From: Flagellimonas spongiicola
Lineage (GTDB): Bacteria > Bacteroidota > Bacteroidia > Flavobacteriales > Flavobacteriaceae
Assembly: GCF_023502425.1 (NCBI RefSeq)
Contig: NZ_JAMFMA010000001.1
Location: 744,001-808,000, forward strand
DNA: 64,000 bases
Reading direction: 5' to 3'
How positions within the stretch are numbered: position 1 is the stretch's first letter; each line of letters begins with the position of its first letter. The position numbers were made by a program, and so were the translations under genes. Below are positions 1 through 64,000 of the stretch, in pieces. The notes below the pieces were generated by a model. That model did no database searches. It was not told the DNA's origin and was given only the letters and a program-made list of their open reading frames with translations.

Positions 1-79
1 CAAAAAAAAGTTTATATGCGCCCAAAGTAATGGCACCTGCAAATATGCTTACAAGTAGTAATCCGCCTAGTCTCTTCAT
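1..79 (-). CDS. N-terminus of Do/HtrA-like periplasmic serine protease (partial)
   Basis: The reverse strand opens with an ATG at 79 and reads MKRLGGLLLVSIFAG and onward to the window edge without a stop, giving a short basic start followed by a hydrophobic signal or anchor segment that ends near a GAYK motif. This start resembles that of flavobacterial Do-family (DegP/HtrA) proteases, which I recall being commonly placed divergently from dapF. Only about 26 codons are visible, so the protease and PDZ domains cannot be checked and the assignment rests on the signal sequence and the neighbourhood. Confidence 0.5.
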   Translation of the reverse strand, partial: MKRLGGLLLVSIFAGAITLGAYKLFF

Positions 80-187
80 AATTCAGTAATAATTTAACAT
101 TTAGGTTCAACAAAATTAAATGAATCTGTTAATGCCTTAGTCGGTTTAACTCGTTTTTAACTACAAAAAAATCCTTAAAGAATACGC

Positions 188-195
188 TATCTTTG
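188..195 (+). promoter_or_regulatory. -7 element of the dapF promoter
   Basis: TATCTTTG matches the Bacteroidota -7 consensus TAnnTTTG and would start transcription near 199, about 14 bases before the dapF ATG. No convincing -33 TTG was found at the usual distance. Confidence 0.5.
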
Positions 196-212
196 TTCCT
201 TTGCTAAACGTT

Positions 213-989
213 ATGCAGGTCGATTTTTACAAATACCAAGGCACTGGAAACGATTTCATTTTCATTGATAATCGTCAAGACATTTTCCCCAAAAATGATA
301 CCAAATTGATTTCAAAACTTTGTGACCGAAGGTTTGGGATTGGGGCTGATGGATTAATATTACTTGAAAATGATTCCGAAGTGGATTTCCATATGGATTA
401 TTATAATTCTGATGCAAGCCAAAGCATGTGTGGTAATGGAGGTAGATGTGCTGTGGCATTTGCCAAATACCTTGGGATGATTCCTGAAAAAACAACTTTT
501 AGGGCTATTGATGGTATCCATGATGCCGGAATTGATTCCGAAAACGTGGTGACATTACAGATGCATGATGTTACTGAAGTACGCGAAAAACCGGCATATA
601 GTTTTTTAAATACGGGCTCACCACATCATGTGCAGATTGTAGAGGGACTGGAAAAATTTGATGTAAAAAAGGAAGGTGCAAAATTGCGTTATGGGATGTA
701 TGGTGAATCCGGTAGTAACATCAATTTTGTAGAACAGCAGAACGAGGATTCTTTTGATGTCCGTACTTATGAACGAGGTGTTGAAAATGAGACCTTATCA
801 TGCGGTACTGGCGTAACTGCAGTTGCCATAGCAATGCATAAAATCGGCAAGACCCAATCCAATAAAATCAACATCAATACTAAAGGAGGGGATTTGGCCA
901 TAAGTTTTGAAACAAGCAACGGAGCTTATTCAGATATTAATTTAATTGGTCCCACACAACAGGTGTTCAAAGGAGAGATTACATGGTAA
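213..989 (+). CDS. dapF: Diaminopimelate epimerase
   Basis: Interconverts LL- and meso-diaminopimelate, the last step before mDAP is used for lysine and for peptidoglycan. The 258-residue protein has both catalytic cysteines: C73 in the MCGNGGRC motif and C197 in the SCGTG motif, plus the N-terminal KYQGTGNDF signature. A TTG at 201 is in frame, but the family begins just before FYKYQGTGNDF, so the ATG at 213 is preferred. It heads a tightly packed run with the GNAT gene (7-base overlap) and mltG. Another gene of the same pathway, dapA, is at 20644. Confidence 0.96.
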   Translation: MQVDFYKYQGTGNDFIFIDNRQDIFPKNDTKLISKLCDRRFGIGADGLILLENDSEVDFHMDYYNSDASQSMCGNGGRCAVAFAKYLGMIPEKTTFRAIDGIHDAGIDSENVVTLQMHDVTEVREKPAYSFLNTGSPHHVQIVEGLEKFDVKKEGAKLRYGMYGESGSNINFVEQQNEDSFDVRTYERGVENETLSCGTGVTAVAIAMHKIGKTQSNKININTKGGDLAISFETSNGAYSDINLIGPTQQVFKGEITW

Positions 990-1507
990 ACCTCACGGGA
1001 AAACATATATACTTACGAGCGTTAGAACCCCAGGATTTGGATTTCCTCTATCTGTTGGAGAATGATACTGCGGTTTGGGAGATCAGTGGCACACTTAAAC
1101 CGTATTCCAAAAAAGTGCTACGCTTGTATTTGGACAATGCGCATCGGGATATATTTGAAGTAAAACAATTGCGTTTATGCATATCTACCATGGATGACAA
1201 TTGTATCGGTCTTATCGATTTGTTTGATTTTGACCCAAAGCACAAGCGAGCGGGTATAGGTATTATTATCATAAAGCCCGAAGATAGAAACAAGGGATGG
1301 GGTGCAGAAGCATTGGAAATCCTTTGTTCCTATGCGTTTTCCGTTTTGGATTTGCATCAATTGTATGCTAACATTTTAGAAGAGAATAAGGCGAGTATAC
1401 ACTTGTTTGAAAAATTAGGATTTGTTCAGATAGGAACTAAAAAGGATTGGATTAGAACCAATTCGGGATTCAAGAATGAACTGCTATTTCAAAAAATTAA
1501 ATCATAA
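983..1507 (+). CDS. GNAT-family N-acetyltransferase (RimJ/RimL type)
   Basis: A 174-residue acetyltransferase of the RimJ/RimL branch. It starts with the usual LRALEPQDLDFLY pattern and has the beta-4/beta-5 region (GIGIIIIKPEDRNKGWGAEAL) with the acetyl-CoA pyrophosphate-binding segment, then the conserved ENKASIHLFEKLGF motif. The acceptor (ribosomal protein N-terminus, antibiotic or small molecule) cannot be read from sequence. It overlaps dapF by 7 bases and mltG by one base, so the three genes are probably translated from one message. Confidence 0.88.
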   Translation: MVNLTGKHIYLRALEPQDLDFLYLLENDTAVWEISGTLKPYSKKVLRLYLDNAHRDIFEVKQLRLCISTMDDNCIGLIDLFDFDPKHKRAGIGIIIIKPEDRNKGWGAEALEILCSYAFSVLDLHQLYANILEENKASIHLFEKLGFVQIGTKKDWIRTNSGFKNELLFQKIKS

Positions 1508-2550
1508 TGCACCTTAAAAGAGTACTTTGGGCAACAGCCGTTTTAGGATTGGTAATCTGTGGAGTTATCGCATATCAAATCTACAGTGCCATATTTAGTC
1601 CCAATACCCAATTCAATAATGATGAAGCTTATGTATTTATCCCATCGGATGCAACTATGGCGGATGTTAAAGTGTTATTGGAACCCTTAGTGAAGAATAT
1701 TTCCACATTCGAGTCTGTTGCAGAACGGAAGGGATACAGCGGCAATATCAAAGGAGGAAAGTATGCTATTATGAAAGGGATGAGCAATAATGATATGATC
1801 AATACGCTCAGGAGCAGAAATATTCCGGTAAAGGTGTCTTTTAATAATCAAGAATCAGTTGCTGCATTAGCAGGAAGAATCGCCCAACAGATTGAGGCGG
1901 ATAGTGTATCACTTTTAAAGGCGTTCAACGATGCGGAGTATCTGGACCGCAATGGATTTGATGATGATACCAAATTGGGGATGTATCTTCCAAATACCTA
2001 TGAGTTCTTTTGGAATACCAACGCAGACGGATTTAGATCACGCATGCTTAAGGAGTATCAAAAATATTGGACTGCAGAGCGGTTGGATAAAGCCCAAAAA
2101 CAAAAAATGACCCCTGCACAGGTAATTTCTTTGGCTGCTATTGTGCAAAAAGAAACCGTAAAGTCCGATGAACGAGCTAGAGTTGCTGGGGTTTACCTAA
2201 ATCGAATTAAAAAAGGGATTTTATTGCAGGCCGACCCTACGGTGATATATGCCATCAAAAAAGAAACGGGCAATTACGACACCATTATTAAACGTGTGCT
2301 CTACAGGGATTTGGAAATTGAATCGCCTTATAATACCTATAAAAATAAAGGAGTACCCCCTGGTCCAATCACTATGCCGGACATTTCTTCTATTGAAGCA
2401 GTTTTGAATCCCGAGAATCACAAGTACCTGTATTTTGTTGCTGATGTTTCCAATTTTGGTTACCACATGTTTGCTGAAACCCTTGCGCAGCACAACCGAA
2501 ATAAGGTGCAATATGTCCGATGGCTAAATCAGAAAAATGTACGTCGATAG
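1507..2550 (+). CDS. mltG: Endolytic murein transglycosylase MltG (YceG-like)
   Basis: Inner-membrane lytic transglycosylase that cuts nascent glycan strands and so sets their length. A single N-terminal membrane helix (about residues 8-25) is followed by the YceG domain. The catalytic glutamate is visible as E216 in the VQKET motif, followed by the YLNRI segment and the QADPTVIYA and SPYNTY motifs typical of the family. Its 347 residues match the usual length. The ATG shares one base with the stop of the GNAT gene, suggesting coupling. Confidence 0.95.
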   Translation: MHLKRVLWATAVLGLVICGVIAYQIYSAIFSPNTQFNNDEAYVFIPSDATMADVKVLLEPLVKNISTFESVAERKGYSGNIKGGKYAIMKGMSNNDMINTLRSRNIPVKVSFNNQESVAALAGRIAQQIEADSVSLLKAFNDAEYLDRNGFDDDTKLGMYLPNTYEFFWNTNADGFRSRMLKEYQKYWTAERLDKAQKQKMTPAQVISLAAIVQKETVKSDERARVAGVYLNRIKKGILLQADPTVIYAIKKETGNYDTIIKRVLYRDLEIESPYNTYKNKGVPPGPITMPDISSIEAVLNPENHKYLYFVADVSNFGYHMFAETLAQHNRNKVQYVRWLNQKNVRR

Positions 2551-2624
2551 TACTGCTTGTCGTTAATATTCAGCATTTTAACGTGTTTTAAGCCACTTTT
2601 AAGAAATTCTTAGGAGCTTTATCA

Positions 2625-2654
2625 TTGTTAAAATAAAGTCTCCCCCTATATTTG
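2625..2654 (+). promoter_or_regulatory. Bacteroidota-type promoter for the 2701 gene
   Basis: TTG (2625-2627), a 19-base spacer and TATATTTG (2647-2654) fit the TTG-N(17-23)-TAnnTTTG consensus. Transcription would start near 2658, leaving a leader of about 43 bases. Confidence 0.65.
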
Positions 2655-2700
2655 CCGGCCAAATTTAATTTTAATGTGATAGTGCATTGAAATATTAAAT

Positions 2701-3351
2701 ATGTTGATTATGAAAAGATGGATTGGTTTTATACTGCATCTTGCCATGGTTGTAATTTTGACGAGTTTCGTTTCCTACACAGCCCCTGTTAAAGTGGATG
2801 TGAAGATTCCAAATTCGTTGATTGTTAGCGGAAATGAAGAAACTAAAGTTATGTTTCAGCCTGCCGCTTATGTTGAAGAGATGCAAAACCCTCCCTTTGT
2901 TGGGACAGCGTACAACGGATTCAAGGAAGCATTGGCTTTTAAGGAATCACAAGGACGATATGATGTGGTGAATACATTGGGGTATATGGGAAAGTACCAA
3001 TTTGGTGCAGGAACCTTAAAACTTTTGGGTGTATACAATGCCACTAATTTCTTAAATGACCCTGTATTGCAGGAAAGGGCTTTTGAGGCCAACGTTGCAA
3101 GGAACAAGTGGATTTTGAGAAGGTACATTAAATTGTACAACGGAAAGAAAATCCGAGGTACGGAAATTACGGAATCCGGAATCATTGCTGCCGCACATTT
3201 GGCAGGTGCCGGTAACGTGAAAAAGTACTTAAGGTCTTATGGTAATGATGATGTTGCAGATGCTTATGGCAGTAATATCTCGTATTATATGCGTAAGTTC
3301 TCTGGATTTGATATCTGTTCCATTCCCCAGAAAAAGAATGCAAAGATTTAA
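2701..3351 (+). CDS. Secreted lysozyme-fold (transglycosylase-like) protein
   Basis: A 216-residue exported protein with a signal peptide (KRWIGFILHLAMVVILTSFVSY) and a domain that looks like a lytic transglycosylase or lysozyme fold: ALAFKESQGRYD carries the likely catalytic Glu, followed by YMGKYQFG and the AAHLAGAGNVKKYL segment. Relatives in flavobacteria are often labelled peptidoglycan-binding or LysM proteins, but no LysM repeat is visible here. A second ATG at 2710 (MKRWIG) is an equally good start. It follows mltG with its own promoter and ends at a strong shared terminator, which fits a role in wall turnover. Confidence 0.72.
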   Translation: MLIMKRWIGFILHLAMVVILTSFVSYTAPVKVDVKIPNSLIVSGNEETKVMFQPAAYVEEMQNPPFVGTAYNGFKEALAFKESQGRYDVVNTLGYMGKYQFGAGTLKLLGVYNATNFLNDPVLQERAFEANVARNKWILRRYIKLYNGKKIRGTEITESGIIAAAHLAGAGNVKKYLRSYGNDDVADAYGSNISYYMRKFSGFDICSIPQKKNAKI

Positions 3352-3370
3352 ATTGGAATTATAGTATTGT

Positions 3371-3401
3371 AAAAAAACCAAGGCCATGCCTTGGTTTTTT
3401 T
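3371..3401. terminator. Bidirectional rho-independent terminator
   Basis: AAAAAAACCAAGGC, a CAT loop and GCCTTGGTTTTTT form a strong hairpin flanked by A and T runs. It serves both the plus-strand gene ending at 3351 and the minus-strand gene ending at 3400. Confidence 0.9.
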
Positions 3402-4128
3402 ATGCCTGTAAAACAAATATGGCAGGCCGTTTGTTCAAATCCAGTGTTATTTCACTCCATTCGTGCACGCTTTTTGTCTGAATGAATTCCGTTGGAAGGG
3501 TTATGTCACAGGCTATGCATAACTGCGTGCCTTTTTGAAGCACCCTTGTTAGTTCATCAATCAGTTTTTCATTTCTGTATGGAGTCTCCATGAATATTTG
3601 GGATTGGCCTTTCTCTTTGGATAGCTTTTCCAATTGCTTCAGCTTGGATTTTCGTTCAGCCTTATCAATTGGTAAGTATCCGTTGAAAGCGAAATTTTGA
3701 CCATTCATGCCACTGCTCATCATCGCCATTAAAATGGAAGATGGCCCTACAAGAGGAACAACTTGGATACGTCTCTCATGCGCAGCTTTAACCACGGCTG
3801 CACCTGGGTCAGCAATACCTGGACAACCTGCTTCTGACAAGACTCCAATATTGTGTCCGCTTATACATGGGTCTAAATAGGAGGGAATCACCTCTGGGTC
3901 CGTGTATTTATTTAAGGTCTCAATATGCAATTCTGGTTGTACTTTCCCGGGGCTTACTTTTTTTATAAAACGTCTAGCGGTCTTTTCATTCTCAACCACA
4001 TAGTAGTCGATGTTCTCAATGGTACGTTTAATGGAGATGGGCAATACTTCCAATGGAGCATTATCACCCAAAGTGGTAGGAATCAAATATACTTTACCTA
4101 ATACTAGTCCTGGTTTGTTTTCCTCCAT
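3400..4128 (-). CDS. SAM-dependent tetrapyrrole-methylase-fold methyltransferase (RsmI-like)
   Basis: A 242-residue member of the tetrapyrrole (corrin/porphyrin) methylase superfamily closest to RsmI, which methylates the ribose of C1402 in 16S rRNA. Visible family features are the N-terminal GKVYLIPTTLGD strand, the GVLSEAGCPGIADPGAAVV loop and the VVPLVGPSS motif. The loop differs from classical RsmI (DAGTPGISDPG), so this may be the second, less characterised flavobacterial paralogue and its substrate is uncertain. It is the third gene of the dnaA operon, four bases after the phosphatase gene. Confidence 0.82.
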   Translation of the reverse strand: MEENKPGLVLGKVYLIPTTLGDNAPLEVLPISIKRTIENIDYYVVENEKTARRFIKKVSPGKVQPELHIETLNKYTDPEVIPSYLDPCISGHNIGVLSEAGCPGIADPGAAVVKAAHERRIQVVPLVGPSSILMAMMSSGMNGQNFAFNGYLPIDKAERKSKLKQLEKLSKEKGQSQIFMETPYRNEKLIDELTRVLQKGTQLCIACDITLPTEFIQTKSVHEWSEITLDLNKRPAIFVLQA

Positions 4129-4132
4129 ATCC

Positions 4133-4585
4133 TCAAATCAGATTTTTTGCAATGGCCTCACAAGCTTCATCAACCATTTGGTAAACGTCCTCAAATCCAT
4201 CTGGTCCTCCGTAATAGGGGTCAGGAACTTCCGTAATTCCTAAATCGACTTCATCCAATAACAATTTTACTTTTTGGGTATCATCATTGTTCCTCGCCAA
4301 TGCCATAATGTTTGATAAGTTACTGCGATCCATTGCATAAATCATATCAAACGTCTCAAAGTCGGTTGCGCTGAACTTGCGACATCTTTGTTTGCTGATA
4401 TCAATTCCATGCGTACCGGCAACTTTTATTGATCTTGGGTCCGGAGGGTTGCCAACGTGGTATCCTGCTGTACCAGCGGAATCCACATAGACCAAATCCG
4501 GATTAACTTTAGATTTTAAAACACCTTCAGCCAAGGGTGACCTGCATATGTTACCCAAGCAGACCATTAAAACCTTGGTTTTCAT
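4133..4585 (-). CDS. Low-molecular-weight protein tyrosine phosphatase
   Basis: Cytoplasmic phosphatase of the LMW-PTP/arsenate-reductase fold, 150 residues. The P-loop CLGNICRS near the start carries the C-X5-R-S signature, and the general acid Asp lies in the DPYYGG motif near residue 120. It sits 16 bases after dnaA and 4 before the methyltransferase gene, an order I recall as common in flavobacteria. The substrate (protein phosphotyrosine or another phosphoester) cannot be deduced. Confidence 0.92.
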   Translation of the reverse strand: MKTKVLMVCLGNICRSPLAEGVLKSKVNPDLVYVDSAGTAGYHVGNPPDPRSIKVAGTHGIDISKQRCRKFSATDFETFDMIYAMDRSNLSNIMALARNNDDTQKVKLLLDEVDLGITEVPDPYYGGPDGFEDVYQMVDEACEAIAKNLI

Positions 4586-4601
4586 TGTAAAGAAGTTTGG
4601 T

Positions 4602-6026
4602 TTAGGAGAATTTCTTGTTCAGGTCTTCTATATACTTTCTGAACTGCTTATCGGTTTCGGCCAAATTGTCTACAGTCTTGCACGCATGCAATACTGTGGC
4701 ATGATCTCTTTTTCCAATTTGAGATCCAATACTTGCCAAAGAGGCCTTAGTGAATTTTTTGGCGAAGAACATGGCCAATTGTCTTGCCTGAACGATATGG
4801 CGTTTTCTGGTTTTGGATTGAAGTGTTGCCACATCCATTTCAAAATAGTCAGAAACCACCTTTTGGATATAATCAATAGAAACTTCGCGCTTGGTATTCT
4901 TCACAAATTTTTCAACAACCTGTTGTGCCAACTCCAAAGTAACCTCACGTTTATTGAAAGAGGATTGGGCAATCAATGAAATGATGGCTCCTTCCAGTTC
5001 CCTAATATTTGTTTTGATGTTCTTGGCAACATGGTCGATGATCTCTTCTGGCATTTCAACACCATCGCGGTACAATTTGTTTTTAAGGATGGACACCCTT
5101 GTTTCATAATCCGGACTTTGTAGCTCTGCTGAAAGTCCCCATTTGAAGCGGGAAAGCAATCGTTGCTCTATGTCTTGCATATCCACCGGCGCTTTATCCG
5201 ATGTAAGTATGACTTGCTTCCCATTTTGGTGCAAATGGTTGAAAATATGGAAGAACACATCCTGGGTACCTGATTTCCCGGATAAGAATTGGACATCATC
5301 AATAATCAACACATCGATCAACTGATAAAAATGGATGAAATCATTACGAGTGTTCTTTTTGACCGACTCAATATATTGCTGTGTAAATTTTTCTGCCGAA
5401 ATGTACAACACAGTCTTTTCAGGATACTTGTCTTTGATTTCTACGCCAATGGCATGTGCCAAATGGGTTTTGCCCAAACCAACACCTCCAAATACCAATA
5501 AAGGATTAAAGGATGTGCCGCCAGGTTTATTGGCAACCGCCATTCCAGCCGATCTTGCCAAACGATTGGAATCCCCTTCAAGGAAATTCTCAAAATTATA
5601 GTTTGGATTCAGCTGTGATTCTATTTTGATATTCCGTATACCGGGAATCACAAAAGGATTTTTAAGCTCTGGGCTTTTAGATGTAATTGGAACATCCAAT
5701 TCCTGAGGTCCAACTGCGGTACGGTTCGAACTAGGTATTTGTTCTGTAAAAGGTTCTTTATTGCCGTACTTATTCTCCATTTTAATGATGTAAATAAGTT
5801 TGGCGTTTTTTCCCAACTCCTTGGTCAAGGCAACTTTTAAAAGTTTTACGTAATGTTCTTCCAGCCATTCGTAGAAAAATTTACTGGGAACTTGAATGCT
5901 CAGCGCATTGTCTGTTAACTTGATAGGTTTAATAGGTTCAAACCAAGTCTTGAATGCCTGCGGTTGGATATTATCCTGGATAAAAGCCAAACAACTGTTC
6001 CATACGGAATTTGCAGTAACACTCAT
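4602..6026 (-). CDS. dnaA: Chromosomal replication initiator protein DnaA
   Basis: AAA+ initiator that binds DnaA boxes and melts oriC. The 474-residue protein has the N-terminal helicase-interaction domain (1-80), a short linker, the AAA+ core with Walker A GGVGLGKT (180-187) and Walker B LIIDDVQFL, and the C-terminal DNA-binding domain IV with the KRDHATVLHA signature. It is the first gene of an operon with the phosphatase and methyltransferase genes. The 202-base leader region contains no recognisable TTATCCACA-type boxes, so oriC is probably elsewhere. Confidence 0.98.
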   Translation of the reverse strand: MSVTANSVWNSCLAFIQDNIQPQAFKTWFEPIKPIKLTDNALSIQVPSKFFYEWLEEHYVKLLKVALTKELGKNAKLIYIIKMENKYGNKEPFTEQIPSSNRTAVGPQELDVPITSKSPELKNPFVIPGIRNIKIESQLNPNYNFENFLEGDSNRLARSAGMAVANKPGGTSFNPLLVFGGVGLGKTHLAHAIGVEIKDKYPEKTVLYISAEKFTQQYIESVKKNTRNDFIHFYQLIDVLIIDDVQFLSGKSGTQDVFFHIFNHLHQNGKQVILTSDKAPVDMQDIEQRLLSRFKWGLSAELQSPDYETRVSILKNKLYRDGVEMPEEIIDHVAKNIKTNIRELEGAIISLIAQSSFNKREVTLELAQQVVEKFVKNTKREVSIDYIQKVVSDYFEMDVATLQSKTRKRHIVQARQLAMFFAKKFTKASLASIGSQIGKRDHATVLHACKTVDNLAETDKQFRKYIEDLNKKFS

Positions 6027-6228
6027 AAAAGTTTTTCCTAGTTTTATTGGTTAGCCTTAAGCTTTGGGTCAAAGCATCAAAAGGTTAATGGATGCTCATT
6101 GAATGCGACAAATATGTGAACAAAACTTTTAAAAAAAAAATCATTTTGCCATTGAATTATTTGTTTTTTTTTCGCATGTTTCCTTAACGTAAACAGAGCC
6201 TCTAAATATATAATTTTTCAGTTAATAA

Positions 6229-6627
6229 ATGCGGATAAATTCATTTTCTTTTCGGGTCCGATATGTGGAAACCGACCAGATGGGCATTGTCCATCACTCT
6301 AGCTATGTGCCTTACTTGGAAATGGGCAGGATTGAATGGTTGAGGGCACTTGGTGTGTCGTATATGAAGATGGAAGAAAATGGTATCATCCTTCCTGTAA
6401 TTTCCCTACAAATCAATTATAAAAAATCTGCCCTTTATGATGATCTCATAACCGTGGAAACGCGCATTAAAAAAATGCCTTTGGTCAAGATTGAATTTGA
6501 ATACAGGATTTTTAACGAGAAAAAGGAACTTTTGACCGAAGCGACCACCGTCCTTGCGTTTATGGACAAGGCTACCAACAAGCCAATTAAATGTCCGGAA
6601 TATATCTTGGAAAAACTAAGGGATTAA
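6229..6627 (+). CDS. Acyl-CoA thioesterase, YbgC/4HBT hotdog family
   Basis: A 132-residue hotdog-fold thioesterase that hydrolyses acyl-CoA. The N-terminal RVRYVETDQMGIVHHSSYVPYLEMGR block is diagnostic of the 4-hydroxybenzoyl-CoA thioesterase/YbgC family, and its Asp is the expected catalytic residue. The gene is transcribed away from dnaA. Its stop codon shares a TTAA tetranucleotide with the converging YigZ gene. Chain-length preference cannot be read from sequence. Confidence 0.9.
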   Translation: MRINSFSFRVRYVETDQMGIVHHSSYVPYLEMGRIEWLRALGVSYMKMEENGIILPVISLQINYKKSALYDDLITVETRIKKMPLVKIEFEYRIFNEKKELLTEATTVLAFMDKATNKPIKCPEYILEKLRD

Positions 6628-7226
6628 TCTATTGAAGTGATTTTCACATTTTGCATTTGTTCAAAAAGCTGGTGTGTTTGTTCCGCTTCACTTTTTCGAA
6701 CGGCCACGGTCATGTTACACGTAAAGGCCATTTCCTGATACGCAATTTGAATTTTGTTTTGTTTTATGGTTCGCATGACCTTGTCCATTTCTGGATACCC
6801 AAATTCCAACTTGAACGACGACTTAACAAGTTGTTCCACCACGGTAGCACCTGCTAAAGTTTCCTGGGCTGCAGTTTTATATGCCTGGATCAATCCGCCA
6901 ACACCTAATTTTGTTCCTCCAAAGATGCGCACCACTGCAACAAGTATATTGGTTAATCCATGGGCTTGAATTTGGCCGTATATGGGCATGCCGGCTGAAT
7001 TATTTGGCTCACCATCGTCGTTAGCCCGATAACGAATCTGATCCGTACCTAATTGCCAAGCATAACAGACATGGTTTGCTGTATGGTGCTTTTTCCTTAA
7101 GCTATCAACCAAAGGTTTAACCTCATCTTCTGAAACAATTGGATAAGCATACCCGAAGAATTTACTTTTCCTGTCTTTGTAGAGGATTTCTGGTGCAGGT
7201 TCTTTTAAGGTTTTAAAACTATCCAT
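6624..7226 (-). CDS. YigZ/IMPACT family protein
   Basis: A 200-residue member of the YigZ/IMPACT (UPF0029) family. The N-terminal domain has the KSKFFGYA, HHTANHVCYAW and NDDGEPNNSAGMPI motifs and the LGVGGLIQAYK segment; the C-terminal region is the ferredoxin-like DUF1949-type domain. The eukaryotic relative IMPACT modulates Gcn2 signalling; the bacterial role is unsettled. It is the last gene of the ribD-HAD-DMT-YigZ operon, three bases after the transporter gene. Confidence 0.92.
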   Translation of the reverse strand: MDSFKTLKEPAPEILYKDRKSKFFGYAYPIVSEDEVKPLVDSLRKKHHTANHVCYAWQLGTDQIRYRANDDGEPNNSAGMPIYGQIQAHGLTNILVAVVRIFGGTKLGVGGLIQAYKTAAQETLAGATVVEQLVKSSFKLEFGYPEMDKVMRTIKQNKIQIAYQEMAFTCNMTVAVRKSEAEQTHQLFEQMQNVKITSID

Positions 7227-7229
7227 GGG

Positions 7230-8093
7230 TTAGAACAAGGCTACCAATATAATACTTAGCACTGCCAACCCAATACCACACCAATTTTTAATGCTAAGCC
7301 TTTCCTTGAACAATACTATAGCCAACAATGTACACAACATTACCACTGCTACATTATTAATGGTAAATATGGCGGCGCTGCTTAAACTTTCATTTTGCAG
7401 GGCTTTGAGTAAAAAGAATATGGAGAAGTAATTGGGGATTCCCAATAATACACCACCAATTACATTTTTGAGGTTCATACCTACCTTTTCTTTTGTGACC
7501 TTGTACCCAATGAAGACAAATCCAGATAAAGCTGCAAAACCAAAGGTCATTGAAGAAAAAATGGCTACCTCATTAGCCTCCAACATTCGCTCTTCGAAAT
7601 ATTTAATGCTGGTATCTATAATTCCAGAACCCAAAAAAACAAGTAATGGCAGAATCAAGGTCTTTTTTGAGATGACCATTGAATTAGATTTAATGGAAGT
7701 GAAATACACCGCTGCGAGGGCAAGTACAATACCCAGTACTTGCAGGGTAGAGAGATGCTCCTGGTACAACCAAACACCAATTGCCACAGGGATGACCAAC
7801 GACATTTTGGTGGCTACCGAGGCAACAGCGACACCGGCAACTTGGGATGCCTTAGCCATTAAATTAAATATTAGGATGAAAAAAATACCCAGGGCCATAG
7901 CGCCAAGGAGCCATGATGAGCTTGCCAATTCACTTAAACTAATTTCCCCATCATAGACAAATAGACCTACGGTGAATGCAACCACATAATTAACAACAAT
8001 GGCGTAAGGAGTTTGAACCTTATAGACATCAAACATCTTGAATACCACAAATATGGTACTGGTGCAAAGAACACTAAAGAGTAATGCGAGCAT
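7230..8093 (-). CDS. DMT-superfamily (EamA-like) transporter
   Basis: Integral membrane protein of about 287 residues with roughly ten hydrophobic segments, typical of the drug/metabolite transporter superfamily, whose members move amino acids, nucleotides or other small solutes. A longer reading frame starts at 8147, but the extra residues are hydrophilic and lie inside the HAD gene. The ATG at 8093 overlaps the HAD stop by one base (TAATG) and starts directly at the first membrane helix, so it is preferred. The substrate is unknown; the neighbour ribD hints at a flavin-related compound, but only weakly. Confidence 0.85.
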   Translation of the reverse strand: MLALLFSVLCTSTIFVVFKMFDVYKVQTPYAIVVNYVVAFTVGLFVYDGEISLSELASSSWLLGAMALGIFFILIFNLMAKASQVAGVAVASVATKMSLVIPVAIGVWLYQEHLSTLQVLGIVLALAAVYFTSIKSNSMVISKKTLILPLLVFLGSGIIDTSIKYFEERMLEANEVAIFSSMTFGFAALSGFVFIGYKVTKEKVGMNLKNVIGGVLLGIPNYFSIFFLLKALQNESLSSAAIFTINNVAVVMLCTLLAIVLFKERLSIKNWCGIGLAVLSIILVALF

Positions 8094-8695
8094 TAAAGGT
8101 GGTTTTTTAATTGCGTGATATCTTCTTGACCAACTTTCAAATTCCAAACATGAATACCTAATTCTGCAGCGGCATCCGTGTTTTCCTTGGTATCATCCAC
8201 AAACAGGGTTTCTTTGGCGATCAGGTTATTTTCGTTCAAAACAAATTCAAATATTTCGGCATCCGGTTTACGCATACCCATCTCATAAGAAAGATAAAAC
8301 ACTTCAAAAGCATTTTTAAACCGGTTGAATTTATCAGCCCCAATATAATCACGGACAAATTCAATATGAATGTCGTTGGTATTACTCAACAAAAACAATC
8401 GGTATTTGTTGGATTTGGCCATTTCTTCCACGAATTCCAATCGGGAATCTGGAAATTCCTTTAGTACTGCGTTCCACGCAGCTATCAGTTCTGTTTCCGA
8501 TGCTTTTGGAAAAAGTTTGGCCACGGTATCCAGAAAGTTTCTGGAACTAATCAAGCCCTTTTCGTAGGTGTTGAATAACTGCTCCAGTTCCGGTGTAATT
8601 CCGCTGAAACCAAATTTCACCATTTCCCTTGCAGTTGCAGGTTTGTCCAGGTCGATGAAAATATCGCCAAAATCCAAGATTATATTCTTAATCAT
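8093..8695 (-). CDS. HAD-superfamily hydrolase (subfamily IA)
   Basis: A 200-residue haloacid-dehalogenase-type phosphatase. Motif I is the N-terminal IILDFGD, motif II is LLSNTN, and the acidic motif IV is FVDDTKEN. The helical cap between motifs I and II fits subfamily IA. It overlaps ribD by 8 bases. A flavin-pathway phosphatase (dephosphorylating the RibD product, a step often done by HAD enzymes) is an attractive inference from position, but the motifs do not prove the substrate. Confidence 0.88.
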   Translation of the reverse strand: MIKNIILDFGDIFIDLDKPATAREMVKFGFSGITPELEQLFNTYEKGLISSRNFLDTVAKLFPKASETELIAAWNAVLKEFPDSRLEFVEEMAKSNKYRLFLLSNTNDIHIEFVRDYIGADKFNRFKNAFEVFYLSYEMGMRKPDAEIFEFVLNENNLIAKETLFVDDTKENTDAAAELGIHVWNLKVGQEDITQLKNHL

Positions 8696-9740
8696 TGCGT
8701 AGTACAGTTAAGGTATCCGATATAATATTTTTGCTGTCAATAGTGTGTCCATATATGGTTGGACTTTTTACTCCAGAACCGAATTCAGCGTTTCCAGTAA
8801 AAACGCGTGCTTCGTCCCAAAGGTTTGCATCAATGAAACTTTGTAATGTTTCCCTACCACCTTCAATCAAAAGACTGGTAATAGATTGGCTAAACAGGTA
8901 ATTGCAAATTTGCTGTGGTAAATTCTTGGTGAAATCAACGAAATGATATTGGACTCCACTATTACTTTTGCCTTCTACAGTTTGTGCAGTAAGTACATGT
9001 GTTTTTATTGAGCCGTCCAAAACGTTGAACTCAGCGGGAATGCGCAAATTTCTGTCCAAAACAATCCGAATGGGGTTTTTACCTGACCAATTTCGAGTAG
9101 AAAGTTTGGGGTTATCTGTTAGAACCGTATTGGTGCCAACCAATATTGCCTGCTCTTCACCTCGCCATTGGTGAACCAGTTGCTTGGAACTTCCGTTACT
9201 TATCCAAAAAGGTTCCGGATTGTTTTTCCTTACTGATTGTTCTGGAGCTATAAAACCGTCCTTGGTTTCTGCCCATTTTAAAATTATATACGGTCGCTTC
9301 TTTTCTTGAAAGGACAAAAAACGTTTGTGATGTTCACGACATTCTGCTTCTAAGACACCAAGAGTTACTTCACACCCCGCTGCTTTTAACTTCTGTATGC
9401 CCCTTCCAGCAACCTTGTCATGCGGGTCTTGCAATCCGATAACGACCCTTGGAATGTTTTTTTGAACGATCAAATCCGCGCAAGGAGGCGTTTTTCCAAA
9501 ATGCGAACATGGCTCCAAAGTAACATACAGCGTAGCGGATTTCAGCAGTTCCTCATTGGAAACAGCGCCAATGGCATTTACTTCAGCATGAGCACCACCA
9601 TAAGGACTTGTGAATCCTTCCCCAATGATCTTTCCATCATTTACAACAACACTGCCCACCATAGGATTAGGAGCCACTTTTCCTAAGCCTTTTTTGCCCA
9701 ATTCAATGCATCGCAGCATGTATTTTTCGTGTATATTCAC
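8688..9740 (-). CDS. ribD: Bifunctional pyrimidine deaminase/reductase RibD
   Basis: Catalyses the second and third steps of riboflavin synthesis: deamination, then reduction of the pyrimidine intermediate. The N-terminal deaminase has the zinc motif GGAHAEVNAI and the paired-Cys PCSHFGKTPPC; the C-terminal half is the RibD reductase (GTNTVLTDNP, IEGGRETL). The frame stays open to 9932, but that part is antisense to the next gene. Homologues start just before IHEKYM, giving the GTG at 9740; an ATG lies at 9719. A -7 element directly upstream makes the GTG nearly leaderless. Confidence 0.93.
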   Translation of the reverse strand: MNIHEKYMLRCIELGKKGLGKVAPNPMVGSVVVNDGKIIGEGFTSPYGGAHAEVNAIGAVSNEELLKSATLYVTLEPCSHFGKTPPCADLIVQKNIPRVVIGLQDPHDKVAGRGIQKLKAAGCEVTLGVLEAECREHHKRFLSFQEKKRPYIILKWAETKDGFIAPEQSVRKNNPEPFWISNGSSKQLVHQWRGEEQAILVGTNTVLTDNPKLSTRNWSGKNPIRIVLDRNLRIPAEFNVLDGSIKTHVLTAQTVEGKSNSGVQYHFVDFTKNLPQQICNYLFSQSITSLLIEGGRETLQSFIDANLWDEARVFTGNAEFGSGVKSPTIYGHTIDSKNIISDTLTVLRND

Positions 9741-9744
9741 CAGA

Positions 9745-9752
9745 CAAAAATA
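9745..9752 (-). promoter_or_regulatory. -7 element of the ribD promoter
   Basis: On the reverse strand TATTTTTG matches TAnnTTTG, with a possible TTG 22 bases further upstream (9775-9777). The predicted start near 9741 is almost on top of the GTG at 9740. Confidence 0.45.
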
Positions 9753-9769
9753 GAACATAAAAATACAAT

Positions 9770-10255
9770 ATGACCAAGGTCGAAATAAGGGAAATCCAAC
9801 CTGAGGATAATGTTCAAGTAGCCCAGGTAATACGTAGGGTACTTGAGGATTTGGGAGTGCCAAAAGTAGGCACAGCATATGCCGACAAAGCCTTGGAAGA
9901 TATGCATGGAGCATACAACGTGCCAAAGGCAACCTATTTCGTGGTAGAAGAGGAAGGAAAAATAATTGGATGCGCCGGCATTGCGCAGTTGGACAACTTT
10001 GAGGGGAACGTCTGTGAGCTGCAAAAGATGTACTTCCTGGAAGAAGCCAGAGGAAAAGGATTGGGTGCTAAAATGATACAAACTTGTCTGGACAAGGCGA
10101 AAACATTTGGCTTTGAACAATGTTATTTGGAGACCATGCCATATATGGAGGCTGCTCAAGAGTTATACAAGAAAAATGGATTCGAATACATTGATGCCCC
10201 GATGGGAAATACGGGTCATTATTCATGTCCTGTTTGGATGCTAAAAGAGATTTAA
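9770..10255 (+). CDS. GNAT-family N-acetyltransferase
   Basis: A 161-residue Gcn5-related acetyltransferase. The central GKIIGCAGIAQL strand, the CELQKMYFLEEARGKGLGAKMI acetyl-CoA-binding region (R-G-K-G-L-G) and the AAQELYKKNGFEYID motif are all present. The substrate is unknown. The gene diverges from ribD with a 29-base spacer and is directly followed (no gap) by prmC, so the two are probably co-translated. Confidence 0.88.
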   Translation: MTKVEIREIQPEDNVQVAQVIRRVLEDLGVPKVGTAYADKALEDMHGAYNVPKATYFVVEEEGKIIGCAGIAQLDNFEGNVCELQKMYFLEEARGKGLGAKMIQTCLDKAKTFGFEQCYLETMPYMEAAQELYKKNGFEYIDAPMGNTGHYSCPVWMLKEI

Positions 10256-11116
10256 GTGCTTTTAAGGGATATTAAAAATATTTTCCACAAGGAGTTGGAC
10301 GAAATTTACCCCAAGGAAGAAGTAGATTCTTTTTTCTATAGTTGTGTAGAACACTATTTGGGTCACGAACGATTTATTTTAGTCGTTCAACCCAATTTGA
10401 CATTGACCAAAGATGAGGAGGAACCTCTATTTTATGCATTGTCGGAAATAAAAAAGGAAAAGCCTTTGCAATACATTCTCGGCGTTGCACATTTTATGGG
10501 CATGGATTTTAGTGTGAATTCCCATGTGCTGATTCCACGTCCTGAAACAGAAGAATTGGTAGAATGGATAGTATCGGAAGTGACGGCAATGCGTGAAGTT
10601 TCTGAATTGAAAATATTGGATATCGGAACAGGTAGTGGTTGTATAGCAATAGCATTGGCTAAGCGTTTACCACAAGCACATATAACAGCAATTGATGTCT
10701 CAATAGAAGCATTGAAAGTTGCGGAAGCTAACGCCAAATCAAATAATGTATCGATCAAGTTTAAGAATCAGGATGTCCTAGACCCCAATTTTAACCTTGA
10801 AACCAAATTTCATATTATAGTTTCCAATCCTCCTTACGTACGTGAATTGGAAAAGGAGTCCATAAAAAGCAATGTCAAAAATTTCGAACCGCATCTAGCC
10901 TTGTTTGTTAAAGATGAAGATCCATTATTATTTTATCGCGTAATTACAAACATTGCCAGAAACTCTTTATTACTTAAAGGACACATCTATTTTGAGATCA
11001 ATCAATATCTGGGATCCCAAACACAGGCGCTTTTAGAAGCGGCCAATTTTTCAGAAATTGAACTCAGAAAGGATATTTTCGGAAATGAACGCATGCTAAA
11101 AGGATGTTACCAATGA
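10256..11116 (+). CDS. prmC: Release factor glutamine methyltransferase PrmC
   Basis: Methylates the glutamine of the GGQ motif in peptide-chain release factors. The 286-residue protein has the N-terminal helical domain, the IPRPETEELVEWI segment, the SAM-binding ILDIGTGSGCIAIALAK motif and the catalytic NPPY. The start is a GTG immediately after the TAA of the GNAT gene. Its stop overlaps the next start (ATGA at 11113), so prmC sits in the middle of a coupled unit. Confidence 0.95.
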   Translation: MLLRDIKNIFHKELDEIYPKEEVDSFFYSCVEHYLGHERFILVVQPNLTLTKDEEEPLFYALSEIKKEKPLQYILGVAHFMGMDFSVNSHVLIPRPETEELVEWIVSEVTAMREVSELKILDIGTGSGCIAIALAKRLPQAHITAIDVSIEALKVAEANAKSNNVSIKFKNQDVLDPNFNLETKFHIIVSNPPYVRELEKESIKSNVKNFEPHLALFVKDEDPLLFYRVITNIARNSLLLKGHIYFEINQYLGSQTQALLEAANFSEIELRKDIFGNERMLKGCYQ

Positions 11117-11694
11117 AAAACATAGCCGTATTTTGTGGTAGTAGTGATGGCAATGAACCAAAAGTATTGGATTTGGCCTACGAGTTAGGAAGAGTTTTGG
11201 CCAAACAGAATATTGGTGTGGTATATGGCGGGGCCAAAATTGGCTTAATGGGCAAGGTTGCGGAGGGGGCACTTTCAATGAATGGCAAAGTATTTGGGGT
11301 AATTCCACTTTTTTTAAAGCGAAAGGAAGTTTTTCATCCTCGGTTGACTGAACTTATTACAGTGGATACCATGCATGAACGTAAATTGAAAATGCATGAA
11401 CGATCAGATGGATTTATCGCACTACCAGGTGGGTTTGGAACGTTAGAGGAACTATTTGAAATCATCACATGGGGCCAATTGGGATTGCACCAAAACCCTA
11501 TTGGGGTGTTGAATCCTGACGGTTTTTATGACCCGATGTTGACCTTATTGGACACCATGGTTGCCAAAGAATTTTTAAAAGAAGAAAATAGGGATATGGT
11601 ATTGGTCGACCATACCATTGATGGTTTATTGACGCAAATGAAGAACTATCAGCCAATTGCCGTTCCCAAATGGATAGCGAAAGAACAGACATAA
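11113..11694 (+). CDS. LOG-family protein (TIGR00730)
   Basis: Rossmann-fold protein of the LOG/YgdH family, which includes cytokinin-activating nucleoside 5'-monophosphate phosphoribohydrolases. Visible motifs are the N-terminal AVFCGSS, VYGGAKIGLMG, MHERK and the diagnostic PGGFGTLEE. An upstream in-frame ATG at 11104 adds three residues, but the ATG at 11113 gives the standard MKNIAVFCGSS start and a 4-base overlap with prmC. In bacteria such enzymes probably cleave AMP-like nucleotides; the physiological substrate here is unknown. Confidence 0.9.
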   Translation: MKNIAVFCGSSDGNEPKVLDLAYELGRVLAKQNIGVVYGGAKIGLMGKVAEGALSMNGKVFGVIPLFLKRKEVFHPRLTELITVDTMHERKLKMHERSDGFIALPGGFGTLEELFEIITWGQLGLHQNPIGVLNPDGFYDPMLTLLDTMVAKEFLKEENRDMVLVDHTIDGLLTQMKNYQPIAVPKWIAKEQT

Positions 11695-13692
<1,998 letters not shown>

Positions 13693-13769
13693 TCTTCATT
13701 TCATGGGAACCAAGACGAAAACTATGGTGTAAGTTTCGCTTTTGTCAGTTTTTTCCTTAAATTGAATCC

Positions 13770-14153
13770 ATGGGAGATACCTATCAAATTGTAACAGGAA
13801 TCATGGCGGGTTTTGCCGTGATCTACATTTTGATGGAAATCATATTGAACGTAAATGGTATAGATGATGATACTTCCAATATTATACTTTTGGAAGCCTC
13901 AAAAAAGAAACTGTTTTTTATTCCATTTGCCTTAGGGGCAATTCTTGGACATCTTTTTCTAGGGACTACAAATACTGCTTTTGAAATGTCCGATTCACTT
14001 TATCCTGTTGCCATTTTGTTTGGGTCAGCAACCATTTCCGTAGGGATTGCGTATTGGAAAGACTTTAAAAAACCATTGTGGTTTTTGAGTCTGTTGTTGG
14101 TTTTGGGATTGGTATATGGACATCTTTTTTGGTCAATGAATTATGCATCATGA
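13770..14153 (+). CDS. Small four-helix membrane protein, function unknown
   Basis: A 127-residue protein with about four predicted membrane helices (roughly 6-25, 48-66, 79-95, 101-122) and a hydrophilic loop after helix 1. I recognise no family. Its stop overlaps the start of the next gene (ATGA at 14150), and that gene also encodes a small four-helix membrane protein, so the two products may act together. A soluble component of a larger system is not evident next to them. Confidence 0.7.
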   Translation: MGDTYQIVTGIMAGFAVIYILMEIILNVNGIDDDTSNIILLEASKKKLFFIPFALGAILGHLFLGTTNTAFEMSDSLYPVAILFGSATISVGIAYWKDFKKPLWFLSLLLVLGLVYGHLFWSMNYAS

Positions 14154-14560
14154 AAAATTTCGTTGAAAAAAATAAAAAAGCCTTAAAAATAATCAAGATC
14201 GTAATTGCTACGCTATTGGGTATTATGGTGATTATCGATATCATACTAGTCCGGCTGGAAGATCGCGGTTTCCCAACCTTTAGTGAAGTGATCAAAAACA
14301 ACCGAACTTCTTTGATTTGGCTAAATTTTCTCTTGGGAGGATTAGTTGCAAAAGTTTTTTATAATAGGGTGGTGACTACGAAGGAACGTGAAATCTCTGG
14401 CTTTTTCACTTTTCTGGCCATGTTGATTTTATTGTATGCTTTTGGTCGCTTATTCACCATCGAAATAGATACGCCGTATCATTTATTGATTATGATTTGT
14501 GGTGGAATCCTGGCCTACAGGGCATGGCCCCAATATATCCAAGATGACGAAACCCATTGA
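14150..14560 (+). CDS. Small four-helix membrane protein, function unknown
   Basis: A 136-residue protein starting MKNFVEKNKKALKII with a basic amphipathic head, then about four membrane helices (near 18-37, 55-72, 85-105, 112-127) and a short polar tail. The frame is open from 14078, but the ATG at 14150 overlaps the previous stop by four bases and is the natural start. No family recognised. It is the middle of three overlapping genes. Confidence 0.7.
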   Translation: MKNFVEKNKKALKIIKIVIATLLGIMVIIDIILVRLEDRGFPTFSEVIKNNRTSLIWLNFLLGGLVAKVFYNRVVTTKEREISGFFTFLAMLILLYAFGRLFTIEIDTPYHLLIMICGGILAYRAWPQYIQDDETH

Positions 14561-14846
14561 TTACAACCAATTTTTGGAAACCTTGTCACAAAATGAACCG
14601 CCAACCCTTTGGGATGAAGGTTTGCAAGCACTTTGGTACGATGCAAAGGGCAATTGGAATGCTTCCCATGATATTGCACAAGACATGCAAAACCCCACAG
14701 GAAGTTGGATACATGCCTACTTACACAGAAAGGAAGGTGACAAATGGAATGCAGGATACTGGTATCGTCAAGCTGGAAGACCATATCCAACTATTAGTTT
14801 GGAGGAGGAGTTGCAAGTGATGGTAGAACATCTTTTAATTCATTAA
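14544..14846 (+). CDS. Conserved hypothetical small soluble protein
   Basis: A 100-residue soluble protein starting MTKPIDYNQFLE. It carries a block HAYLHRKEGD, then NAGYWYRQAGRP, that I recall from uncharacterised proteins in many bacterial phyla, with no assigned function. The start at 14544 overlaps the previous gene by 17 bases in another frame. The stop shares TTAA with the converging MBL gene. The Trp/Tyr-rich repeat-like composition suggests a short helical (TPR or Sel1-like) fold, which is only a guess. Confidence 0.72.
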   Translation: MTKPIDYNQFLETLSQNEPPTLWDEGLQALWYDAKGNWNASHDIAQDMQNPTGSWIHAYLHRKEGDKWNAGYWYRQAGRPYPTISLEEELQVMVEHLLIH

Positions 14847-16357
14847 TCTGTTCGGACAAAACGTTGTTCTCCTGCGTCGAATTCAAATTTGTAAATATCG
14901 TACTTCCCACTTCTTGCATCTTTTTCCAATTTTTGGGCCATGACCAACTGATCCCCATCACTTCGAAGACTTATCATTCCATATCTGGTCAAATACGAAT
15001 TGATTTTCTTGTATTTCTCAACCATATCTGCCTTTAAGTCAGCTAAAATTTGCTGATTGGCCGGAGAGTCTACAAAATTAGCCTTGAAATCATCAAAGGC
15101 TTTTTGCGCTTCTTCCCATTTTTGGTATTTGTTCACCAATTCAGGTATGGTAGCTGACGAAAAGTCCTTATTAGATCTAGCCAATTCAGTACTGAAAATC
15201 AGTGGTTTTTTACTGTAACCAGTTTTGCCCAAAGCGCCTAGCGTATCTGGTCTAGGGTGACTATAATTTTCATCGTCCCCGCTAGAAATTACAGTGCCCA
15301 ACGCATTGATATTTTCAAGAAATTCGTAGCTAAATAAGTGGCTTCCATGATGACAGGCTTTCGCAATATCAGCTTGTAAAACGGATTTTGCATTGCTTCC
15401 CAATTTTCCATTGATATATTCCCCAGCTTCTTCGTTGATGTCGCCACCTAACATGACTCTTAGTTTCTTGAACTTTAGCATCAAGAGTACGGAATGTCCG
15501 TTTTTGGTTTTACCATTGTTTTTTAGAAAGGGCAGCACTGTATGACCATCCTGTTGATCCAAAATAGGGGCTATGACCTCTACAGAACACTCGTTGGCAC
15601 CACCGTTTCCAATCATAAAACCAGAGTGATTGTTGAGGGCCACAAACTCGGGTTGATTGGTTTGGTTTAAAGCCAAAGCCATGGTTTCTGGGAATTGAGA
15701 GCCATTTCCACTGGAATTATTGGGGTCGTTCAAAATATTTTTCACCGCCAAATCTGTGAGTTCAAGCGACAGCAAATAGTCTTTTTGGTCCGAAAGCTCT
15801 TCCACTTTGCCTAGTTCAGTATTCCAACCTTTAGCATGATCTACAGGTCGCTGCACGATGCCACTGTGGAAGATTTTATCGAATTGAATGGCATTTTCTT
15901 TAAAAATGTCCGCAAACCCTAGGTAATGGTCATTATCTGGATGACTGACTATGGCTTTGAATTTCATGGGAAGACTATCATTTTCATCCAAATTAAAGCG
16001 CCAATACAGATATCGGTACATATTGTCGCCTTTCCCAGCGTCAATAAGATAATGTTCATCGTCTGGGGTAACCATATGACACCCATCACCTTGGCCAATG
16101 TCTACAAAATTGACTTCCAACACCCTGTTTTTTTGAATGTTGTCCACGGAAATCCAACCTGTTTTATTTCGAGAATGTACTTGAACTCTATTATTGACTA
16201 CTTCTGTGTCCAGAATAGTAATGAAATCTCCAAAAAGTAGATGTTGTACCCACGTATTGGATGTTTCATCTTTTAAGATTTTGGCATCAGGAAATCCAGC
16301 GAATGTAAATTTAATTGGCCCATTTGTGGTGAACAAAGCGGAATTCAATTGTGGCAT
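14843..16357 (-). CDS. SH3-like plus ComEC-type metallo-beta-lactamase-fold hydrolase
   Basis: A 504-residue protein with no signal peptide. Residues about 25-75 look like a bacterial SH3 domain (VQVHSRNKTGWIS). From about residue 80 follows an MBL-fold hydrolase of the ComEC/Rec2 type: EVNFVDIGQGDGCHM, the metal motif SHPDNDH (H139, D141, D143, H144), then ACHHGS and ISSGDDENYSHPRPD. ComEC relatives are thought to cut DNA; soluble relatives are associated with phosphodiester substrates. The C-terminal 100 residues are helical and unassigned. It is a single gene converging on the three small genes. The role is unknown. Confidence 0.8.
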   Translation of the reverse strand: MPQLNSALFTTNGPIKFTFAGFPDAKILKDETSNTWVQHLLFGDFITILDTEVVNNRVQVHSRNKTGWISVDNIQKNRVLEVNFVDIGQGDGCHMVTPDDEHYLIDAGKGDNMYRYLYWRFNLDENDSLPMKFKAIVSHPDNDHYLGFADIFKENAIQFDKIFHSGIVQRPVDHAKGWNTELGKVEELSDQKDYLLSLELTDLAVKNILNDPNNSSGNGSQFPETMALALNQTNQPEFVALNNHSGFMIGNGGANECSVEVIAPILDQQDGHTVLPFLKNNGKTKNGHSVLLMLKFKKLRVMLGGDINEEAGEYINGKLGSNAKSVLQADIAKACHHGSHLFSYEFLENINALGTVISSGDDENYSHPRPDTLGALGKTGYSKKPLIFSTELARSNKDFSSATIPELVNKYQKWEEAQKAFDDFKANFVDSPANQQILADLKADMVEKYKKINSYLTRYGMISLRSDGDQLVMAQKLEKDARSGKYDIYKFEFDAGEQRFVRTD

Positions 16358-16509
16358 TTTAGTAAGGAATTAAGTTTGAAACTGTAGACGTTGTTGCATC
16401 TTAAGATAAGAAATTTCGCATTTCAAACCCTTGTTCTTGTGGTAGTTGTAAGAAAAGATGTGTGGATTGGCAATTATTTACACCTTTAAGATCAAGATAG
16501 CTCAATTTG

Positions 16510-16542
16510 GGCATCCATCAACTCAAAATAGGCATCCGTCAA
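16510..16542. repeat. Two 12-bp direct repeats with 21-bp period
   Basis: GGCATCCATCAA (16510-16521) and GGCATCCGTCAA (16531-16542) differ at one base and are exactly two helical turns apart. They lie upstream of a weak -7 element (CATATTTG, 16573-16580) of the 16605 gene, which is where an activator would bind. The rest of the 247-base spacer shows no gene. Confidence 0.5.
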
Positions 16543-16604
16543 TTAGGAGGCTGTTTTCCTTTTGGTACTGCTCATATTTGGGGTTTAACTAAAACTCTAA
16601 AATT

Positions 16605-18302
16605 ATGAAACTGAGAATTTTGCTACTAGCCGCATTGGTTGTCTTTATGCTGCACTCTTGCGGAAAGGATGACACACCGGAAACGGCCAATAGGGCCCCT
16701 AAAATGGCAAATCAAAATAAATCCATTTCTGAGGATACACAACCTGGCACTTCCTTTTATACTGTGGTAGCAAGTGACGAAGATAAAGGAGATACATTGG
16801 AATTTTCCATTACGGAAAACGACAACGGACTGTTTACCATTAATACGAAGACTGGAGCTTTAAGTGTGGCCAGTGGGCAATCCTTGGATTTTTCCGTAAG
16901 TCAGACACACACCATAACGGTAAGTGTTACTGATGGTACGGATTCCACATCCGCCACCGTTACAATCACTGTTACCGAAGGAGAAGTACTAGTTGGAGCC
17001 GCTCCGGTAATGGTAGATCAGGAATTTGAAGTGGGCGATAATACCTCTGATTCTGATATCCTTGCATTAATAATGGCTACAGACGACGATTCCGAAAACT
17101 TGCAGTTCTCCATCAAAACCGATGAAGATAACTTGTTTAAGATTACACCTGAGGGAGCGTTAAGTCTTAAAGAGGGTGAGGAACTGGACAATTGGGAAGC
17201 TGATACGCATGAGCTAGAGGTAAGTGTTACTGATGATGAGATTATTGTGGATGCGAAGATCACGCTTAATGTTGTTGACAAACGTTCGTTTATTACAACT
17301 TGGAAAACTAATAATCCGGGAGAGAATGTAACTATTGCTATAGGCATGCTGGACTATGATTTTGAAATTAATTGGGGAGACGAATCCGCGGTTGAAAACG
17401 TCACAACAAATTTCTCTCCTCTTACACATGATTATGAGTTCGCAGGTACATACAAAGTTTCTATTCGTGGCAAGTTTCCTGGAATGTTTGCCGAAGGGGG
17501 TACTACATCTGATAAATTGTTTTCCATTGATCAATGGGGTGAAATAGAGTGGGAAAATCTGCATAGTACGTTTGCAGGATGCATCAATATGATTTATAAA
17601 GCAAAAGATGCGCCGAATTTAGCAAAGGTATCAGATATGTCATACATGTTTGCAAATGCAAATGTTTTTGATGGGAACCTAAACGAATGGGACGTCCAAA
17701 ATGTGACGAATATGTCCAATATGTTTCGTAATGCCGCAGCTTTTAATGGAAATTTAAGTAATTGGAAAACTTCGAAAGTAACTGATATGTCATTCATGTT
17801 CAAAGGTGCTGCTTCTTTTAATGGGGATCTTTCTGGATGGGATGTTACCAAAACTGAAACCATGGAAAATATGTTTGAGGATGCAACTTCTTTTGAAGGG
17901 AAAGGTCTGGAAAGTTGGGAAGTAAAGGGTGTTTCAGATATGTATCTCATGTTTAAAGATGCCAGCTCATTTAATGGTGAAATTGAAGACTGGGATTTAA
18001 GCAATGTTGATAGCATGACTGGCATGTTCCTAAATGCGATTAGTTTTAATCGCTCTCTAGAACATTGGAACCTTAAAAAGGCACCAAATATGCTTAACAT
18101 GTTACAAAATTGTGGAATGTCTGTAAATAATTATGACGCAACTTTAATTGGTTGGGCAAATAACCCCAATACTCCAAATAATTTAGCCATGGGTGCAAAG
18201 GGTTTATACTACTGTGAAGGTGCCGATGCTCATGAAACTTTAACTGAAGTCAAAGGATGGACTATATCTGATGAAGGTACGGACCCTAATTGCGAACTTT
18301 AA
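16605..18302 (+). CDS. Cadherin-like and BspA-type (DUF285) repeat lipoprotein
   Basis: A 565-residue exported lipoprotein: signal peptide with lipobox ending at C19 (MLHSC). Two cadherin-like domains follow (about 30-126 and 130-226; motifs ASDEDKGDTLEFSI, TGALSVASGQSLDF), then a beta-rich PKD-like stretch, then about six DUF285/BspA units of 25 residues with the form M..MF..A..FNG.L..W.....T. No type IX C-terminal sorting domain is seen; it ends PNCEL. Such proteins usually act at the cell surface in adhesion or ligand binding. It is a single gene with its own terminator. Confidence 0.88.
   Translation: MKLRILLLAALVVFMLHSCGKDDTPETANRAPKMANQNKSISEDTQPGTSFYTVVASDEDKGDTLEFSITENDNGLFTINTKTGALSVASGQSLDFSVSQTHTITVSVTDGTDSTSATVTITVTEGEVLVGAAPVMVDQEFEVGDNTSDSDILALIMATDDDSENLQFSIKTDEDNLFKITPEGALSLKEGEELDNWEADTHELEVSVTDDEIIVDAKITLNVVDKRSFITTWKTNNPGENVTIAIGMLDYDFEINWGDESAVENVTTNFSPLTHDYEFAGTYKVSIRGKFPGMFAEGGTTSDKLFSIDQWGEIEWENLHSTFAGCINMIYKAKDAPNLAKVSDMSYMFANANVFDGNLNEWDVQNVTNMSNMFRNAAAFNGNLSNWKTSKVTDMSFMFKGAASFNGDLSGWDVTKTETMENMFEDATSFEGKGLESWEVKGVSDMYLMFKDASSFNGEIEDWDLSNVDSMTGMFLNAISFNRSLEHWNLKKAPNMLNMLQNCGMSVNNYDATLIGWANNPNTPNNLAMGAKGLYYCEGADAHETLTEVKGWTISDEGTDPNCEL
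17620..18110 (+). repeat. 75-bp coding repeats (DUF285 units)
   Basis: About six tandem units of 75 bases encode the BspA-type 25-residue repeats, each centred on M-x-x-MF and FNG-x-L-x-x-W. They are diverged at the nucleotide level, which points to old duplication rather than recent slippage. Confidence 0.8.
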
Positions 18303-18322
18303 ATACCTATTCAAATAAAACT

Positions 18323-18361
18323 AAAACACCAGTGGTATATGGTATGCTACTGGTGTTTTTT
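18323..18361. terminator. Bidirectional rho-independent terminator
   Basis: AAAACACCAGT and ACTGGTGTTTT form an 11-bp stem around a 15-base loop, with T runs on both strands. It separates the BspA-type gene from the converging nucleotidase gene. Confidence 0.88.
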
Positions 18362-18366
18362 GTTTT

Positions 18367-19278
18367 CTAAACTGAAATACTCACTCCATCCGCAGAAATA
18401 GAATGCTGCTCATCAAAGTAAAAATCGATACGGCCCAGGTTAAGGCCATAGGCCCCAACTTGGTTGACTAAAACAGAAGCTCCGTTTAAGTTGGTTCGAA
18501 TTTCAGGTTTATCTAAAAAGGTATGAGTATGACCTCCTATGATTAAATTGGTGTTGTAAGTGCGCTGGGCCAACAACACATCCGATGGCCGTTGCGGATT
18601 TTCATATTCGTAACCTAAATGCGAAAGACAGATAATTAAATCACATTGTTCTTCCTCCTTAAGCAAGCGTTCCATATCCAAGGCAATTTCGTAAGGGTCG
18701 TTATAAATAGTCTCCTTACTAAGTCGTTTGGTCACCAACCCATCCAAGGCGATTCCTAACCCATACACCCCAATTTTCAAACCATCCAGCTGGTAAGTTT
18801 TATACGGTTTTACAAATCCGTCGAGCACCGTTTTCGAAAAATCATAATTGGCAGAAAGTAAATCAAATGTACCATGGGGTATTTGAGCCAACAGCCCATC
18901 AACTCCATTGTCAAAGTCATGGTTGCCAATGGTTGCCGCATCATAGTTGAGTTTGCTCATTAATTTAAACTCCAATTCACCGCCGTAAAAATTAAAATAG
19001 GGAGTGCCTTGAAAGATATCCCCAGCATCAAACAACAAGGTATTGGGGTTTTCGTATCTAATTTGCTCTACCAAGGTAGCTCTGCGGGCCACCCCTCCTA
19101 AATTGGCATAACGCGAATGCGTAGTTGGAAAAGGGTCAATATGACTGTGTACATCATTGGTGTGCAAAATGGTGATATGCTTTCGGTTTAAAGTGGAACA
19201 AGCGTTTAAACTTAATCCGCCGAGTCCCACTAAGGCTGAAGCACCTGCAGTCTGGGCAATAAATTTTCTTCGTTTCAT
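18367..19278 (-). CDS. 5'-nucleotidase/UshA-type metallophosphatase half (N-terminal domain)
   Basis: A 303-residue exported metallophosphatase. It starts MKRRKFIAQTAG, a Tat-like signal, with a possible lipobox at LNAC near residue 27. The metal-binding motifs of the UshA N-terminal domain are present: ILHTNDVHSHIDPF, DAGDIFQG, GNHDFDNG, and GGHTHTF. It lacks the substrate-binding C-terminal domain, which is encoded by the gene just upstream (19279-20046) with no gap. Together the two would form a periplasmic nucleotidase. Confidence 0.93.
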   Translation of the reverse strand: MKRRKFIAQTAGASALVGLGGLSLNACSTLNRKHITILHTNDVHSHIDPFPTTHSRYANLGGVARRATLVEQIRYENPNTLLFDAGDIFQGTPYFNFYGGELEFKLMSKLNYDAATIGNHDFDNGVDGLLAQIPHGTFDLLSANYDFSKTVLDGFVKPYKTYQLDGLKIGVYGLGIALDGLVTKRLSKETIYNDPYEIALDMERLLKEEEQCDLIICLSHLGYEYENPQRPSDVLLAQRTYNTNLIIGGHTHTFLDKPEIRTNLNGASVLVNQVGAYGLNLGRIDFYFDEQHSISADGVSISV

Positions 19279-20046
19279 CTATTTACGTTGAATGAATCGG
19301 TTGTCTACATTTGCGGTTACCGTATCCACTTTTTTGAAATAATCGATAATTGCATTACGCACAAGATATCCGGTATCATGGACGGAGACCATATCATTGA
19401 AAAAACCAATACTAGGACCTCCTTGGACCAAATAATCAGATGTGGCTACGTAATAATTTCTGTTTTCGTCAAAAGGGCTACCATTGACATTGACGGATTC
19501 CAAATTGCCATTTTTGTCCAAAACAATTTGCATTCCGGCAATAGGGTGTACACGAGACGAATTGATTAAATAATCAATTAAATTTCGCATGGCCTTGCCA
19601 TCCAATTCCACCACAGCAATGAAATTTTCGAAGGGCATCACCTCATAGGCGTTCCTCGCGGTCACATTTCCGGCAGAAATTATAGATCGAATACCACCAC
19701 GGTTGAATACCGCAAAATCCAACTCCTTGTCCGTCTGTTTTAAAAACAATGGTCTGGTTTCCTTCAACAAGATATCCACCAACAAATTGCCCATACTGGT
19801 ATTGCGTTCACCATCATCCAAGACCAAATCTTTTGGTACAATGGCCAATGTGCTGTCCAAAACCGCATTAATACGATTTCTATAAGGTGCCACGTAGGCC
19901 TCAATGGAATCGACGGCGGTATAGCTTTCAGTTATTGGAATAATAGTACCCTTGACTTCAGAGAGTTGCGTGGGGTCGTTCTTGCAAGAAGCTAAAATAC
20001 AAATTGTTATAATTGAAACAATTTGTTTTATTTTTAAAATATTCAC
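19279..20046 (-). CDS. 5'-nucleotidase C-terminal domain protein (lipoprotein)
   Basis: A 255-residue lipoprotein (lipobox ILASC, C near residue 21) that corresponds to the 5'-nucleotidase C-terminal, substrate-binding domain: NTSMGNLLVDILL, FNRGGIRS, NAYEVMPFENFIAVVEL and YYVATSDYLVQGG. It is transcribed before the metallophosphatase half and abuts it, so domain order is reversed relative to a one-chain UshA. It probably pairs with the downstream product to release phosphate or nucleosides in the periplasm. Confidence 0.92.
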   Translation of the reverse strand: MNILKIKQIVSIITICILASCKNDPTQLSEVKGTIIPITESYTAVDSIEAYVAPYRNRINAVLDSTLAIVPKDLVLDDGERNTSMGNLLVDILLKETRPLFLKQTDKELDFAVFNRGGIRSIISAGNVTARNAYEVMPFENFIAVVELDGKAMRNLIDYLINSSRVHPIAGMQIVLDKNGNLESVNVNGSPFDENRNYYVATSDYLVQGGPSIGFFNDMVSVHDTGYLVRNAIIDYFKKVDTVTANVDNRFIQRK

Positions 20047-20051
20047 TAACG

Positions 20052-20092
20052 TATCTTTGTTTTAAGGAGTCTGGGTAGAATATTTACCTTTG
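20052..20092 (+). promoter_or_regulatory. Two tandem -7 elements before DUF6913-dapA
   Basis: TATCTTTG (20052-20059) and TACCTTTG (20085-20092) both match TAnnTTTG. The second would start transcription near 20096, 15 bases before the ATG at 20111. No -33 is clear for either. Confidence 0.5.
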
Positions 20093-20110
20093 TAAAAATG
20101 CATAAAAATA

Positions 20111-20644
20111 ATGTTTTTAAAAGGGCTCCAAGATAAATTTAAGGTTAAATCGGGTCAAAAATACTTGCAGGAAGTAATGCTAAAACCAGCAGCAGTAGTT
20201 GGTAGAAGCAAGGGAATCTCAAGTATTGGTTGTATTGTGGATGTGGATAATTTTAAGAATGCTGAGGTATTCTATGACCTAATCGATGAATACGAATTAA
20301 GACCCAATGCCATCAAGATCATTGGCTATAAAAGAGAATATGATAAAAATTCACCATATGCCATCCAGATTTTTTCCGACAAGGATTTAGGTTGGAAAGG
20401 TGAGATTGAAAATGGCTACGTATTGGAGTTTTTGGGTAGGGAGTATGATATGCTGATAAATTATTATCAGGAAGACAATTTATTAATGAAATTATTGTCC
20501 GTTAAAACCCCGGCCCGCTTAAAAGTAGGTTTTGGTGCATTGGATCCTAAAATCAACGATTTGATTTTGAATACGACCTTAAATGATTTTGATTTATTCA
20601 AAAGCGAGTTGAAAAAGTATTTAAAGGTTTTAAACGAATTGTAA
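20111..20644 (+). CDS. DUF6913-type hypothetical protein
   Basis: A 177-residue soluble protein that I recognise as the flavobacterial family now called DUF6913, usually found just before dapA. Visible features are a basic N-terminus ([14 protein letters not shown]), a beta-alpha region ([25 protein letters not shown]) and a conserved [16 protein letters not shown] stretch. No catalytic motif is apparent. The TAA overlaps the dapA ATG by one base, so its function may be linked to lysine/mDAP synthesis, but that is only inferred from position. Confidence 0.78.
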
Positions 20645-21534
20645 TGGAGCAATTAATGGGAACAGGGGTTGCATTGGTGACGCCTTTCCAAGAAGATTTT
20701 ACGGTTGACACAGCTGCTTTGGAGCGCATTGTGGAGTTCAACATTCAAGGAGGTATTGATTATTTGGTGGTACTGGGTACTACGGGTGAATCTGCTACCT
20801 TGTCCAAAACGGAGAAACAATTGGTTGCAGATACTGTTGTGCGTGCCAATGCTGGAAGATTGCCTTTGGTTTTGGGTGTTGGGGGAAACAATACTGCTGC
20901 TGTAATTGAAGATTTAAGGATATTGGATCTTTCGGAATTTGCTGCTATTCTATCTGTTTCTCCATATTACAACAGACCAACCCAGGAAGGGATTTACCAA
21001 CATTTTAAAGCAATTGCCAAAGCATCGCCTGTACCTGTAATCATGTATAACGTACCCGCACGAACCGGTAGTAATATGTTGGCCGAAACTACAGTGCGTC
21101 TGGCTCATGATTCACCCAATATAGTTGCCATAAAGGAAGCCTGTGGGGATATGACCCAAATCGACAAGATCATCAAAGGGAAACCCGATGAATTTATGGT
21201 AATTTCAGGAGATGATTTTACGGCATTGCCCACGGTCTTGGCCGGCGGAGCAGGGGTTATCTCAGTATTGGGCCAAGGATTACCAGAATCCTTTTCACAA
21301 ATGATTGCATTGGGGAGCAATGGAAATGCCGAACAGGCTTATGAAATCCACTATTCATTGTTACCTATGATGCATCTGATATTTGAAGAAGGCAACCCCG
21401 CCGGAATCAAGAGTATTTTTGAGGCATTGGATTTATGCAAGGCTGGGGTAAGACTGCCGTTGTTGGAAGCTACGCCATCGTTAAAACAACGAATCGCAGA
21501 TTACTTAAAATCACTGGATAGGGTACCGGCATAG
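20644..21534 (+). CDS. dapA: 4-hydroxy-tetrahydrodipicolinate synthase
   Basis: Condenses pyruvate with aspartate semialdehyde, the first committed step to lysine and mDAP. The 296-residue TIM-barrel protein carries the Schiff-base lysine K164 (VAIKEACGD), the catalytic Y135 (MYNVPARTG), and the GTTGES loop near residue 46. It is coupled to the DUF6913 gene by a one-base overlap. Confidence 0.97.
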
Positions 21535-21630
21535 CCAAAGTTAAATGTTCGCCAAAACCCTTGGCGAAAACTATCGCACCACCTTATTTTTAGCGTTGGA
21601 TTTCTATTTTTTAAATCCATTGATTATCAC

Positions 21631-21638
21631 TAATTTTG
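21631..21638 (+). promoter_or_regulatory. -7 element of the bamD promoter
   Basis: TAATTTTG matches TAnnTTTG and would place the transcript start at about 21642, one base before the ATG of bamD. This suggests a nearly leaderless message. No -33 element is clear. Confidence 0.5.
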
Positions 21639-21642
21639 CAAA

Positions 21643-22473
21643 ATGTTTTTGAAAATGAGGTCGATTCTTCCGTTATTTTTCGCGCTAATTTTATTTTCCT
21701 CCTGTAATGAGTACCAAAAGGCACTTAAAAATGAGGACGTTAAGGTAAAGTACGATTTAGCACAGAAATACTATGACGCTGGTGATTTTAAGCGGGCAAA
21801 ACGCTTGTTCGAACAAATCGCACCAAGGTATGTGGGTAAACCTCAAGGTGAACGGGTGATGTTTTTCTTTGCCAATTCTTATTTTGAAACCAAGGATTAC
21901 TATTTGTCCGGTTATCAGTTTGAGCGTTTTATCAAATCATATCCTAGAAGTGATAAAGTACAGGAAGCTTCTTTTTTAGGCGCTAAGAGTTATTACAAAC
22001 TTTCTCCGGCCTATTCCCTTGACCAAACCGACACAGACAAGGCATTATCAAAATTGCAGACTTTTATCAACACCTATCCAGAATCTGAATTTTTTGAAGA
22101 GGCAAATACCATGGCCAGGGAGTTGACCGCCAAAAAAGAGAAAAAGCAAATTGAGATTGCCAAACAGTTCAATAAGTTGGGGAAATTCAACTACCCTATA
22201 TTGGTTTCTGCATTGACAGCTTTTGATAATTTCATTTCGGACAACCCTGGTTCCATATATAGAGAGGAAGCCTTATATTATAGAATAGAAGCGGCTACCA
22301 ATTTAGCCTTGAACAGTACTGAAAATAAAAAGCAAGAACGTTTGCAGGAAGCACTGTCATCGTATAACAATTTAATGCGTTATTTCCCGGAGACCTCTTT
22401 TAAAAAGAAAGCGGATAATCTCTCCGAAAAAATACAGAAAGAATTGAGCGTTTATATTGAAAACGCCAAATAA
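21643..22473 (+). CDS. bamD: Outer membrane protein assembly factor BamD
   Basis: Periplasmic lipoprotein of the BAM complex that helps BamA insert outer-membrane proteins. The 276-residue protein has a signal peptide with lipobox (FSSC), then TPR-like repeats with family motifs YDLAQKYYDAGDFKRAKRLFEQI and FFFANSYFETKDYYLSGYQFERFIKSYP. It is the first gene of a block with rpoZ, coaBC, the PorD-like gene and recN. Confidence 0.95.
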   Translation: MFLKMRSILPLFFALILFSSCNEYQKALKNEDVKVKYDLAQKYYDAGDFKRAKRLFEQIAPRYVGKPQGERVMFFFANSYFETKDYYLSGYQFERFIKSYPRSDKVQEASFLGAKSYYKLSPAYSLDQTDTDKALSKLQTFINTYPESEFFEEANTMARELTAKKEKKQIEIAKQFNKLGKFNYPILVSALTAFDNFISDNPGSIYREEALYYRIEAATNLALNSTENKKQERLQEALSSYNNLMRYFPETSFKKKADNLSEKIQKELSVYIENAK

Positions 22474-22492
22474 AAGTTTAAACAATCCGTAT

Positions 22493-22819
22493 ATGCAAGA
22501 TTTAAAAAACACCAAAGCTCCCGTTTCTACTGTTACGCACAACCGAAACGAATTTGATGAGAAGACGGAAAACATCTACGAAGCAATTTCAATTGCTTCA
22601 AAAAGAGCGATCCAAATCAATTCTGAAATAAAGAAAGAATTGTTGGAAAAACTAGAGGAATTCGCAACATATAGCGATAGCTTGGAAGAAGTTTTTGAGA
22701 ACAAAGAACAAATTGAGGTTTCCAAGTTTTATGAAAAACTTCCAAAGCCACATGCGCTTGCTGTTATGGAGTGGTTGGAAGATAAAATCTACTACAGAAA
22801 CACAGAGAAAGACGCCTAA
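22493..22819 (+). CDS. rpoZ: DNA-directed RNA polymerase omega subunit (Bacteroidota type)
   Basis: Small subunit that helps RNA polymerase assembly. The Bacteroidota form is easily recognised by ENIYEAISIASKRAIQINSEIK and the acidic KLEEFATYSDSLEEVFENKEQ tract. The frame is open from 22457, but the ATG at 22493 (MQDLKN) gives the conserved start and a 108-residue product. It lies 19 bases after bamD and 3 before coaBC. Confidence 0.95.
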   Translation: MQDLKNTKAPVSTVTHNRNEFDEKTENIYEAISIASKRAIQINSEIKKELLEKLEEFATYSDSLEEVFENKEQIEVSKFYEKLPKPHALAVMEWLEDKIYYRNTEKDA

Positions 22820-22822
22820 CAT

Positions 22823-24028
22823 ATGCTGAGCGGTAAAAATATCCTTTTGGGCGTTACCGGGGGAATTGCCGCATACAAGACAACTTTTCTTGTTAGGTTA
22901 TTGATAAAAGCTGGTGCTCAGGTCAAAGTAATAATGACCCAAAGCGCCAGCTCTTTTGTTTCCCCCCTTACACTTTCCACCTTATCCAAAAATCCAGTTT
23001 TATTGGATTTTGTGAATGAAGAGGACGGAAGTCTATCGTGGAACAATCATGTAGAACTAGGTCTTTGGGCAGACCTGATGGTAGTGGCACCGGCCACTGC
23101 AAATACCTTGTCCAAAATGGCAAATGGTACTTGCGACAATTTGTTGTTGGCGACCTATTTGTCTGCAAAGTGTCCAGTTTATTTTGCTCCTGCTATGGAT
23201 TTGGACATGTACAAACATCCCTCGACGGAAGCTTCTCTAAATAAACTCAATTCATTCGGAAATATAATGATACCCGCAGAATCCGGGGAGTTGGCAAGTG
23301 GATTGCATGGTGAGGGTAGAATGGCAGAACCAGAAAATATTCTGAGCTTCTTAATGGATGACTTAAAACAGGGGCTACCATTACAAAACAAAAATGTACT
23401 GATTACCGCAGGCCCTACCCAAGAAGCTATAGATCCTGTCCGTTTTCTGGGAAATCGTTCTTCTGGAACAATGGGCTTTGAACTGGCAAAAAGAGCGGCC
23501 AATTTAGGTGCCAAGGTGTTTTTAATAGCTGGACCAACTAATTTGGATATTGTTCATGAGAACATTCAATTGGAACGTGTTACATCAGCTCAGGAAATGT
23601 ACGATGCCTGTCACAAGTATTTTGATCAAATTGATGTAGCCATTGCGGCTGCGGCTGTTGCGGATTACCGTCCGAAACATGTGGCAAAGGAGAAAATGAA
23701 GAAGAAAGCGGGCGATTTGACACTGGAATTGGAGCGCAGCCCAGATATTCTTTTGTCCCTTGGAAAACGAAAACAAAATCAATTTTTGGTTGGCTTTGCC
23801 TTGGAGACGGAAAATGAGTTGGAAAATGCCAAAGGAAAGTTGGAACGCAAACATTTGGATGCAATCGTTTTAAATTCCTTGAAAGATGACGGAGCAGGTT
23901 TTGGGGGTGCCACGAATAAAATAACCTTCATTGATAAGAATTCACAGATAAAAACGTTTGCATTGAAGACGAAGCCAGAAGTAGCTTCGGATATTTGGGA
24001 AGAAATTATCACCAGAATTCATGCGTAG
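22823..24028 (+). CDS. coaBC: Bifunctional CoaBC (phosphopantothenoylcysteine synthase/decarboxylase)
   Basis: Two steps of coenzyme A synthesis in one chain. The N-terminal flavoprotein decarboxylase has GVTGGIAAYK, the catalytic His in WNNHVELG, and VVAPATANTLSKMANG. The C-terminal synthetase half has ITAGPTQEAIDPVRFLGNRSSG and AAAVADYRP. The 401-residue length is normal. It overlaps the PorD-like gene by 8 bases. CoaE, the last CoA enzyme, is at 29520. Confidence 0.97.
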   Translation: MLSGKNILLGVTGGIAAYKTTFLVRLLIKAGAQVKVIMTQSASSFVSPLTLSTLSKNPVLLDFVNEEDGSLSWNNHVELGLWADLMVVAPATANTLSKMANGTCDNLLLATYLSAKCPVYFAPAMDLDMYKHPSTEASLNKLNSFGNIMIPAESGELASGLHGEGRMAEPENILSFLMDDLKQGLPLQNKNVLITAGPTQEAIDPVRFLGNRSSGTMGFELAKRAANLGAKVFLIAGPTNLDIVHENIQLERVTSAQEMYDACHKYFDQIDVAIAAAAVADYRPKHVAKEKMKKKAGDLTLELERSPDILLSLGKRKQNQFLVGFALETENELENAKGKLERKHLDAIVLNSLKDDGAGFGGATNKITFIDKNSQIKTFALKTKPEVASDIWEEIITRIHA

Positions 24029-24911
24029 GCTCATTACCGCTGTTTTACTTTTATTCATCCTGCAAGTTTCCTTTGCCCAGGAACTAAACTGTACGGTTAC
24101 CGTCAACTCTGATCAGGTAAGCCAGACCAATCAACAGATTTTTAGAACCTTGGAAAGGTCGCTTAGTGACTTTGTAAACAAAAGCAAATGGACCAACAGG
24201 GTATACCGAGAAAATGAACGCGTTAATGCAAGGATGTTCATTACCGTCAGTCAATATGAATCTGATAGGTTTGAGGCCAATATTCAAATTCAATCTTCAA
24301 GACCGGTATTCAATACTTCCTACGAAAGTCCAATTTTCAACTATAAGGATGATGCATTCAACTTTCAATATTTAGAATTTCAGCCTTTAGTCTACAATGA
24401 AAATGTCTTTGAATCCAATTTGATTAGTGTTATAGCTTATTATGTGTATGTAATCCTCGGTTTGGATGCTGATACGTTTTCATTGGAAGGTGGTGATGAG
24501 ATGTTTCGCAAAGCTCAAAATATTGTTACCCAGGCGCAAGGATCCAATTTTTCTGGTTGGAACCAAGAAACAGGTGAGCGCTCTCGGTTTGAGTTGGTGG
24601 ATAACCTAATGAGCAATTCATTTAGGGAGTACAGGATTGCGATGTACAATTACCATAGAAAAGGGTTGGATATCCTCGGCGATAACAATAGTACGGGCAA
24701 ACAGGTGATTGCTGGTAGCATGCGATTGTTTGAGACCTTGATCAAAAGAAGACCCAATGCTTTTTTGATTCAAACTTTTTTCGATGCGAAATCTGAGGAA
24801 ATCCGTAATATTTTCTCCGACGGACCTAAAGTGGATATTGTAAAGCTTAAGGAAACCCTCAATCGCGTAGCTCCATTTTATTCCAGTACTTGGAACGAAA
24901 TAAATTACTAG
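24021..24911 (+). CDS. DUF4835 family protein, PorD-like (type IX secretion associated)
   Basis: A 296-residue periplasmic protein with a signal peptide cut after SFAQ and the DUF4835 pattern: ELNCTVTVNSDQVSQTNQQIF at the mature N-terminus, FNFQYLEFQPLVYNENVFESNLISVIAYYVY in the middle, and GWNQETGERSRFELVDNLMS. I recall this family as PorD of the type IX secretion system in Porphyromonas; its mechanism is not established. It sits in the conserved bamD-rpoZ-coaBC-recN block, so expression is tied to envelope biogenesis genes. Confidence 0.88.
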   Translation: MRRLITAVLLLFILQVSFAQELNCTVTVNSDQVSQTNQQIFRTLERSLSDFVNKSKWTNRVYRENERVNARMFITVSQYESDRFEANIQIQSSRPVFNTSYESPIFNYKDDAFNFQYLEFQPLVYNENVFESNLISVIAYYVYVILGLDADTFSLEGGDEMFRKAQNIVTQAQGSNFSGWNQETGERSRFELVDNLMSNSFREYRIAMYNYHRKGLDILGDNNSTGKQVIAGSMRLFETLIKRRPNAFLIQTFFDAKSEEIRNIFSDGPKVDIVKLKETLNRVAPFYSSTWNEINY

Positions 24912-24957
24912 CCATTTTCTTCAAAGTGCTATATCTTTACGGGATAAATCCGCTGTA

Positions 24958-26610
24958 TTGCTAACAAATCTTTCCATTCAGAATTATGCATTGATTGATG
25001 ATGTGAATGTTCCATTTTCCAATGGTTTCACAACCATCACCGGTGAAACAGGAGCAGGTAAGTCCATTTTATTGGGTGGGCTTTCCTTGGTTTTAGGAAA
25101 TAGGGCAGATTTGTCCTCACTTAAAAACCAAGACCAAAAATGTATTATCGAAGCGGATTTTGATGTTTCCAAATACGATTTAAAACAGTTTTTTTCTAAA
25201 AATGATTTGGATTATGAGGATCACACCATTTTGAGAAGAGAGATTTTACCTAGTGGCAAATCAAGGGCGTTCGTGAATGACACACCTGTAACATTGGACA
25301 TACTAAAAGGACTTGGTGGGCGATTGGTGGATGTTCATTCCCAGCACCAAACCCTTCGCATGACTGAAAATGAATTTCAGTTAAAGGTTGTTGATGCTCT
25401 TGCTGCTAACCAAGACAAGCTTTCCTTGTATAGAAGTCAACTAACCGTTTATCGAAGCGAGACAAAAGCACTTCAAGAATTGTTGGATTTCCAGGCAAAT
25501 GCGTCTAAGGAGCATGATTATAATAGCTTTTTATTGTCAGAGCTTGAAGCGGCCAAATTGACCAGTGGGATGCAGGAAACCTTGGAAGCGGAATTTGAGC
25601 AATTGAACAATGTTGAGCAAATCATGGAGCAATTGGCTGCAGGTCATCAATTGCTAAATGATGAGCAGCTAGGTCTTTTAGGACAATTGTCGGAATTGAA
25701 AAGGGTGTTTCAGAACTTGGCCAATTTTGGAGATTCCTACACCAACTTAAATGAGCGCGTGCAATCCTTGTTTATTGAAATGGATGATGTAGCAGAAGAA
25801 TTGGAAACCATCAAAGATAAGGTAGAGGCAAATCCGGAAAGATTGGAAACCGTCAATGCCAAATTGCAACAATTGTACGACCTCCAAAAAAAGCATCAGG
25901 CGGCAACAGTTGAGGAATTGATTGTTATTCGGGAAGAGTTGTCTTACAAAGTAAGTACCATTGAGAATATTGAAGATAGTATTGCCGAAAAGAAGTTGTT
26001 AGTGCAAAATGCCACTGACGAGTTGGAAGCTGCAGCGATTGCTATACGAGACGCAAGAAATGCTGTGATTGCAAAATTAAAAACGTTGCTCCAGGAATAC
26101 CTATACGAATTAGGGATGCCATCAGCCAGTTTTAAAATTGAAATCAATCCTTCGGAAGCCTTCAAGACCAATGGGAAAGATGATTTGGTTTTTCTCTTTT
26201 CTGCAAACAAAGGGTCTGACTATGGGGAATTAAAAAAAGTGGCTTCAGGTGGTGAACTCTCAAGAATCATGTTAGCTATCAAATCCATTTTAGCAAAATA
26301 TGAGCAATTACCAACCATGATGTTTGATGAAATAGACACTGGGGTTTCTGGAGAAATTTCGAATAAAATGGGTGAGATAATGAAGGATATGAGTGCGCAT
26401 ATGCAAGTATTTTCAATTACCCATTTACCACAAGTGGCCTCTAAAGGTCAGCAACAATTCAAAGTTTTTAAGGAAGAGAACCAGTCAGGCACGACTACGC
26501 ACATGAAAAAACTAAATGTTGATGAACGCGTAACAGAGTTGGCAGAGATGCTAGGTGGCAAAAATATTTCAGAGTCGGCGTTGGCACACGCAAAGCAGCT
26601 TTTACAGTAA
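24958..26610 (+). CDS. recN: DNA repair protein RecN
   Basis: SMC-like ATPase for double-strand-break repair, 550 residues. It has Walker A in ITGETGAGKS, a long central coiled coil (about 150-380), the ABC signature VASGGELSRIMLAIK and Walker B MMFDEIDTGVSGE. The start is TTG at 24958, matching the family start LTNLSIQNYALIDD; no ATG is near. A TATCTTTA element (24932-24939) one base off the -7 consensus lies 18 bases upstream. Confidence 0.95.
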   Translation: MLTNLSIQNYALIDDVNVPFSNGFTTITGETGAGKSILLGGLSLVLGNRADLSSLKNQDQKCIIEADFDVSKYDLKQFFSKNDLDYEDHTILRREILPSGKSRAFVNDTPVTLDILKGLGGRLVDVHSQHQTLRMTENEFQLKVVDALAANQDKLSLYRSQLTVYRSETKALQELLDFQANASKEHDYNSFLLSELEAAKLTSGMQETLEAEFEQLNNVEQIMEQLAAGHQLLNDEQLGLLGQLSELKRVFQNLANFGDSYTNLNERVQSLFIEMDDVAEELETIKDKVEANPERLETVNAKLQQLYDLQKKHQAATVEELIVIREELSYKVSTIENIEDSIAEKKLLVQNATDELEAAAIAIRDARNAVIAKLKTLLQEYLYELGMPSASFKIEINPSEAFKTNGKDDLVFLFSANKGSDYGELKKVASGGELSRIMLAIKSILAKYEQLPTMMFDEIDTGVSGEISNKMGEIMKDMSAHMQVFSITHLPQVASKGQQQFKVFKEENQSGTTTHMKKLNVDERVTELAEMLGGKNISESALAHAKQLLQ

Positions 26611-26654
26611 AAAATCACCGGTTTGGGATATCCTTCAAAATCATTTAGAATGGA

Positions 26655-26662
26655 TATCTTTG
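26655..26662 (+). promoter_or_regulatory. -7 element of the fabI promoter
   Basis: TATCTTTG matches TAnnTTTG and lies 27 bases upstream of the fabI ATG. A -33 element is not evident. Confidence 0.5.
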
Positions 26663-26689
26663 CCGCAAAACCAACAATAAATATTCAGT

Positions 26690-27502
26690 ATGTCATATAA
26701 TCTATTAAAAGGCAAGCGAGGAATCATTTTTGGCGCCTTGGATGAAAATTCCATAGCTTGGAAAACAGCAGAGCGAGTGCATGAAGAAGGTGGGACCTTT
26801 GTTCTTACCAATGCACCTATTGCTATGCGAATGGGTAAAATCAATGAGTTGGCGGAAAAAACCAATTCCCAAATCATTCCAGCGGATGCAACTAATGAAG
26901 AAGACCTTCAGAATTTGGTTGCTCAAGCAATGGAAATCCTTGGTGGTAAATTGGATTTTGTTTTGCATTCCATAGGCATGTCTGTCAATGTTAGAAAAGG
27001 ACGTGCATATACAGATGAAAAGTATGATTTTACTGCCAAAGGTTGGGATGTTTCAGCGCTATCCTTTCATAAAGTAATGCAATCCTTGTTTAAGGCTGAT
27101 GCCATGAACGAGTGGGGTAGTATTGTGGCATTGACCTATATGGCAGCACAACGAACTTTTCCAGATTATAACGACATGGCGGATAACAAGGCATACTTGG
27201 AGTCTGTTGCAAGAAGTTTTGGATACTTTTTTGGGAAGGAAAAGAAGGTTCGTGTGAATACCATTTCCCAGTCGCCAACTCCAACTACAGCTGGTCAAGG
27301 TGTAAAAGGATTTGATGGGTTCATCAATTATGCGGAAAAAATGTCACCATTGGGTAATGCAACTGCGGCAGACTGTGCTGATTACACTGTGAGTCTTTTC
27401 TCAGATTTAACCCGGAAGGTAACCATGCAAAATCTTTTCCATGACGGAGGATTTTCCAATACAGGCGTAAGCCAAGAAGTAATCGACGAATTCAGCGAAT
27501 AA
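26690..27502 (+). CDS. fabI: Enoyl-[acyl-carrier-protein] reductase FabI
   Basis: NADH-dependent last step of fatty-acid elongation. The 270-residue short-chain dehydrogenase has the divergent FabI cofactor loop (GKRGIIFGALDENSIAW), the HSIGMS strand and the catalytic region TYMAAQRTFPDYNDMADNKAYLE with the Tyr and Lys. Its NTISQSPTPTTAGQGVKGF substrate loop is also typical. It has its own promoter and terminator. Confidence 0.95.
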   Translation: MSYNLLKGKRGIIFGALDENSIAWKTAERVHEEGGTFVLTNAPIAMRMGKINELAEKTNSQIIPADATNEEDLQNLVAQAMEILGGKLDFVLHSIGMSVNVRKGRAYTDEKYDFTAKGWDVSALSFHKVMQSLFKADAMNEWGSIVALTYMAAQRTFPDYNDMADNKAYLESVARSFGYFFGKEKKVRVNTISQSPTPTTAGQGVKGFDGFINYAEKMSPLGNATAADCADYTVSLFSDLTRKVTMQNLFHDGGFSNTGVSQEVIDEFSE

Positions 27503-27523
27503 TTCAGCTGTGAACTCATAAGG

Positions 27524-27547
27524 GCCATCCAATAAAGGATGGCTTTT
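27524..27547 (+). terminator. Rho-independent terminator after fabI
   Basis: GCCATCC, an AATAAA loop and GGATGGC followed by TTTT form a compact hairpin between fabI and the glycosyltransferase gene. Confidence 0.8.
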
Positions 27548-27557
27548 CTGTTTAAGG

Positions 27558-28565
27558 ATGAATGTACAGTTTTCCATAATAGTCCCGGTATACAATAGAC
27601 CAGAAGAAGTGAGGGAATTGCTCCTCAGCCTCAAAAACCAAGAGTTTTCTGAGCCTTTTGAGGTGGTCATTGTTGAGGATGGTTCTTCGGAGACTTCAGA
27701 GCCCATCGTCGCTTCTTTCCAAAATGAACTGGATATTTCCTATTATTTCAAACCAAATTCCGGGCCGGGCGACTCTAGAAATTTCGGAATGGCAAAAGCC
27801 AAAGGCAATTACTTTATCATTTTGGATTCCGATTGCATCCTTCCGAGTCAGTATATGAATGAGGTGCGGCGTGAATTGAAATCAGAATTCGTTCATTGCT
27901 TTGGAGGACCTGATGCAGCTGACGAATCCTTCTCAGCTGTCCAGAAGGCCATCAACTATGCTATGACATCCTTTTTTACCACAGGAGGTATTCGAGGTAG
28001 AAAGAAGGCTGTTGGGAAATTCCAGCCACGCAGCTTCAACATGGGATTATCCAAAGAAGTATTTGAGAAAACCAAAGGGTTCGGGAGAATTCATCCAGGC
28101 GAGGACCCTGATTTGACTTTTAGAATTTGGGAAGCTGGTTACGATTCACGATTGTTCCCGAATGCATATGTTTATCATAAGAGACGAATTGATTGGAGTA
28201 ATTTTTTTGTTCAAGTAAACAAATTTGGTCTGGTAAGGCCCATATTGAACAAATGGCATCCAAAAACCGCAAAACTGACATATTGGTTCCCTTCACTATT
28301 TATCATGGGTATATTAGCAGCTATCTGCCTTTCATTGTTCGGATACCATATCCCCATTTTAATTCTAGGAATCTATTTTATTGTACTTTTCCTAGATGCT
28401 TTGTACAGCACAAAAAGTCTTTTAGTTTCGATTTTGGCTATCTGCGCAACCTTGTGCCAGTTTACTGGATATGGATTAGGTTTCTTAAAATCCACAATCT
28501 TGCTTAATTTTAGTAACAAAGAACCAGAAGCGATTTTTCCCAAATTGTTCTTCAAAAACAACTAA
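27558..28565 (+). CDS. Membrane-anchored family 2 glycosyltransferase
   Basis: A 335-residue GT2-fold enzyme: FSIIVPVYNRPEEV and VVIVEDGSSE at the N-terminus, the metal-binding DSDC (DxD-like) motif near residue 94, and the downstream HPGEDPDLTFRIWEAG acceptor/base motif. The last 100 residues contain about three membrane helices. It probably adds a sugar to a lipid-linked or envelope glycan; donor and acceptor are unknown. The next gene starts one base after its stop. Confidence 0.9.
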   Translation: MNVQFSIIVPVYNRPEEVRELLLSLKNQEFSEPFEVVIVEDGSSETSEPIVASFQNELDISYYFKPNSGPGDSRNFGMAKAKGNYFIILDSDCILPSQYMNEVRRELKSEFVHCFGGPDAADESFSAVQKAINYAMTSFFTTGGIRGRKKAVGKFQPRSFNMGLSKEVFEKTKGFGRIHPGEDPDLTFRIWEAGYDSRLFPNAYVYHKRRIDWSNFFVQVNKFGLVRPILNKWHPKTAKLTYWFPSLFIMGILAAICLSLFGYHIPILILGIYFIVLFLDALYSTKSLLVSILAICATLCQFTGYGLGFLKSTILLNFSNKEPEAIFPKLFFKNN

Positions 28566-28566
28566 G

Positions 28567-29523
28567 GTGGTCAAGAATATCATGCAAGGCTTAAACCGGA
28601 AGAAAGTGAAGGTGTTTTTACTTTTTTTGATATGCTCTTTCTTCGCTTGGTTCTTGAGTAATCTTTCGGAATCATATGAATCACGGGTTAATCTAAACCT
28701 GAATTACCGAAATTTACCGGACACCCTGTTGTTGGGAAACAATGCCGTTGAAACCATGGAGGCCAAATTAAGGACTAGTGGATTCCAGTTTCTTTATTAT
28801 AAGTTTTGGAATAAGCGTGTGAACTTGGATTTAGCTGAGGTAGAATATAGAAACGGACGATTTTTGTTAAGTGAAGACCAGTTAAAGAAGCAATTGGATA
28901 GGCAGTTGTCGCAAAATATTTCCTTACTGGATCTTGATAGAAACCAACTAACGGTTGACTTGTATCAAGTTGCGAGAAAAGAAATACCAGTCGTAGCACA
29001 GCTGAACATTGAATATGAGCAGAACTACATTTTGGATGGGCCACCAGTTATAAATCCAAAAAATGTGACTATAAAGGGGCCAAATAGCGAAATAGATACG
29101 ATCCAACGTATTTTAACCGCAGAAATTAAATTGGTCAATGTCTCTACCGACTTTACGCAAGAAGTGCAGCTGGTTTTTCCAAAAAATTTGGTCAACAGTA
29201 TCTTCTCGCATTCCCGGGTGGCAGTAACCGGAAAGGTTGCAAAATTTTCAGAAGAAGTATTTGAGGTTCCAGTTCGGGTAATCAATCATCCTGAAGGTTA
29301 TCAAGTGAAGACTTTTCCTAATTCGGTCAAATTACTATGCAAGGCCACAGTGGAACGTTTAAAATTGCTTTCCCCCAATAATTTTGAAGTAGTTGCGGAT
29401 TACAAACAACTAGGGAATGCAAATGGGGATGAATTGATACTTGAGGTGTTTCGTCAACCGGAAAATGTTTATGATTTAAAGTTGATGGTAAACAAAGTTA
29501 ATTTTGTTTTAGAGCAAGAATGA
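28567..29523 (+). CDS. YbbR-domain membrane protein
   Basis: A 318-residue protein with one N-terminal membrane helix (VKVFLLFLICSFFAWFLSNLS) followed by YbbR-like beta domains facing the periplasm. YbbR proteins in Firmicutes (CdaR) regulate diadenylate cyclase; no cyclase gene is adjacent here. The frame starts at a GTG (28567); an ATG at 28582 (MQGLNRKK) is a plausible alternative. It overlaps coaE by four bases. Confidence 0.82.
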   Translation: MVKNIMQGLNRKKVKVFLLFLICSFFAWFLSNLSESYESRVNLNLNYRNLPDTLLLGNNAVETMEAKLRTSGFQFLYYKFWNKRVNLDLAEVEYRNGRFLLSEDQLKKQLDRQLSQNISLLDLDRNQLTVDLYQVARKEIPVVAQLNIEYEQNYILDGPPVINPKNVTIKGPNSEIDTIQRILTAEIKLVNVSTDFTQEVQLVFPKNLVNSIFSHSRVAVTGKVAKFSEEVFEVPVRVINHPEGYQVKTFPNSVKLLCKATVERLKLLSPNNFEVVADYKQLGNANGDELILEVFRQPENVYDLKLMVNKVNFVLEQE

Positions 29524-30107
29524 GAATAGTTGGGCTTACAGGTGGAATAGGGAGCGGAAAAAGTACAATTGCCAGGATGTTTCGGGAATTGGGTATACCT
29601 GTGTACGATTCAGACGAAGAAGCCAAAAAGTTAATGGTTGATTCACCAAAAGTAAAATCCGCTATTATGGATTTGTTGGGAGCGGAATCATATGTTGATG
29701 GTAAATTGAATCGCTATTATGTTGCTTCAAAGGTGTTTGTGGACCCTGATTTGCTCCTTTCCCTGAATGAGATAGTGCACCCAGCAGTCCGCGAGCATTT
29801 TAACTTGTGGGTAAAAAACCAAGAAAGTCCATATGTAATCCAAGAGACTGCATTGATATATGAAAATGGAGTTCAGGAGCAATATGATGCGGTAATACTG
29901 GTGGTTGCTCCGAAAGAAATTCGATTGAAACGTGTTATGGATAGGGACAATGTGGATTCGAAAAAAGTCCAAGATCGCATGGACAACCAAATGGATGATT
30001 CGCTCAAAAAAGATTTGGCCCAACATGTGATCACTAATTTGGATTTGGAAAGTACACGCCGACAAGTGTCAGATCTTCACCGTGTACTGGTGAAAGCCAA
30101 GAATTGA
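29520..30107 (+). CDS. coaE: Dephospho-CoA kinase
   Basis: Final enzyme of coenzyme A synthesis. The 195-residue protein starts with the P-loop VGLTGGIGSGKST, then FRELGIPVYDSDEEAKKL, HPAVREHF and the ALIYENGVQ region, with the lid arginines in IRLKRVMDRD. The ATG overlaps the YbbR stop (ATGA), so the two are probably coupled. Confidence 0.96.
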   Translation: MRIVGLTGGIGSGKSTIARMFRELGIPVYDSDEEAKKLMVDSPKVKSAIMDLLGAESYVDGKLNRYYVASKVFVDPDLLLSLNEIVHPAVREHFNLWVKNQESPYVIQETALIYENGVQEQYDAVILVVAPKEIRLKRVMDRDNVDSKKVQDRMDNQMDDSLKKDLAQHVITNLDLESTRRQVSDLHRVLVKAKN

Positions 30108-30116
30108 TTTACCATT

Positions 30117-30144
30117 TTAACATTTTTGTTAAGGTTAGGTTAAA
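30117..30144. promoter_or_regulatory. TTAACA/TGTTAA palindrome and GTTAA repeats before the RprXY-like pair
   Basis: TTAACA-TTTT-TGTTAA (30117-30132) is a perfect 16-base palindrome. It is followed by a second GTTAA (30139) spaced 11 bases from the first (30128), a spacing typical of OmpR-class sites, and a third at 30162. A weak -7 (TAATTTTA, 30172-30179) follows. It could be an autoregulatory operator. Confidence 0.4.
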
Positions 30145-30184
30145 CGATAAAAGGCCTAAATGTTAAATTTCTAATTTTACCCCA

Positions 30185-31768
30185 ATGAACAAGAAGCTAT
30201 TTGTTCTTCTCGTCATTCTTATGAGCTTGTCCTTAATCGGGATAATTTTTGTTCAGGTTTACTGGATTAGAACTTCGATAAATGACAAGGAGGAGCAATT
30301 CTCAAGAACAGTTACGGACATCCTGGATAAGGTAGCAAGTAGGGTGGAGAAAAGGGAGATGAAGGATTATTCAGATCGTTTGGCTTCATTGGTAGATAGT
30401 GTGGACCAACCCAAATCTACCCAGTTCAGAAATTTTTTGTTTGTAGACAGGGATTTAAACTCAGATGAAATTCTCTTTTATTCCCATGGAATACTTGAGG
30501 AAGATTACAATATATCATCAACGTTCTTTGATAACTTAACAGGGGAGGAGGATTCAACAACCATTACCAACTTCACAAGCAAGCGTACAAAAGCGGTTTT
30601 TCGTGAGGAGTACGGCTTGGATGGTAAGAGTTATAGTTTGACACCCATACAACGTGCAGAAAAAATTGGTGGCCTTTCAAGTATTGAGAAGCTTGCTTTG
30701 GAAGATGTATTTATGGAATATGCCAAAAGTAGGCCTATCCATAAAAGGGTGACCAAACAAGAATTGGAACTGTTACTTGGACAAGAACTTGGAAACAGGA
30801 ACATAGATATAGACTACGAGTATGGAGTCTATAGTCAAGGTTACCCGACCAAAGTGAAATCCAAGAAGTTCAAATTTTCGGAATCTAAAATGTACAAGGC
30901 GCCAATATTCAAGGATAGTGAAGGGCTTAGTAATTTTTCATTGCTGCTCACTTTCCCATCCATGAATAAATTCTTGTTTCAATCCATTATGGGCATGGCT
31001 TTGTTGTCTTTGGTATTTACGTTGGTCATTATGGTGGCATATTCCAGTGCGATCTATCAATTGATCAAACAAAAGCAGATTTCAGAGATTAAAACAGACT
31101 TCATCAATAACATGACCCATGAATTCAAAACGCCGATTGCGACAATCAATTTGGCAGTAGAGGCCATACGAAATCCAAACTCAATAGAGGATAAGGAAAA
31201 AGTACTTCGCTATTTGGGAATGATCAAGGATGAAAATAAACGTATGCACGCCCAAGTAGAAAATGTCTTGCGGATATCCAAATTGGAGAAAAACCAGCTG
31301 GATATCAGTAAAGACAGGGTTGATGTTCATGATATTATTGAAGATGCGGTAACCCATATTGAATTGATTGTTGCAGATAGAGGTGGTTATGTGCATACGC
31401 ATTTGGATGCTGGACGTTCAGAAGTTCTAGCTAACGACACCCATTTTACCAATGTGATCGTGAACATGTTGGATAATGCCGTCAAATATTCACCTGAATC
31501 CCCAAAAATTGATGTATATACCGAATTGGTGAAAAATAGCATCATAGTTAAGATCAAGGATCAAGGTGCAGGAATGAGTAAAGTGGTTCTTAAAAAAGTG
31601 TTCGAAAAGTTCTATCGAGAACACACCGGAGACATTCACAATGTTAAGGGACACGGATTAGGACTAGCTTATGTAAAACGAATAGTAGAAGATCATCAGG
31701 GAGAGGTTTATGCCGAGAGTGAAAAAGGTAAAGGCAGTACTTTCTTTATAAAACTCCCCTTAATTTAA
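30185..31768 (+). CDS. Sensor histidine kinase (RprX-like)
   Basis: A 527-residue membrane kinase. Two membrane helices (about 5-27 and 262-285) flank a large periplasmic sensor of unknown fold. The phospho-accepting His is H312 in the THEFKTP motif, followed by the ATPase domain with the N box (NMLDNAVKYSP), IKDQGAGM and the GHGLGLAYVKRIV G2 box. There is no clear HAMP domain. It is 5 bases before the response-regulator gene and resembles the RprX/RprY pair of Bacteroides; the signal is unknown. Confidence 0.92.
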   Translation: MNKKLFVLLVILMSLSLIGIIFVQVYWIRTSINDKEEQFSRTVTDILDKVASRVEKREMKDYSDRLASLVDSVDQPKSTQFRNFLFVDRDLNSDEILFYSHGILEEDYNISSTFFDNLTGEEDSTTITNFTSKRTKAVFREEYGLDGKSYSLTPIQRAEKIGGLSSIEKLALEDVFMEYAKSRPIHKRVTKQELELLLGQELGNRNIDIDYEYGVYSQGYPTKVKSKKFKFSESKMYKAPIFKDSEGLSNFSLLLTFPSMNKFLFQSIMGMALLSLVFTLVIMVAYSSAIYQLIKQKQISEIKTDFINNMTHEFKTPIATINLAVEAIRNPNSIEDKEKVLRYLGMIKDENKRMHAQVENVLRISKLEKNQLDISKDRVDVHDIIEDAVTHIELIVADRGGYVHTHLDAGRSEVLANDTHFTNVIVNMLDNAVKYSPESPKIDVYTELVKNSIIVKIKDQGAGMSKVVLKKVFEKFYREHTGDIHNVKGHGLGLAYVKRIVEDHQGEVYAESEKGKGSTFFIKLPLI

Positions 31769-31773
31769 AACAT

Positions 31774-32487
31774 ATGGAGACAGAGAAAAAGAAGATTCTA
31801 TTGGTAGAAGATGATCCCAATTTTGGGATTGTTCTCAAGGATTACTTATCCATGAACGACTTTGATGTTGTTCTTGCCAAAAATGGAATGGAAGGGTTTG
31901 AAAAGTTCAAAAAAGACAATTATGACGTTTGTATTTTAGACGTCATGATGCCTTACAAGGATGGATTTACCTTGGCTCGCGAAATCAGGGAAAAGAATGA
32001 GAACGTTCCAATTATTTTCCTAACAGCTAAAACCATGAAGGAAGATGTCCTAAAAGGTTATAAGGCAGGAGCAGACGACTATTTGAACAAGCCATTCGAT
32101 TCTGAGGTATTGCTAATGAAACTTAAAGCAATTCTTCAAAGAAAAGCTTCAAGTACTCTGGCTGACAGCAAGCAATTCGAATTCGAAATTGGTAATTTCC
32201 ATTTGAATTCCAAGCTGAGGTTCCTAACATATATGGAAGAAGAACCTATTAAATTGTCTCCTAAGGAAAATGAGTTATTGCGTTTGCTTGCCTTGCATGA
32301 AAATGATCTAATGCCAAGGGAATTGGCATTGACCAAAATCTGGCGGGACGATAATTATTTCACTTCTCGAAGTATGGACGTATATATCGCCAAATTGCGT
32401 AAGTACCTTAAGCGAGATGATGTGGTCGAAATCCTAAACATTCATGGTGAAGGATTTAGATTGGTCGTTAAAGCAGAAAATCAATAA
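31774..32487 (+). CDS. OmpR/PhoB-family response regulator (RprY-like)
   Basis: A 237-residue regulator. The receiver has the acidic pair in VEDDP, phospho-acceptor D56 (ILDVMMP), the switch Thr (FLTAKT) and Lys (NKPFD). The C-terminal winged helix ends with RSMDVYIAKLRKYL and NIHGEGFRL. It forms an operon with the kinase before it and ends at a strong terminator. Candidate binding repeats lie upstream of the pair. Confidence 0.95.
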   Translation: METEKKKILLVEDDPNFGIVLKDYLSMNDFDVVLAKNGMEGFEKFKKDNYDVCILDVMMPYKDGFTLAREIREKNENVPIIFLTAKTMKEDVLKGYKAGADDYLNKPFDSEVLLMKLKAILQRKASSTLADSKQFEFEIGNFHLNSKLRFLTYMEEEPIKLSPKENELLRLLALHENDLMPRELALTKIWRDDNYFTSRSMDVYIAKLRKYLKRDDVVEILNIHGEGFRLVVKAENQ

Positions 32488-32504
32488 AAGATTATAAAAC
32501 ACAT

Positions 32505-32532
32505 AAAAAGCCACCTTTGGGTGGCTTTTTTT
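32505..32532. terminator. Bidirectional rho-independent terminator
   Basis: AAAAAGCCACC and GGTGGCTTTTTTT form a strong hairpin with A and T runs on opposite sides, between the converging regulator gene and gntK. Confidence 0.9.
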
Positions 32533-33040
32533 ATTGATTGTTATTTGATGCCAGATACTCCAGAATTTTCGCGACAATCTCCTCTGGACCGGAAGTGATA
32601 GAAACTTCAAGTGCCGAAGCTGGTGTTTCCAAAGTATCAAATTGTGATTGCAATAATGCAGATGTCATATAATGTGATTTGCGTTTTTCCAATCGGGATT
32701 TTATAAGGTCGAATGAACCTGTTAAATGAATAAAAGCCATTTGACCTTCAATTTTATTCCTTAATAGCTTCCGATAGGTCTTTTTTAAGGCCGAGCATGC
32801 AATTATTGCTCCATGCAATTTATGCTCAACTGCTAGTTCATTCAGACGAATAAGCCATCCTTCCCGGTCATGGTCATCTAATGGAATGCCATTGGACATT
32901 TTATCAATATTCGCTTTGGGGTGGAAGTCATCGCCGTCAAAAAAAGGAATGTCCAGCTGGTCGGACAGCAGGTGACCAATAGTGGATTTACCTGTGCCGG
33001 AAACACCCATGAGGATAATGATGGTATATTTTGAGGTCAT
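32531..33040 (-). CDS. gntK: Gluconokinase (GntK-type)
   Basis: Phosphorylates gluconate to 6-phosphogluconate. The 169-residue kinase has the P-loop MGVSGTGKST, the family motif FFDGDDFHPKANIDKM, the DREGWLIRL segment and ACSALKKTYR. It is the last gene of the eight-gene minus-strand operon, five bases after miaA. A GntP-family permease is at 49883 but far away, so joint function in gluconate use is only possible. Confidence 0.92.
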   Translation of the reverse strand: MTSKYTIIILMGVSGTGKSTIGHLLSDQLDIPFFDGDDFHPKANIDKMSNGIPLDDHDREGWLIRLNELAVEHKLHGAIIACSALKKTYRKLLRNKIEGQMAFIHLTGSFDLIKSRLEKRKSHYMTSALLQSQFDTLETPASALEVSITSGPEEIVAKILEYLASNNNQ

Positions 33041-33045
33041 GGTGT

Positions 33046-33948
33046 CTAGTTTAATTGCAATTGATTCAATACAGTGGTTAAATCATACATATAATCCACC
33101 CATATGATCTGTTCGTTTTTACGGAGCCATGTAAGTTGCCGTTTTGCAAATCTTCGGGTATTCTTTTTTATTTCCTCCACTGCAGTGGCCAAATCAAAAC
33201 TGCCATCCATATGTGCAAACAACTCCCTATAACCCACTGTTTGAAGGGCATTCAGATTTCTAAATGAATACAGTGCCTTGGCTTCTTCCAATAATCCATT
33301 TTCCATCATCAAGTCAACTCGCTGATTGATTCGATCGTAGATGACTTCCCTTTCGGCATTTATTCCCACATAAACAGCATTAAAATTACGAATAGGTTTA
33401 TCTTGTTTTAAGAATGAGCTGTAAGGTTTTCCTGCGGAAATGCTTACTTCTAAAGCCCTAATAACACGATGCGGGTTCTCTAAATCCACTTGTTCGTAAT
33501 AGTTGGGGTCTCTTTTTTTAAGTTCATCTTGCAAACTAACAAGTCCCAGATTTTCAAGGTTTTTATTTAGCTGAATTCGAAGCCCAGGGTCCACCTGTGG
33601 AAAATTGTCGAGTCCTTTTATTACTGCATCCACATATAGTCCGCTCCCACCTACCATAACCACGGTCTTATGCGATTTATACAAGGAATCCAATTTGGCA
33701 ATTGCATCATGCTCAAAATCGCCAACCGAATAAGGCTCATTTATGCTGATGTGTTGGATGAAATGATGCGTTACAGTATCAAGCTCTTCACGCGTGGGGA
33801 CGGCGGTTCCTATCTGCATTTCTTTGAAAAACTGTCTTGAATCCGCAGATATAATCTCCGTTCCGAAATGTTGGGCAAGTTCTATTCCCAATCTCGTTTT
33901 TCCAATGGCCGTTGGGCCTACCACCGCAATGAGGGTTTTGGAACTCAT
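33046..33948 (-). CDS. miaA: tRNA dimethylallyltransferase MiaA
   Basis: Adds dimethylallyl to A37 of UNN-reading tRNAs. The 300-residue protein has the P-loop VVGPTAIGKT, ISADSRQ, the VVMVGGSGLYVDAV motif, NPHRVIRALEV and the C-terminal TRRFAKRQLTWLRK tract. It overlaps the ion-channel gene by four bases. Confidence 0.96.
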   Translation of the reverse strand: MSSKTLIAVVGPTAIGKTRLGIELAQHFGTEIISADSRQFFKEMQIGTAVPTREELDTVTHHFIQHISINEPYSVGDFEHDAIAKLDSLYKSHKTVVMVGGSGLYVDAVIKGLDNFPQVDPGLRIQLNKNLENLGLVSLQDELKKRDPNYYEQVDLENPHRVIRALEVSISAGKPYSSFLKQDKPIRNFNAVYVGINAEREVIYDRINQRVDLMMENGLLEEAKALYSFRNLNALQTVGYRELFAHMDGSFDLATAVEEIKKNTRRFAKRQLTWLRKNEQIIWVDYMYDLTTVLNQLQLN

Positions 33949-34784
33949 AGTAACTCGCCGCAGTTATAACAATGGGTCGCATCATCGCGATGTCCTTCAG
34001 CGGTACAACTAGGACAAGCTTGAGTGTTGGTGTGGACCAAATGATTGCCCTTTTTACCTTTTTGATGCTTGGAAAACTCTACTGTGACAATGCCAGTGGG
34101 CACCGCAATGATTCCGTAACCCAATATCATGATTACGGTTGCAAAAAACTGTCCTAGATTGGTTTGCGGAGCAATATCACCATAACCTACGGTGGTTAGT
34201 GTTACAATGGTCCAATAGATACTACGCGGAATACTGGTAAAGCCAGCCTCATCACTTTCAATTAAGTACATGGCCGTACCAAGCATTACAGAAAGTATCA
34301 ATACAACGTAAATAAAGACTGCAATTTTAGCACGGCTCGCCTTTAAGGCTGCCTTTAATTGCGAAGCTTCGCCCAAGAATTTCACCAACTTCAAAATCCT
34401 AAATATCCGTAGCAATCGAAATGCCCGAATGGCCAACAGAACCTGAGAACCTGCTAAAATATAGGAGAGGTAGAGCGGAATGGTAGAAACAAAATCCACA
34501 ATTCCATAAAAACTGAAGACATATTTCCAAGGACGGCGGATACTAATAAGACGTGCGATATACTCCAAACTAAAGAAAATCGTAACGACCCATTCAAGGG
34601 TGAGCAATAGTTTGTGATGGTTTGCATCAATCTCCTTTACACTTTCCAGCATTACAAGGACAACACTGAGTACAATAAGAAAGACCAGGACGATATCAAA
34701 GATTTTACCTAACGGTGTATCCGCTTCATAAATGATTTCATGAATGGTATTTCTCCAGCCTGACTGTGTTTTTTGTCTTTTCAA
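33945..34784 (-). CDS. Six-helix potassium channel with C-terminal zinc ribbon
   Basis: A 279-residue voltage-gated-type K+ channel. Segments S1-S6 are visible, including an S4-like helix with spaced arginines (AFRLLRIFRILKLVKFLG) and the selectivity filter TLTTVGYGD before S6. The soluble tail carries two cysteine pairs (CPSC and CYNC), a small zinc-ribbon-like module that might act as a cytoplasmic sensor. It overlaps both neighbours by four bases (miaA and the exonuclease gene), so expression is tied to them. Confidence 0.9.
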   Translation of the reverse strand: MKRQKTQSGWRNTIHEIIYEADTPLGKIFDIVLVFLIVLSVVLVMLESVKEIDANHHKLLLTLEWVVTIFFSLEYIARLISIRRPWKYVFSFYGIVDFVSTIPLYLSYILAGSQVLLAIRAFRLLRIFRILKLVKFLGEASQLKAALKASRAKIAVFIYVVLILSVMLGTAMYLIESDEAGFTSIPRSIYWTIVTLTTVGYGDIAPQTNLGQFFATVIMILGYGIIAVPTGIVTVEFSKHQKGKKGNHLVHTNTQACPSCTAEGHRDDATHCYNCGELL

Positions 34785-36136
34785 TCGGTGGGTGTTAACT
34801 CCAAAATTTTGAGATGGTCGTTTTTCCTCAGATACGACTCCACTATGAAGGTGGTATTATCATCACTTGTCATTGGAGTGGTAATTGATTCCAATATATG
34901 AATATTATTTATTTGATGGTTGAGTTCCACATAGCCATAGCCTTTTAAAACGCCTTCTCTAATAAGTATAAAACTGCGTTCTCCTAGCTCTCTACCTTTA
35001 TCCAAAATCGCAATATTCTTTTGGTTGATGCTGTATTTTAGGAATGCCTCTTCTAGTTTCAGGTTAAATTCCTCTGCGTTGTTATGGTTAATACAATTGT
35101 TCGCGGGTGTTAAATTTGTGCCATTTGAAGCCAATGCCAAAGTATCCGGGCAGAGATTGTATTCTTCACTGATTTTTTTGAGGAAGCTTTTTGCTGAAGG
35201 AATCCCGTTGAATCCAATGTTCCGCTGTTTTTTAAATCGATGTTTCACAATTTCCAGTGTTATATGATCCGTACCGTTTTGATAAAAATTCAGCACATGC
35301 GAAAACAGCTTCTTTTTGGCTACCTGGTTATGTTTTGGCCTTGTCTTTTGCATTTCTTCATACTCCTTTAGAATTGCGACCAATTCACTGCCTGTTCGTT
35401 CAAAAGAAACTTTTTTGGTCTCTTTTTGAAGCTTTCTTGCCAGTTGCCCAACGTTGGTAAAATGCTGATTGACTCTTTTTTTAGCGTTTTTGGTCTTTCC
35501 CAGAAAAATTATCTCGCCGTCTCGGTCATGCATATAATACACTCCAGTTTCAGAAGGTAACTCTGATACAATATCCAATTGGGTAGGCGATAATTCACCT
35601 TCGGTTTCTTCACGGATAACCTCTGTTAAAATGCGTTTATCTGAATCTTTGTCTAGAAGTAGCCTAAAAAGTTTTAATGTGGCGATGGCATCTCCGTTGG
35701 CCCTGTGTCTATCGCTCATAGGAATTCCAAGCGAGCGTACCAGTTTACCTAGGCTATGCGATTCGGCATCAGGGATAAGTTTCTTGGATAGGTCAACAGT
35801 GCATAGGGTCTTGCGTTGAAAATCATAACCAAGTCTTCTAAACTCAGTACGCAAAATTCGATAGTCAAACTGGGCATTATGGGCAACCAAAACTGCACCT
35901 TCCGTAATTTCCACAATTCGTTTGGCAACTTCATGGAACTTTGGCGCTGTACGTAGCATTTTATTATTGATGCCAGTAAGTTTAGTGACAAAAGGTTGAA
36001 TTTCCCGTTCAGGATTCACCAGACTGATGAATTGATCTACCACCTGATGTCCATCAAACCTGTGGATTGCAATTTCCGTTATACCTTCTTCATTGTATTT
36101 GCCTCCGGTGCTTTCTATATCAAGTACAGCGTACAT
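34781..36136 (-). CDS. DEDDh exonuclease fused to UvrC-like GIY-YIG domain
   Basis: A 451-residue two-domain nuclease. Residues 1-165 are a DnaQ-like 3'-5' exonuclease with DIEST (ExoI), AHNAQFDYRIL (ExoII) and the HRANGDA (ExoIII) motif. Residues about 195-275 are a GIY-YIG nuclease domain (ETGVYYMHDRDGEIIFLGKTKNAKKRVNQHF). The C-terminal 170 residues are unassigned. The fusion is known from several phyla; a repair role is inferred. It is the fifth gene of the operon. Confidence 0.88.
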   Translation of the reverse strand: MYAVLDIESTGGKYNEEGITEIAIHRFDGHQVVDQFISLVNPEREIQPFVTKLTGINNKMLRTAPKFHEVAKRIVEITEGAVLVAHNAQFDYRILRTEFRRLGYDFQRKTLCTVDLSKKLIPDAESHSLGKLVRSLGIPMSDRHRANGDAIATLKLFRLLLDKDSDKRILTEVIREETEGELSPTQLDIVSELPSETGVYYMHDRDGEIIFLGKTKNAKKRVNQHFTNVGQLARKLQKETKKVSFERTGSELVAILKEYEEMQKTRPKHNQVAKKKLFSHVLNFYQNGTDHITLEIVKHRFKKQRNIGFNGIPSAKSFLKKISEEYNLCPDTLALASNGTNLTPANNCINHNNAEEFNLKLEEAFLKYSINQKNIAILDKGRELGERSFILIREGVLKGYGYVELNHQINNIHILESITTPMTSDDNTTFIVESYLRKNDHLKILELTPTD

Positions 36137-36156
36137 GGAACTGACAGATAAATGGA

Positions 36157-36813
36157 TTAATTGTAGTTACGCACACCAAAGATACTACTTCCTATGCGCA
36201 CCATGGTACTGCCTTCCTCAATGGCCACTTGGTAATCTCCACTCATACCCATTGAAAGTATGCTGAGACTATCAATTTTTTTCTTCACGGAATCATAAAT
36301 GGTTTTGAGATTCCCAAATTCTTTGCGAATCTGAGTTTGGTTCTCGGTAAATGTGGCCATTCCCATAAGTCCACAAATCCTTACGTTTTCCAGTGCTTTG
36401 AATTCATTAGAGGTAAGCAAAGCGTTCAATTCTGACGTATTAAGCCCGAATTTGGTGGATTCCTCGGCAATATGTATTTGCAACAAGCACGGTATAATTC
36501 GATTGTGCTTCATCGCTTGCTTATTGATTTCAGTTAACAATCGTAAACTATCAACACCATGTACAAGTGACACAAATTCCGCCATGTATTTGACTTTGTT
36601 GCGCTGTACATGTCCGATCATGTGCCATTCAATATCCTTGGGTAGCTTTTCCCATTTTTGGGCCATTTCCTGAATTTTATTTTCCCCAAAAACGCGTTGT
36701 CCTGCTTCATAGGCAGCCATAATATCCGTTTCAGGTTTGGTTTTGGAGACCGCTACAAGCGTTACGTACTCTGGTAAAGCATCTTTTATATTGGCAAGAT
36801 TTTCTTTGATCAT
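36157..36813 (-). CDS. YggS-family PLP-binding protein (PLPBP)
   Basis: A 218-residue alanine-racemase-fold protein that binds pyridoxal phosphate and takes part in vitamin B6 homeostasis rather than catalysis. The PLP lysine lies in VAVSKTKP near residue 25; FGENKIQEMAQKW, WHMIGHVQRNK and the SMGMSGDYQVAIEEGSTMVRIGSSIFG block are all present. It is five bases from the DUF1015 gene. Confidence 0.94.
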   Translation of the reverse strand: MIKENLANIKDALPEYVTLVAVSKTKPETDIMAAYEAGQRVFGENKIQEMAQKWEKLPKDIEWHMIGHVQRNKVKYMAEFVSLVHGVDSLRLLTEINKQAMKHNRIIPCLLQIHIAEESTKFGLNTSELNALLTSNEFKALENVRICGLMGMATFTENQTQIRKEFGNLKTIYDSVKKKIDSLSILSMGMSGDYQVAIEEGSTMVRIGSSIFGVRNYN

Positions 36814-36818
36814 AGGCG

Positions 36819-38054
36819 CTAAAATTCGTAAATGGTCATTCCGCTGCGTAATTTGGGTTCTATATAGGTGCTTTTGGGTGGCATTACCTGTCCGGCATCA
36901 GCTATCGCCTTAATTTCCTCAATGGTTGTTGGCACCAAATTAAATCCAACCGCATAATCCCCTTTATCTATGTTATCTTTCATTTTTAGCACATTATGTT
37001 TGCCGTATCCATATGAAATGCGCTTGTCCTTCCTTAAATCGTGAATACCAAGAATGGGCTCCAAAATGGTTTTATATAAAATTTGTGTGTCCAATTTACT
37101 CAATGCATCGGTGAACCCATATACAGTTTTACGTAGGTATAGCGAATAATACTCGCCATCCAAATACATTCCAAAATGGTGTTTTTGTGTTGGCTTGTAC
37201 AAACCGTCATCACGTTTTTCAATTCTGTAGAGTTCATCCAGTTGTATTAGGAATTCCTCCTTTGTGAATCCATTTAAGTCCTTGACCATCCGGTTAAACT
37301 CATATATTTTGATTTCCGTCTCTGGAATCAAATACGCCATAAAGTAGTTATAGGGTTCTGTGCCCGAATGATTTGGGTTTGCTTCTTTCTTCTTTTTCGC
37401 TAGCAAGTTGGATGAAGCACTACGGTGATGGCCGTCCGCAATGTAAAGTTTGTCCGTTTGTGCAAAACAGGTTTGTAGATTGCCAATCGTGGCGGAATCA
37501 TCAATTTTCCAAAGTTGGTGATTGTATTTGTCTGTTGTAGTAAAATTGTATTCGGGTTCTTTTGATGCTTCATTTCTAATTATCTCATCAATGGCGCTGT
37601 TATTGGCGTAAGTAAGTAAAACGGGTTCGGCGTTAAAGCCAACTACATCCAAATAATCGGCAAAGAGTTTTTCACGTCTTTGGATGGTGTCTTCGTGTTT
37701 TTTAATGACATCATTTTGATAATCCAATACACTACAAGCGCAAAAGAAACCTAAACTATTGAAATCGCCTTTGGATATTTGATACAGATAAAAACAAGGT
37801 TCATCATCCTTTAAGAATATGTGGTCTTCCAAAAACTCCAAATAACGGTTGTGAACCAACCTAAAACGCTCCCTACCTTTGGTGTTTTTATGGAATTTAA
37901 ATCCCGGATTGATGATATGCAAAAAGGAAAACGGATTGTATTTCAAAACCGATTTCAATTCATCCTTAGGATATTCTTCATAAGAGCGAGAAGCAACAAA
38001 TGAAGCTTTGTCCTTAGCAGGTCTAATTGCTTTAAAAGGTTTTATAACCGCCAT
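36819..38054 (-). CDS. DUF1015 family protein
   Basis: A 411-residue protein of the DUF1015 (SerB-associated) family. It starts VIKPFKAIRP and has the IADGHHRSASS motif, the YNYFMAYLIP segment and DTQILYKTILEPILGI. Family members are metabolic by context but have no established activity. Here it lies between the 3-hydroxyacyl-CoA dehydrogenase gene (3-base gap) and the YggS gene (4-base gap). Confidence 0.9.
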   Translation of the reverse strand: MAVIKPFKAIRPAKDKASFVASRSYEEYPKDELKSVLKYNPFSFLHIINPGFKFHKNTKGRERFRLVHNRYLEFLEDHIFLKDDEPCFYLYQISKGDFNSLGFFCACSVLDYQNDVIKKHEDTIQRREKLFADYLDVVGFNAEPVLLTYANNSAIDEIIRNEASKEPEYNFTTTDKYNHQLWKIDDSATIGNLQTCFAQTDKLYIADGHHRSASSNLLAKKKKEANPNHSGTEPYNYFMAYLIPETEIKIYEFNRMVKDLNGFTKEEFLIQLDELYRIEKRDDGLYKPTQKHHFGMYLDGEYYSLYLRKTVYGFTDALSKLDTQILYKTILEPILGIHDLRKDKRISYGYGKHNVLKMKDNIDKGDYAVGFNLVPTTIEEIKAIADAGQVMPPKSTYIEPKLRSGMTIYEF

Positions 38055-38057
38055 CTA

Positions 38058-38945
38058 TCAGCTAAATTGACCCGCTACTTTTTCTGCCTTTCGAGACTCC
38101 GAATAATCATAAAACCCTTCTCCGGATTTGACACCCAACTTACCTGCCATAACCATATTGACCAATAGGGGGCAGGGTGCATACTTCGGATTTTTAAATC
38201 CATCGCACATCACATTTAAAATGGAAAGACAAACATCTAGACCAATAAAATCTGCAAGTTGAAGTGGTCCCATGGGGTGTGCCATTCCCAGCTTCATAAC
38301 CGTGTCAATTTCAGAAACACCAGCCACCCCATTGTATAGTGTTTCTATAGCTTCGTTTATCATCGGCATAAGAATCCTGTTGGCAACAAAGCCAGGATAA
38401 TCATTTACCTCAGTCGGCGTTTTTCCCAATTTAACGGAGAGATCCATAATGGTTTTGGTTACCGCGTCAGAAGTACTATAACCTCTAATGATTTCAATTA
38501 ATTTCATTATTGGGACCGGATTCATAAAATGCATTCCAATTACCTTTTCCGCTCTATTGGTGGCGGCAGCGATCTGCGTAATTGAAATTGATGATGTATT
38601 TGTGGCAAGAATGGTATTCGCAGCACATATCTCATCCAATTCTTTGAAAATCTTTAGTTTGATTTCCAAATTTTCAGTTGCTGCCTCTACAACTAAATCA
38701 ACATTTTTAACACCTTCAGAAAGACTGGTGAAGGTGGATAGGTTATTCAATGTATCTGATTTTTGTGCCTCAGTTATTTTTTCTTTGGACAACATACGGT
38801 CCAGGTTTTTGGTTATGGTGGCAATTCCTTTGTCCAGGGAGGTTTGTGAAATATCAATCAGATTGACTTGATGACCGTTTTGGGCAAAAACATGTGCTAT
38901 TCCATTACCCATGGTTCCTGCTCCAATTACTGCAATTGTATTCAT
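38058..38945 (-). CDS. 3-hydroxybutyryl-CoA dehydrogenase
   Basis: NAD(P)-dependent oxidation of 3-hydroxyacyl-CoA, 295 residues. It has the Rossmann motif AVIGAGTMGNGIAHVFAQNG, the ATEN motif, the catalytic-His region IGMHFMNPVPIMKLIEII and the C-terminal dimer domain with FVANRILMPMINEAI and GLDVCL. The length matches the short Hbd/PaaH type. It probably takes part in short-chain fatty-acid or butanoate metabolism. Confidence 0.94.
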   Translation of the reverse strand: MNTIAVIGAGTMGNGIAHVFAQNGHQVNLIDISQTSLDKGIATITKNLDRMLSKEKITEAQKSDTLNNLSTFTSLSEGVKNVDLVVEAATENLEIKLKIFKELDEICAANTILATNTSSISITQIAAATNRAEKVIGMHFMNPVPIMKLIEIIRGYSTSDAVTKTIMDLSVKLGKTPTEVNDYPGFVANRILMPMINEAIETLYNGVAGVSEIDTVMKLGMAHPMGPLQLADFIGLDVCLSILNVMCDGFKNPKYAPCPLLVNMVMAGKLGVKSGEGFYDYSESRKAEKVAGQFS

Positions 38946-38998
38946 GCTATGTATTATTTGTATTGAGGGTTCTAAGTGAACCCTTTGGGTGAATCAAA

Positions 38999-39958
38999 TT
39001 AAAAAGAACCGATGATCTGCAACGCGACGCGTAATGCTTTGGTTCCTTGCTCTAAAGTAACCACCGGTACCGTATCATTATTTATGGCATCTGCAAAAGT
39101 CTCCAACTCGTCCATAATGGCATTATTGGCTTCAATCTCCGGATTCTCAAAATAGATTTGTTTTTTTTCACCTTCGGCGTTTTGCAGGATCATATCAAAA
39201 TCACCAGGTTGTTCCGGTGCATCTTTCATTTTCACAACCTCTACTTTTTTCTCGAGGAAATCTACTGAGATATAGGCGTCGCGCTGAAAAAATCGAGATT
39301 TTCTCATGTTCTTCAGGGAAATCCTACTGGAGGTAAGATTGGCCACACAGCCGTTTTCAAATTCGATGCGGGCATTGGCAATATCTGGGGACTTACTAAT
39401 GACGGAAACCCCGCTGGCATTGATTTGTTTCACCTCAGAATCCACAACGCTGAGAATGGCGTCAATATCATGGATCATGAGATCCAATACTACGGGCACA
39501 TCCGTACCTCGTGGATTGAATTCAGCCAATCGATGGGTCTCAATGAACATTGGTGTGTCAATATTGTCCTTAACTGCCAAAAAAGCTGGGTTGAAGCGTT
39601 CTACATGTCCAACCTGCCCTTTTACTTTATGCTTTTTGATCAATTCCAACAATGCCTCAGCTTCTTCCAAGGTATTGGTGATGGGTTTTTCAATAAAGAT
39701 ATGCTTCCCTTTTTCAATGGCCTTTTGGGCACAATCATAATGTGATAGCGTCGGGGTAACAATGTCCACTACGTCAACAGCATCCATTAGCGTATTGATG
39801 TTGGCATAATGGGTGTAGCCAAATTCATCGGCTACTTTTTTTGCATTGATTTCGTCTGGATCATAAAAACCAATCAGTTCGTATTTTTCCGATTCGTTTA
39901 GGAGTCTTAGATGGATTTTACCCAAATGTCCGGCACCAAGGACACCAACTTTTAGCAT
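38999..39958 (-). CDS. Gfo/Idh/MocA-family oxidoreductase
   Basis: A 319-residue NAD(P)-dependent sugar-type oxidoreductase: VGVLGAGHLGKIHLRLL at the N-terminus, EKPI with the conserved Lys near residue 97, and the C-terminal beta-sheet domain. The frame extends to a TTG at 39976, but a good -7 element overlaps that position, so the ATG at 39958 is preferred. It is the first gene of the eight-gene operon down to gntK. The substrate is unknown. Confidence 0.9.
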   Translation of the reverse strand: MLKVGVLGAGHLGKIHLRLLNESEKYELIGFYDPDEINAKKVADEFGYTHYANINTLMDAVDVVDIVTPTLSHYDCAQKAIEKGKHIFIEKPITNTLEEAEALLELIKKHKVKGQVGHVERFNPAFLAVKDNIDTPMFIETHRLAEFNPRGTDVPVVLDLMIHDIDAILSVVDSEVKQINASGVSVISKSPDIANARIEFENGCVANLTSSRISLKNMRKSRFFQRDAYISVDFLEKKVEVVKMKDAPEQPGDFDMILQNAEGEKKQIYFENPEIEANNAIMDELETFADAINNDTVPVVTLEQGTKALRVALQIIGSF

Positions 39959-39973
39959 ACCTACTGTTTTTGT

Positions 39974-39981
39974 CAAAAATA
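39974..39981 (-). promoter_or_regulatory. -7 element of the eight-gene operon
   Basis: TATTTTTG on the reverse strand matches TAnnTTTG and predicts a transcript start near 39970, 12 bases before the ATG at 39958. It decides against the longer start at 39976. Confidence 0.5.
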
Positions 39982-40074
39982 AGGATATGCCACCACTCTT
40001 CCATGAAAAATAAGCGTTGAAGACGCTATTAATTTTGATGGGTTCTTTTTAAATTCGTGGGCCAGACCCAGCCA

Positions 40075-40716
40075 ATGAAAGACACTTTAAAACATCAAGG
40101 AATGCGCAATCAGCTAGCAGATGTGTTGATTGCCAAAGGAATACAAGAACAAAAGGTGTTGGATGCCATAAGAGCTATTCCAAGGCACTTGTTTTTGGAT
40201 AGTGGCTTTGAAGATCATGCATATCAGGATAAGGCGTTCCCAATTGGAGCTGAGCAAACCATTTCACAACCTTACACTGTGGCATTTCAAACAGAACTAC
40301 TCCAGATAAAGCCAAATGATGCTATTTTGGAAATTGGCACGGGTAGTGGTTATCAAACGGCTGTTTTGTTGCATTTGAAGGCTAAGGTCTTCACCATTGA
40401 ACGGCAACAGGAATTATTTAAGAAAACGAAACTGTTCTTTGGCAAAATGAACTATAGGCCTAAAAAGGTAATTTTTGGAGACGGTTACAAAGGGTTGCCC
40501 GAGGATGCGCCATTTGATGGCATAATAGTGACCGCGGGAGCCCCACATGTACCCAAGGCCCTACTTTCCCAATTAAAGATAGGCGGCAGATTGGTTATCC
40601 CAGTTGGTGTGGATAGCCAGGTTATGACCTTATTCCAAAGAAAATCGGAGAAAGCGTTTGAAAAACAGGAATTGGGTTCATTTCGTTTTGTTCCACTACT
40701 GGAAAACAGAAACTAG
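40075..40716 (+). CDS. pcm: Protein-L-isoaspartate O-methyltransferase
   Basis: Repairs isoaspartyl damage in proteins with SAM. The 213-residue protein has HQGMRNQLADVLIAKG, the AFPIGAEQTISQPYTVA substrate loop, the SAM motif ILEIGTGSGYQTAVL and VTAGAPHVPKAL. A GTG at 40057 extends the frame, but the ATG at 40075 gives the family start. Confidence 0.95.
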   Translation: MKDTLKHQGMRNQLADVLIAKGIQEQKVLDAIRAIPRHLFLDSGFEDHAYQDKAFPIGAEQTISQPYTVAFQTELLQIKPNDAILEIGTGSGYQTAVLLHLKAKVFTIERQQELFKKTKLFFGKMNYRPKKVIFGDGYKGLPEDAPFDGIIVTAGAPHVPKALLSQLKIGGRLVIPVGVDSQVMTLFQRKSEKAFEKQELGSFRFVPLLENRN

Positions 40717-40722
40717 GTCATC

Positions 40723-41184
40723 CTAGTTGTTGAAGTTCTTTTTTATCCGGGATAAATCCCGCTTGTTGTCCCGGTCCTTTATGGTTTCACGTTTATCATA
40801 AAGCTTTTTACCCTTGGCCAAACCTACATTTATCTTTGCCAATCCTCTTTCATTGATAAAAAGATTAAGAGGGATAATCGTTAACCCGGTAGTAGTAACC
40901 TCCCGTCTAAGCTTTTTAAGTTCTCTTTTATTCAACAATAATTTGCGAACGGCCTTGGGTTTATGATTGTAATGTCCTCCGTGGCTGTATTCATCTATCT
41001 GCATATTGACCACGAAAAGTTCACCACGATCATTGAATTCACAAAAGCTTTGGGACAAGGAAGCCTTGCCTAGCCGAATGGATTTAATTTCCGTTCCGCC
41101 AAGAACAATGCCAGCGGTATAGGTATCCAAGATTTCATAATCGAACCTTGCCCGCTTATTTTTTATGTTAATGTTTTGTTGCAT
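40723..41184 (-). CDS. smpB: SsrA-binding protein SmpB
   Basis: Partner of tmRNA in rescuing stalled ribosomes. The 153-residue protein has the [20 protein letters not shown] start, [34 protein letters not shown] and the basic C-terminal tail. A GTG at 41190 lies in a -7 element, so the ATG at 41184 is the start, and the message is nearly leaderless. The tmRNA gene is not in the window. Confidence 0.96.
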
Positions 41185-41189
41185 CGGCA

Positions 41190-41197
41190 CAAAAATA
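41190..41197 (-). promoter_or_regulatory. -7 element of the smpB promoter
   Basis: TATTTTTG on the reverse strand matches TAnnTTTG and predicts a start near 41186, two bases before the smpB ATG. Confidence 0.5.
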
Positions 41198-41252
41198 GAA
41201 ACTCTTTGTAATGTTGCAGTGCATTTTACGAATATCTATGAAACCTTTCCAA

Positions 41253-41990
41253 ATGAAAAAAGCACTCTTCGGATTGATTCTAGTAGCAATCATCTCATGT
41301 AAACAGGAAACGAAACCCAAATTAACGGCACAGGAAATTGTGGATAAGTCCATTGAGGTGAGCGGTGGCAAACTTTATAAGGAAAAAGGAACATCTTTTA
41401 TGTTTCGCGAAAGGAAATATATTTCAGCGTTATCGAACGGTGGAAAGGTTTTAAAGCGAATTACTTATTTGGATTCCGTAACAATTACAGATGTAAAGAC
41501 CAATGCTGGGTTAACACACTACTTTAATGATACTATAGTGGAATTGCCCGATTCCATTGCTTTTAAGTATGCAAATTCCGTGAATTCAGTGCATTACTTT
41601 GCACGTTTGCCATATGGTTTGAACGATAAGGCCGTGAACAAAGAATTTTTGGGCGAGGAAGTTATAAAAGGTGAATCATTTTACAAGCTTAAAGTTTCAT
41701 TTCAACAAGAAGGTGGAGGAAAAGATTTTGATGATACGTATTTGTATTGGTTTGATAAGCAAACATTTAAGCCAAGGTATTTAGCGTATGACTATCACAC
41801 TGATGGGGGCGGACAACGTTTTAGGGAAGCATACAACGAGCGCTATGTTGGCGATATCCGATTCGTAGATTATAACAACTTTAAACCAAAAGATAAGTCC
41901 TCCAATCTTATGGATATTGGCAAACTGTTTGAAGAAGGTAAATTGGATTTGTTATCCAAAATAGAGTTGACTGATATTGCAGTGGAATAA
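41253..41990 (+). CDS. DUF6503-type lipoprotein
   Basis: An exported lipoprotein of about 245 residues: MKKALFGLILVAIISCKQE has a lipobox with C16. I recognise the flavobacterial DUF6503 family from TAQEIVDKSIEVSGG at the mature start and the aromatic repeats LYWFDKQTFKPRYLAYDYHTDGGG. Upstream in-frame ATGs (41211, 41238) would extend the signal unusually, so 41253 is preferred. The fold may resemble LolA-type lipid-binding barrels, which is only a guess. Confidence 0.78.
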   Translation: MKKALFGLILVAIISCKQETKPKLTAQEIVDKSIEVSGGKLYKEKGTSFMFRERKYISALSNGGKVLKRITYLDSVTITDVKTNAGLTHYFNDTIVELPDSIAFKYANSVNSVHYFARLPYGLNDKAVNKEFLGEEVIKGESFYKLKVSFQQEGGGKDFDDTYLYWFDKQTFKPRYLAYDYHTDGGGQRFREAYNERYVGDIRFVDYNNFKPKDKSSNLMDIGKLFEEGKLDLLSKIELTDIAVE

Positions 41991-41992
41991 AC

Positions 41993-42526
41993 TTAATCCA
42001 TCTGTAAACGTATATCGGTAGCTTCGCCGTCTATAATGCGGACAATGAAAAGACTGCTGTTGTCCGAATCATCTATATGCTCGTATTTTTCAAAACCAAG
42101 CATATTATTTACGAATTCCGGGGTTGTATTACTATGTCCTACCACAAGCACATTTTGGCCCTCATTTTCTGCTTTAAAGGCTTCAATATCCACATTTGAA
42201 GGGTCGTAATATTGAATGGTGATGTTCTTTTTTACTGATGTAGGAGCCGCTGTCATGGAAGTTCGTTCGTAGTTGGTGGAATAAATGGCATCCATTTGGA
42301 TTGGATCAAAAACTTCTGCCCATTTGATGGCTCTTCCCAAACCGTCCTGGTTTAGTTCAGGGTCTCTATTTTCTGGATTCGTTCTATCTTTCTCTGCATG
42401 CCTAATAAAATAGAACGTGGAAATAACTGGGTCTTTTTTAATTTCCATATCTTTATTTGAGTCGTTGCAGCTAATTACCATTAATGTGGTAATGGTTAGG
42501 ACAAAAAATAGTTTGGTGATTCGCAT
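41993..42526 (-). CDS. Histidine-phosphatase-family lipoprotein
   Basis: A 177-residue exported lipoprotein (lipobox MVISC) with a branch-1 histidine phosphatase domain: the catalytic FIRHAEKDR motif, YSTNYERTSMTA, and VVGHSNTTPEFV with the second His. Relatives include SixA and phosphoglycerate-mutase-like enzymes; an envelope location suggests action on secreted or periplasmic phosphoesters. Its stop is two bases from the converging DUF6503 gene. Confidence 0.88.
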   Translation of the reverse strand: MRITKLFFVLTITTLMVISCNDSNKDMEIKKDPVISTFYFIRHAEKDRTNPENRDPELNQDGLGRAIKWAEVFDPIQMDAIYSTNYERTSMTAAPTSVKKNITIQYYDPSNVDIEAFKAENEGQNVLVVGHSNTTPEFVNNMLGFEKYEHIDDSDNSSLFIVRIIDGEATDIRLQMD

Positions 42527-42554
42527 AATTACTGATCTAGAGTTCCCTTTATTT

Positions 42555-42562
42555 TACGTTTG
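42555..42562 (+). promoter_or_regulatory. -7 element upstream of the PorP-like gene
   Basis: TACGTTTG matches TAnnTTTG, predicting a start near 42566 and a leader of about 35 bases to the ATG at 42601. The -33 is unclear. Confidence 0.45.
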
Positions 42563-42600
42563 TTGCATTTAAAAGTAACGTTTAAATTTCATTTTATCGT

Positions 42601-44214
42601 ATGCTCCGAAATCTGGTTTGGCTGTCCATGTTATTGTTGACAACGGTGTTAAGGTCTCAGGAACTAGCGTTGCCTGCTGATTTACGACAGCATAATTTGA
42701 CCCAGTTTAATGCAAGTCTGGTCAATCCAACCTATGCACTGGACTGGAATATGCCAAATGCTATCGCTTTATGGAGTCGCTGGCAATGGCAGACGGTAGA
42801 CGGGGATCCAACAACCATTTTATTGAATTACACCCAACAGATAAATTCTGATGCCGCGGCGGGCGTTGGTTTTTTGCAACATAACACGGGAACATTTCTT
42901 AATACTGGACTTAACTTAAATTATGTGCATTCATTTTCACTGGAAAATAATATTAGTTTTTATGTTGGGGCCAATGTTTATGGATTTCAACAAAAACTCG
43001 CAGACGATAGGTTTATGCCCAATCCAGACATAGATCTGCCTGAATTGGAGATATCAGAAAGTTTTATTCTATTGTTTTCGCCGGCAATTCGTTTACAGGT
43101 TAACCAATTTAATTTAGGGCTTATGGTGGAAAATGCCCTCGATGTCAATTTTTCGGATAGTGAGGGTGGAAGCGGGGATTCTGGAACTGTAGTCACCGGG
43201 ACAATTAGCAATGATTTTCCCGTTGGGTTGTTCAACGGCTTTATACGCCCAATAGTTTATGTAAAGTCCATTCCTAATGCCGATACACAATTTGGGCTAA
43301 ACGGACTTTTATCAACTTCCAAGTTTTGGGTTCAAGGCGGATATAACAGTTTTTATGGCGCATCTGGTGGTGCAGGTGTGACTTTTGCCAAGCAATTTTC
43401 AGTAGGTGCACTCGTCGAATTTGGTCTGGATGATCAGCTTCAAGACGAGAAATCTACCATAGAATTGGTGATGGCCTATCACATCGGAAAAACTGATACC
43501 GATAAAAGTGATTTAGAGCAGGAGTTGAATGCTGCGGAAGAAGAGGCCTTGGAACGTCTGGAGAAAGAAGAAGAACAGAAGCAACTTGAAGCGCAGCAAA
43601 AGCGCGAAGCAGCTAAAAAACAGCAGGAAGAAGAGTTGAAATTGGCCGAGGAACGTGAGCGTGAAACGGCACTTCAAAAACAAAAAGATTCCATAGCGGC
43701 AGCGGCACTTGCTGAAGAGCAAAGAATAGCCCAAGCAAGACAACGTCGCCAAGATTCTTTGTCCAATGCAGAACGGATACAGCAGGAAAAAATCGAACGG
43801 GAAGTGGCAAAGGCTGCAAACCAACGTAGACTGGATTCCATTGCAGAAGTCCAAAAAGAACAGCAATTGCTGGAAGAACAGCGAATTCGAGATAGTATTG
43901 CACAGGTACAGCAAGAAAAAGTAGAAGTCAGACCCAATGAAAAATATGAGGAAGTGGCAACTGCCGATGGTCTTGAACCAGGATTTTATCTGATTGCCAA
44001 TGTTTTCGGAACCAAGAAGTATTTTGATAGCTTCATGCAAGAATTGCAACAAAAAGGATTGAATCCAAAATCATTCTTTAGGTCACTTAACAAATACAAC
44101 TATGTTTATTTAGCGCGTTACAACTCTATGCAGGAGGCCAGACAGGCAAGGGACAGCAAATTCAACGGGAAATACGATGGCAAAACCTGGATTTTTAGAG
44201 TAAGGGCCGAATAA
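42601..44214 (+). CDS. PorP/SprF-type outer-membrane protein with coiled coil and SPOR-like tail
   Basis: A 537-residue envelope protein in three parts. After a signal peptide (ending LRSQ), residues about 20-305 follow the PorP/SprF barrel pattern of type IX secretion (HNLTQFNASLVNPTYA, LNYTQQINSDAAAGVGF). Residues 305-420 are a Glu/Gln/Lys-rich coiled coil with repeated DS-(I/L)-A/S units. Residues about 450-537 look like a SPOR-type peptidoglycan-binding domain (GFYLIANVFGTKKYFDSF, YVYLARYNSMQEA). The whole could link an outer-membrane barrel to the wall, as a PorP variant. Confidence 0.85.
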   Translation: MLRNLVWLSMLLLTTVLRSQELALPADLRQHNLTQFNASLVNPTYALDWNMPNAIALWSRWQWQTVDGDPTTILLNYTQQINSDAAAGVGFLQHNTGTFLNTGLNLNYVHSFSLENNISFYVGANVYGFQQKLADDRFMPNPDIDLPELEISESFILLFSPAIRLQVNQFNLGLMVENALDVNFSDSEGGSGDSGTVVTGTISNDFPVGLFNGFIRPIVYVKSIPNADTQFGLNGLLSTSKFWVQGGYNSFYGASGGAGVTFAKQFSVGALVEFGLDDQLQDEKSTIELVMAYHIGKTDTDKSDLEQELNAAEEEALERLEKEEEQKQLEAQQKREAAKKQQEEELKLAEERERETALQKQKDSIAAAALAEEQRIAQARQRRQDSLSNAERIQQEKIEREVAKAANQRRLDSIAEVQKEQQLLEEQRIRDSIAQVQQEKVEVRPNEKYEEVATADGLEPGFYLIANVFGTKKYFDSFMQELQQKGLNPKSFFRSLNKYNYVYLARYNSMQEARQARDSKFNGKYDGKTWIFRVRAE

Positions 44215-44234
44215 CCCCTTATCTTGTCGACTCT

Positions 44235-45101
44235 TTATTGTTTTGGCCAAATGGCCTGTTTTCTTTTTTTCTTTAATTGGAGTTTTCGTAATGGCAGTTC
44301 ATAGATGTTTTCAATACGTATCTCATTTTGAATAATCGTCCTTGAGAAAAGAAATCTTTTGGTTTTTAGTGCTATCGTGGGACAAAATTCACTTGCTTTT
44401 GTATTAATGAAATCACCTAGATTTTGTGGTGTACTCCAGAAATCATCTTTATTTTTAAAACTTATATAGAGGTCAGTATTACCGTAGCCTCCATCGCGGT
44501 TGGAGATAAATATCAAAAAATCTTCATTTGCGGATATATAAGGATTTGAATCACTAAACTTCGTGTTTATCCCACCTTTGAGGACTTCAGCTTTGCTGTA
44601 ACCTTCATTAGACCATTTGCTAACATAAATGTCGTTGCTTTCATTTCTACGCGTAAAATAGATATTCCCATTTAACGCCATGGTCGCATAAAATTCATGC
44701 TTTGCAGTATTAATGGTTTTCGGAAGTAGTTTAGGTTTCGTCCAACTTTCCGCTGTTTTAGTGAGCATGTAAACATCGTATCCTCTTTCTTCTGTTAGTA
44801 GACTGTCGAACAAAATGTGTTTGCCATTAGGAGAAAAAGTGGGGTCGATTTGGTTTACATTAGTGTTCGCGAAAAATGCCTTTTGTGCTTTTTTCCATTT
44901 TCCATTGATACGCCGTGATTCAAAAAGATGCAAAGAATCCCGTCCTCCATAGGCTTTTACAAATAACAGTTGATTGCCTTCAGGAGCTATGCTGATACCG
45001 AAGGATCGGTTGTCAGAAATATGTTGTGGCTCAAAGATTTTTATTTGCGCATGCAGCTGTGAACCAGTTAACAAGTAGGCTAAGAATAGGATACGGAACA
45101 T
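44235..45101 (-). CDS. Secreted TolB-like (PD40) beta-propeller protein
   Basis: A 288-residue exported protein (signal peptide ending LHAQ) with PD40/WD40-like propeller units: GISIAPEGNQLLFV, DPTFSPNGKHILFDS, YATMALNGNIYFTRR, NPYISANEDFLIFISNRDGGYGNTDLYIS and FCPTIALKTKRFLFSR. Such proteins often bind partners in the periplasm. It is the second gene of a unit with the NHL lipoprotein, 11 bases after it. Confidence 0.87.
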   Translation of the reverse strand: MFRILFLAYLLTGSQLHAQIKIFEPQHISDNRSFGISIAPEGNQLLFVKAYGGRDSLHLFESRRINGKWKKAQKAFFANTNVNQIDPTFSPNGKHILFDSLLTEERGYDVYMLTKTAESWTKPKLLPKTINTAKHEFYATMALNGNIYFTRRNESNDIYVSKWSNEGYSKAEVLKGGINTKFSDSNPYISANEDFLIFISNRDGGYGNTDLYISFKNKDDFWSTPQNLGDFINTKASEFCPTIALKTKRFLFSRTIIQNEIRIENIYELPLRKLQLKKKRKQAIWPKQ

Positions 45102-45112
45102 ATTGATGATAT

Positions 45113-46300
45113 TTAATCGATTTGTCTTATTCTTACGGCATTGGGTTGCTTTAAACCAGCTGCACCTGCGGTAACAAAATCTTTGATGAATACTCCGTTG
45201 GCGCCGTACATTTTGATTTCAGAAGTGCCGCCGCTGCCTATTAAGATGTCCCCGTTTGGGAAAAAGTCCACACCTTCTGGTTGATTCAAACCACTTGCAA
45301 CAAAATCGGTAACATATTCACCTGCGGCATTGAATTGTACGACTTTGTTTCCAGACCAATCGTTAACAAATAGATTGTTCTTTTCATCAAACCAAATATC
45401 TGTAGGACCCGCCAGACCTGCACTGATAAATAAACCTAGATCATTGCCTTCCGGGTCAAATTTTCGAACAGTTTTATCTCCAAAAGATGAAACATAAAGA
45501 TTGCCGCTGGAATCCCATGCCAGACCAATACTTCTGGAAATGGCTACATCCGTAAACTCGTCCACAAATGTTCCATCCAATTGATAGCGAAGTACAAATC
45601 CGTTTCCTGCCCATTGTAGAACGTACAATAGATTGTCAGCACCTATTTTCATACGGGTTGGACCACCAATTCCTGATGCGAAATTTCCTGTTGGTGCACC
45701 TGTGCTGGCATTGTATTTAGTGATTTCTCCGGAGTTAAGGTTGGAAATGAGTACTTCTTCATCAGTTTCCATAAAGAGGATATCCTGAGGCCAAGCTAAA
45801 TTTTCGTCGATAAATACAGTCCCGTTTTGGCCATTTTCATCATAGCGCAGTATTTGCCATGGGCCCGTATTGAAACTTGCTGCATCGCTGACATATACAA
45901 AGGTGCCTGATTGTGAACTTGAGTTTATTATTGTAATTGCATAGGTGGAGGAAACGCCACCGGAGCTGGCTGTGATGGTAGAATTACCAGTGTTTTTCCC
46001 AGTTACAACACCGCTGTTGGTTACCGTCGCGTTGCTATTATTGGATGACCAACTAATACTTCCGGCTATGGGAATAGTAGCCCCAAATTGGTCTTTACCG
46101 GTCACATTCAATGTGGTCGAATTGGTTCCTGATAAATCGAGTTGATTTCCATTGGAAGAAGTTATTTGTAAACTTGTTAATGCCGGAGTTGGGGCCGGGG
46201 TATCATCACTAGATCCATCACTGGATCCACAGGAGAAAATCAAAGCGAAAAGGAGATAAGTAATAACTTTTTTTGATTGAATAATTGAGGGTGCATTCAT
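45113..46300 (-). CDS. Big2-domain and NHL-repeat lipoprotein
   Basis: A 395-residue lipoprotein: lipobox LIFSC near residue 24, an acidic Ser/Asp/Pro linker, a bacterial Ig-like (Big2) domain (about 40-128; SISWSSNNSNATVTNSGVVTGKNTGNSTITAS) and then a beta-propeller of NHL-type repeats (AWPQDILFMETDEEVLISNLNSGEITKY, IGLAWDSSGNLYVSSFGDKTVRKF, VDFFPNGDILIGSG). The anchor and linker suggest surface display. Ligand unknown. Confidence 0.87.
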   Translation of the reverse strand: MNAPSIIQSKKVITYLLFALIFSCGSSDGSSDDTPAPTPALTSLQITSSNGNQLDLSGTNSTTLNVTGKDQFGATIPIAGSISWSSNNSNATVTNSGVVTGKNTGNSTITASSGGVSSTYAITIINSSSQSGTFVYVSDAASFNTGPWQILRYDENGQNGTVFIDENLAWPQDILFMETDEEVLISNLNSGEITKYNASTGAPTGNFASGIGGPTRMKIGADNLLYVLQWAGNGFVLRYQLDGTFVDEFTDVAISRSIGLAWDSSGNLYVSSFGDKTVRKFDPEGNDLGLFISAGLAGPTDIWFDEKNNLFVNDWSGNKVVQFNAAGEYVTDFVASGLNQPEGVDFFPNGDILIGSGGTSEIKMYGANGVFIKDFVTAGAAGLKQPNAVRIRQID

Positions 46301-46443
46301 ATTGATCGTTTAAAAGGTTATATAAATGGCACAAATAGCATAGCTAATCTTGCCGAAACAAATGAATACATTCTGTATGCGAAAAAGATTTGCCCTTATA
46401 AAGGTTTACAAAATAAAACGGTAGAAAATCGAACGAATACGTC

Positions 46444-47550
46444 CTATGCAGATTCCTTATCGGCTTGCTGCATAAACTGTTTGGGGGTCAAACCGGTATT
46501 TTTTTTGAAAGCAGCATAAAAGGAAGCTCTATTGTTGAAGCCTGAAGCGAACATGACATCGGTAACAGTCATGTCTTTTTCGGTTTTGAGCATTTCCTTG
46601 GCTTCTTTGATCCGGTATTGGTTAACGAAATTGAAGAAATTGGCATCAAAATGCTCATTGATTACCTGTGAACAATGATGCCTGGATATATCGAGTTCCT
46701 CAGCAAGATCATCCAATCTGAAATCATGATTTAGATAAGGTTTCTCCTGATTCATATAAACTTCAAGTTTATCCCTTAATTCCTTCGAAAAAGCTGTGGT
46801 CAGCCCTGTATTTTTATATTTCATTAAAGGAATCACCTTTTTAATGGGAAGTCCATCAAAAACCTCAGGTTGCACAAAACCAAAGTAAGCAAGGGTGGAA
46901 ATGAAAAATACCATCGCACCTCCAATAAAATAATCATGTTCCGTAGTGAGTACTCCAATTCCGCTTAATACAAAATAAGTGGTAAACGACAGTACGTAAC
47001 CCAAATAGGAAAATGAAATCCATTTTAGCCAAGTTTCTCGATTTAGGCTGGATATGCCTTTCACCAATTGCCAAAAGATCAAACCGAAATAGAGGAACAT
47101 CAAACCAATGATGAGTTTGTTCTGGTGTTGGGAAAAGTAATGGATATAGAAAACGATTCTACGATTATTGAACAACTCCAGTTTCACTTCCGGGTTCATG
47201 AAGTAGATTTTGGAATAGTTCAACAGTAGTAATGAAAAAGGAAGTAAATGGATGATGTCCAGCCATTTAAACTGTGTTTTAAATACCACTCTTCTGATAT
47301 AAAAGAACAGAATTGGCCCATAAAGAACCCATACCAGAATATTAGTGAAGAGAATGATAACACATTTGGGAGTGAACAGTTTTCCAGACCAATAGAGGAC
47401 ATTGTAAAAAACGTTATAACCAAAAAGCAGTACGTAAAAACCTAGTAATCGATTCGCAACTTTATCACCTCTTTTCTTCAAGAATAGCAAAACTGCTAGC
47501 ACAAATGCCAAAAAAGAAAAAAGCGAAAAGAGATACTCGTAGGTATTCAT
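46444..47550 (-). CDS. Membrane-bound AraC-family transcription regulator
   Basis: A 368-residue protein with about seven N-terminal membrane helices (1-240) and a cytoplasmic AraC/XylS-type double HTH (about 260-365: LDDLAEELDISRHHCSQVIN, NRASFYAAFKKNTGLTPKQF). This 7TM-plus-AraC architecture is common in flavobacteria; it should sense a membrane or periplasmic cue and regulate nearby genes. The target may be the two secreted propeller genes just downstream on the same strand. Confidence 0.92.
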   Translation of the reverse strand: MNTYEYLFSLFSFLAFVLAVLLFLKKRGDKVANRLLGFYVLLFGYNVFYNVLYWSGKLFTPKCVIILFTNILVWVLYGPILFFYIRRVVFKTQFKWLDIIHLLPFSLLLLNYSKIYFMNPEVKLELFNNRRIVFYIHYFSQHQNKLIIGLMFLYFGLIFWQLVKGISSLNRETWLKWISFSYLGYVLSFTTYFVLSGIGVLTTEHDYFIGGAMVFFISTLAYFGFVQPEVFDGLPIKKVIPLMKYKNTGLTTAFSKELRDKLEVYMNQEKPYLNHDFRLDDLAEELDISRHHCSQVINEHFDANFFNFVNQYRIKEAKEMLKTEKDMTVTDVMFASGFNNRASFYAAFKKNTGLTPKQFMQQADKESA

Positions 47551-47649
47551 GGAACTGCAAATAAGCGAATCAAATCATTAGTTTAATGGTATTGAGTGCT
47601 AAGAACTGTTGAAAACTGTCCAACAGTAAAACTACAACGGTATTGATTC

Positions 47650-48249
47650 TTAAGGTTTTCGTATCTCTTGTTTCACCAAATGATCCAAATAGGCTATGGT
47701 GTTGACAAGGTATTTTCGGTCACGTGTCATTGTGGACATGGCTATGGAGCCTTGCAACATGGTAAACAGCTGCTTTGCAAATTGGAGTGGGGGAACCGGT
47801 AAGTGAATCTCCCTATTTTTAAACCCGTTTTCCAAAACCAAAGCTATCTTACCTTCAATTTCCTTGACTGTTTCTTTTACGGCAGCGGCTAATAGGTCGT
47901 TGTTGTTCTGAGCATCAACACCAACATTTAGGATAGGACAACCCCCCATTGGTAAAGTAAAGACGTCATACTGTTTATAGAATCGTAGTAAAGAATCCAG
48001 CTTTGCCATGGCACCACCCTCAACATTCAGCTTATCATCCAAAATGGACAGCAAATGGTTTCGATTGTATTCAAATGCTGACATGGCCAACGACTCCTTA
48101 TTTTCAAAATTCCCGTAAATCGCGCCTTTGGTAAGTCCTGTTGCCTCCGTCAAATCACTCATGCTCGTTCCCACATATCCATATTTGTTGAAGATGGGGG
48201 CAACGGTCTCAATAATGTAAGCTGTGGTCCGTTCGGCTTTGGTAGACAT
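47650..48249 (-). CDS. TetR/AcrR-family transcription regulator
   Basis: A 199-residue repressor. The N-terminal HTH (IIETVAPIFNKYGYVGTSMSDLTEATGLTKGAIYGNFENKESL) is typical; the C-terminal ligand domain is diverged and has a single cysteine pair candidate (GGCPIL). An inverted repeat lies just upstream of its start, a likely autoregulatory operator. No efflux gene is adjacent, so the regulated function is unknown. Confidence 0.93.
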   Translation of the reverse strand: MSTKAERTTAYIIETVAPIFNKYGYVGTSMSDLTEATGLTKGAIYGNFENKESLAMSAFEYNRNHLLSILDDKLNVEGGAMAKLDSLLRFYKQYDVFTLPMGGCPILNVGVDAQNNNDLLAAAVKETVKEIEGKIALVLENGFKNREIHLPVPPLQFAKQLFTMLQGSIAMSTMTRDRKYLVNTIAYLDHLVKQEIRKP

Positions 48250-48291
48250 TTTTTGGGTTCAGTTGGTAGTAGCTAATATATAAAAATATAC

Positions 48292-48306
48292 TGTTGGGTA
48301 TCAACA
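48292..48306. promoter_or_regulatory. Inverted repeat, candidate TetR operator
   Basis: TGTTG-GGTAT-CAACA is a perfect 5-base inverted repeat with a 5-base centre, 42 bases upstream of the TetR start and near a TATTTTTA element. Placement fits self-repression; the ligand and other targets are unknown. Confidence 0.4.
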
Positions 48307-48323
48307 CCCTGCATTTTTTAACA

Positions 48324-49388
48324 TCACTGCCAGGCACGGTATAAAAACTGGATGAAATTAGCATGCATGATATTCTCAACATCCTCTGATTTATAGCCTC
48401 TAGCAGTTAACAGCTCTGGTAGCAACTGTAGATCGGCAATAGTGTCCAAGTCATAAGGTGATTGCTCTTTACCAAATGCGCCGTCCAAATCAGTCCCTAA
48501 ACCAACATGTTTGGAGTTGCCTGCAAGTTGGCAAATATGGTCAATGTTATCCACCATCTTCTCCAAGGAAACACCCATATCTTTTGGATTTGATTGCCCG
48601 CGAACCCAATTGGGAACCATCATCCACGCATCCAATGGCATTCCTATTACTGCGCCTTTTTCAATAAGGGCCATTAGTTGCTGGTCGTTAAATTGTCGGT
48701 TATGATTGACCAAGGAACGGCAATTGCTGTGACTTGCCCAAATAGGTCCGTCAAATGCATTCATTGCCTCCCAAAAACTTTGGTCGCATAAATGGGTGGC
48801 GTCCAGGATTATATTTAAGGACTGCATTTTTTTAAGTAGTGCTTTTCCCTTATCCCCAATTCCACCCATAGCATCTGTACCAAATGCATAAACACCGGGG
48901 CCATAGTGTGCTGGTCCTATTGCTCGCAACCCATTTTCATAAGCAATATCCAAATAATCGATATCCACAATAGAGTCTGCACCTTCGAGACTTAATACAA
49001 AGCCTATGGGCTTATTATCAGCATTGGAATCCCATAATTCCAAATGGGTTTTTAGCTCATTGACATTCGTGATTTGTGCCATTTGCCCTTCCTTTACCAT
49101 AGTTTGATACCATGCTAACTGTCCTTGGGTTTGTGCCCATGCTTGCTGTTGGGAGTTCCATCCCGGCAACTGATTGTTGCGGTACGAATATCTTGCAATT
49201 TGAGTTGCCACGCAGAGTCCAATATTTCCTTTTCGCATGGCATCCAAGGAAACCGTATTTTTTCCTCGATCTGGTTTGTCTTTCATGCCGCGTTCCATAT
49301 TGCGTATTTCAGATACCGGCAATCGAAGATCTCTATTCCACTCCAAAGCATTCATGGAGAGGTCCAAATGAGCGTCAAAAATGAACAT
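48324..49388 (-). CDS. Membrane dipeptidase (peptidase family M19)
   Basis: A 354-residue zinc dipeptidase of the renal dipeptidase family. The metal and catalytic residues are visible in FDAHLDLSMN, SLEGADSI, DATHLCDQSF, ASHSNCRSL and GLGTDLDG. No signal peptide is seen, so it is cytoplasmic here. Family members accept D-residues in the C-terminal position. It is the last gene of the GntP-RidA-dipeptidase operon. Confidence 0.94.
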   Translation of the reverse strand: MFIFDAHLDLSMNALEWNRDLRLPVSEIRNMERGMKDKPDRGKNTVSLDAMRKGNIGLCVATQIARYSYRNNQLPGWNSQQQAWAQTQGQLAWYQTMVKEGQMAQITNVNELKTHLELWDSNADNKPIGFVLSLEGADSIVDIDYLDIAYENGLRAIGPAHYGPGVYAFGTDAMGGIGDKGKALLKKMQSLNIILDATHLCDQSFWEAMNAFDGPIWASHSNCRSLVNHNRQFNDQQLMALIEKGAVIGMPLDAWMMVPNWVRGQSNPKDMGVSLEKMVDNIDHICQLAGNSKHVGLGTDLDGAFGKEQSPYDLDTIADLQLLPELLTARGYKSEDVENIMHANFIQFLYRAWQ

Positions 49389-49410
49389 TGATTTTGGGGT
49401 AAGGGCTTAT

Positions 49411-49878
49411 TTATTTTTTTAGCTGAAACATAGCTTCAATTTCCACCGGTATGCCTTCTGGTAGCATCATTCCAACGGCACTGCGGACTCCAATACCTTT
49501 TTCTTTTCCGAAAACATCAGCCATCAATTCGCTAAATCCATTGATAACATAAGGTTGTTTACCAAATTCAGGAGTGCAATTGACCATACCAAGAACCTTT
49601 ACTACACGTTTAATTCGGTCTAGACTGCCAAAATGCGTTGTAATGGTTGCCAGCATGGTCAAGCCCACTTGGCGGGCCGCCAATTTTGCTTGATCTTTAT
49701 CCAAATCGTCACCAGCTCTTCCAATCATTAAGGTGCCATCTGTGTTCATTGGTCCCTGACCTGAAACATATAGAAAATCATCAACTACTAAAACCGGTTT
49801 ATAAACACCGGCTGGTGGTGGTGCAGGTGGTAAAACCACACCAAGTTCTTTTAATCTTTCTGAAGGAGTATTTGCCAT
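49411..49878 (-). CDS. RidA/YjgF-family protein
   Basis: A 155-residue member of the RidA family, which hydrolyses reactive enamine/imine intermediates of PLP enzymes. It is longer than classical RidA and has LYVSGQGPMNTDG, VVKVLGMVNCTPEF and the Arg of GVRSAVGMMLPEGIPVEIEAMF. It lies between the dipeptidase (22-base gap) and permease (4-base gap) genes, consistent with a role in amino-acid breakdown. Confidence 0.92.
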   Translation of the reverse strand: MANTPSERLKELGVVLPPAPPPAGVYKPVLVVDDFLYVSGQGPMNTDGTLMIGRAGDDLDKDQAKLAARQVGLTMLATITTHFGSLDRIKRVVKVLGMVNCTPEFGKQPYVINGFSELMADVFGKEKGIGVRSAVGMMLPEGIPVEIEAMFQLKK

Positions 49879-49882
49879 TTTT

Positions 49883-51196
49883 TTAAATAATTGTGTTTAA
49901 AACCAAAACACCCAACAAGCCCATAATTCCGACTAGGGTTTCCATTACGGTCCAGGTGGAAAGTGTTTCTTTTACAGTTAGGTTGAAATATTCTTTGAAC
50001 ATCCAAAATCCAGTATCGTTGACATGTGATAGCATCAAACTACCTGAACCAATGGCAAGAACCATCAGTTCCGCACTTACTCCAGTACTTGCAGTGAGCG
50101 GCAATACAATTCCTGCAGCCGTAAGTCCAGCTACCGTAGCAGAGCCCACACTAACCCGAATAGCCGTGGCAATTAACCAAGCCAATATCAAAGGTGAAAT
50201 ACTGGAACCTTCCAAACTGGATGCTATATATTCACTTACTTTACTGTCAATCAATACTTCTTTAAGCGCGCCTGCGCCGGCTATGATCAGTAGGATCATG
50301 GTAATGGTGGAAACGGAGGTGGAAATGGATTGCATGACCGTTTTCATATCCTTACCTCTTGAAATACCTAAAGAATAGATGGCAACCAAAACTGAAATCA
50401 AAAGCGCTATAACAGGATTTCCCAAAAATATCAATATTTCCTGAAGGAGGCCTTCAGAAAGTAAGTTTTCACCTGCTATTCCAATTCCTATTAAAATAAT
50501 TGGTAATAGTGCTGTCAAAATGCTTAATGCAGTGGATGGCAATTCTTCTTCCGGAATCAAGACTGGGTTGTAAAATTCCTTTAAGGGTTTAGCTTCCACA
50601 TTTTTAATCGTCCGGGCAAATAATGGTCCAGCGACCAGTATTGCAGGTATTGCAATTACAATTCCATACATCAGTGTTTTGCCAATATCCGCATTGAACA
50701 TTGCCGCAATAGCTGTTGGAGCAGGATGGGGTGGAAGATAGCCATGGGTGACGGACAACGAAGTCAACATGGGCAGTCCCACATAGAGCAGGGGCAAACC
50801 TGTGGATATGGCAATAGTGAAAACCAAAGGAATAAGGATCACAAATCCTACGGAGTAAAACATAGGAATACCTACAATGAATCCCGTAACTACCATGGCC
50901 CATTGCACGTTTTTAACCCCAAAGGCATCGACCATTCTCGTGGTGATGCGTTGTGCGGCACCACTATCCGCAACGAGCTTACCAAGCATTGCGCCGAGTC
51001 CAAGAATCAACACCAAGAAACCTAGGGTGTTTCCTATGCCACGCTGAATGGATTTCACAATATCCGGTAAGTGCATACCTTGAAAAATACCGACAAACAG
51101 GCAAACAATTATGAAGGCCAAAAAGGCATTCAATTTAACTCTGGCAATTAGTACGAAAAGCAGTAGAATGCCTAGAACGGCGATAATGATTGGCAT
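49883..51196 (-). CDS. GntP-family permease
   Basis: A 437-residue inner-membrane transporter with about 12 helices. It fits the GntP family (gluconate, D-serine and related hydroxy acids): GLGAMLGKLVADSGAAQRI, HGYLPPHPAPTAIA and ATAIRVSVGSATVAGLTAAG, HVNDTGFWMFKEYF. The context with a dipeptidase and RidA favours a D-amino-acid or related substrate over gluconate, but this is inferred. It is the first gene of the operon. Confidence 0.92.
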   Translation of the reverse strand: MPIIIAVLGILLLFVLIARVKLNAFLAFIIVCLFVGIFQGMHLPDIVKSIQRGIGNTLGFLVLILGLGAMLGKLVADSGAAQRITTRMVDAFGVKNVQWAMVVTGFIVGIPMFYSVGFVILIPLVFTIAISTGLPLLYVGLPMLTSLSVTHGYLPPHPAPTAIAAMFNADIGKTLMYGIVIAIPAILVAGPLFARTIKNVEAKPLKEFYNPVLIPEEELPSTALSILTALLPIILIGIGIAGENLLSEGLLQEILIFLGNPVIALLISVLVAIYSLGISRGKDMKTVMQSISTSVSTITMILLIIAGAGALKEVLIDSKVSEYIASSLEGSSISPLILAWLIATAIRVSVGSATVAGLTAAGIVLPLTASTGVSAELMVLAIGSGSLMLSHVNDTGFWMFKEYFNLTVKETLSTWTVMETLVGIMGLLGVLVLNTII

Positions 51197-51289
51197 AGGT
51201 GGTTGAGTAAAACCCCTAAAATAAAGATTTGTATGGACTTTGAAGATTTCATTTACCTGAAATTTTGTGCCATATAAAACGCAACAAAG

Positions 51290-51321
51290 AAAAACCCCCT
51301 ATCTCGTCCGAAACAGGGGGT
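51290..51321 (-). terminator. Rho-independent terminator after clpB
   Basis: On the reverse strand ACCCCCT, a loop and AGGGGGT followed by TTTT form a GC-rich hairpin 21 bases past the clpB stop. The remaining spacer up to 51341 holds nothing else visible. Confidence 0.8.
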
Positions 51322-51341
51322 GAAATTTGATGTATTGCAAT

Positions 51342-53942
51342 TTACTCTACCAGTTCATTTTGGTTTCTAAAAACCAAGGAGTCATCAAACGAATCCAAAA
51401 GAATGATGCTTTCTACTTTGATTTTGCCTGCAAGCAGTTCTTTTGACAAGTTGTTGAGCACTTCTTTTTGCATGAGGCGTTTTACAGGTCTTGCACCAAA
51501 TTGTGGATCATATCCTTTGCCCGCCAAATATGCAATTGCTTCTTCCGTAGCATCCAATGTAATATGCTGTTTGGCCACCATTTTTTTCAATTGCTCTAAC
51601 TGCAAGCGAACAATTTCCTTGATGTTCGATTTGCTCAGCGGCGTAAACATGATAATGTCGTCTATGCGGTTTAAGAACTCTGGTCTTATGGTCTTTCGTA
51701 GGAGACCCATTACCTCAGTTCTGGCGGCTTCTGCCGCTTGCTCCAAATTGTTGGCATCTTCAAACTTTTCCTGAATAATTGGACTACCCATATTACTGGT
51801 CATGATGATGATTGCATTTTTAAAATCAGCAACGCGACCCTTATTATCTGTTAATCTACCTTCATCCAGCACCTGCAAAAGAATATTGAAAGTATCCGGA
51901 TGGGCTTTTTCTATTTCATCCAAAAGGACAACAGAATACGGTTTTCTACGTACAGCTTCCGTTAATTGCCCACCTTCATCATATCCAACATAACCGGGAG
52001 GTGCACCAACAAGTCTACTTACGGCATGACGTTCCTGATATTCACTCATATCGATTCTTGTCATAGCGTTTTCGTCATCAAATAGGAAGGCCGCTAAGGT
52101 TTTGGCCAATTCTGTCTTACCTACGCCGGTACTTCCTAAGAATAGGAATGAACCAATAGGCTTTTTTTCGTCCTGCAGACCGGCCCTACTTCTTCGGATG
52201 GCATCAGATACTGCGGTAATCGCTTCTTCCTGACCTACTACGCGCTTGTGCAGAACCTCCTCCAATTTCAGTAGTTTCTCACGCTCGCTTTGAAGCATTT
52301 TGGTAACAGGAATACCTGTCCATTTTGCTACAACTTCAGCAATATCCTCATTGGTGACTTCTTCCTTGATCAAAGTGCCAGCGGATTGTTGGGCAGCAAG
52401 TTCGTCCTGAAGTTTTTCCAATCGTTCCTGGGCTTCTTTGATTTTACCGTAGCGCAATTCCGCTACCTGTCCGTAATCTCCATTTCGTTCGGCTCGTTCA
52501 GCTTCCAATTTGAAATTTTCAATATCCTGTTTTGTTTTTTGGATATTGTCCACCACAGTTTTTTCACTTTCCCATTGCGCAAAAATCTCGTTTCGTTCTT
52601 CCTTTAAATTGGCCAACTCAAGATTTAAGGTTTGAAGCTTTGCTTTGTCATTTTCGCGTTTTATCGCCTCAATCTCAATTTCCAACTGCATGATTTTACG
52701 GTCCAAAACATCCAATTCCTCTGGTTTTGAATTGATTTCCATCCGTAATTTCGAAGCAGCTTCGTCCATTAGGTCAATAGCTTTATCTGGTAAAAAACGG
52801 TTGGTGATATACCGTTGTGAAAGCTCTACAGCTGAGATCACTGCTTCATCCTTGATTCTCACCTTGTGGTGGGTCTCATATTTTTCCTTGATTCCGCGAA
52901 GGATGGAAATTGCACTTTCAGTATCGGGTTCGTCAATGACCACTTTCTGAAATCTTCGTTCCAAGGCCTTGTCCTTTTCAAAGTACTTTTGGTATTCATC
53001 CAAAGTAGTAGCCCCAATGGCTCTAAGTTCTCCTCTTGCCAAAGCAGGTTTTAGAATGTTTGCAGCATCCATAGCACCTTGACCTCCGCCTGCACCAACC
53101 AAGGTGTGGATTTCATCAATGAACAGGACAATGTTTCCGTCGGATGAGGTTACCTCTTTAATTACGGCTTTTAACCTTTCCTCAAATTCACCTTTGAATT
53201 TGGCTCCGGCAATTAGAGCTCCCATGTCCAAGGAATAAATGCTTTTGTCTTTAAGGTTTTCAGGGATATCCCCTTGCACAATTCGATGGGCAAGTCCTTC
53301 GGCGATTGCGGTCTTACCTACACCCGGTTCTCCAACCAACATGGGATTGTTTTTTGTTCGCCTCGATAGAATCTGAAGCACACGCCGAATTTCCTCATCC
53401 CTTCCGATTACGGGATCAAGCTTACCGCTATCTGCCAATTGGTTCAAGTTTTTGGCATATTTCTCCAATGAATTATAGGTGTCTTCGGCACTTTGCGAAG
53501 TTACTTTTCCACCTTTCCGCAATTCATTTATGGCTGCTTTAAAGTCTTTTTCGTTTACGCCTTGATCTTTGAGAATTTGCGCAATCTTACTTTTGGATTT
53601 GAAGATGGCAAGTAGCAAATGCTCAATCGACACAAATTCATCACCCATGGTTTTAGCAATACTATTCGCTTCATTCAACGATTTTCCTGCTTCCCTGGAA
53701 AGCATTATTTCACCGCCATCTACTTTGGAAAAACTTTCCAGCTCCTTTTCCAAAATCTGGCTCAACAATGCCGTATTGACGTTCAGTTTCTTTAATATGA
53801 ATGGGAGCACATTTTCATCGACAGAACTAATTGCCTTGAAAAGATGTTCATTTTCTATTTGCTGATGCCCCATGGTATGTGCAAGTTGCTGTGCTTGCTG
53901 TAGGGCTTCTTGTGATTTTATAGTGAAGTTGTTGAAATTCAT
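51342..53942 (-). CDS. clpB: ATP-dependent disaggregase ClpB
   Basis: Hsp100 chaperone that extracts proteins from aggregates with DnaK. The 866-residue protein has the Clp N-domain (repeats about 5-145), NBD1 with GEPGVGKT, the coiled-coil M domain (about 410-530), NBD2 with [12 protein letters not shown], and the C-terminal domain. The frame starts at a TTG (53948), but the ATG at 53942 gives the family start [12 protein letters not shown] possible promoter is at 53972-54000. Length and motifs are standard. Confidence 0.97.
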
Positions 53943-53971
53943 ATTCAATTGTTTTTGTCTTAATTGGTCAA

Positions 53972-54000
53972 CAACCTTACCAGATAGGTTTACGCGTCAA
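53972..54000 (-). promoter_or_regulatory. Candidate clpB promoter
   Basis: On the reverse strand TTG (54000-53998), 18 bases and TAAGGTTG (one base off TAnnTTTG) lie 30-58 bases upstream of the ATG. No known heat-shock operator (CIRCE) is visible. Confidence 0.35.
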
Positions 54001-54052
54001 AATGTCGCAAAACGCCTGAAAACACAAGACATTTCGTCAGTTTGTAAGCTTT

Positions 54053-54083
54053 TTGTACAAGCACGACATAACATATAAATTTG
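54053..54083 (+). promoter_or_regulatory. Promoter of ytxJ, nearly leaderless
   Basis: TTG (54053-54055), 20 bases and TAAATTTG (54076-54083) fit the Bacteroidota consensus. The predicted start (about 54087) is one base before the ATG at 54088, so the transcript should have almost no leader. Confidence 0.6.
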
Positions 54084-54087
54084 CAGC

Positions 54088-54477
54088 ATGGGATTATTCG
54101 GAAACGTATTCGGGAAAAAAGAAAGTGGAGAAAAAAAAGAATCCAAAATACCGTGGGTAGCTTTGGAATCTGTTGATCAGTTGAATCAAATTGAGAAGGA
54201 TTCAAGTGAACGCACCCAAGTCATTTTCAAACATTCCACAACCTGTGGAATCAGCCGAATGGTTTTGAATATGTTTACTGGAAGTTATGTGCTTGGGGAT
54301 TCAATCGATATTTATTTTTTGGATTTACATGCCCATAGGGCAGTTTCCAATGCGGTGGAATCGAAGTTTTTGGTACGTCATCAATCCCCACAATTATTGA
54401 TTTTGAAAAACGGGGAGGTTACCTTCCATACCTCACACGGGGCAATTGCCGATTTGGAATTGGCACAACTCGTTTAA
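54088..54477 (+). CDS. ytxJ: Bacillithiol-system redox-active protein YtxJ
   Basis: A 129-residue thioredoxin-fold protein of the YtxJ (monothiol bacilliredoxin-like) family. A basic head precedes the motif FKHSTTCGISRMVL, in which Cys is the active residue, and QSPQLLILKNGEVTFHTSHGAI with the cis-Pro loop. It suggests that this organism uses bacillithiol or a related thiol. It converges on the 54564 gene through a shared terminator. Confidence 0.93.
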   Translation: MGLFGNVFGKKESGEKKESKIPWVALESVDQLNQIEKDSSERTQVIFKHSTTCGISRMVLNMFTGSYVLGDSIDIYFLDLHAHRAVSNAVESKFLVRHQSPQLLILKNGEVTFHTSHGAIADLELAQLV

Positions 54478-54490
54478 AAAGATAAAATAG

Positions 54491-54551
54491 AAAAGTGCAG
54501 TTGGGATTGGCAAGGAATGGGTGCCAAATCCGAATCAACTGCACTTTTTTT
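54491..54551. terminator. Long bidirectional terminator
   Basis: AAAAGTGCAGTTG pairs with CAACTGCACTTTT over 13 bases, and the loop holds a second stem (GGATTGGCA with TGCCAAATCC). T runs on both sides serve ytxJ and the converging lipoprotein gene. Confidence 0.88.
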
Positions 54552-54563
54552 ATGGTGTAAATC

Positions 54564-55769
54564 CTAGTCGTTAAAGTGGTTTTGTACCACCATTTGATTT
54601 TGCGAGATAATGGATTTCAATCGTAACTTGAGATCTTCTCCTGCATCATAGACCATTTGCTCATTGGTTGGGAAAGGCACGGCCCTAACATCCAACAATG
54701 GAATTAAATCCGTATCCAAAGCTCTTCTATCCCCTTTATAATTGGCATAAATATGTTCAAATACAAACTCAGTAGCCAAAGGGTAGGAGTTGATTTCCTG
54801 TCCATTGGATAAATCGGTATAGCTCACTTTTGCAGCAATCTGAGCTGCTTTGAACTGGGTAAACTGATAAAAGTTACATCTAACGGTTCTCAATTTATCT
54901 ACTTGGATTTTATTACCAAGGCTGTCTTTGACCACATTACCCTCGTTATCCAACAAATATTCAAATCCATCTTTGATCTGTTTTTCCTTTATGATCTGCT
55001 TTTCCCGCACTTGCTCTGGAGATATATTGATCTCCCTGAAATTTACATTCAAAGCATAATCATAGGTAATATCATTTAGCGGATTGGTATGGAATTCAGT
55101 CCAGAAATTGTTTATACCATATGCATTGAAATCCAACAATTCTTCTTCCAGACGCTCCGGAATGATCTGTTCGGTTTCATTTCCAATTTCTACACGAACA
55201 TATTCAAGCCCCTTTGTGTACGCCTCATTCATTTTGGCAACAGTCTCTTTATATCCAGGATTGATTTCCTGTAAATATTTCAGCTCGTCATAAGCAGCTC
55301 TATAATCCAGTTTTTGTTGTGCTTCGGTCAAAAGACTGTTTGCATTGCTGTACAAATAACCGGAAAGCTTGTTTTTGGTGACCAATATCTGTGTATCGTA
55401 ATTCTGGAAATCAAATCGAGCATCTCTACCTTCCTCATAAATTGCCAAAGGCATCAATGGTCGGATTCGCTGCTGTATTTCCTTCAATTGTAGATACTTG
55501 TTATAGACCACTTCAAAGTTTGCAGGGTTCCCGTCTTGTAGCAAAAAGGCAATTTGCTCTTGCTCCCGCTGGGTATTTTTCGCAAAGGCATCTTCTAGCA
55601 TCAGCACATAGGCCTGATGTCCTTTTTTCGTCTTGTTTTCTGCAAGGTTTTTGATTGCTTTGTTCATTGCGGATCTATAATTTCCACTGTTCAAAGCTTC
55701 CTGGGTTTTCTTAACTCCGCCACAGGCAGAAAGTAAGACCACTATTCCAATGAGTAAAGTTTTTTTCAT
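54564..55769 (-). CDS. Predicted TPR-like lipoprotein, function unknown
   Basis: A 401-residue lipoprotein (lipobox LLSAC, C near residue 16). The N-terminal half is helical and looks like degenerate TPR units (EALNSGNYRSAMNKAIKNLAENKT, DYRAAYDELKYLQEINPGY). The C-terminal half is a mixed fold with the region KQIKDGFEYLLDNEGNVVKDSLGNKIQVDK. Similar proteins occur across Bacteroidota, but I know no function. The 238-base spacer to glyA holds only an AT-rich stretch with the glyA promoter. Confidence 0.75.
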   Translation of the reverse strand: MKKTLLIGIVVLLSACGGVKKTQEALNSGNYRSAMNKAIKNLAENKTKKGHQAYVLMLEDAFAKNTQREQEQIAFLLQDGNPANFEVVYNKYLQLKEIQQRIRPLMPLAIYEEGRDARFDFQNYDTQILVTKNKLSGYLYSNANSLLTEAQQKLDYRAAYDELKYLQEINPGYKETVAKMNEAYTKGLEYVRVEIGNETEQIIPERLEEELLDFNAYGINNFWTEFHTNPLNDITYDYALNVNFREINISPEQVREKQIIKEKQIKDGFEYLLDNEGNVVKDSLGNKIQVDKLRTVRCNFYQFTQFKAAQIAAKVSYTDLSNGQEINSYPLATEFVFEHIYANYKGDRRALDTDLIPLLDVRAVPFPTNEQMVYDAGEDLKLRLKSIISQNQMVVQNHFND

Positions 55770-55951
55770 GGCTTTTGATTTTATTGGTTATTGAAGTGTT
55801 TTCAACTGCCGTGCCAAAAACCTTCTTTTTATTAACGAAAAAGGTCGAATGGTAGTATAATATCGATGAAATGCATTTTTTTGGGCATTTTTTCCTTCTG
55901 CGAATTGCTGTTAACTGCTGTTTGATAAGTTTGATTTTTGACACATTTTTT

Positions 55952-55985
55952 TTGTGCTTCGTTAGCTTTTCTATTCGTAATTTTA
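55952..55985 (+). promoter_or_regulatory. Candidate glyA promoter
   Basis: TTG (55952-55954), 23 bases and TAATTTTA (one base off TAnnTTTG, 55978-55985) lie 23 bases upstream of the glyA ATG. Confidence 0.4.
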
Positions 55986-56007
55986 GCACTTCTTAATTTG
56001 AACTGAA

Positions 56008-57282
56008 ATGCAAAGAGACCACCGAATTTTTGATCTGATTGAAGACGAAAAACAAAGACAATTGGAAGGCTTGGAACTGATTGCTTCCGAGAATTTTGTA
56101 AGCCCACAGGTAATGGAAGCTGCTGGGTCTGTATTGACCAACAAGTATGCTGAAGGATATCCAGGTAAGCGCTATTATGGCGGTTGTGAGGTGGTTGATC
56201 AGGTGGAGCAATTGGCCATTGATCGTGCCAAGGAATTGTTTGGTGCAGTCTATGCCAACGTTCAACCGCATTCAGGCTCTCAGGCAAACGCCTCAGTGTA
56301 TCACGCCTGTCTGCAACCAGGGGATACTATTCTTGGGTTTGACTTGTCCCATGGGGGACATTTGACCCACGGTTCTCCGGTTAACTTTTCTGGTAAACTT
56401 TACAATCCAGTTTTTTATGGGGTTGAGGAGGAAACTGGAATGCTCAACTATGATAAAATCCAAGCGATAGCCGATAAGGAAAAACCAAAAATGATCATCG
56501 CAGGGGCATCTGCCTATTCGCGAGACATGGATTTTGAGAAGTTCCGGGAAATTGCAGATAGTGTGGACGCCTTGCTTTTAGCTGATATATCCCACCCAGC
56601 GGGGTTAATTGCAAAGGGAATCATGAATGATCCAATTCCACATTGCCATATTGTAACCACTACTACACATAAAACTCTTCGCGGCCCAAGAGGTGGATTG
56701 ATTTTGATGGGTGAGAATTTTGAAAATCCATGGGGTATCCGACTGAAAAATGGAAATCTCAGAAAAATGTCAGGCCTGTTGGACTTGGCTGTATTCCCAG
56801 GTAACCAAGGTGGTCCTTTGGAACACACCATTGCCGCCAAAGCTGTAGCCTTTGGTGAAGCACTTAGTGATGACTTTTTACATTACATCATCCAGGTGAA
56901 GAAAAATGCGGAAGCCATGGCAAAAGCCTTTGTAAGCAGAGATTACAAAGTAATTTCAGGAGGTACGGACAATCACATGATGCTTATTGATTTACGCAAT
57001 AAGAACATTACCGGGAAAGATGCGGAAAAAGCACTGGAGAATGCGGCAATAACGGCAAACAAGAACATGGTTCCTTTTGACGACCAGTCGCCTTTCATTA
57101 CTTCCGGAATCCGTTTTGGAACTTCGGCAATTACCACAAGAGGGCTTAAGGAAGCCGATATGGAAACCATTGTTGGTTATATCGACGAAGTGTTGATGAA
57201 TCCAGAAGACGAAAAAAGTACGGCTGCAATCAAACAAAAGGTGAGTGAACTTATGGGTTCACGTCCTTTGTTCAGCGCATAG
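56008..57282 (+). CDS. glyA: Serine hydroxymethyltransferase
   Basis: PLP enzyme making glycine and methylene-tetrahydrofolate from serine. The 424-residue protein has the PLP lysine K222 in [27 protein letters not shown], the [11 protein letters not shown] loop, and [12 protein letters not shown]. It is a single gene. A 13-base GGGTTCAAATCCC just after its end resembles a tRNA T-arm. Confidence 0.97.
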
Positions 57283-57323
57283 GTATTTTTTTGGAAGTTC
57301 CGGGTTCAAATCCCTTTGCGTTG

Positions 57324-57971
57324 CTAATCCAAAAGGAAGAAATCTTCCTTGCTCATGGATTTTGATTCCAAAGAATAAATCATCGCATCTTGCTGTGGCC
57401 CCTCGTCGAAATAGAGTCCCCAATGATCAAAATAGTTGGGGGCATCAGCTTCAGACCCCATGGCATTGGATGGAGATTCCTCGTAAACAGACACAAAAAT
57501 CTCGTACGGCATTTCCGTAAGACCTTTTGTGATGTACACAAAGTGTTCACTGGTACTATTGATAATGGCACCTAGTTGGTCTGGAACGCTGTAGTCAAAT
57601 ATCCTGCTTACAATAATGGAGGTGTCCTTAAAGTGAAGGGATAACTCGGCAATATCAATATTACCTCCATTCTTTTCACTCAATTCTCCAAATGCAGTAT
57701 CAAATGAGGATTTCCCTTTGTCATTACATGCAAGTCCACCCCAGTCCATGGTATTGAAATAGTGCAGACCCTCGGTAAGCCCAAAATTGCATGAAATGTC
57801 GAGGATTAAGTCGGTTCTTTCTTTTTCTGTGTCGTATTGACACGTAATTGTAACTTCTGCAAAGAAATCCTTTTCTAGGATTCTCGAGAATTCATCTAGT
57901 CCTTCTGCTGTTACAAATGACCTTATACCAGCAAGGGGGAATATGATGTTGGATCGTTTTTGGTATGGCAT
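57324..57971 (-). CDS. Hypothetical protein, no recognised family
   Basis: A 215-residue soluble, acidic protein with no signal peptide or membrane segment. It reads as alternating strands (AEVTITCQYDTEKERTDLILDISCNFG, FVYITKGLTEMPYEIFVSVYEE) and ends with an acidic tail. I recognise no motif. A good -7 element lies 26 bases upstream. It is a single gene between glyA and the two-component pair, and has no obvious partner. Confidence 0.7.
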   Translation of the reverse strand: MPYQKRSNIIFPLAGIRSFVTAEGLDEFSRILEKDFFAEVTITCQYDTEKERTDLILDISCNFGLTEGLHYFNTMDWGGLACNDKGKSSFDTAFGELSEKNGGNIDIAELSLHFKDTSIIVSRIFDYSVPDQLGAIINSTSEHFVYITKGLTEMPYEIFVSVYEESPSNAMGSEADAPNYFDHWGLYFDEGPQQDAMIYSLESKSMSKEDFFLLD

Positions 57972-57996
57972 TTCGTTTCTTCATCGTGTTCTCTCT

Positions 57997-58004
57997 CAAA
58001 GTTA
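57997..58004 (-). promoter_or_regulatory. -7 element of the 57324-57971 gene
   Basis: On the reverse strand TAACTTTG matches TAnnTTTG and lies 26 bases before the ATG. A -33 element is not seen. Confidence 0.5.
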
Positions 58005-58145
58005 AAACGAATGTTTCACCTACGATTGCGTGAAATCCTTAAAAATTCTGGGGGTTTTCTCCAATTTCACCCCTTTTTTTAGGTTTTTTGACAAAATGTT
58101 AAAATTTCATCTTCGGGAAAATGACAATTGTCAGCTAGATATCGA

Positions 58146-58814
58146 TTAAATGAAACCTCGGTTTTTAGCGGCCAAAATTAGCGCAAGATCATTCTCATTC
58201 TCGGTACCGAACAAGGTTTTCATATGCCTTTTTCGATTTTCTATTGAAGAAGGTGACAAACGAATGTGTTTTTCCAAATCCTTGTTTTTGGTTCCTACTG
58301 ACAAGTGATATAGAATTTTCTTATCCTTTTCATCCAGGTCAATATCGTTGCGGAGTTTTTTACGGATTGCTCCCAACGCCTTAGACGAATAATAAGGCGG
58401 ATTTAAGGTAACGGTCTTTACTGCATCTTCCAATGTTTTAGGGTCGATGTCGTTTTTGATTAAATAGCCATCCGGGTCTACGGACTTTAAAATGCTATTA
58501 ATTCTAAAGTTGTCGCTAAACGAAGACATAAAGATAATTTTGGTTTCTGGAACCAAACGTCTGGCTAATTTTCCTAGGTCTTCTCCGGAATGTGGCTGTT
58601 CCTCATTGGGCGGAAACAATTGTACATCCAAGAACAGGATATCATATTTAAAAGAATCAACCGATTCCTCTATCATTCGTTTTCCCAATTCATAAGAATT
58701 GGCGGTATCAACAATAATGGAATACCCTTCAAAAACTATGCGTTCCAGGATAAATTTATATCCCAGCATGGTCATTTCATGATCGTCTATTGTAAGTATT
58801 CTAAGCGTACTCAT
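58146..58814 (-). CDS. NarL/FixJ-family response regulator
   Basis: A 222-residue regulator. The receiver is intact: IDDHE, phospho-acceptor D in ILFLDVQLF near residue 64, Ser in FMSSFS and Lys in YLIKND. The C-terminal LuxR-type HTH is KILYHLSVGTKNKDLEKHIRLSPSSIENRKRHMKTLFG. It follows the TPR kinase gene by 18 bases and is presumably its partner. An 18-base GGGG/CCCC hairpin lies in the 174-base spacer beyond it, but it is poorly placed as a terminator. Confidence 0.92.
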   Translation of the reverse strand: MSTLRILTIDDHEMTMLGYKFILERIVFEGYSIIVDTANSYELGKRMIEESVDSFKYDILFLDVQLFPPNEEQPHSGEDLGKLARRLVPETKIIFMSSFSDNFRINSILKSVDPDGYLIKNDIDPKTLEDAVKTVTLNPPYYSSKALGAIRKKLRNDIDLDEKDKKILYHLSVGTKNKDLEKHIRLSPSSIENRKRHMKTLFGTENENDLALILAAKNRGFI

Positions 58815-58832
58815 GTTTTGTTGTTTAAAGAT

Positions 58833-60926
58833 TTAGGCGTTTACAGTTTCTGTTTGCTCTTCTAAATTGATTTTTGGACGAACGTATCTGGCTGGGATTT
58901 TCACTAGTACTTCGGTACCTTTTCCTGGTTCACTTACAACTTGAAGGTTGCCCCCAATTTTTTCCGCTCTTGATGCCAGGTTGCGCATTCCAATACCGCC
59001 TTTTCCTTTTTTGACTACAAAACCGACACCATCGTCCTGTATGGTCAAATACAGCATACCTTTGTCTAAGGAAAAATTGACCTGCATATGTTTGCATTGT
59101 GCATGTTTTACACTGTTTTTCAGTGATTCTTGTACAATGCGATAGGAATTGATCTTGATATCACCTTCCAAGGCATCCCATTCCACGTCATCCTCATAAT
59201 TAAAAGAACATTTCACTCCTGAGGACTTTTCCGTGGTGTCTACCAGTTCCTTCAGGGAAACGATAAAATTATAAAATTTTTCGTACGAGGAGTTGTTCAT
59301 TTCATGGGAAATTGTACGAATTAAATCCTCCACTTCCTGTAATCTGGTTAGGTTCTTGGCACGCAGTTCTTCGGCTTCCTCGCTCTTGTCTGCGTTTAAA
59401 CCACTTAGGAACAATCGTATGCTGAGCATTTCGCTCAAAACACTGTCATGGAGTTCTTCGGATACCCGTTTCTTTTCAGTTTTCTTACCCTCCTCAAATT
59501 TGCCTTGTTGTGAAAGCATGAGATTATAGATCTCGTTGTTGGCTTTCTGTTGTTTTTGTTGGAACTTAAGTCTGTTGTTACTTACCCGTTGTGCCAAAAT
59601 GATGTAAATGGCCACCCCTGCAAAGAGTAGGGCAAGGGCTACCATGGTCCAGATGAATTTGTCCCGGGTCAAGGTTTCATTGCGCGCAATGACCTGATCG
59701 GTCTCCAAACGGATACGCGCGAACTTGTCCCGTGTTGTGCGCTCCTCTTCTTTAATGACTTCACTTAGATCATAAAAGGCATCAGAATAAGCGACAGCAT
59801 TTTCGGTATCAATATGGGTAAGTAAACGGAGTAGTTCTAAATGATGAAAGTTGTTATTGGCGGCTATGGCAATGTCCAGGCCTTCTTTGGCTTGAAGTCT
59901 TGCGTTGATCGTATCGCCTTCTGCAGCCAATACTTCGGCATAGTACTGCTTCCCTCTGGCATAATCATCATTGAATACTTCCGATTCCTCAAAACTAATA
60001 AGTGCCTTATTCAATAATTCCTTGGGTTCATTTGTATCATTTTTGCCTTTGAAAATGGAATAAGCCAAACTTACCAATGCCATAGGATAAAGTTCTAAAT
60101 CCGTTTCATTCAAATTATGTTCGGCTATTAATTGTCTATATGCAATCTCCGCATCATAGAATCTAGATGTATCTAATAGAACATGGGCGATATTGTTTTC
60201 ATTTTGACGATATAGATCACTTTTATCTTTAATATTTAACTTTCTAATGGTTTCGCCTGCTTTGCTATAATATTCCAATGCAGATTCATAATTACCCATG
60301 TCACTGGTTATCATGCCCAACAAATTGTTACAATTGTAAATTCTTCTTTGATCCTTCAATTCAATGAACGTTCTCAAAGCTTCAGTGACACTTTGTTCTG
60401 CGCCTAGATAATCAATGAAGAAATTTTCAACAGAACCCATGCTGTAAAGAATTCTCGCCTTTAGCGATAACGCAGTGGAATCAGAGGGTAATGAACTGAA
60501 GCTTTTATATGCTTTTTGATAGTAGTAATAAGCACTATCCATTACTCCATATGAACGTTGGAAGGCGGCCATATCCCAATAAGATTCCCCTTCAGCTTTA
60601 TAGAGTTTGCTTTTGATCGCCAATTGCAGCACTTCTGCATTCATATTTCTAAAACCAAGAGAATCATCTAGCCGTTTATAAGCTAAGGAAATTCGGGATA
60701 AGTGATCTAGTTTTGTTGTGTCATTGCGTATTTGTAACGTCTGTGTTTTGGCCTCTTCCAAAAAGTGCGTACGCTGTTTGAAACTCAAATGCGCAGAATC
60801 CCTGCTGGCATCAATGAGGACATTGATGTTTTCGGCATGCGAATTCGATTCCGGATTGGAGGTTCCAGTACTATCCCCACAGGCCATTAACAATACAAAA
60901 AGAAATATGAAGTAACTGTATTTCAA
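58833..60926 (-). CDS. TPR-containing sensor histidine kinase with lipoprotein signal
   Basis: A 697-residue kinase. The N-terminus is a lipoprotein signal (LMAC, C16). Residues about 30-400 are tetratricopeptide repeats (ESYWDMAAFQRSYGVMDSAYYYYQKAYKSF, RIYNCNNLLGMITSDMGNYESALEYYSKAGETI), which should lie in the periplasm. One membrane helix (about 425-446), a coiled coil and the HisKA_3 kinase follow, with His in ELHDSVLSEM and an HATPase domain (GGIGMRNLASRA). Peptide or protein sensing by the TPR part is inferred. Confidence 0.9.
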   Translation of the reverse strand: MKYSYFIFLFVLLMACGDSTGTSNPESNSHAENINVLIDASRDSAHLSFKQRTHFLEEAKTQTLQIRNDTTKLDHLSRISLAYKRLDDSLGFRNMNAEVLQLAIKSKLYKAEGESYWDMAAFQRSYGVMDSAYYYYQKAYKSFSSLPSDSTALSLKARILYSMGSVENFFIDYLGAEQSVTEALRTFIELKDQRRIYNCNNLLGMITSDMGNYESALEYYSKAGETIRKLNIKDKSDLYRQNENNIAHVLLDTSRFYDAEIAYRQLIAEHNLNETDLELYPMALVSLAYSIFKGKNDTNEPKELLNKALISFEESEVFNDDYARGKQYYAEVLAAEGDTINARLQAKEGLDIAIAANNNFHHLELLRLLTHIDTENAVAYSDAFYDLSEVIKEEERTTRDKFARIRLETDQVIARNETLTRDKFIWTMVALALLFAGVAIYIILAQRVSNNRLKFQQKQQKANNEIYNLMLSQQGKFEEGKKTEKKRVSEELHDSVLSEMLSIRLFLSGLNADKSEEAEELRAKNLTRLQEVEDLIRTISHEMNNSSYEKFYNFIVSLKELVDTTEKSSGVKCSFNYEDDVEWDALEGDIKINSYRIVQESLKNSVKHAQCKHMQVNFSLDKGMLYLTIQDDGVGFVVKKGKGGIGMRNLASRAEKIGGNLQVVSEPGKGTEVLVKIPARYVRPKINLEEQTETVNA

Positions 60927-60975
60927 GTGAATGCGAATAAAATATGCGTATAATTGTTTTCTTTTACTACAAGGT

Positions 60976-61014
60976 AAAAAAAAAGCCCCAAACCCTAAGG
61001 GTTATGAGGCTTTT
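60976..61014 (-). terminator. Rho-independent terminator of the tiny-lipoprotein unit
   Basis: On the reverse strand AAAAGCC, AACCC, a TTA loop, GGGTT and GGCTTTTTTTTT form a strong two-part hairpin 19 bases past the stop at 61033. It separates the small genes from the kinase gene. Confidence 0.85.
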
Positions 61015-61032
61015 CAATACGTCTAATTTTTG

Positions 61033-61251
61033 TTATAATTCCCTATCGTCGTTAGCAATAAAAAATAAATCAGAATACCTTTTTGATTTTTGCAATCGAA
61101 ACTTTTCAGTTTTAATTGAAATGTGATCATCTGCAATCAATTCGGCATCACTACCTGTGTTTTCTTCATTTGTAGATTTATCAGTCGAATAACAACTTAA
61201 ACAAATCGTGCAACTCAAAATTAGAAAAGATCTTAAGGCTAGCGAATTCAT
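61033..61251 (-). CDS. Small lipoprotein, second of a pair (unknown function)
   Basis: A 72-residue protein starting MNSLALRSFLILSCTICLSC, a lipoprotein signal with C20. The mature part is polar and acidic, then basic (SIKTEKFRLQKSKRYSD), and ends FFIANDDREL. The frame is open to 61335, but only the ATG at 61251 gives a signal peptide. The gene follows its neighbour by 22 bases and ends before a strong terminator. No family recognised; being small, it could be chance, but the lipobox, spacing and terminator support it. Confidence 0.6.
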   Translation of the reverse strand: MNSLALRSFLILSCTICLSCYSTDKSTNEENTGSDAELIADDHISIKTEKFRLQKSKRYSDLFFIANDDREL

Positions 61252-61273
61252 GGAGGTTGATTTATTTTTCAAA

Positions 61274-61435
61274 TTAAGATCTATCGTCACCGTCAGTTTG
61301 TTTTCCTGTAGTGGAATCCTGATCCAAAGTTTCAAATAGTGCTTCAGTCTCGCTTACATCGCTCTCCGCTTCGCAAGAAAATAAACCCATAGTCATTACT
61401 ACTACTGCAAAAATACTTACAACCTTTCTCATCAT
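61274..61435 (-). CDS. Small lipoprotein, first of a pair (unknown function)
   Basis: A 53-residue protein: MMRKVVSIFAVVVMTMGLFSC is a clear lipoprotein signal (C21, or C20 if the second ATG at 61432 is used), followed by an acidic 32-residue tail (EAESDVSETEALFETLDQD) that ends DGDDRS. Acidic residues right after the cysteine resemble the surface-export signal of Bacteroidota lipoproteins, so surface display is possible. A TATCTTGG element (61474-61481) and three direct repeats lie upstream. Confidence 0.68.
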   Translation of the reverse strand: MMRKVVSIFAVVVMTMGLFSCEAESDVSETEALFETLDQDSTTGKQTDGDDRS

Positions 61436-61516
61436 CTTCGTGTTTTTTTGGTTAGAAAATTTGGTTAACGCCTCCAAGATATTCTGAGACCAAAAAAAGA
61501 TGAATCCCCCAGGCAA

Positions 61517-61572
61517 TGTTTTAGTATTTGCAGGGATTGTATTAGAATTTGTCTTAAAAGTGTAAGAATTAC
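61517..61572. repeat. Three direct repeats with 21-bp period, candidate LytTR-type site
   Basis: TGTTTTAGTATTTG (61517), TGTATTAGAATTTG (61538) and AGTGTAAGAATTAC (61559) are each offset by exactly 21 bases. The first two agree at 12 of 14 positions, the second and third at 9 of 14. They lie 82-137 bases upstream of the small lipoprotein start, just beside the LytTR gene end. A 21-base period is typical of LytTR sites. Confidence 0.55.
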
Positions 61573-61575
61573 ACT
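61559..61575 (-). terminator. Weak hairpin at the end of the LytTR gene
   Basis: AGTGTAA-GAA-TTACACT is a perfect 7-base inverted repeat with a three-base loop. On the reverse strand it is followed by TTTTAAG. It overlaps the LytTR stop codon and the third direct repeat, so it may be a weak terminator or an operator. Confidence 0.4.
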
Positions 61576-62308
61576 AATTATAGGTGTTTATTGCCGTTTT
61601 GGAGAGCATTTCCTTTAAATCCTCCACCTTTTCCTTATAGGTCTTGGAGAACGGCAGCTCGTCTTCGCGCTCGTTGCGCAAGGTGCAGATGGATTTGCCA
61701 AAGTTGATACGGCCCACGTACCGGCTATTCAGGATATAGCTTTGGTGGATGCGGATAAAACTGGCGGGTAATTGTTGTTCAAAAGACTTAAGGGTCTTAA
61801 AAGCACTGACCACATGGCCATCACGCATAAAGAAGTCCGTAGAATTGTTGTCGGATTTCAAATACATAATGTCATTGGTGTTCAAATACCTATAATCGTT
61901 GTAGGATTTGAGGCAGAGTGTTGCAGGCACAGTTTCTTTAGGGAACCGTTTGCGCAAGCGCAAAACTGTTTTCCTAACATCAAACTCGTTGTGCGGTAAG
62001 ACCCAATAGTCAAAGAAACCACTTTTAATAGCGTTGTATGCGTATTTTTTAGATTCGGAATATCCGATGATTATGGGGAGCGTATTCAAGAATTGATTGA
62101 GTTCCGTGACCATATGAAAGTACGCCATACCTTCCTGGTTCAGATTGATAAGTACAACGTCCGGAGAGAATTTGAGGATGGTGTTCAACCCATCTTCTGC
62201 ATCGGTTGCTGTACCCACACAACTGAAATCTTCGTACTCCCTCAGATAAAGCTGCAATTGCAGTTTTGAAGTCGCATTAGAATCGATTATGGTATAGGTG
62301 TAATCCAT
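61574..62308 (-). CDS. LytTR response regulator with degenerate receiver
   Basis: A 244-residue protein: receiver-like domain (1-120) and a LytTR DNA-binding domain (about 140-238; IMYLKSDNNSTDFFMRDG, FIRIHQSYILNSRYV). The receiver has lost key residues: N55 stands at the phospho-acceptor position (VVLINLN), the acidic pair is D9-S10, and the switch Thr and Lys are replaced (IIIGYS, YWVLPHN). It is probably controlled by something other than phosphorylation. No histidine kinase is directly coupled to it. Confidence 0.88.
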   Translation of the reverse strand: MDYTYTIIDSNATSKLQLQLYLREYEDFSCVGTATDAEDGLNTILKFSPDVVLINLNQEGMAYFHMVTELNQFLNTLPIIIGYSESKKYAYNAIKSGFFDYWVLPHNEFDVRKTVLRLRKRFPKETVPATLCLKSYNDYRYLNTNDIMYLKSDNNSTDFFMRDGHVVSAFKTLKSFEQQLPASFIRIHQSYILNSRYVGRINFGKSICTLRNEREDELPFSKTYKEKVEDLKEMLSKTAINTYN

Positions 62309-62437
62309 ATGTAAAACGCTGGTTGCAAGTTACTAAGCCCTAAAAAAACCTCGTTGCATTTTTCCCTTAAAAAAACTGGGGGATTCCCGCAAAAAGGGTG
62401 TTTTTTAACGGTTTTTTTCTTAAAATCGAGAAAAAAA

Positions 62438-63979
62438 TCAGTTTTGTGAATGAAATTCGAACGCCCCGATATCGGGAATTGGGGAACGATCAATACCGAT
62501 GATATCCGTGCTAATGGGTGGTGAAATATCTGGATCAGCGGCATCAATTGCGAACGAGTCTGGGCCAATACTAAATTGGTTATTAAAAGGTAAGAAAAAA
62601 TCCGGTTCTTTATCAAAAATTACTTCAATATAACGATTAGGGTCGGCAAAGTTATAAAGCGGATTCGTTGTAAACGAGTTATTTATGTCATTAAATTGGA
62701 CAAGACAATTTTGAAAGCTAAAGTTAAATTCGGCTTCTTCATCAGCTTGTAACAGATATTCCACAGCCGAGCTGCCCGTAACTATGGTATTGATGAAATC
62801 CGCTTGCTCCAAATTACCGCCCTGGTTTTCTTTAAAATTATTGATGGCCAGCGCCACGCCACTTCTAAAACCATTGTTCCAATAGTTGGCTATAGTGCAA
62901 TGCATAAACTGGTAGCTTCCTCCTAGATCTATCAAAAAGGAATTGCCTCCAGCACCACCTAGTATGGTGTTTGTGGCTGCAATGGAAGCGGTAGTTGCCC
63001 AAAGGTTTTGGTTTAAACTGTTGAATATCTGTGTGTTTCTCAATGTTAGGGTGGGGGAGTTCAGTGGAAAACTACCATCAACACGGAGGCCTACTGTAGC
63101 ATTTTTGATGGTAAGGTGTTCAAGTTGGTTGTTGGTGCTCCCTTCTTTTACCCATAGGGTGCCCCATTGCCCTGGTTCATCGGCATAGCCGGGTTCCAAT
63201 CGGTCACCTTCAAAGATGACCTCGTTTTCCATAAGTTCCTGATCTTCGCTCAGGGCACCATTCACCAAGAGACTAGCTCCACTTTCCACGATCAAGCCTG
63301 AATTGTTATGAAAGTGGACACGGGTACCGGCATCCATCTGTACTGTATTTCCACTGGTTACCACGGCATATCCATATATGACATACGGTTTTTCATTGGT
63401 AAACTGTAAATGCTCGTTTTCTAGGTAGAAGCCTTCAACATAAACCGGGTTTCCTTCAGCATCTACATCGATTAGTACGGTTTCTTTGCTACCATCGGCT
63501 TGCGTTTGGGGATAAAGGAAAATGGCATCTTTGACCAAGGTCACCAGTTCTACACGTTGGGTTTCTTCTCCTATACCAAACAATAAACCTTCGGTCAATA
63601 AAAATTCATTCGCATTGGTTTGGGAAACGTCAAATGTGGTTTCTATAAAAATAAAAAGGCTGTCTTTGGCCAGCAATGGGATATCCGAGAATTCCTTACC
63701 TGCGGATCCATCCACATTCAAACGATAGTTGCTGCTTTCGCCAGTCTCCATTCCGATAAACGGAATATTGATATCGCTAATACCTTTATTATAGACTTTT
63801 AAGGAATAGGTGGCACTACCAATATTGCTGAAAATAGTATCTAGAAACACCGTATCCTTTGAAAACGTCAAATTACCGGTGCTGTCCGCATACTCAAAAT
63901 CTTTACGGCAGGACCCCATACTTGCGAATAGTAGCAGCACCGTACATACGGAAATAAGATTAAGATACCAATGTTTCAC
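62438..63979 (-). CDS. Right-handed beta-helix lipoprotein
   Basis: A 513-residue exported lipoprotein (lipobox MGSC near residue 24). After an N-terminal immunoglobulin-like region (DTVFLDTIFSNIGSATYSLKVYNKG, typical of choice-of-anchor domains), the middle (about 200-440) is a parallel beta-helix (VIYGYAVVTSGNTVQMDAGTRVHFHNNSGLIVESGASLLVNG, LRNTQIFNSLNQNLW). Such proteins bind or process polysaccharides or act as adhesins. The 5' end lies 21 bases from the window edge. The 129-base spacer before LytTR holds an unclear hairpin. Confidence 0.86.
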   Translation of the reverse strand: MKHWYLNLISVCTVLLLFASMGSCRKDFEYADSTGNLTFSKDTVFLDTIFSNIGSATYSLKVYNKGISDINIPFIGMETGESSNYRLNVDGSAGKEFSDIPLLAKDSLFIFIETTFDVSQTNANEFLLTEGLLFGIGEETQRVELVTLVKDAIFLYPQTQADGSKETVLIDVDAEGNPVYVEGFYLENEHLQFTNEKPYVIYGYAVVTSGNTVQMDAGTRVHFHNNSGLIVESGASLLVNGALSEDQELMENEVIFEGDRLEPGYADEPGQWGTLWVKEGSTNNQLEHLTIKNATVGLRVDGSFPLNSPTLTLRNTQIFNSLNQNLWATTASIAATNTILGGAGGNSFLIDLGGSYQFMHCTIANYWNNGFRSGVALAINNFKENQGGNLEQADFINTIVTGSSAVEYLLQADEEAEFNFSFQNCLVQFNDINNSFTTNPLYNFADPNRYIEVIFDKEPDFFLPFNNQFSIGPDSFAIDAADPDISPPISTDIIGIDRSPIPDIGAFEFHSQN

Positions 63980-64000
63980 CTTTACTAAAATAGTTGCTGA

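Follow-up and report, generated by a model that had tools for sequence, protein, structure and literature searches.

Gene content and regulatory signals of the locus

Within the window, the 64-kb stretch of Flagellimonas spongiicola DNA that was analysed, five adjoining minus-strand genes encode a LytTR-type regulator with a degenerate receiver, two small lipoproteins, a TPR histidine kinase and a NarL-type regulator (Table 1). All five open reading frames proposed by the sequence-only reading were recovered, and the genes form a real, conserved unit. For lipoprotein 1, a possible alternative start lies one codon upstream, at 61435.

Table 1 Features of the locus, with positions counted from the first letter of the window.
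Feature	Positions	Strand	Evidence
LytTR-type regulator, degenerate receiver (N55)	61574..62308	-	Pfam LytTR 1.1e-15, Response_reg 6.2e-07
Three direct repeats, probable LytTR operator	61519..61570	-	Footprint in 69 + 36 loci
Lipoprotein 1, candidate peptide precursor, 52 aa	61274..61432	-	71/73 genus genomes; lipobox FSC
C-terminal module of lipoprotein 1, DSTTGKQTDGDDRS	61277..61318	-	Tail conservation; repeats in other genera
Lipoprotein 2, candidate second precursor, 72 aa	61033..61251	-	57/67 genus loci; lipobox LSC
C-terminus of lipoprotein 2, FFIANDDREL	61036..61065	-	Residue conservation, 57 loci
Intrinsic terminator between precursor genes and kinase	60976..61013	-	Hairpin of -17.5 kcal/mol, then T-run
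TPR sensor histidine kinase, 697 aa, apparent TTG start	58833..60926	-	Lipobox signal, one TM, HisKA_3, HATPase_c
Predicted TPR superhelix of kinase, residues 29-372, candidate peptide-binding domain	59811..60842	-	AlphaFold2
Kinase transmembrane helix, about residues 422-449	59580..59663	-	Hydropathy peak
NarL-type response regulator, probable kinase partner, LFLD acceptor intact	58146..58814	-	Pfam Response_reg, weak GerE

The receiver of the LytTR protein, which had been described as a pseudo-receiver, is indeed degenerate: in an alignment of 19 orthologues the phospho-acceptor position is Asn in nearly all and Asp in one (L220), and in genus g162 it is Glu. The direct repeats seen upstream of the small genes proved real and better ordered than first described, with AATTCTTACA, AATTCTAATA and AATACTAAAA starting at 61570, 61549 and 61528, respectively, at a spacing of exactly 21 bp. 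Their conservation extends to 69 loci, covering nearly the whole genus, and to 36 more outside it, and genus g162 has the same layout of three 21-bp repeats with a different core. These repeats are probably the LytTR operator of the peptide gene. Folding detected a conserved terminator that separates the kinase from the last precursor gene, present in 67/67 loci of the genus and in 34/35 others (0.2 expected from shuffles), which backs the earlier proposal that the small genes form a separate transcription unit. The conservation of both elements is a direct observation; a scan of the 64-kb window for generic promoters and terminators stayed at background level.

The kinase had been read as carrying an apparently periplasmic TPR sensor behind a lipoprotein signal. 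Its N-terminal lipobox Cys is kept in 38/42 orthologues and a single transmembrane helix lies between the TPR part and the kinase core, which together place the TPR part, by prediction, outside the cytoplasm. TPR_12, HisKA_3 and HATPase_c domains are present in 42/42 orthologues, and in nearly all loci the next gene after the kinase encodes a NarL-type regulator. All the parts of a TPR-HisKA_3 two-component system are found here: a TPR sensor predicted to be exported, the HisKA_3 and HATPase_c domains, and a gene for a NarL-type partner. An AlphaFold2 model, with pLDDT mostly over 90, predicts a TPR superhelix whose closest solved folds are LGN with bound peptides (Z 29) and the RRNPP receptors RapI (Z 26.6) and NprR (Z 24.9), with RapH and Phi3T Rap with its pheromone also among the closest; TPR folds being generic, this likeness is no proof of function. 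The TPR domain of eukaryotic LGN/Pins is built to bind extended peptides (NuMA, Inscuteable, Frmpd4). Although it is the closest solved fold (Z about 29), its sequence identity to the sensor is about 14-18%, and the comparison is one of fold only, with no common function implied. A search of papers for an LGN peptide consensus yielded nothing usable.

Joint inheritance of precursor and kinase

Lipoprotein 1 is present in 71 of 73 Flagellimonas/Allomuricauda genomes, and the two that lack it also lack the LytTR gene and a full-length kinase. Among its relatives across the Flavobacteriaceae, the TPR kinase is encoded immediately downstream in 56/60 precursor-selected loci, and homologous lipoproteins also occur 5' of a second, divergent kinase clade (about 25% identity). 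When loci were selected by the kinase, a small exported ORF lay just upstream in 30/30; a closely similar test on other large ORFs found one in 134/965. The Sec signal on the precursors, a hydrophobic stretch mostly with a lipobox, was scored by a simple pattern test. The sequence-only reading had staked its case in part on the small genes remaining beside the kinase in relatives, and they do so genus-wide, in dozens of genera and in the second kinase clade, with the unit lost together where it is lost. Gene order, co-inheritance and co-loss are directly established by these counts. Two type B lipoproteins (L186, L189) have no adjacent kinase, and two profile matches (L215, L219) without kinase or LytTR gene were judged probable false positives. 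Marine flavobacteria share a conserved group of genes that pairs a small exported protein with an adjacent TPR sensor.

Across 20 regions of related genera, the recurring core consists only of LytTR regulator, precursor, kinase and regulator; what else recurs nearby looks like housekeeping genes. In these regions the unit has no recurrent companion gene for a dedicated protease, peptide transporter or exporter, so that release from a lipid anchor is only putative.

A conserved C-terminal module, single or in tandem

Lipoprotein 1 evolves under purifying selection (median dN/dS 0.33), which together with its conserved length ruled out a non-coding or spurious ORF. Lipoprotein 2, found only in this genus (57/67 loci), evolves fast (median dN/dS 0.71), with a variable body and a conserved C-terminus; judged by sequence, it too is coding, with a weaker case than lipoprotein 1. 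Strong matches to the lipoprotein 1 profile are confined to its own family, and weak ones in other families (E about 1e-6 to 1e-3), probably reflecting signal-peptide likeness only, were not counted.

The two lipoproteins had been noted to end near DDR, in DGDDRS and NDDREL, respectively. This is no chance likeness, as an acid-x-Arg tail is kept genus-wide in both. In lipoprotein 1 the Arg is present in 67/67 loci and an Asp or Glu two positions before it in 63/67; lipoprotein 2 has Asp/Glu at C-5 in 56/57 and Leu/Met at C-1 in 53/57, counts drawn from ORFs whose selection itself demanded an Arg near the end. The module spans about 10-15 residues, with a consensus near ATDGDxxxxDxR in this lineage and the end DDREL in lipoprotein 2. 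Each window lipoprotein carries one module, and in many genera the precursor consists of a single short module repeated in tandem, with about 8 copies of SVDGDDVPTDRRGS in Zobellia and 6 copies in Arenibacter. On the kinase tree, at least 13 changes of state between single and tandem modules were found. The module of lipoprotein 1 corresponds to one copy of the unit that other genera carry in tandem. Module conservation and tandem repetition are themselves observed directly. Many precursors have one module with a tail that is rich in acidic residues and looks simple, and tails of simple sequence can lengthen through slippage. In one precursor group a poly-proline tail stands instead of acid-x-Arg.

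Several genera have lost the lipobox yet keep a secreted precursor, either of the repeat type (L228, L309, L316) or with a single module (Maribacter loci). The label "small lipoprotein" therefore holds for the window proteins, both of which carry a lipobox, and is too narrow for the family.

These variants bear on what the small proteins may do. NlpE and RcsF are lipoproteins that trigger the Cpx and Rcs systems upon failed export, and the precursors could likewise be abundant outer-membrane or surface lipoproteins whose failed export would leave them in the periplasm and trigger the TPR kinase. The acidic residues right after the lipidated Cys, the lipoprotein signal and the separate, terminated transcript would suit such envelope-stress sensing; however, it leaves unexplained the conserved C-terminal modules of both lipoproteins, their tandem amplification and the secreted non-lipidated versions, and we consider it improbable.

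Enterococcal sex pheromones derive from signal-peptide remnants, and the signal peptide of lipoprotein 1 is unusually conserved, with a mean pairwise identity of 0.63 versus 0.32 for the kinase and 0.21 for lipoprotein 2 in the same loci. The active peptide might thus be this hydrophobic remnant, the tail having another role. It is, rather, the tail that is amplified and common to lipoproteins 1 and 2, and the signal peptide of lipoprotein 2 is not conserved, leaving this explanation very little likelihood.

RiPP precursors, too, may contain multi-copy cores. In Maribacter and other genera a pair of Cys residues (CDDC) takes the place of TDGD, and the acidic TDGDD-like units might be able to bind metal. 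The locus could thus make a multi-core RiPP, or a product with metal-binding or antimicrobial action, under the control of the adjacent regulators. We nonetheless consider this most unlikely, as the 20 regions show no modification enzyme or transporter that recurs next to the unit, a survey of neighbours that leaves room for distant maturases.

A candidate peptide-ligand two-component system

On balance, we favour reading the locus as a peptide-ligand two-component system whose kinase has the C-terminal module, tethered or released, as its ligand. The LytTR regulator would control one or two small exported precursors, encoded on a short transcript with its own terminator, and the functional element of these precursors would be the C-terminal module in single or tandem copies. 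Anchored in the envelope or freed by proteolysis, the module may bind the predicted extracytoplasmic TPR superhelix of the neighbouring kinase and so alter phosphorylation of the NarL-type regulator. We infer the binding, as we do the sign of regulation, proteolysis, any passage between cells and the target genes. The earlier suggestion that the kinase senses the small products, or peptides cut from them, under LytTR control thereby finds support; amplification of the tail module, the putative LytTR-type operator and the match of the sensor model to LGN, Rap and NprR all fit it.

Alternatively, the lipoprotein could be a cell-autonomous accessory to its own kinase, acting as a regulated inhibitor or as a co-sensor in a CpxP-like feedback, its tail binding the TPR domain with no intercellular signal and its repeats raising avidity only. 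Most precursor copies are lipid-anchored, the kinase also has a lipobox, the precursor is on its own transcript with a putative LytTR operator, and no release machinery recurs in the 20 regions. Against this stand the lipobox-free secreted precursors, repeat and single-module alike, and the resemblance of arrays of identical units to propheromones; we regard the accessory role as unlikely, if still credible.

A bolder form of the peptide-ligand reading is a widespread Flavobacteriales pheromone system, in which multi-copy propheromones, either secreted or lipoproteins, would yield short, lineage-specific peptides that TPR histidine kinases sense on the outer side of the inner membrane, with the LytTR pseudo-receiver protein controlling production. 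We put this forward tentatively, as a possibility somewhat short of even.

The RRNPP(A) systems of Bacillota (Rap-Phr, NprR-NprX, PlcR-PapR) have cytosolic receptors of about 250-500 aa that bind a re-imported peptide (PMC10075063, PMC9765709). As in those systems, a small precursor with a Sec signal is encoded directly beside a receptor with TPR repeats, the signal there often lying at the precursor C-terminus, and the sensor model resembles RapI and NprR in fold. By contrast, the receptor here is a 697-aa histidine kinase of Bacteroidota, its TPR part predicted to be exported and joined to the kinase core through one transmembrane helix. The Bacillus phage propeptides Phr3T and Phr105 contain a tandemly duplicated pheromone (PMC11343458). 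They share with the tandem precursors described here more than one copy per chain and a TPR receptor (here a candidate), but are read by cytosolic Rap, whereas here up to about 8 units occur, in many lineages, with a histidine kinase and a Gram-negative envelope. The locus also resembles Agr and Com systems (AgrA, ComE) in uniting a candidate peptide precursor, a histidine kinase, a LytTR protein and a probable direct-repeat operator. Unlike in those systems, the LytTR protein, with its degenerate receiver, is not an evident phosphorylation partner, that place probably being taken by the NarL-type regulator encoded after the kinase, and a TPR sensor replaces the polytopic membrane sensor. No AgrB- or ComAB-like processing exporter was seen at the locus, and the 20 regions showed no recurring gene devoted to processing or export.

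TPR-receptor peptide communication is known from Gram-positive bacteria, and Bacteroidota are abundant in oceans and guts. In the literature searched, which included few subscription papers and no preprints, no paper was found that reports such communication in Bacteroidota, that describes peptide pheromones or TPR kinases paired with small lipoproteins there, or that names a ligand for this class of TPR sensor kinases. If the locus works as it looks, it would represent peptide signalling of a kind so far undescribed among these bacteria, and it suggests what these TPR sensor kinases might do; the pheromone reading, if true, would mean Gram-negative peptide communication through an extracytoplasmic RRNPP-like receptor. 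In dozens of species the locus offers a candidate ligand alongside its candidate receptor, and because the ligand module can be read from the repeat units, specificity, operator function and population behaviour are testable with synthetic tail peptides such as TDGDDRS, ANDDREL and SVDGDDVPTDRR.

Pairing of small lipoproteins with TPR kinases

All five minus-strand genes put forward in the sequence-only reading were found as described; neither lipo1 nor lipo2 matched a Pfam family. The kinase carries an N-terminal lipobox (38 of 42 orthologues have its Cys) and one TM (about residues 422-449) ahead of the catalytic part, which together place the TPR region in the periplasm, in agreement with the periplasmic sensor behind a lipoprotein signal proposed earlier. 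The kinase has a putative TTG start in the majority of species of this genus (loci L238-L278); such a rare start codon, if conserved, would suggest low translation.

Features of the window and of inspected loci, with their coordinates
Feature	Source	Coordinates	Pfam match
LytTR regulator	window	61574-62308	Response_reg, LytTR
Three direct repeats	window	starts 61570, 61549, 61528	
lipo1 (52 aa)	window	61274-61432	none
lipo2 (72 aa)	window	61033-61251	none
Kinase	window	58833-60926	TPR_12, HisKA_3, HATPase_c
Putative kinase start	window	60924-60926	
NarL-type regulator	window	58146-58814	Response_reg, GerE (weak)
215-aa protein	window	57324-57971	none
Type B lipoprotein	L186	5945-6121	
Type B lipoprotein	L189	2064-2219	
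Divergent type B gene	L124	368-1120	none above threshold
Divergent type B gene	L127	182-1159	none above threshold
Divergent type B gene	L131	1998-2930	none above threshold
Divergent type B gene	L138	388-1131	none above threshold

Of the 73 Flagellimonas/Allomuricauda/Muricauda genomes, 71 encode lipo1, and the order LytTR, lipo1, lipo2, kinase, regulator is maintained in this genus. The two exceptions, draft genomes G002 and G041 (completeness 98% and 95%), also lack the LytTR gene and a full-length kinase; thus, the unit behaves as one. The LytTR of this locus is missing as well from 11 more family genomes without lipo1. A lipo1 profile search returned ~60 strong relatives, all inside the same family, and nothing convincing outside it. 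The expected neighbourhood of small gene and TPR kinase was kept in these relatives: in 56 of 60 inspected, precursor-selected loci a TPR histidine kinase starts 16-148 nt downstream, and a NarL-type regulator comes next in almost every case.

Approached from a kinase-profile search, a small signal-bearing ORF lay just upstream in 30/30 loci, comprising type A and its sister groups, compared with 134 of 965 other large ORFs of previously fetched regions in a closely similar crude test; the former is the fairer kinase figure because kinases in those regions were partly chosen via the lipoprotein. Three kinases of other clades had no such ORF just upstream. Type A loci have LytTR upstream and kinases 29-42% identical to the window kinase, while type B loci have a divergently oriented uncharacterised gene, no LytTR and kinases only ~25% identical, and the two form separate clades in the kinase tree. 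As lipo1-family lipoproteins adjoin both, the pairing predates the split or persisted through it. Precursor and kinase are very probably functionally paired; as a rival to the peptide-ligand mechanism proposed below, the small precursor would be a cell-autonomous accessory or inhibitor.

The type B lipoproteins of L186 and L189, from two genera, have no adjoining kinase. Both adjoin the ~250-aa uncharacterised divergent gene typical of type B flanks and a gene resembling an exported endonuclease/exonuclease/phosphatase-type protein. The divergent gene (~250-325 aa in four loci of the table) may take the place of LytTR in type B loci.

Conserved termini and tandem modules

Purifying selection acts on lipo1 (median dN/dS 0.33), which has an Arg 1-8 residues before the C-terminus in 67/67 loci and Asp/Glu two residues ahead of it in 63/67. 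Selection is weaker on lipo2 (0.71), found in 57/67 loci of the genus; its body is hypervariable and its lipobox gone in many species, and its C-terminal end is retained, with Asp/Glu at C-5 in 56/57, Leu/Met at C-1 in 53/57 and Arg at C-3 in 56/57, the last partly by construction as the ORF picker required Arg near the end. Unfiltered ORF lists also contain the Arg end motif. An alternative role for these genes would be stress sensing of lipoprotein export. Another rival, a pheromone derived from the signal peptide, draws on the odd conservation of that of lipo1: mean pairwise identity is 0.63 vs 0.32 for the kinase signal peptides of the same loci. Conservation of lipo1 residues 1-20 roughly matches that of the mature part, which is unusual.

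In many lineages the precursor consists of a signal peptide followed by copies of one short unit.

Tandem repeat units of precursors
Unit	Copies	Locus
STDGDDTPTDDRQ	5	L196
STDGDDVPTDTRDS	6-7	L207
SVDGDDVPTDRRGS	about 8	L293, Zobellia russellii
TDDDDNPVVEREG	3	L212
VATDDDEVGEPQPSNGE	5	L221
CDDCAHDSDDRETLA	6, without lipobox	L228
TFTGGGVDERDTEAT	3	L232
ATDGDNIPKERRDPPPVMSDFQYNDNAV	6, without lipobox	L309, L316, Arenibacter
DSPDGDDIPDIET	3	L325
IIGAGATGGNKKVD	4	g162
VSGSGAARSTKLD	5	g162
SGGNGGGTQVIGGNKKLDDYA...	5	g162

The large genus g162 of the same family, probably Flavobacterium, likewise has the LytTR-precursor-kinase-regulator order, with precursors that are alike in build but not related by sequence. 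Two of its members without adjacent LytTR carry three small lipoprotein genes in tandem, with products ending VETDPIIIPKKD, and a fourth ending ILIIKND. At L339, L340, L358 and L359 the three lipoprotein genes and a non-lipobox ILIIKND precursor precede the kinase, paralleling the lipo1/lipo2 pair.

The kinase tree (152 rows) has at least 13 changes of repeat state, and arrays usually finish in a unit at the C-terminus, where single-copy precursors retain the conserved tail. The simplest reading of these sequences takes the module as the functional element, with a copy number that often changes; the main caution is slippage in simple acidic sequence. In eleven loci, mostly Maribacter (L284, L289, L291, L297, L302, L305, L307, L308, L312, L313) and including L228, a CxxC Cys pair takes the place of TDGD and no lipobox remains, which points to a secreted form with a putative disulfide or metal site.

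Predicted receptor fold and candidate mechanism

AlphaFold2, run on 42 orthologues, places a TPR superhelix at residues 29-372 (pLDDT mostly >90), followed by a long TM-containing helix and the kinase core. Among solved structures, the best matches are peptide-bound TPR domains of LGN/Pins (Z about 29); RapI (26.6), NprR (24.9), RapH (23.5) and pheromone-bound Rap-Phi3T (about 21.5) come next. This match of modelled folds shows that the domain would suit peptide binding, not that this is its function; TPR folds are common.

We propose that the locus is a peptide-ligand two-component system, in which the C-terminal module would act, whether tethered or released, as the ligand of the adjoining kinase's TPR domain. 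That the module is the TPR ligand seems somewhat favoured; signalling between cells is a more doubtful extension. The product might instead be a RiPP or bind metal; no maturase, protease or transporter recurs adjoining the unit in 20 inspected regions.

RRNPP systems are marked by a small Sec-exported precursor beside a cytosolic TPR receptor of 250-500 aa (PMC10075063), and tandem pheromone copies are on record in RRNPP quorum sensing (PMC11343458). By analogy, the window locus, with a small exported precursor adjoining a TPR receptor, may work similarly. However, it is not an RRNPP member, because the candidate receptor, a 697-aa histidine kinase from Bacteroidota, is exported and anchored in the membrane. 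It also falls outside the Agr/Com type, since its LytTR protein is degenerate and its regulator of another type. No prior description of the system was found in the literature searched.

Probable operator, terminator and LytTR receiver

The direct repeats reported upstream of the small lipoproteins lie in the LytTR-lipo1 spacer at exact 21-bp spacing, the spacing expected of LytTR-type direct-repeat sites. In 69 loci covering almost the whole genus, and in 36 loci from other genera, they are the best-conserved stretch of a spacer that varies elsewhere; g162 has the 3 x 21-bp layout with a different core. In almost every type A locus the LytTR receiver has Asn at the acceptor position, and in g162 it has Glu there, which makes it improbable that this protein is a phosphorelay partner; the acceptor Asp is intact in the NarL-type protein.

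Of the genus loci, 67/67 have an intrinsic terminator separating the last precursor gene from the kinase, as do 34/35 loci elsewhere (0.2 and 0.15 expected from shuffles). The precursors therefore form a short separate transcript, as had been claimed for the small lipoproteins. Downstream, the 215-aa protein follows the regulator gene genus-wide and likewise in some other genera (34-71% identity), making it a possible extra member of the unit.
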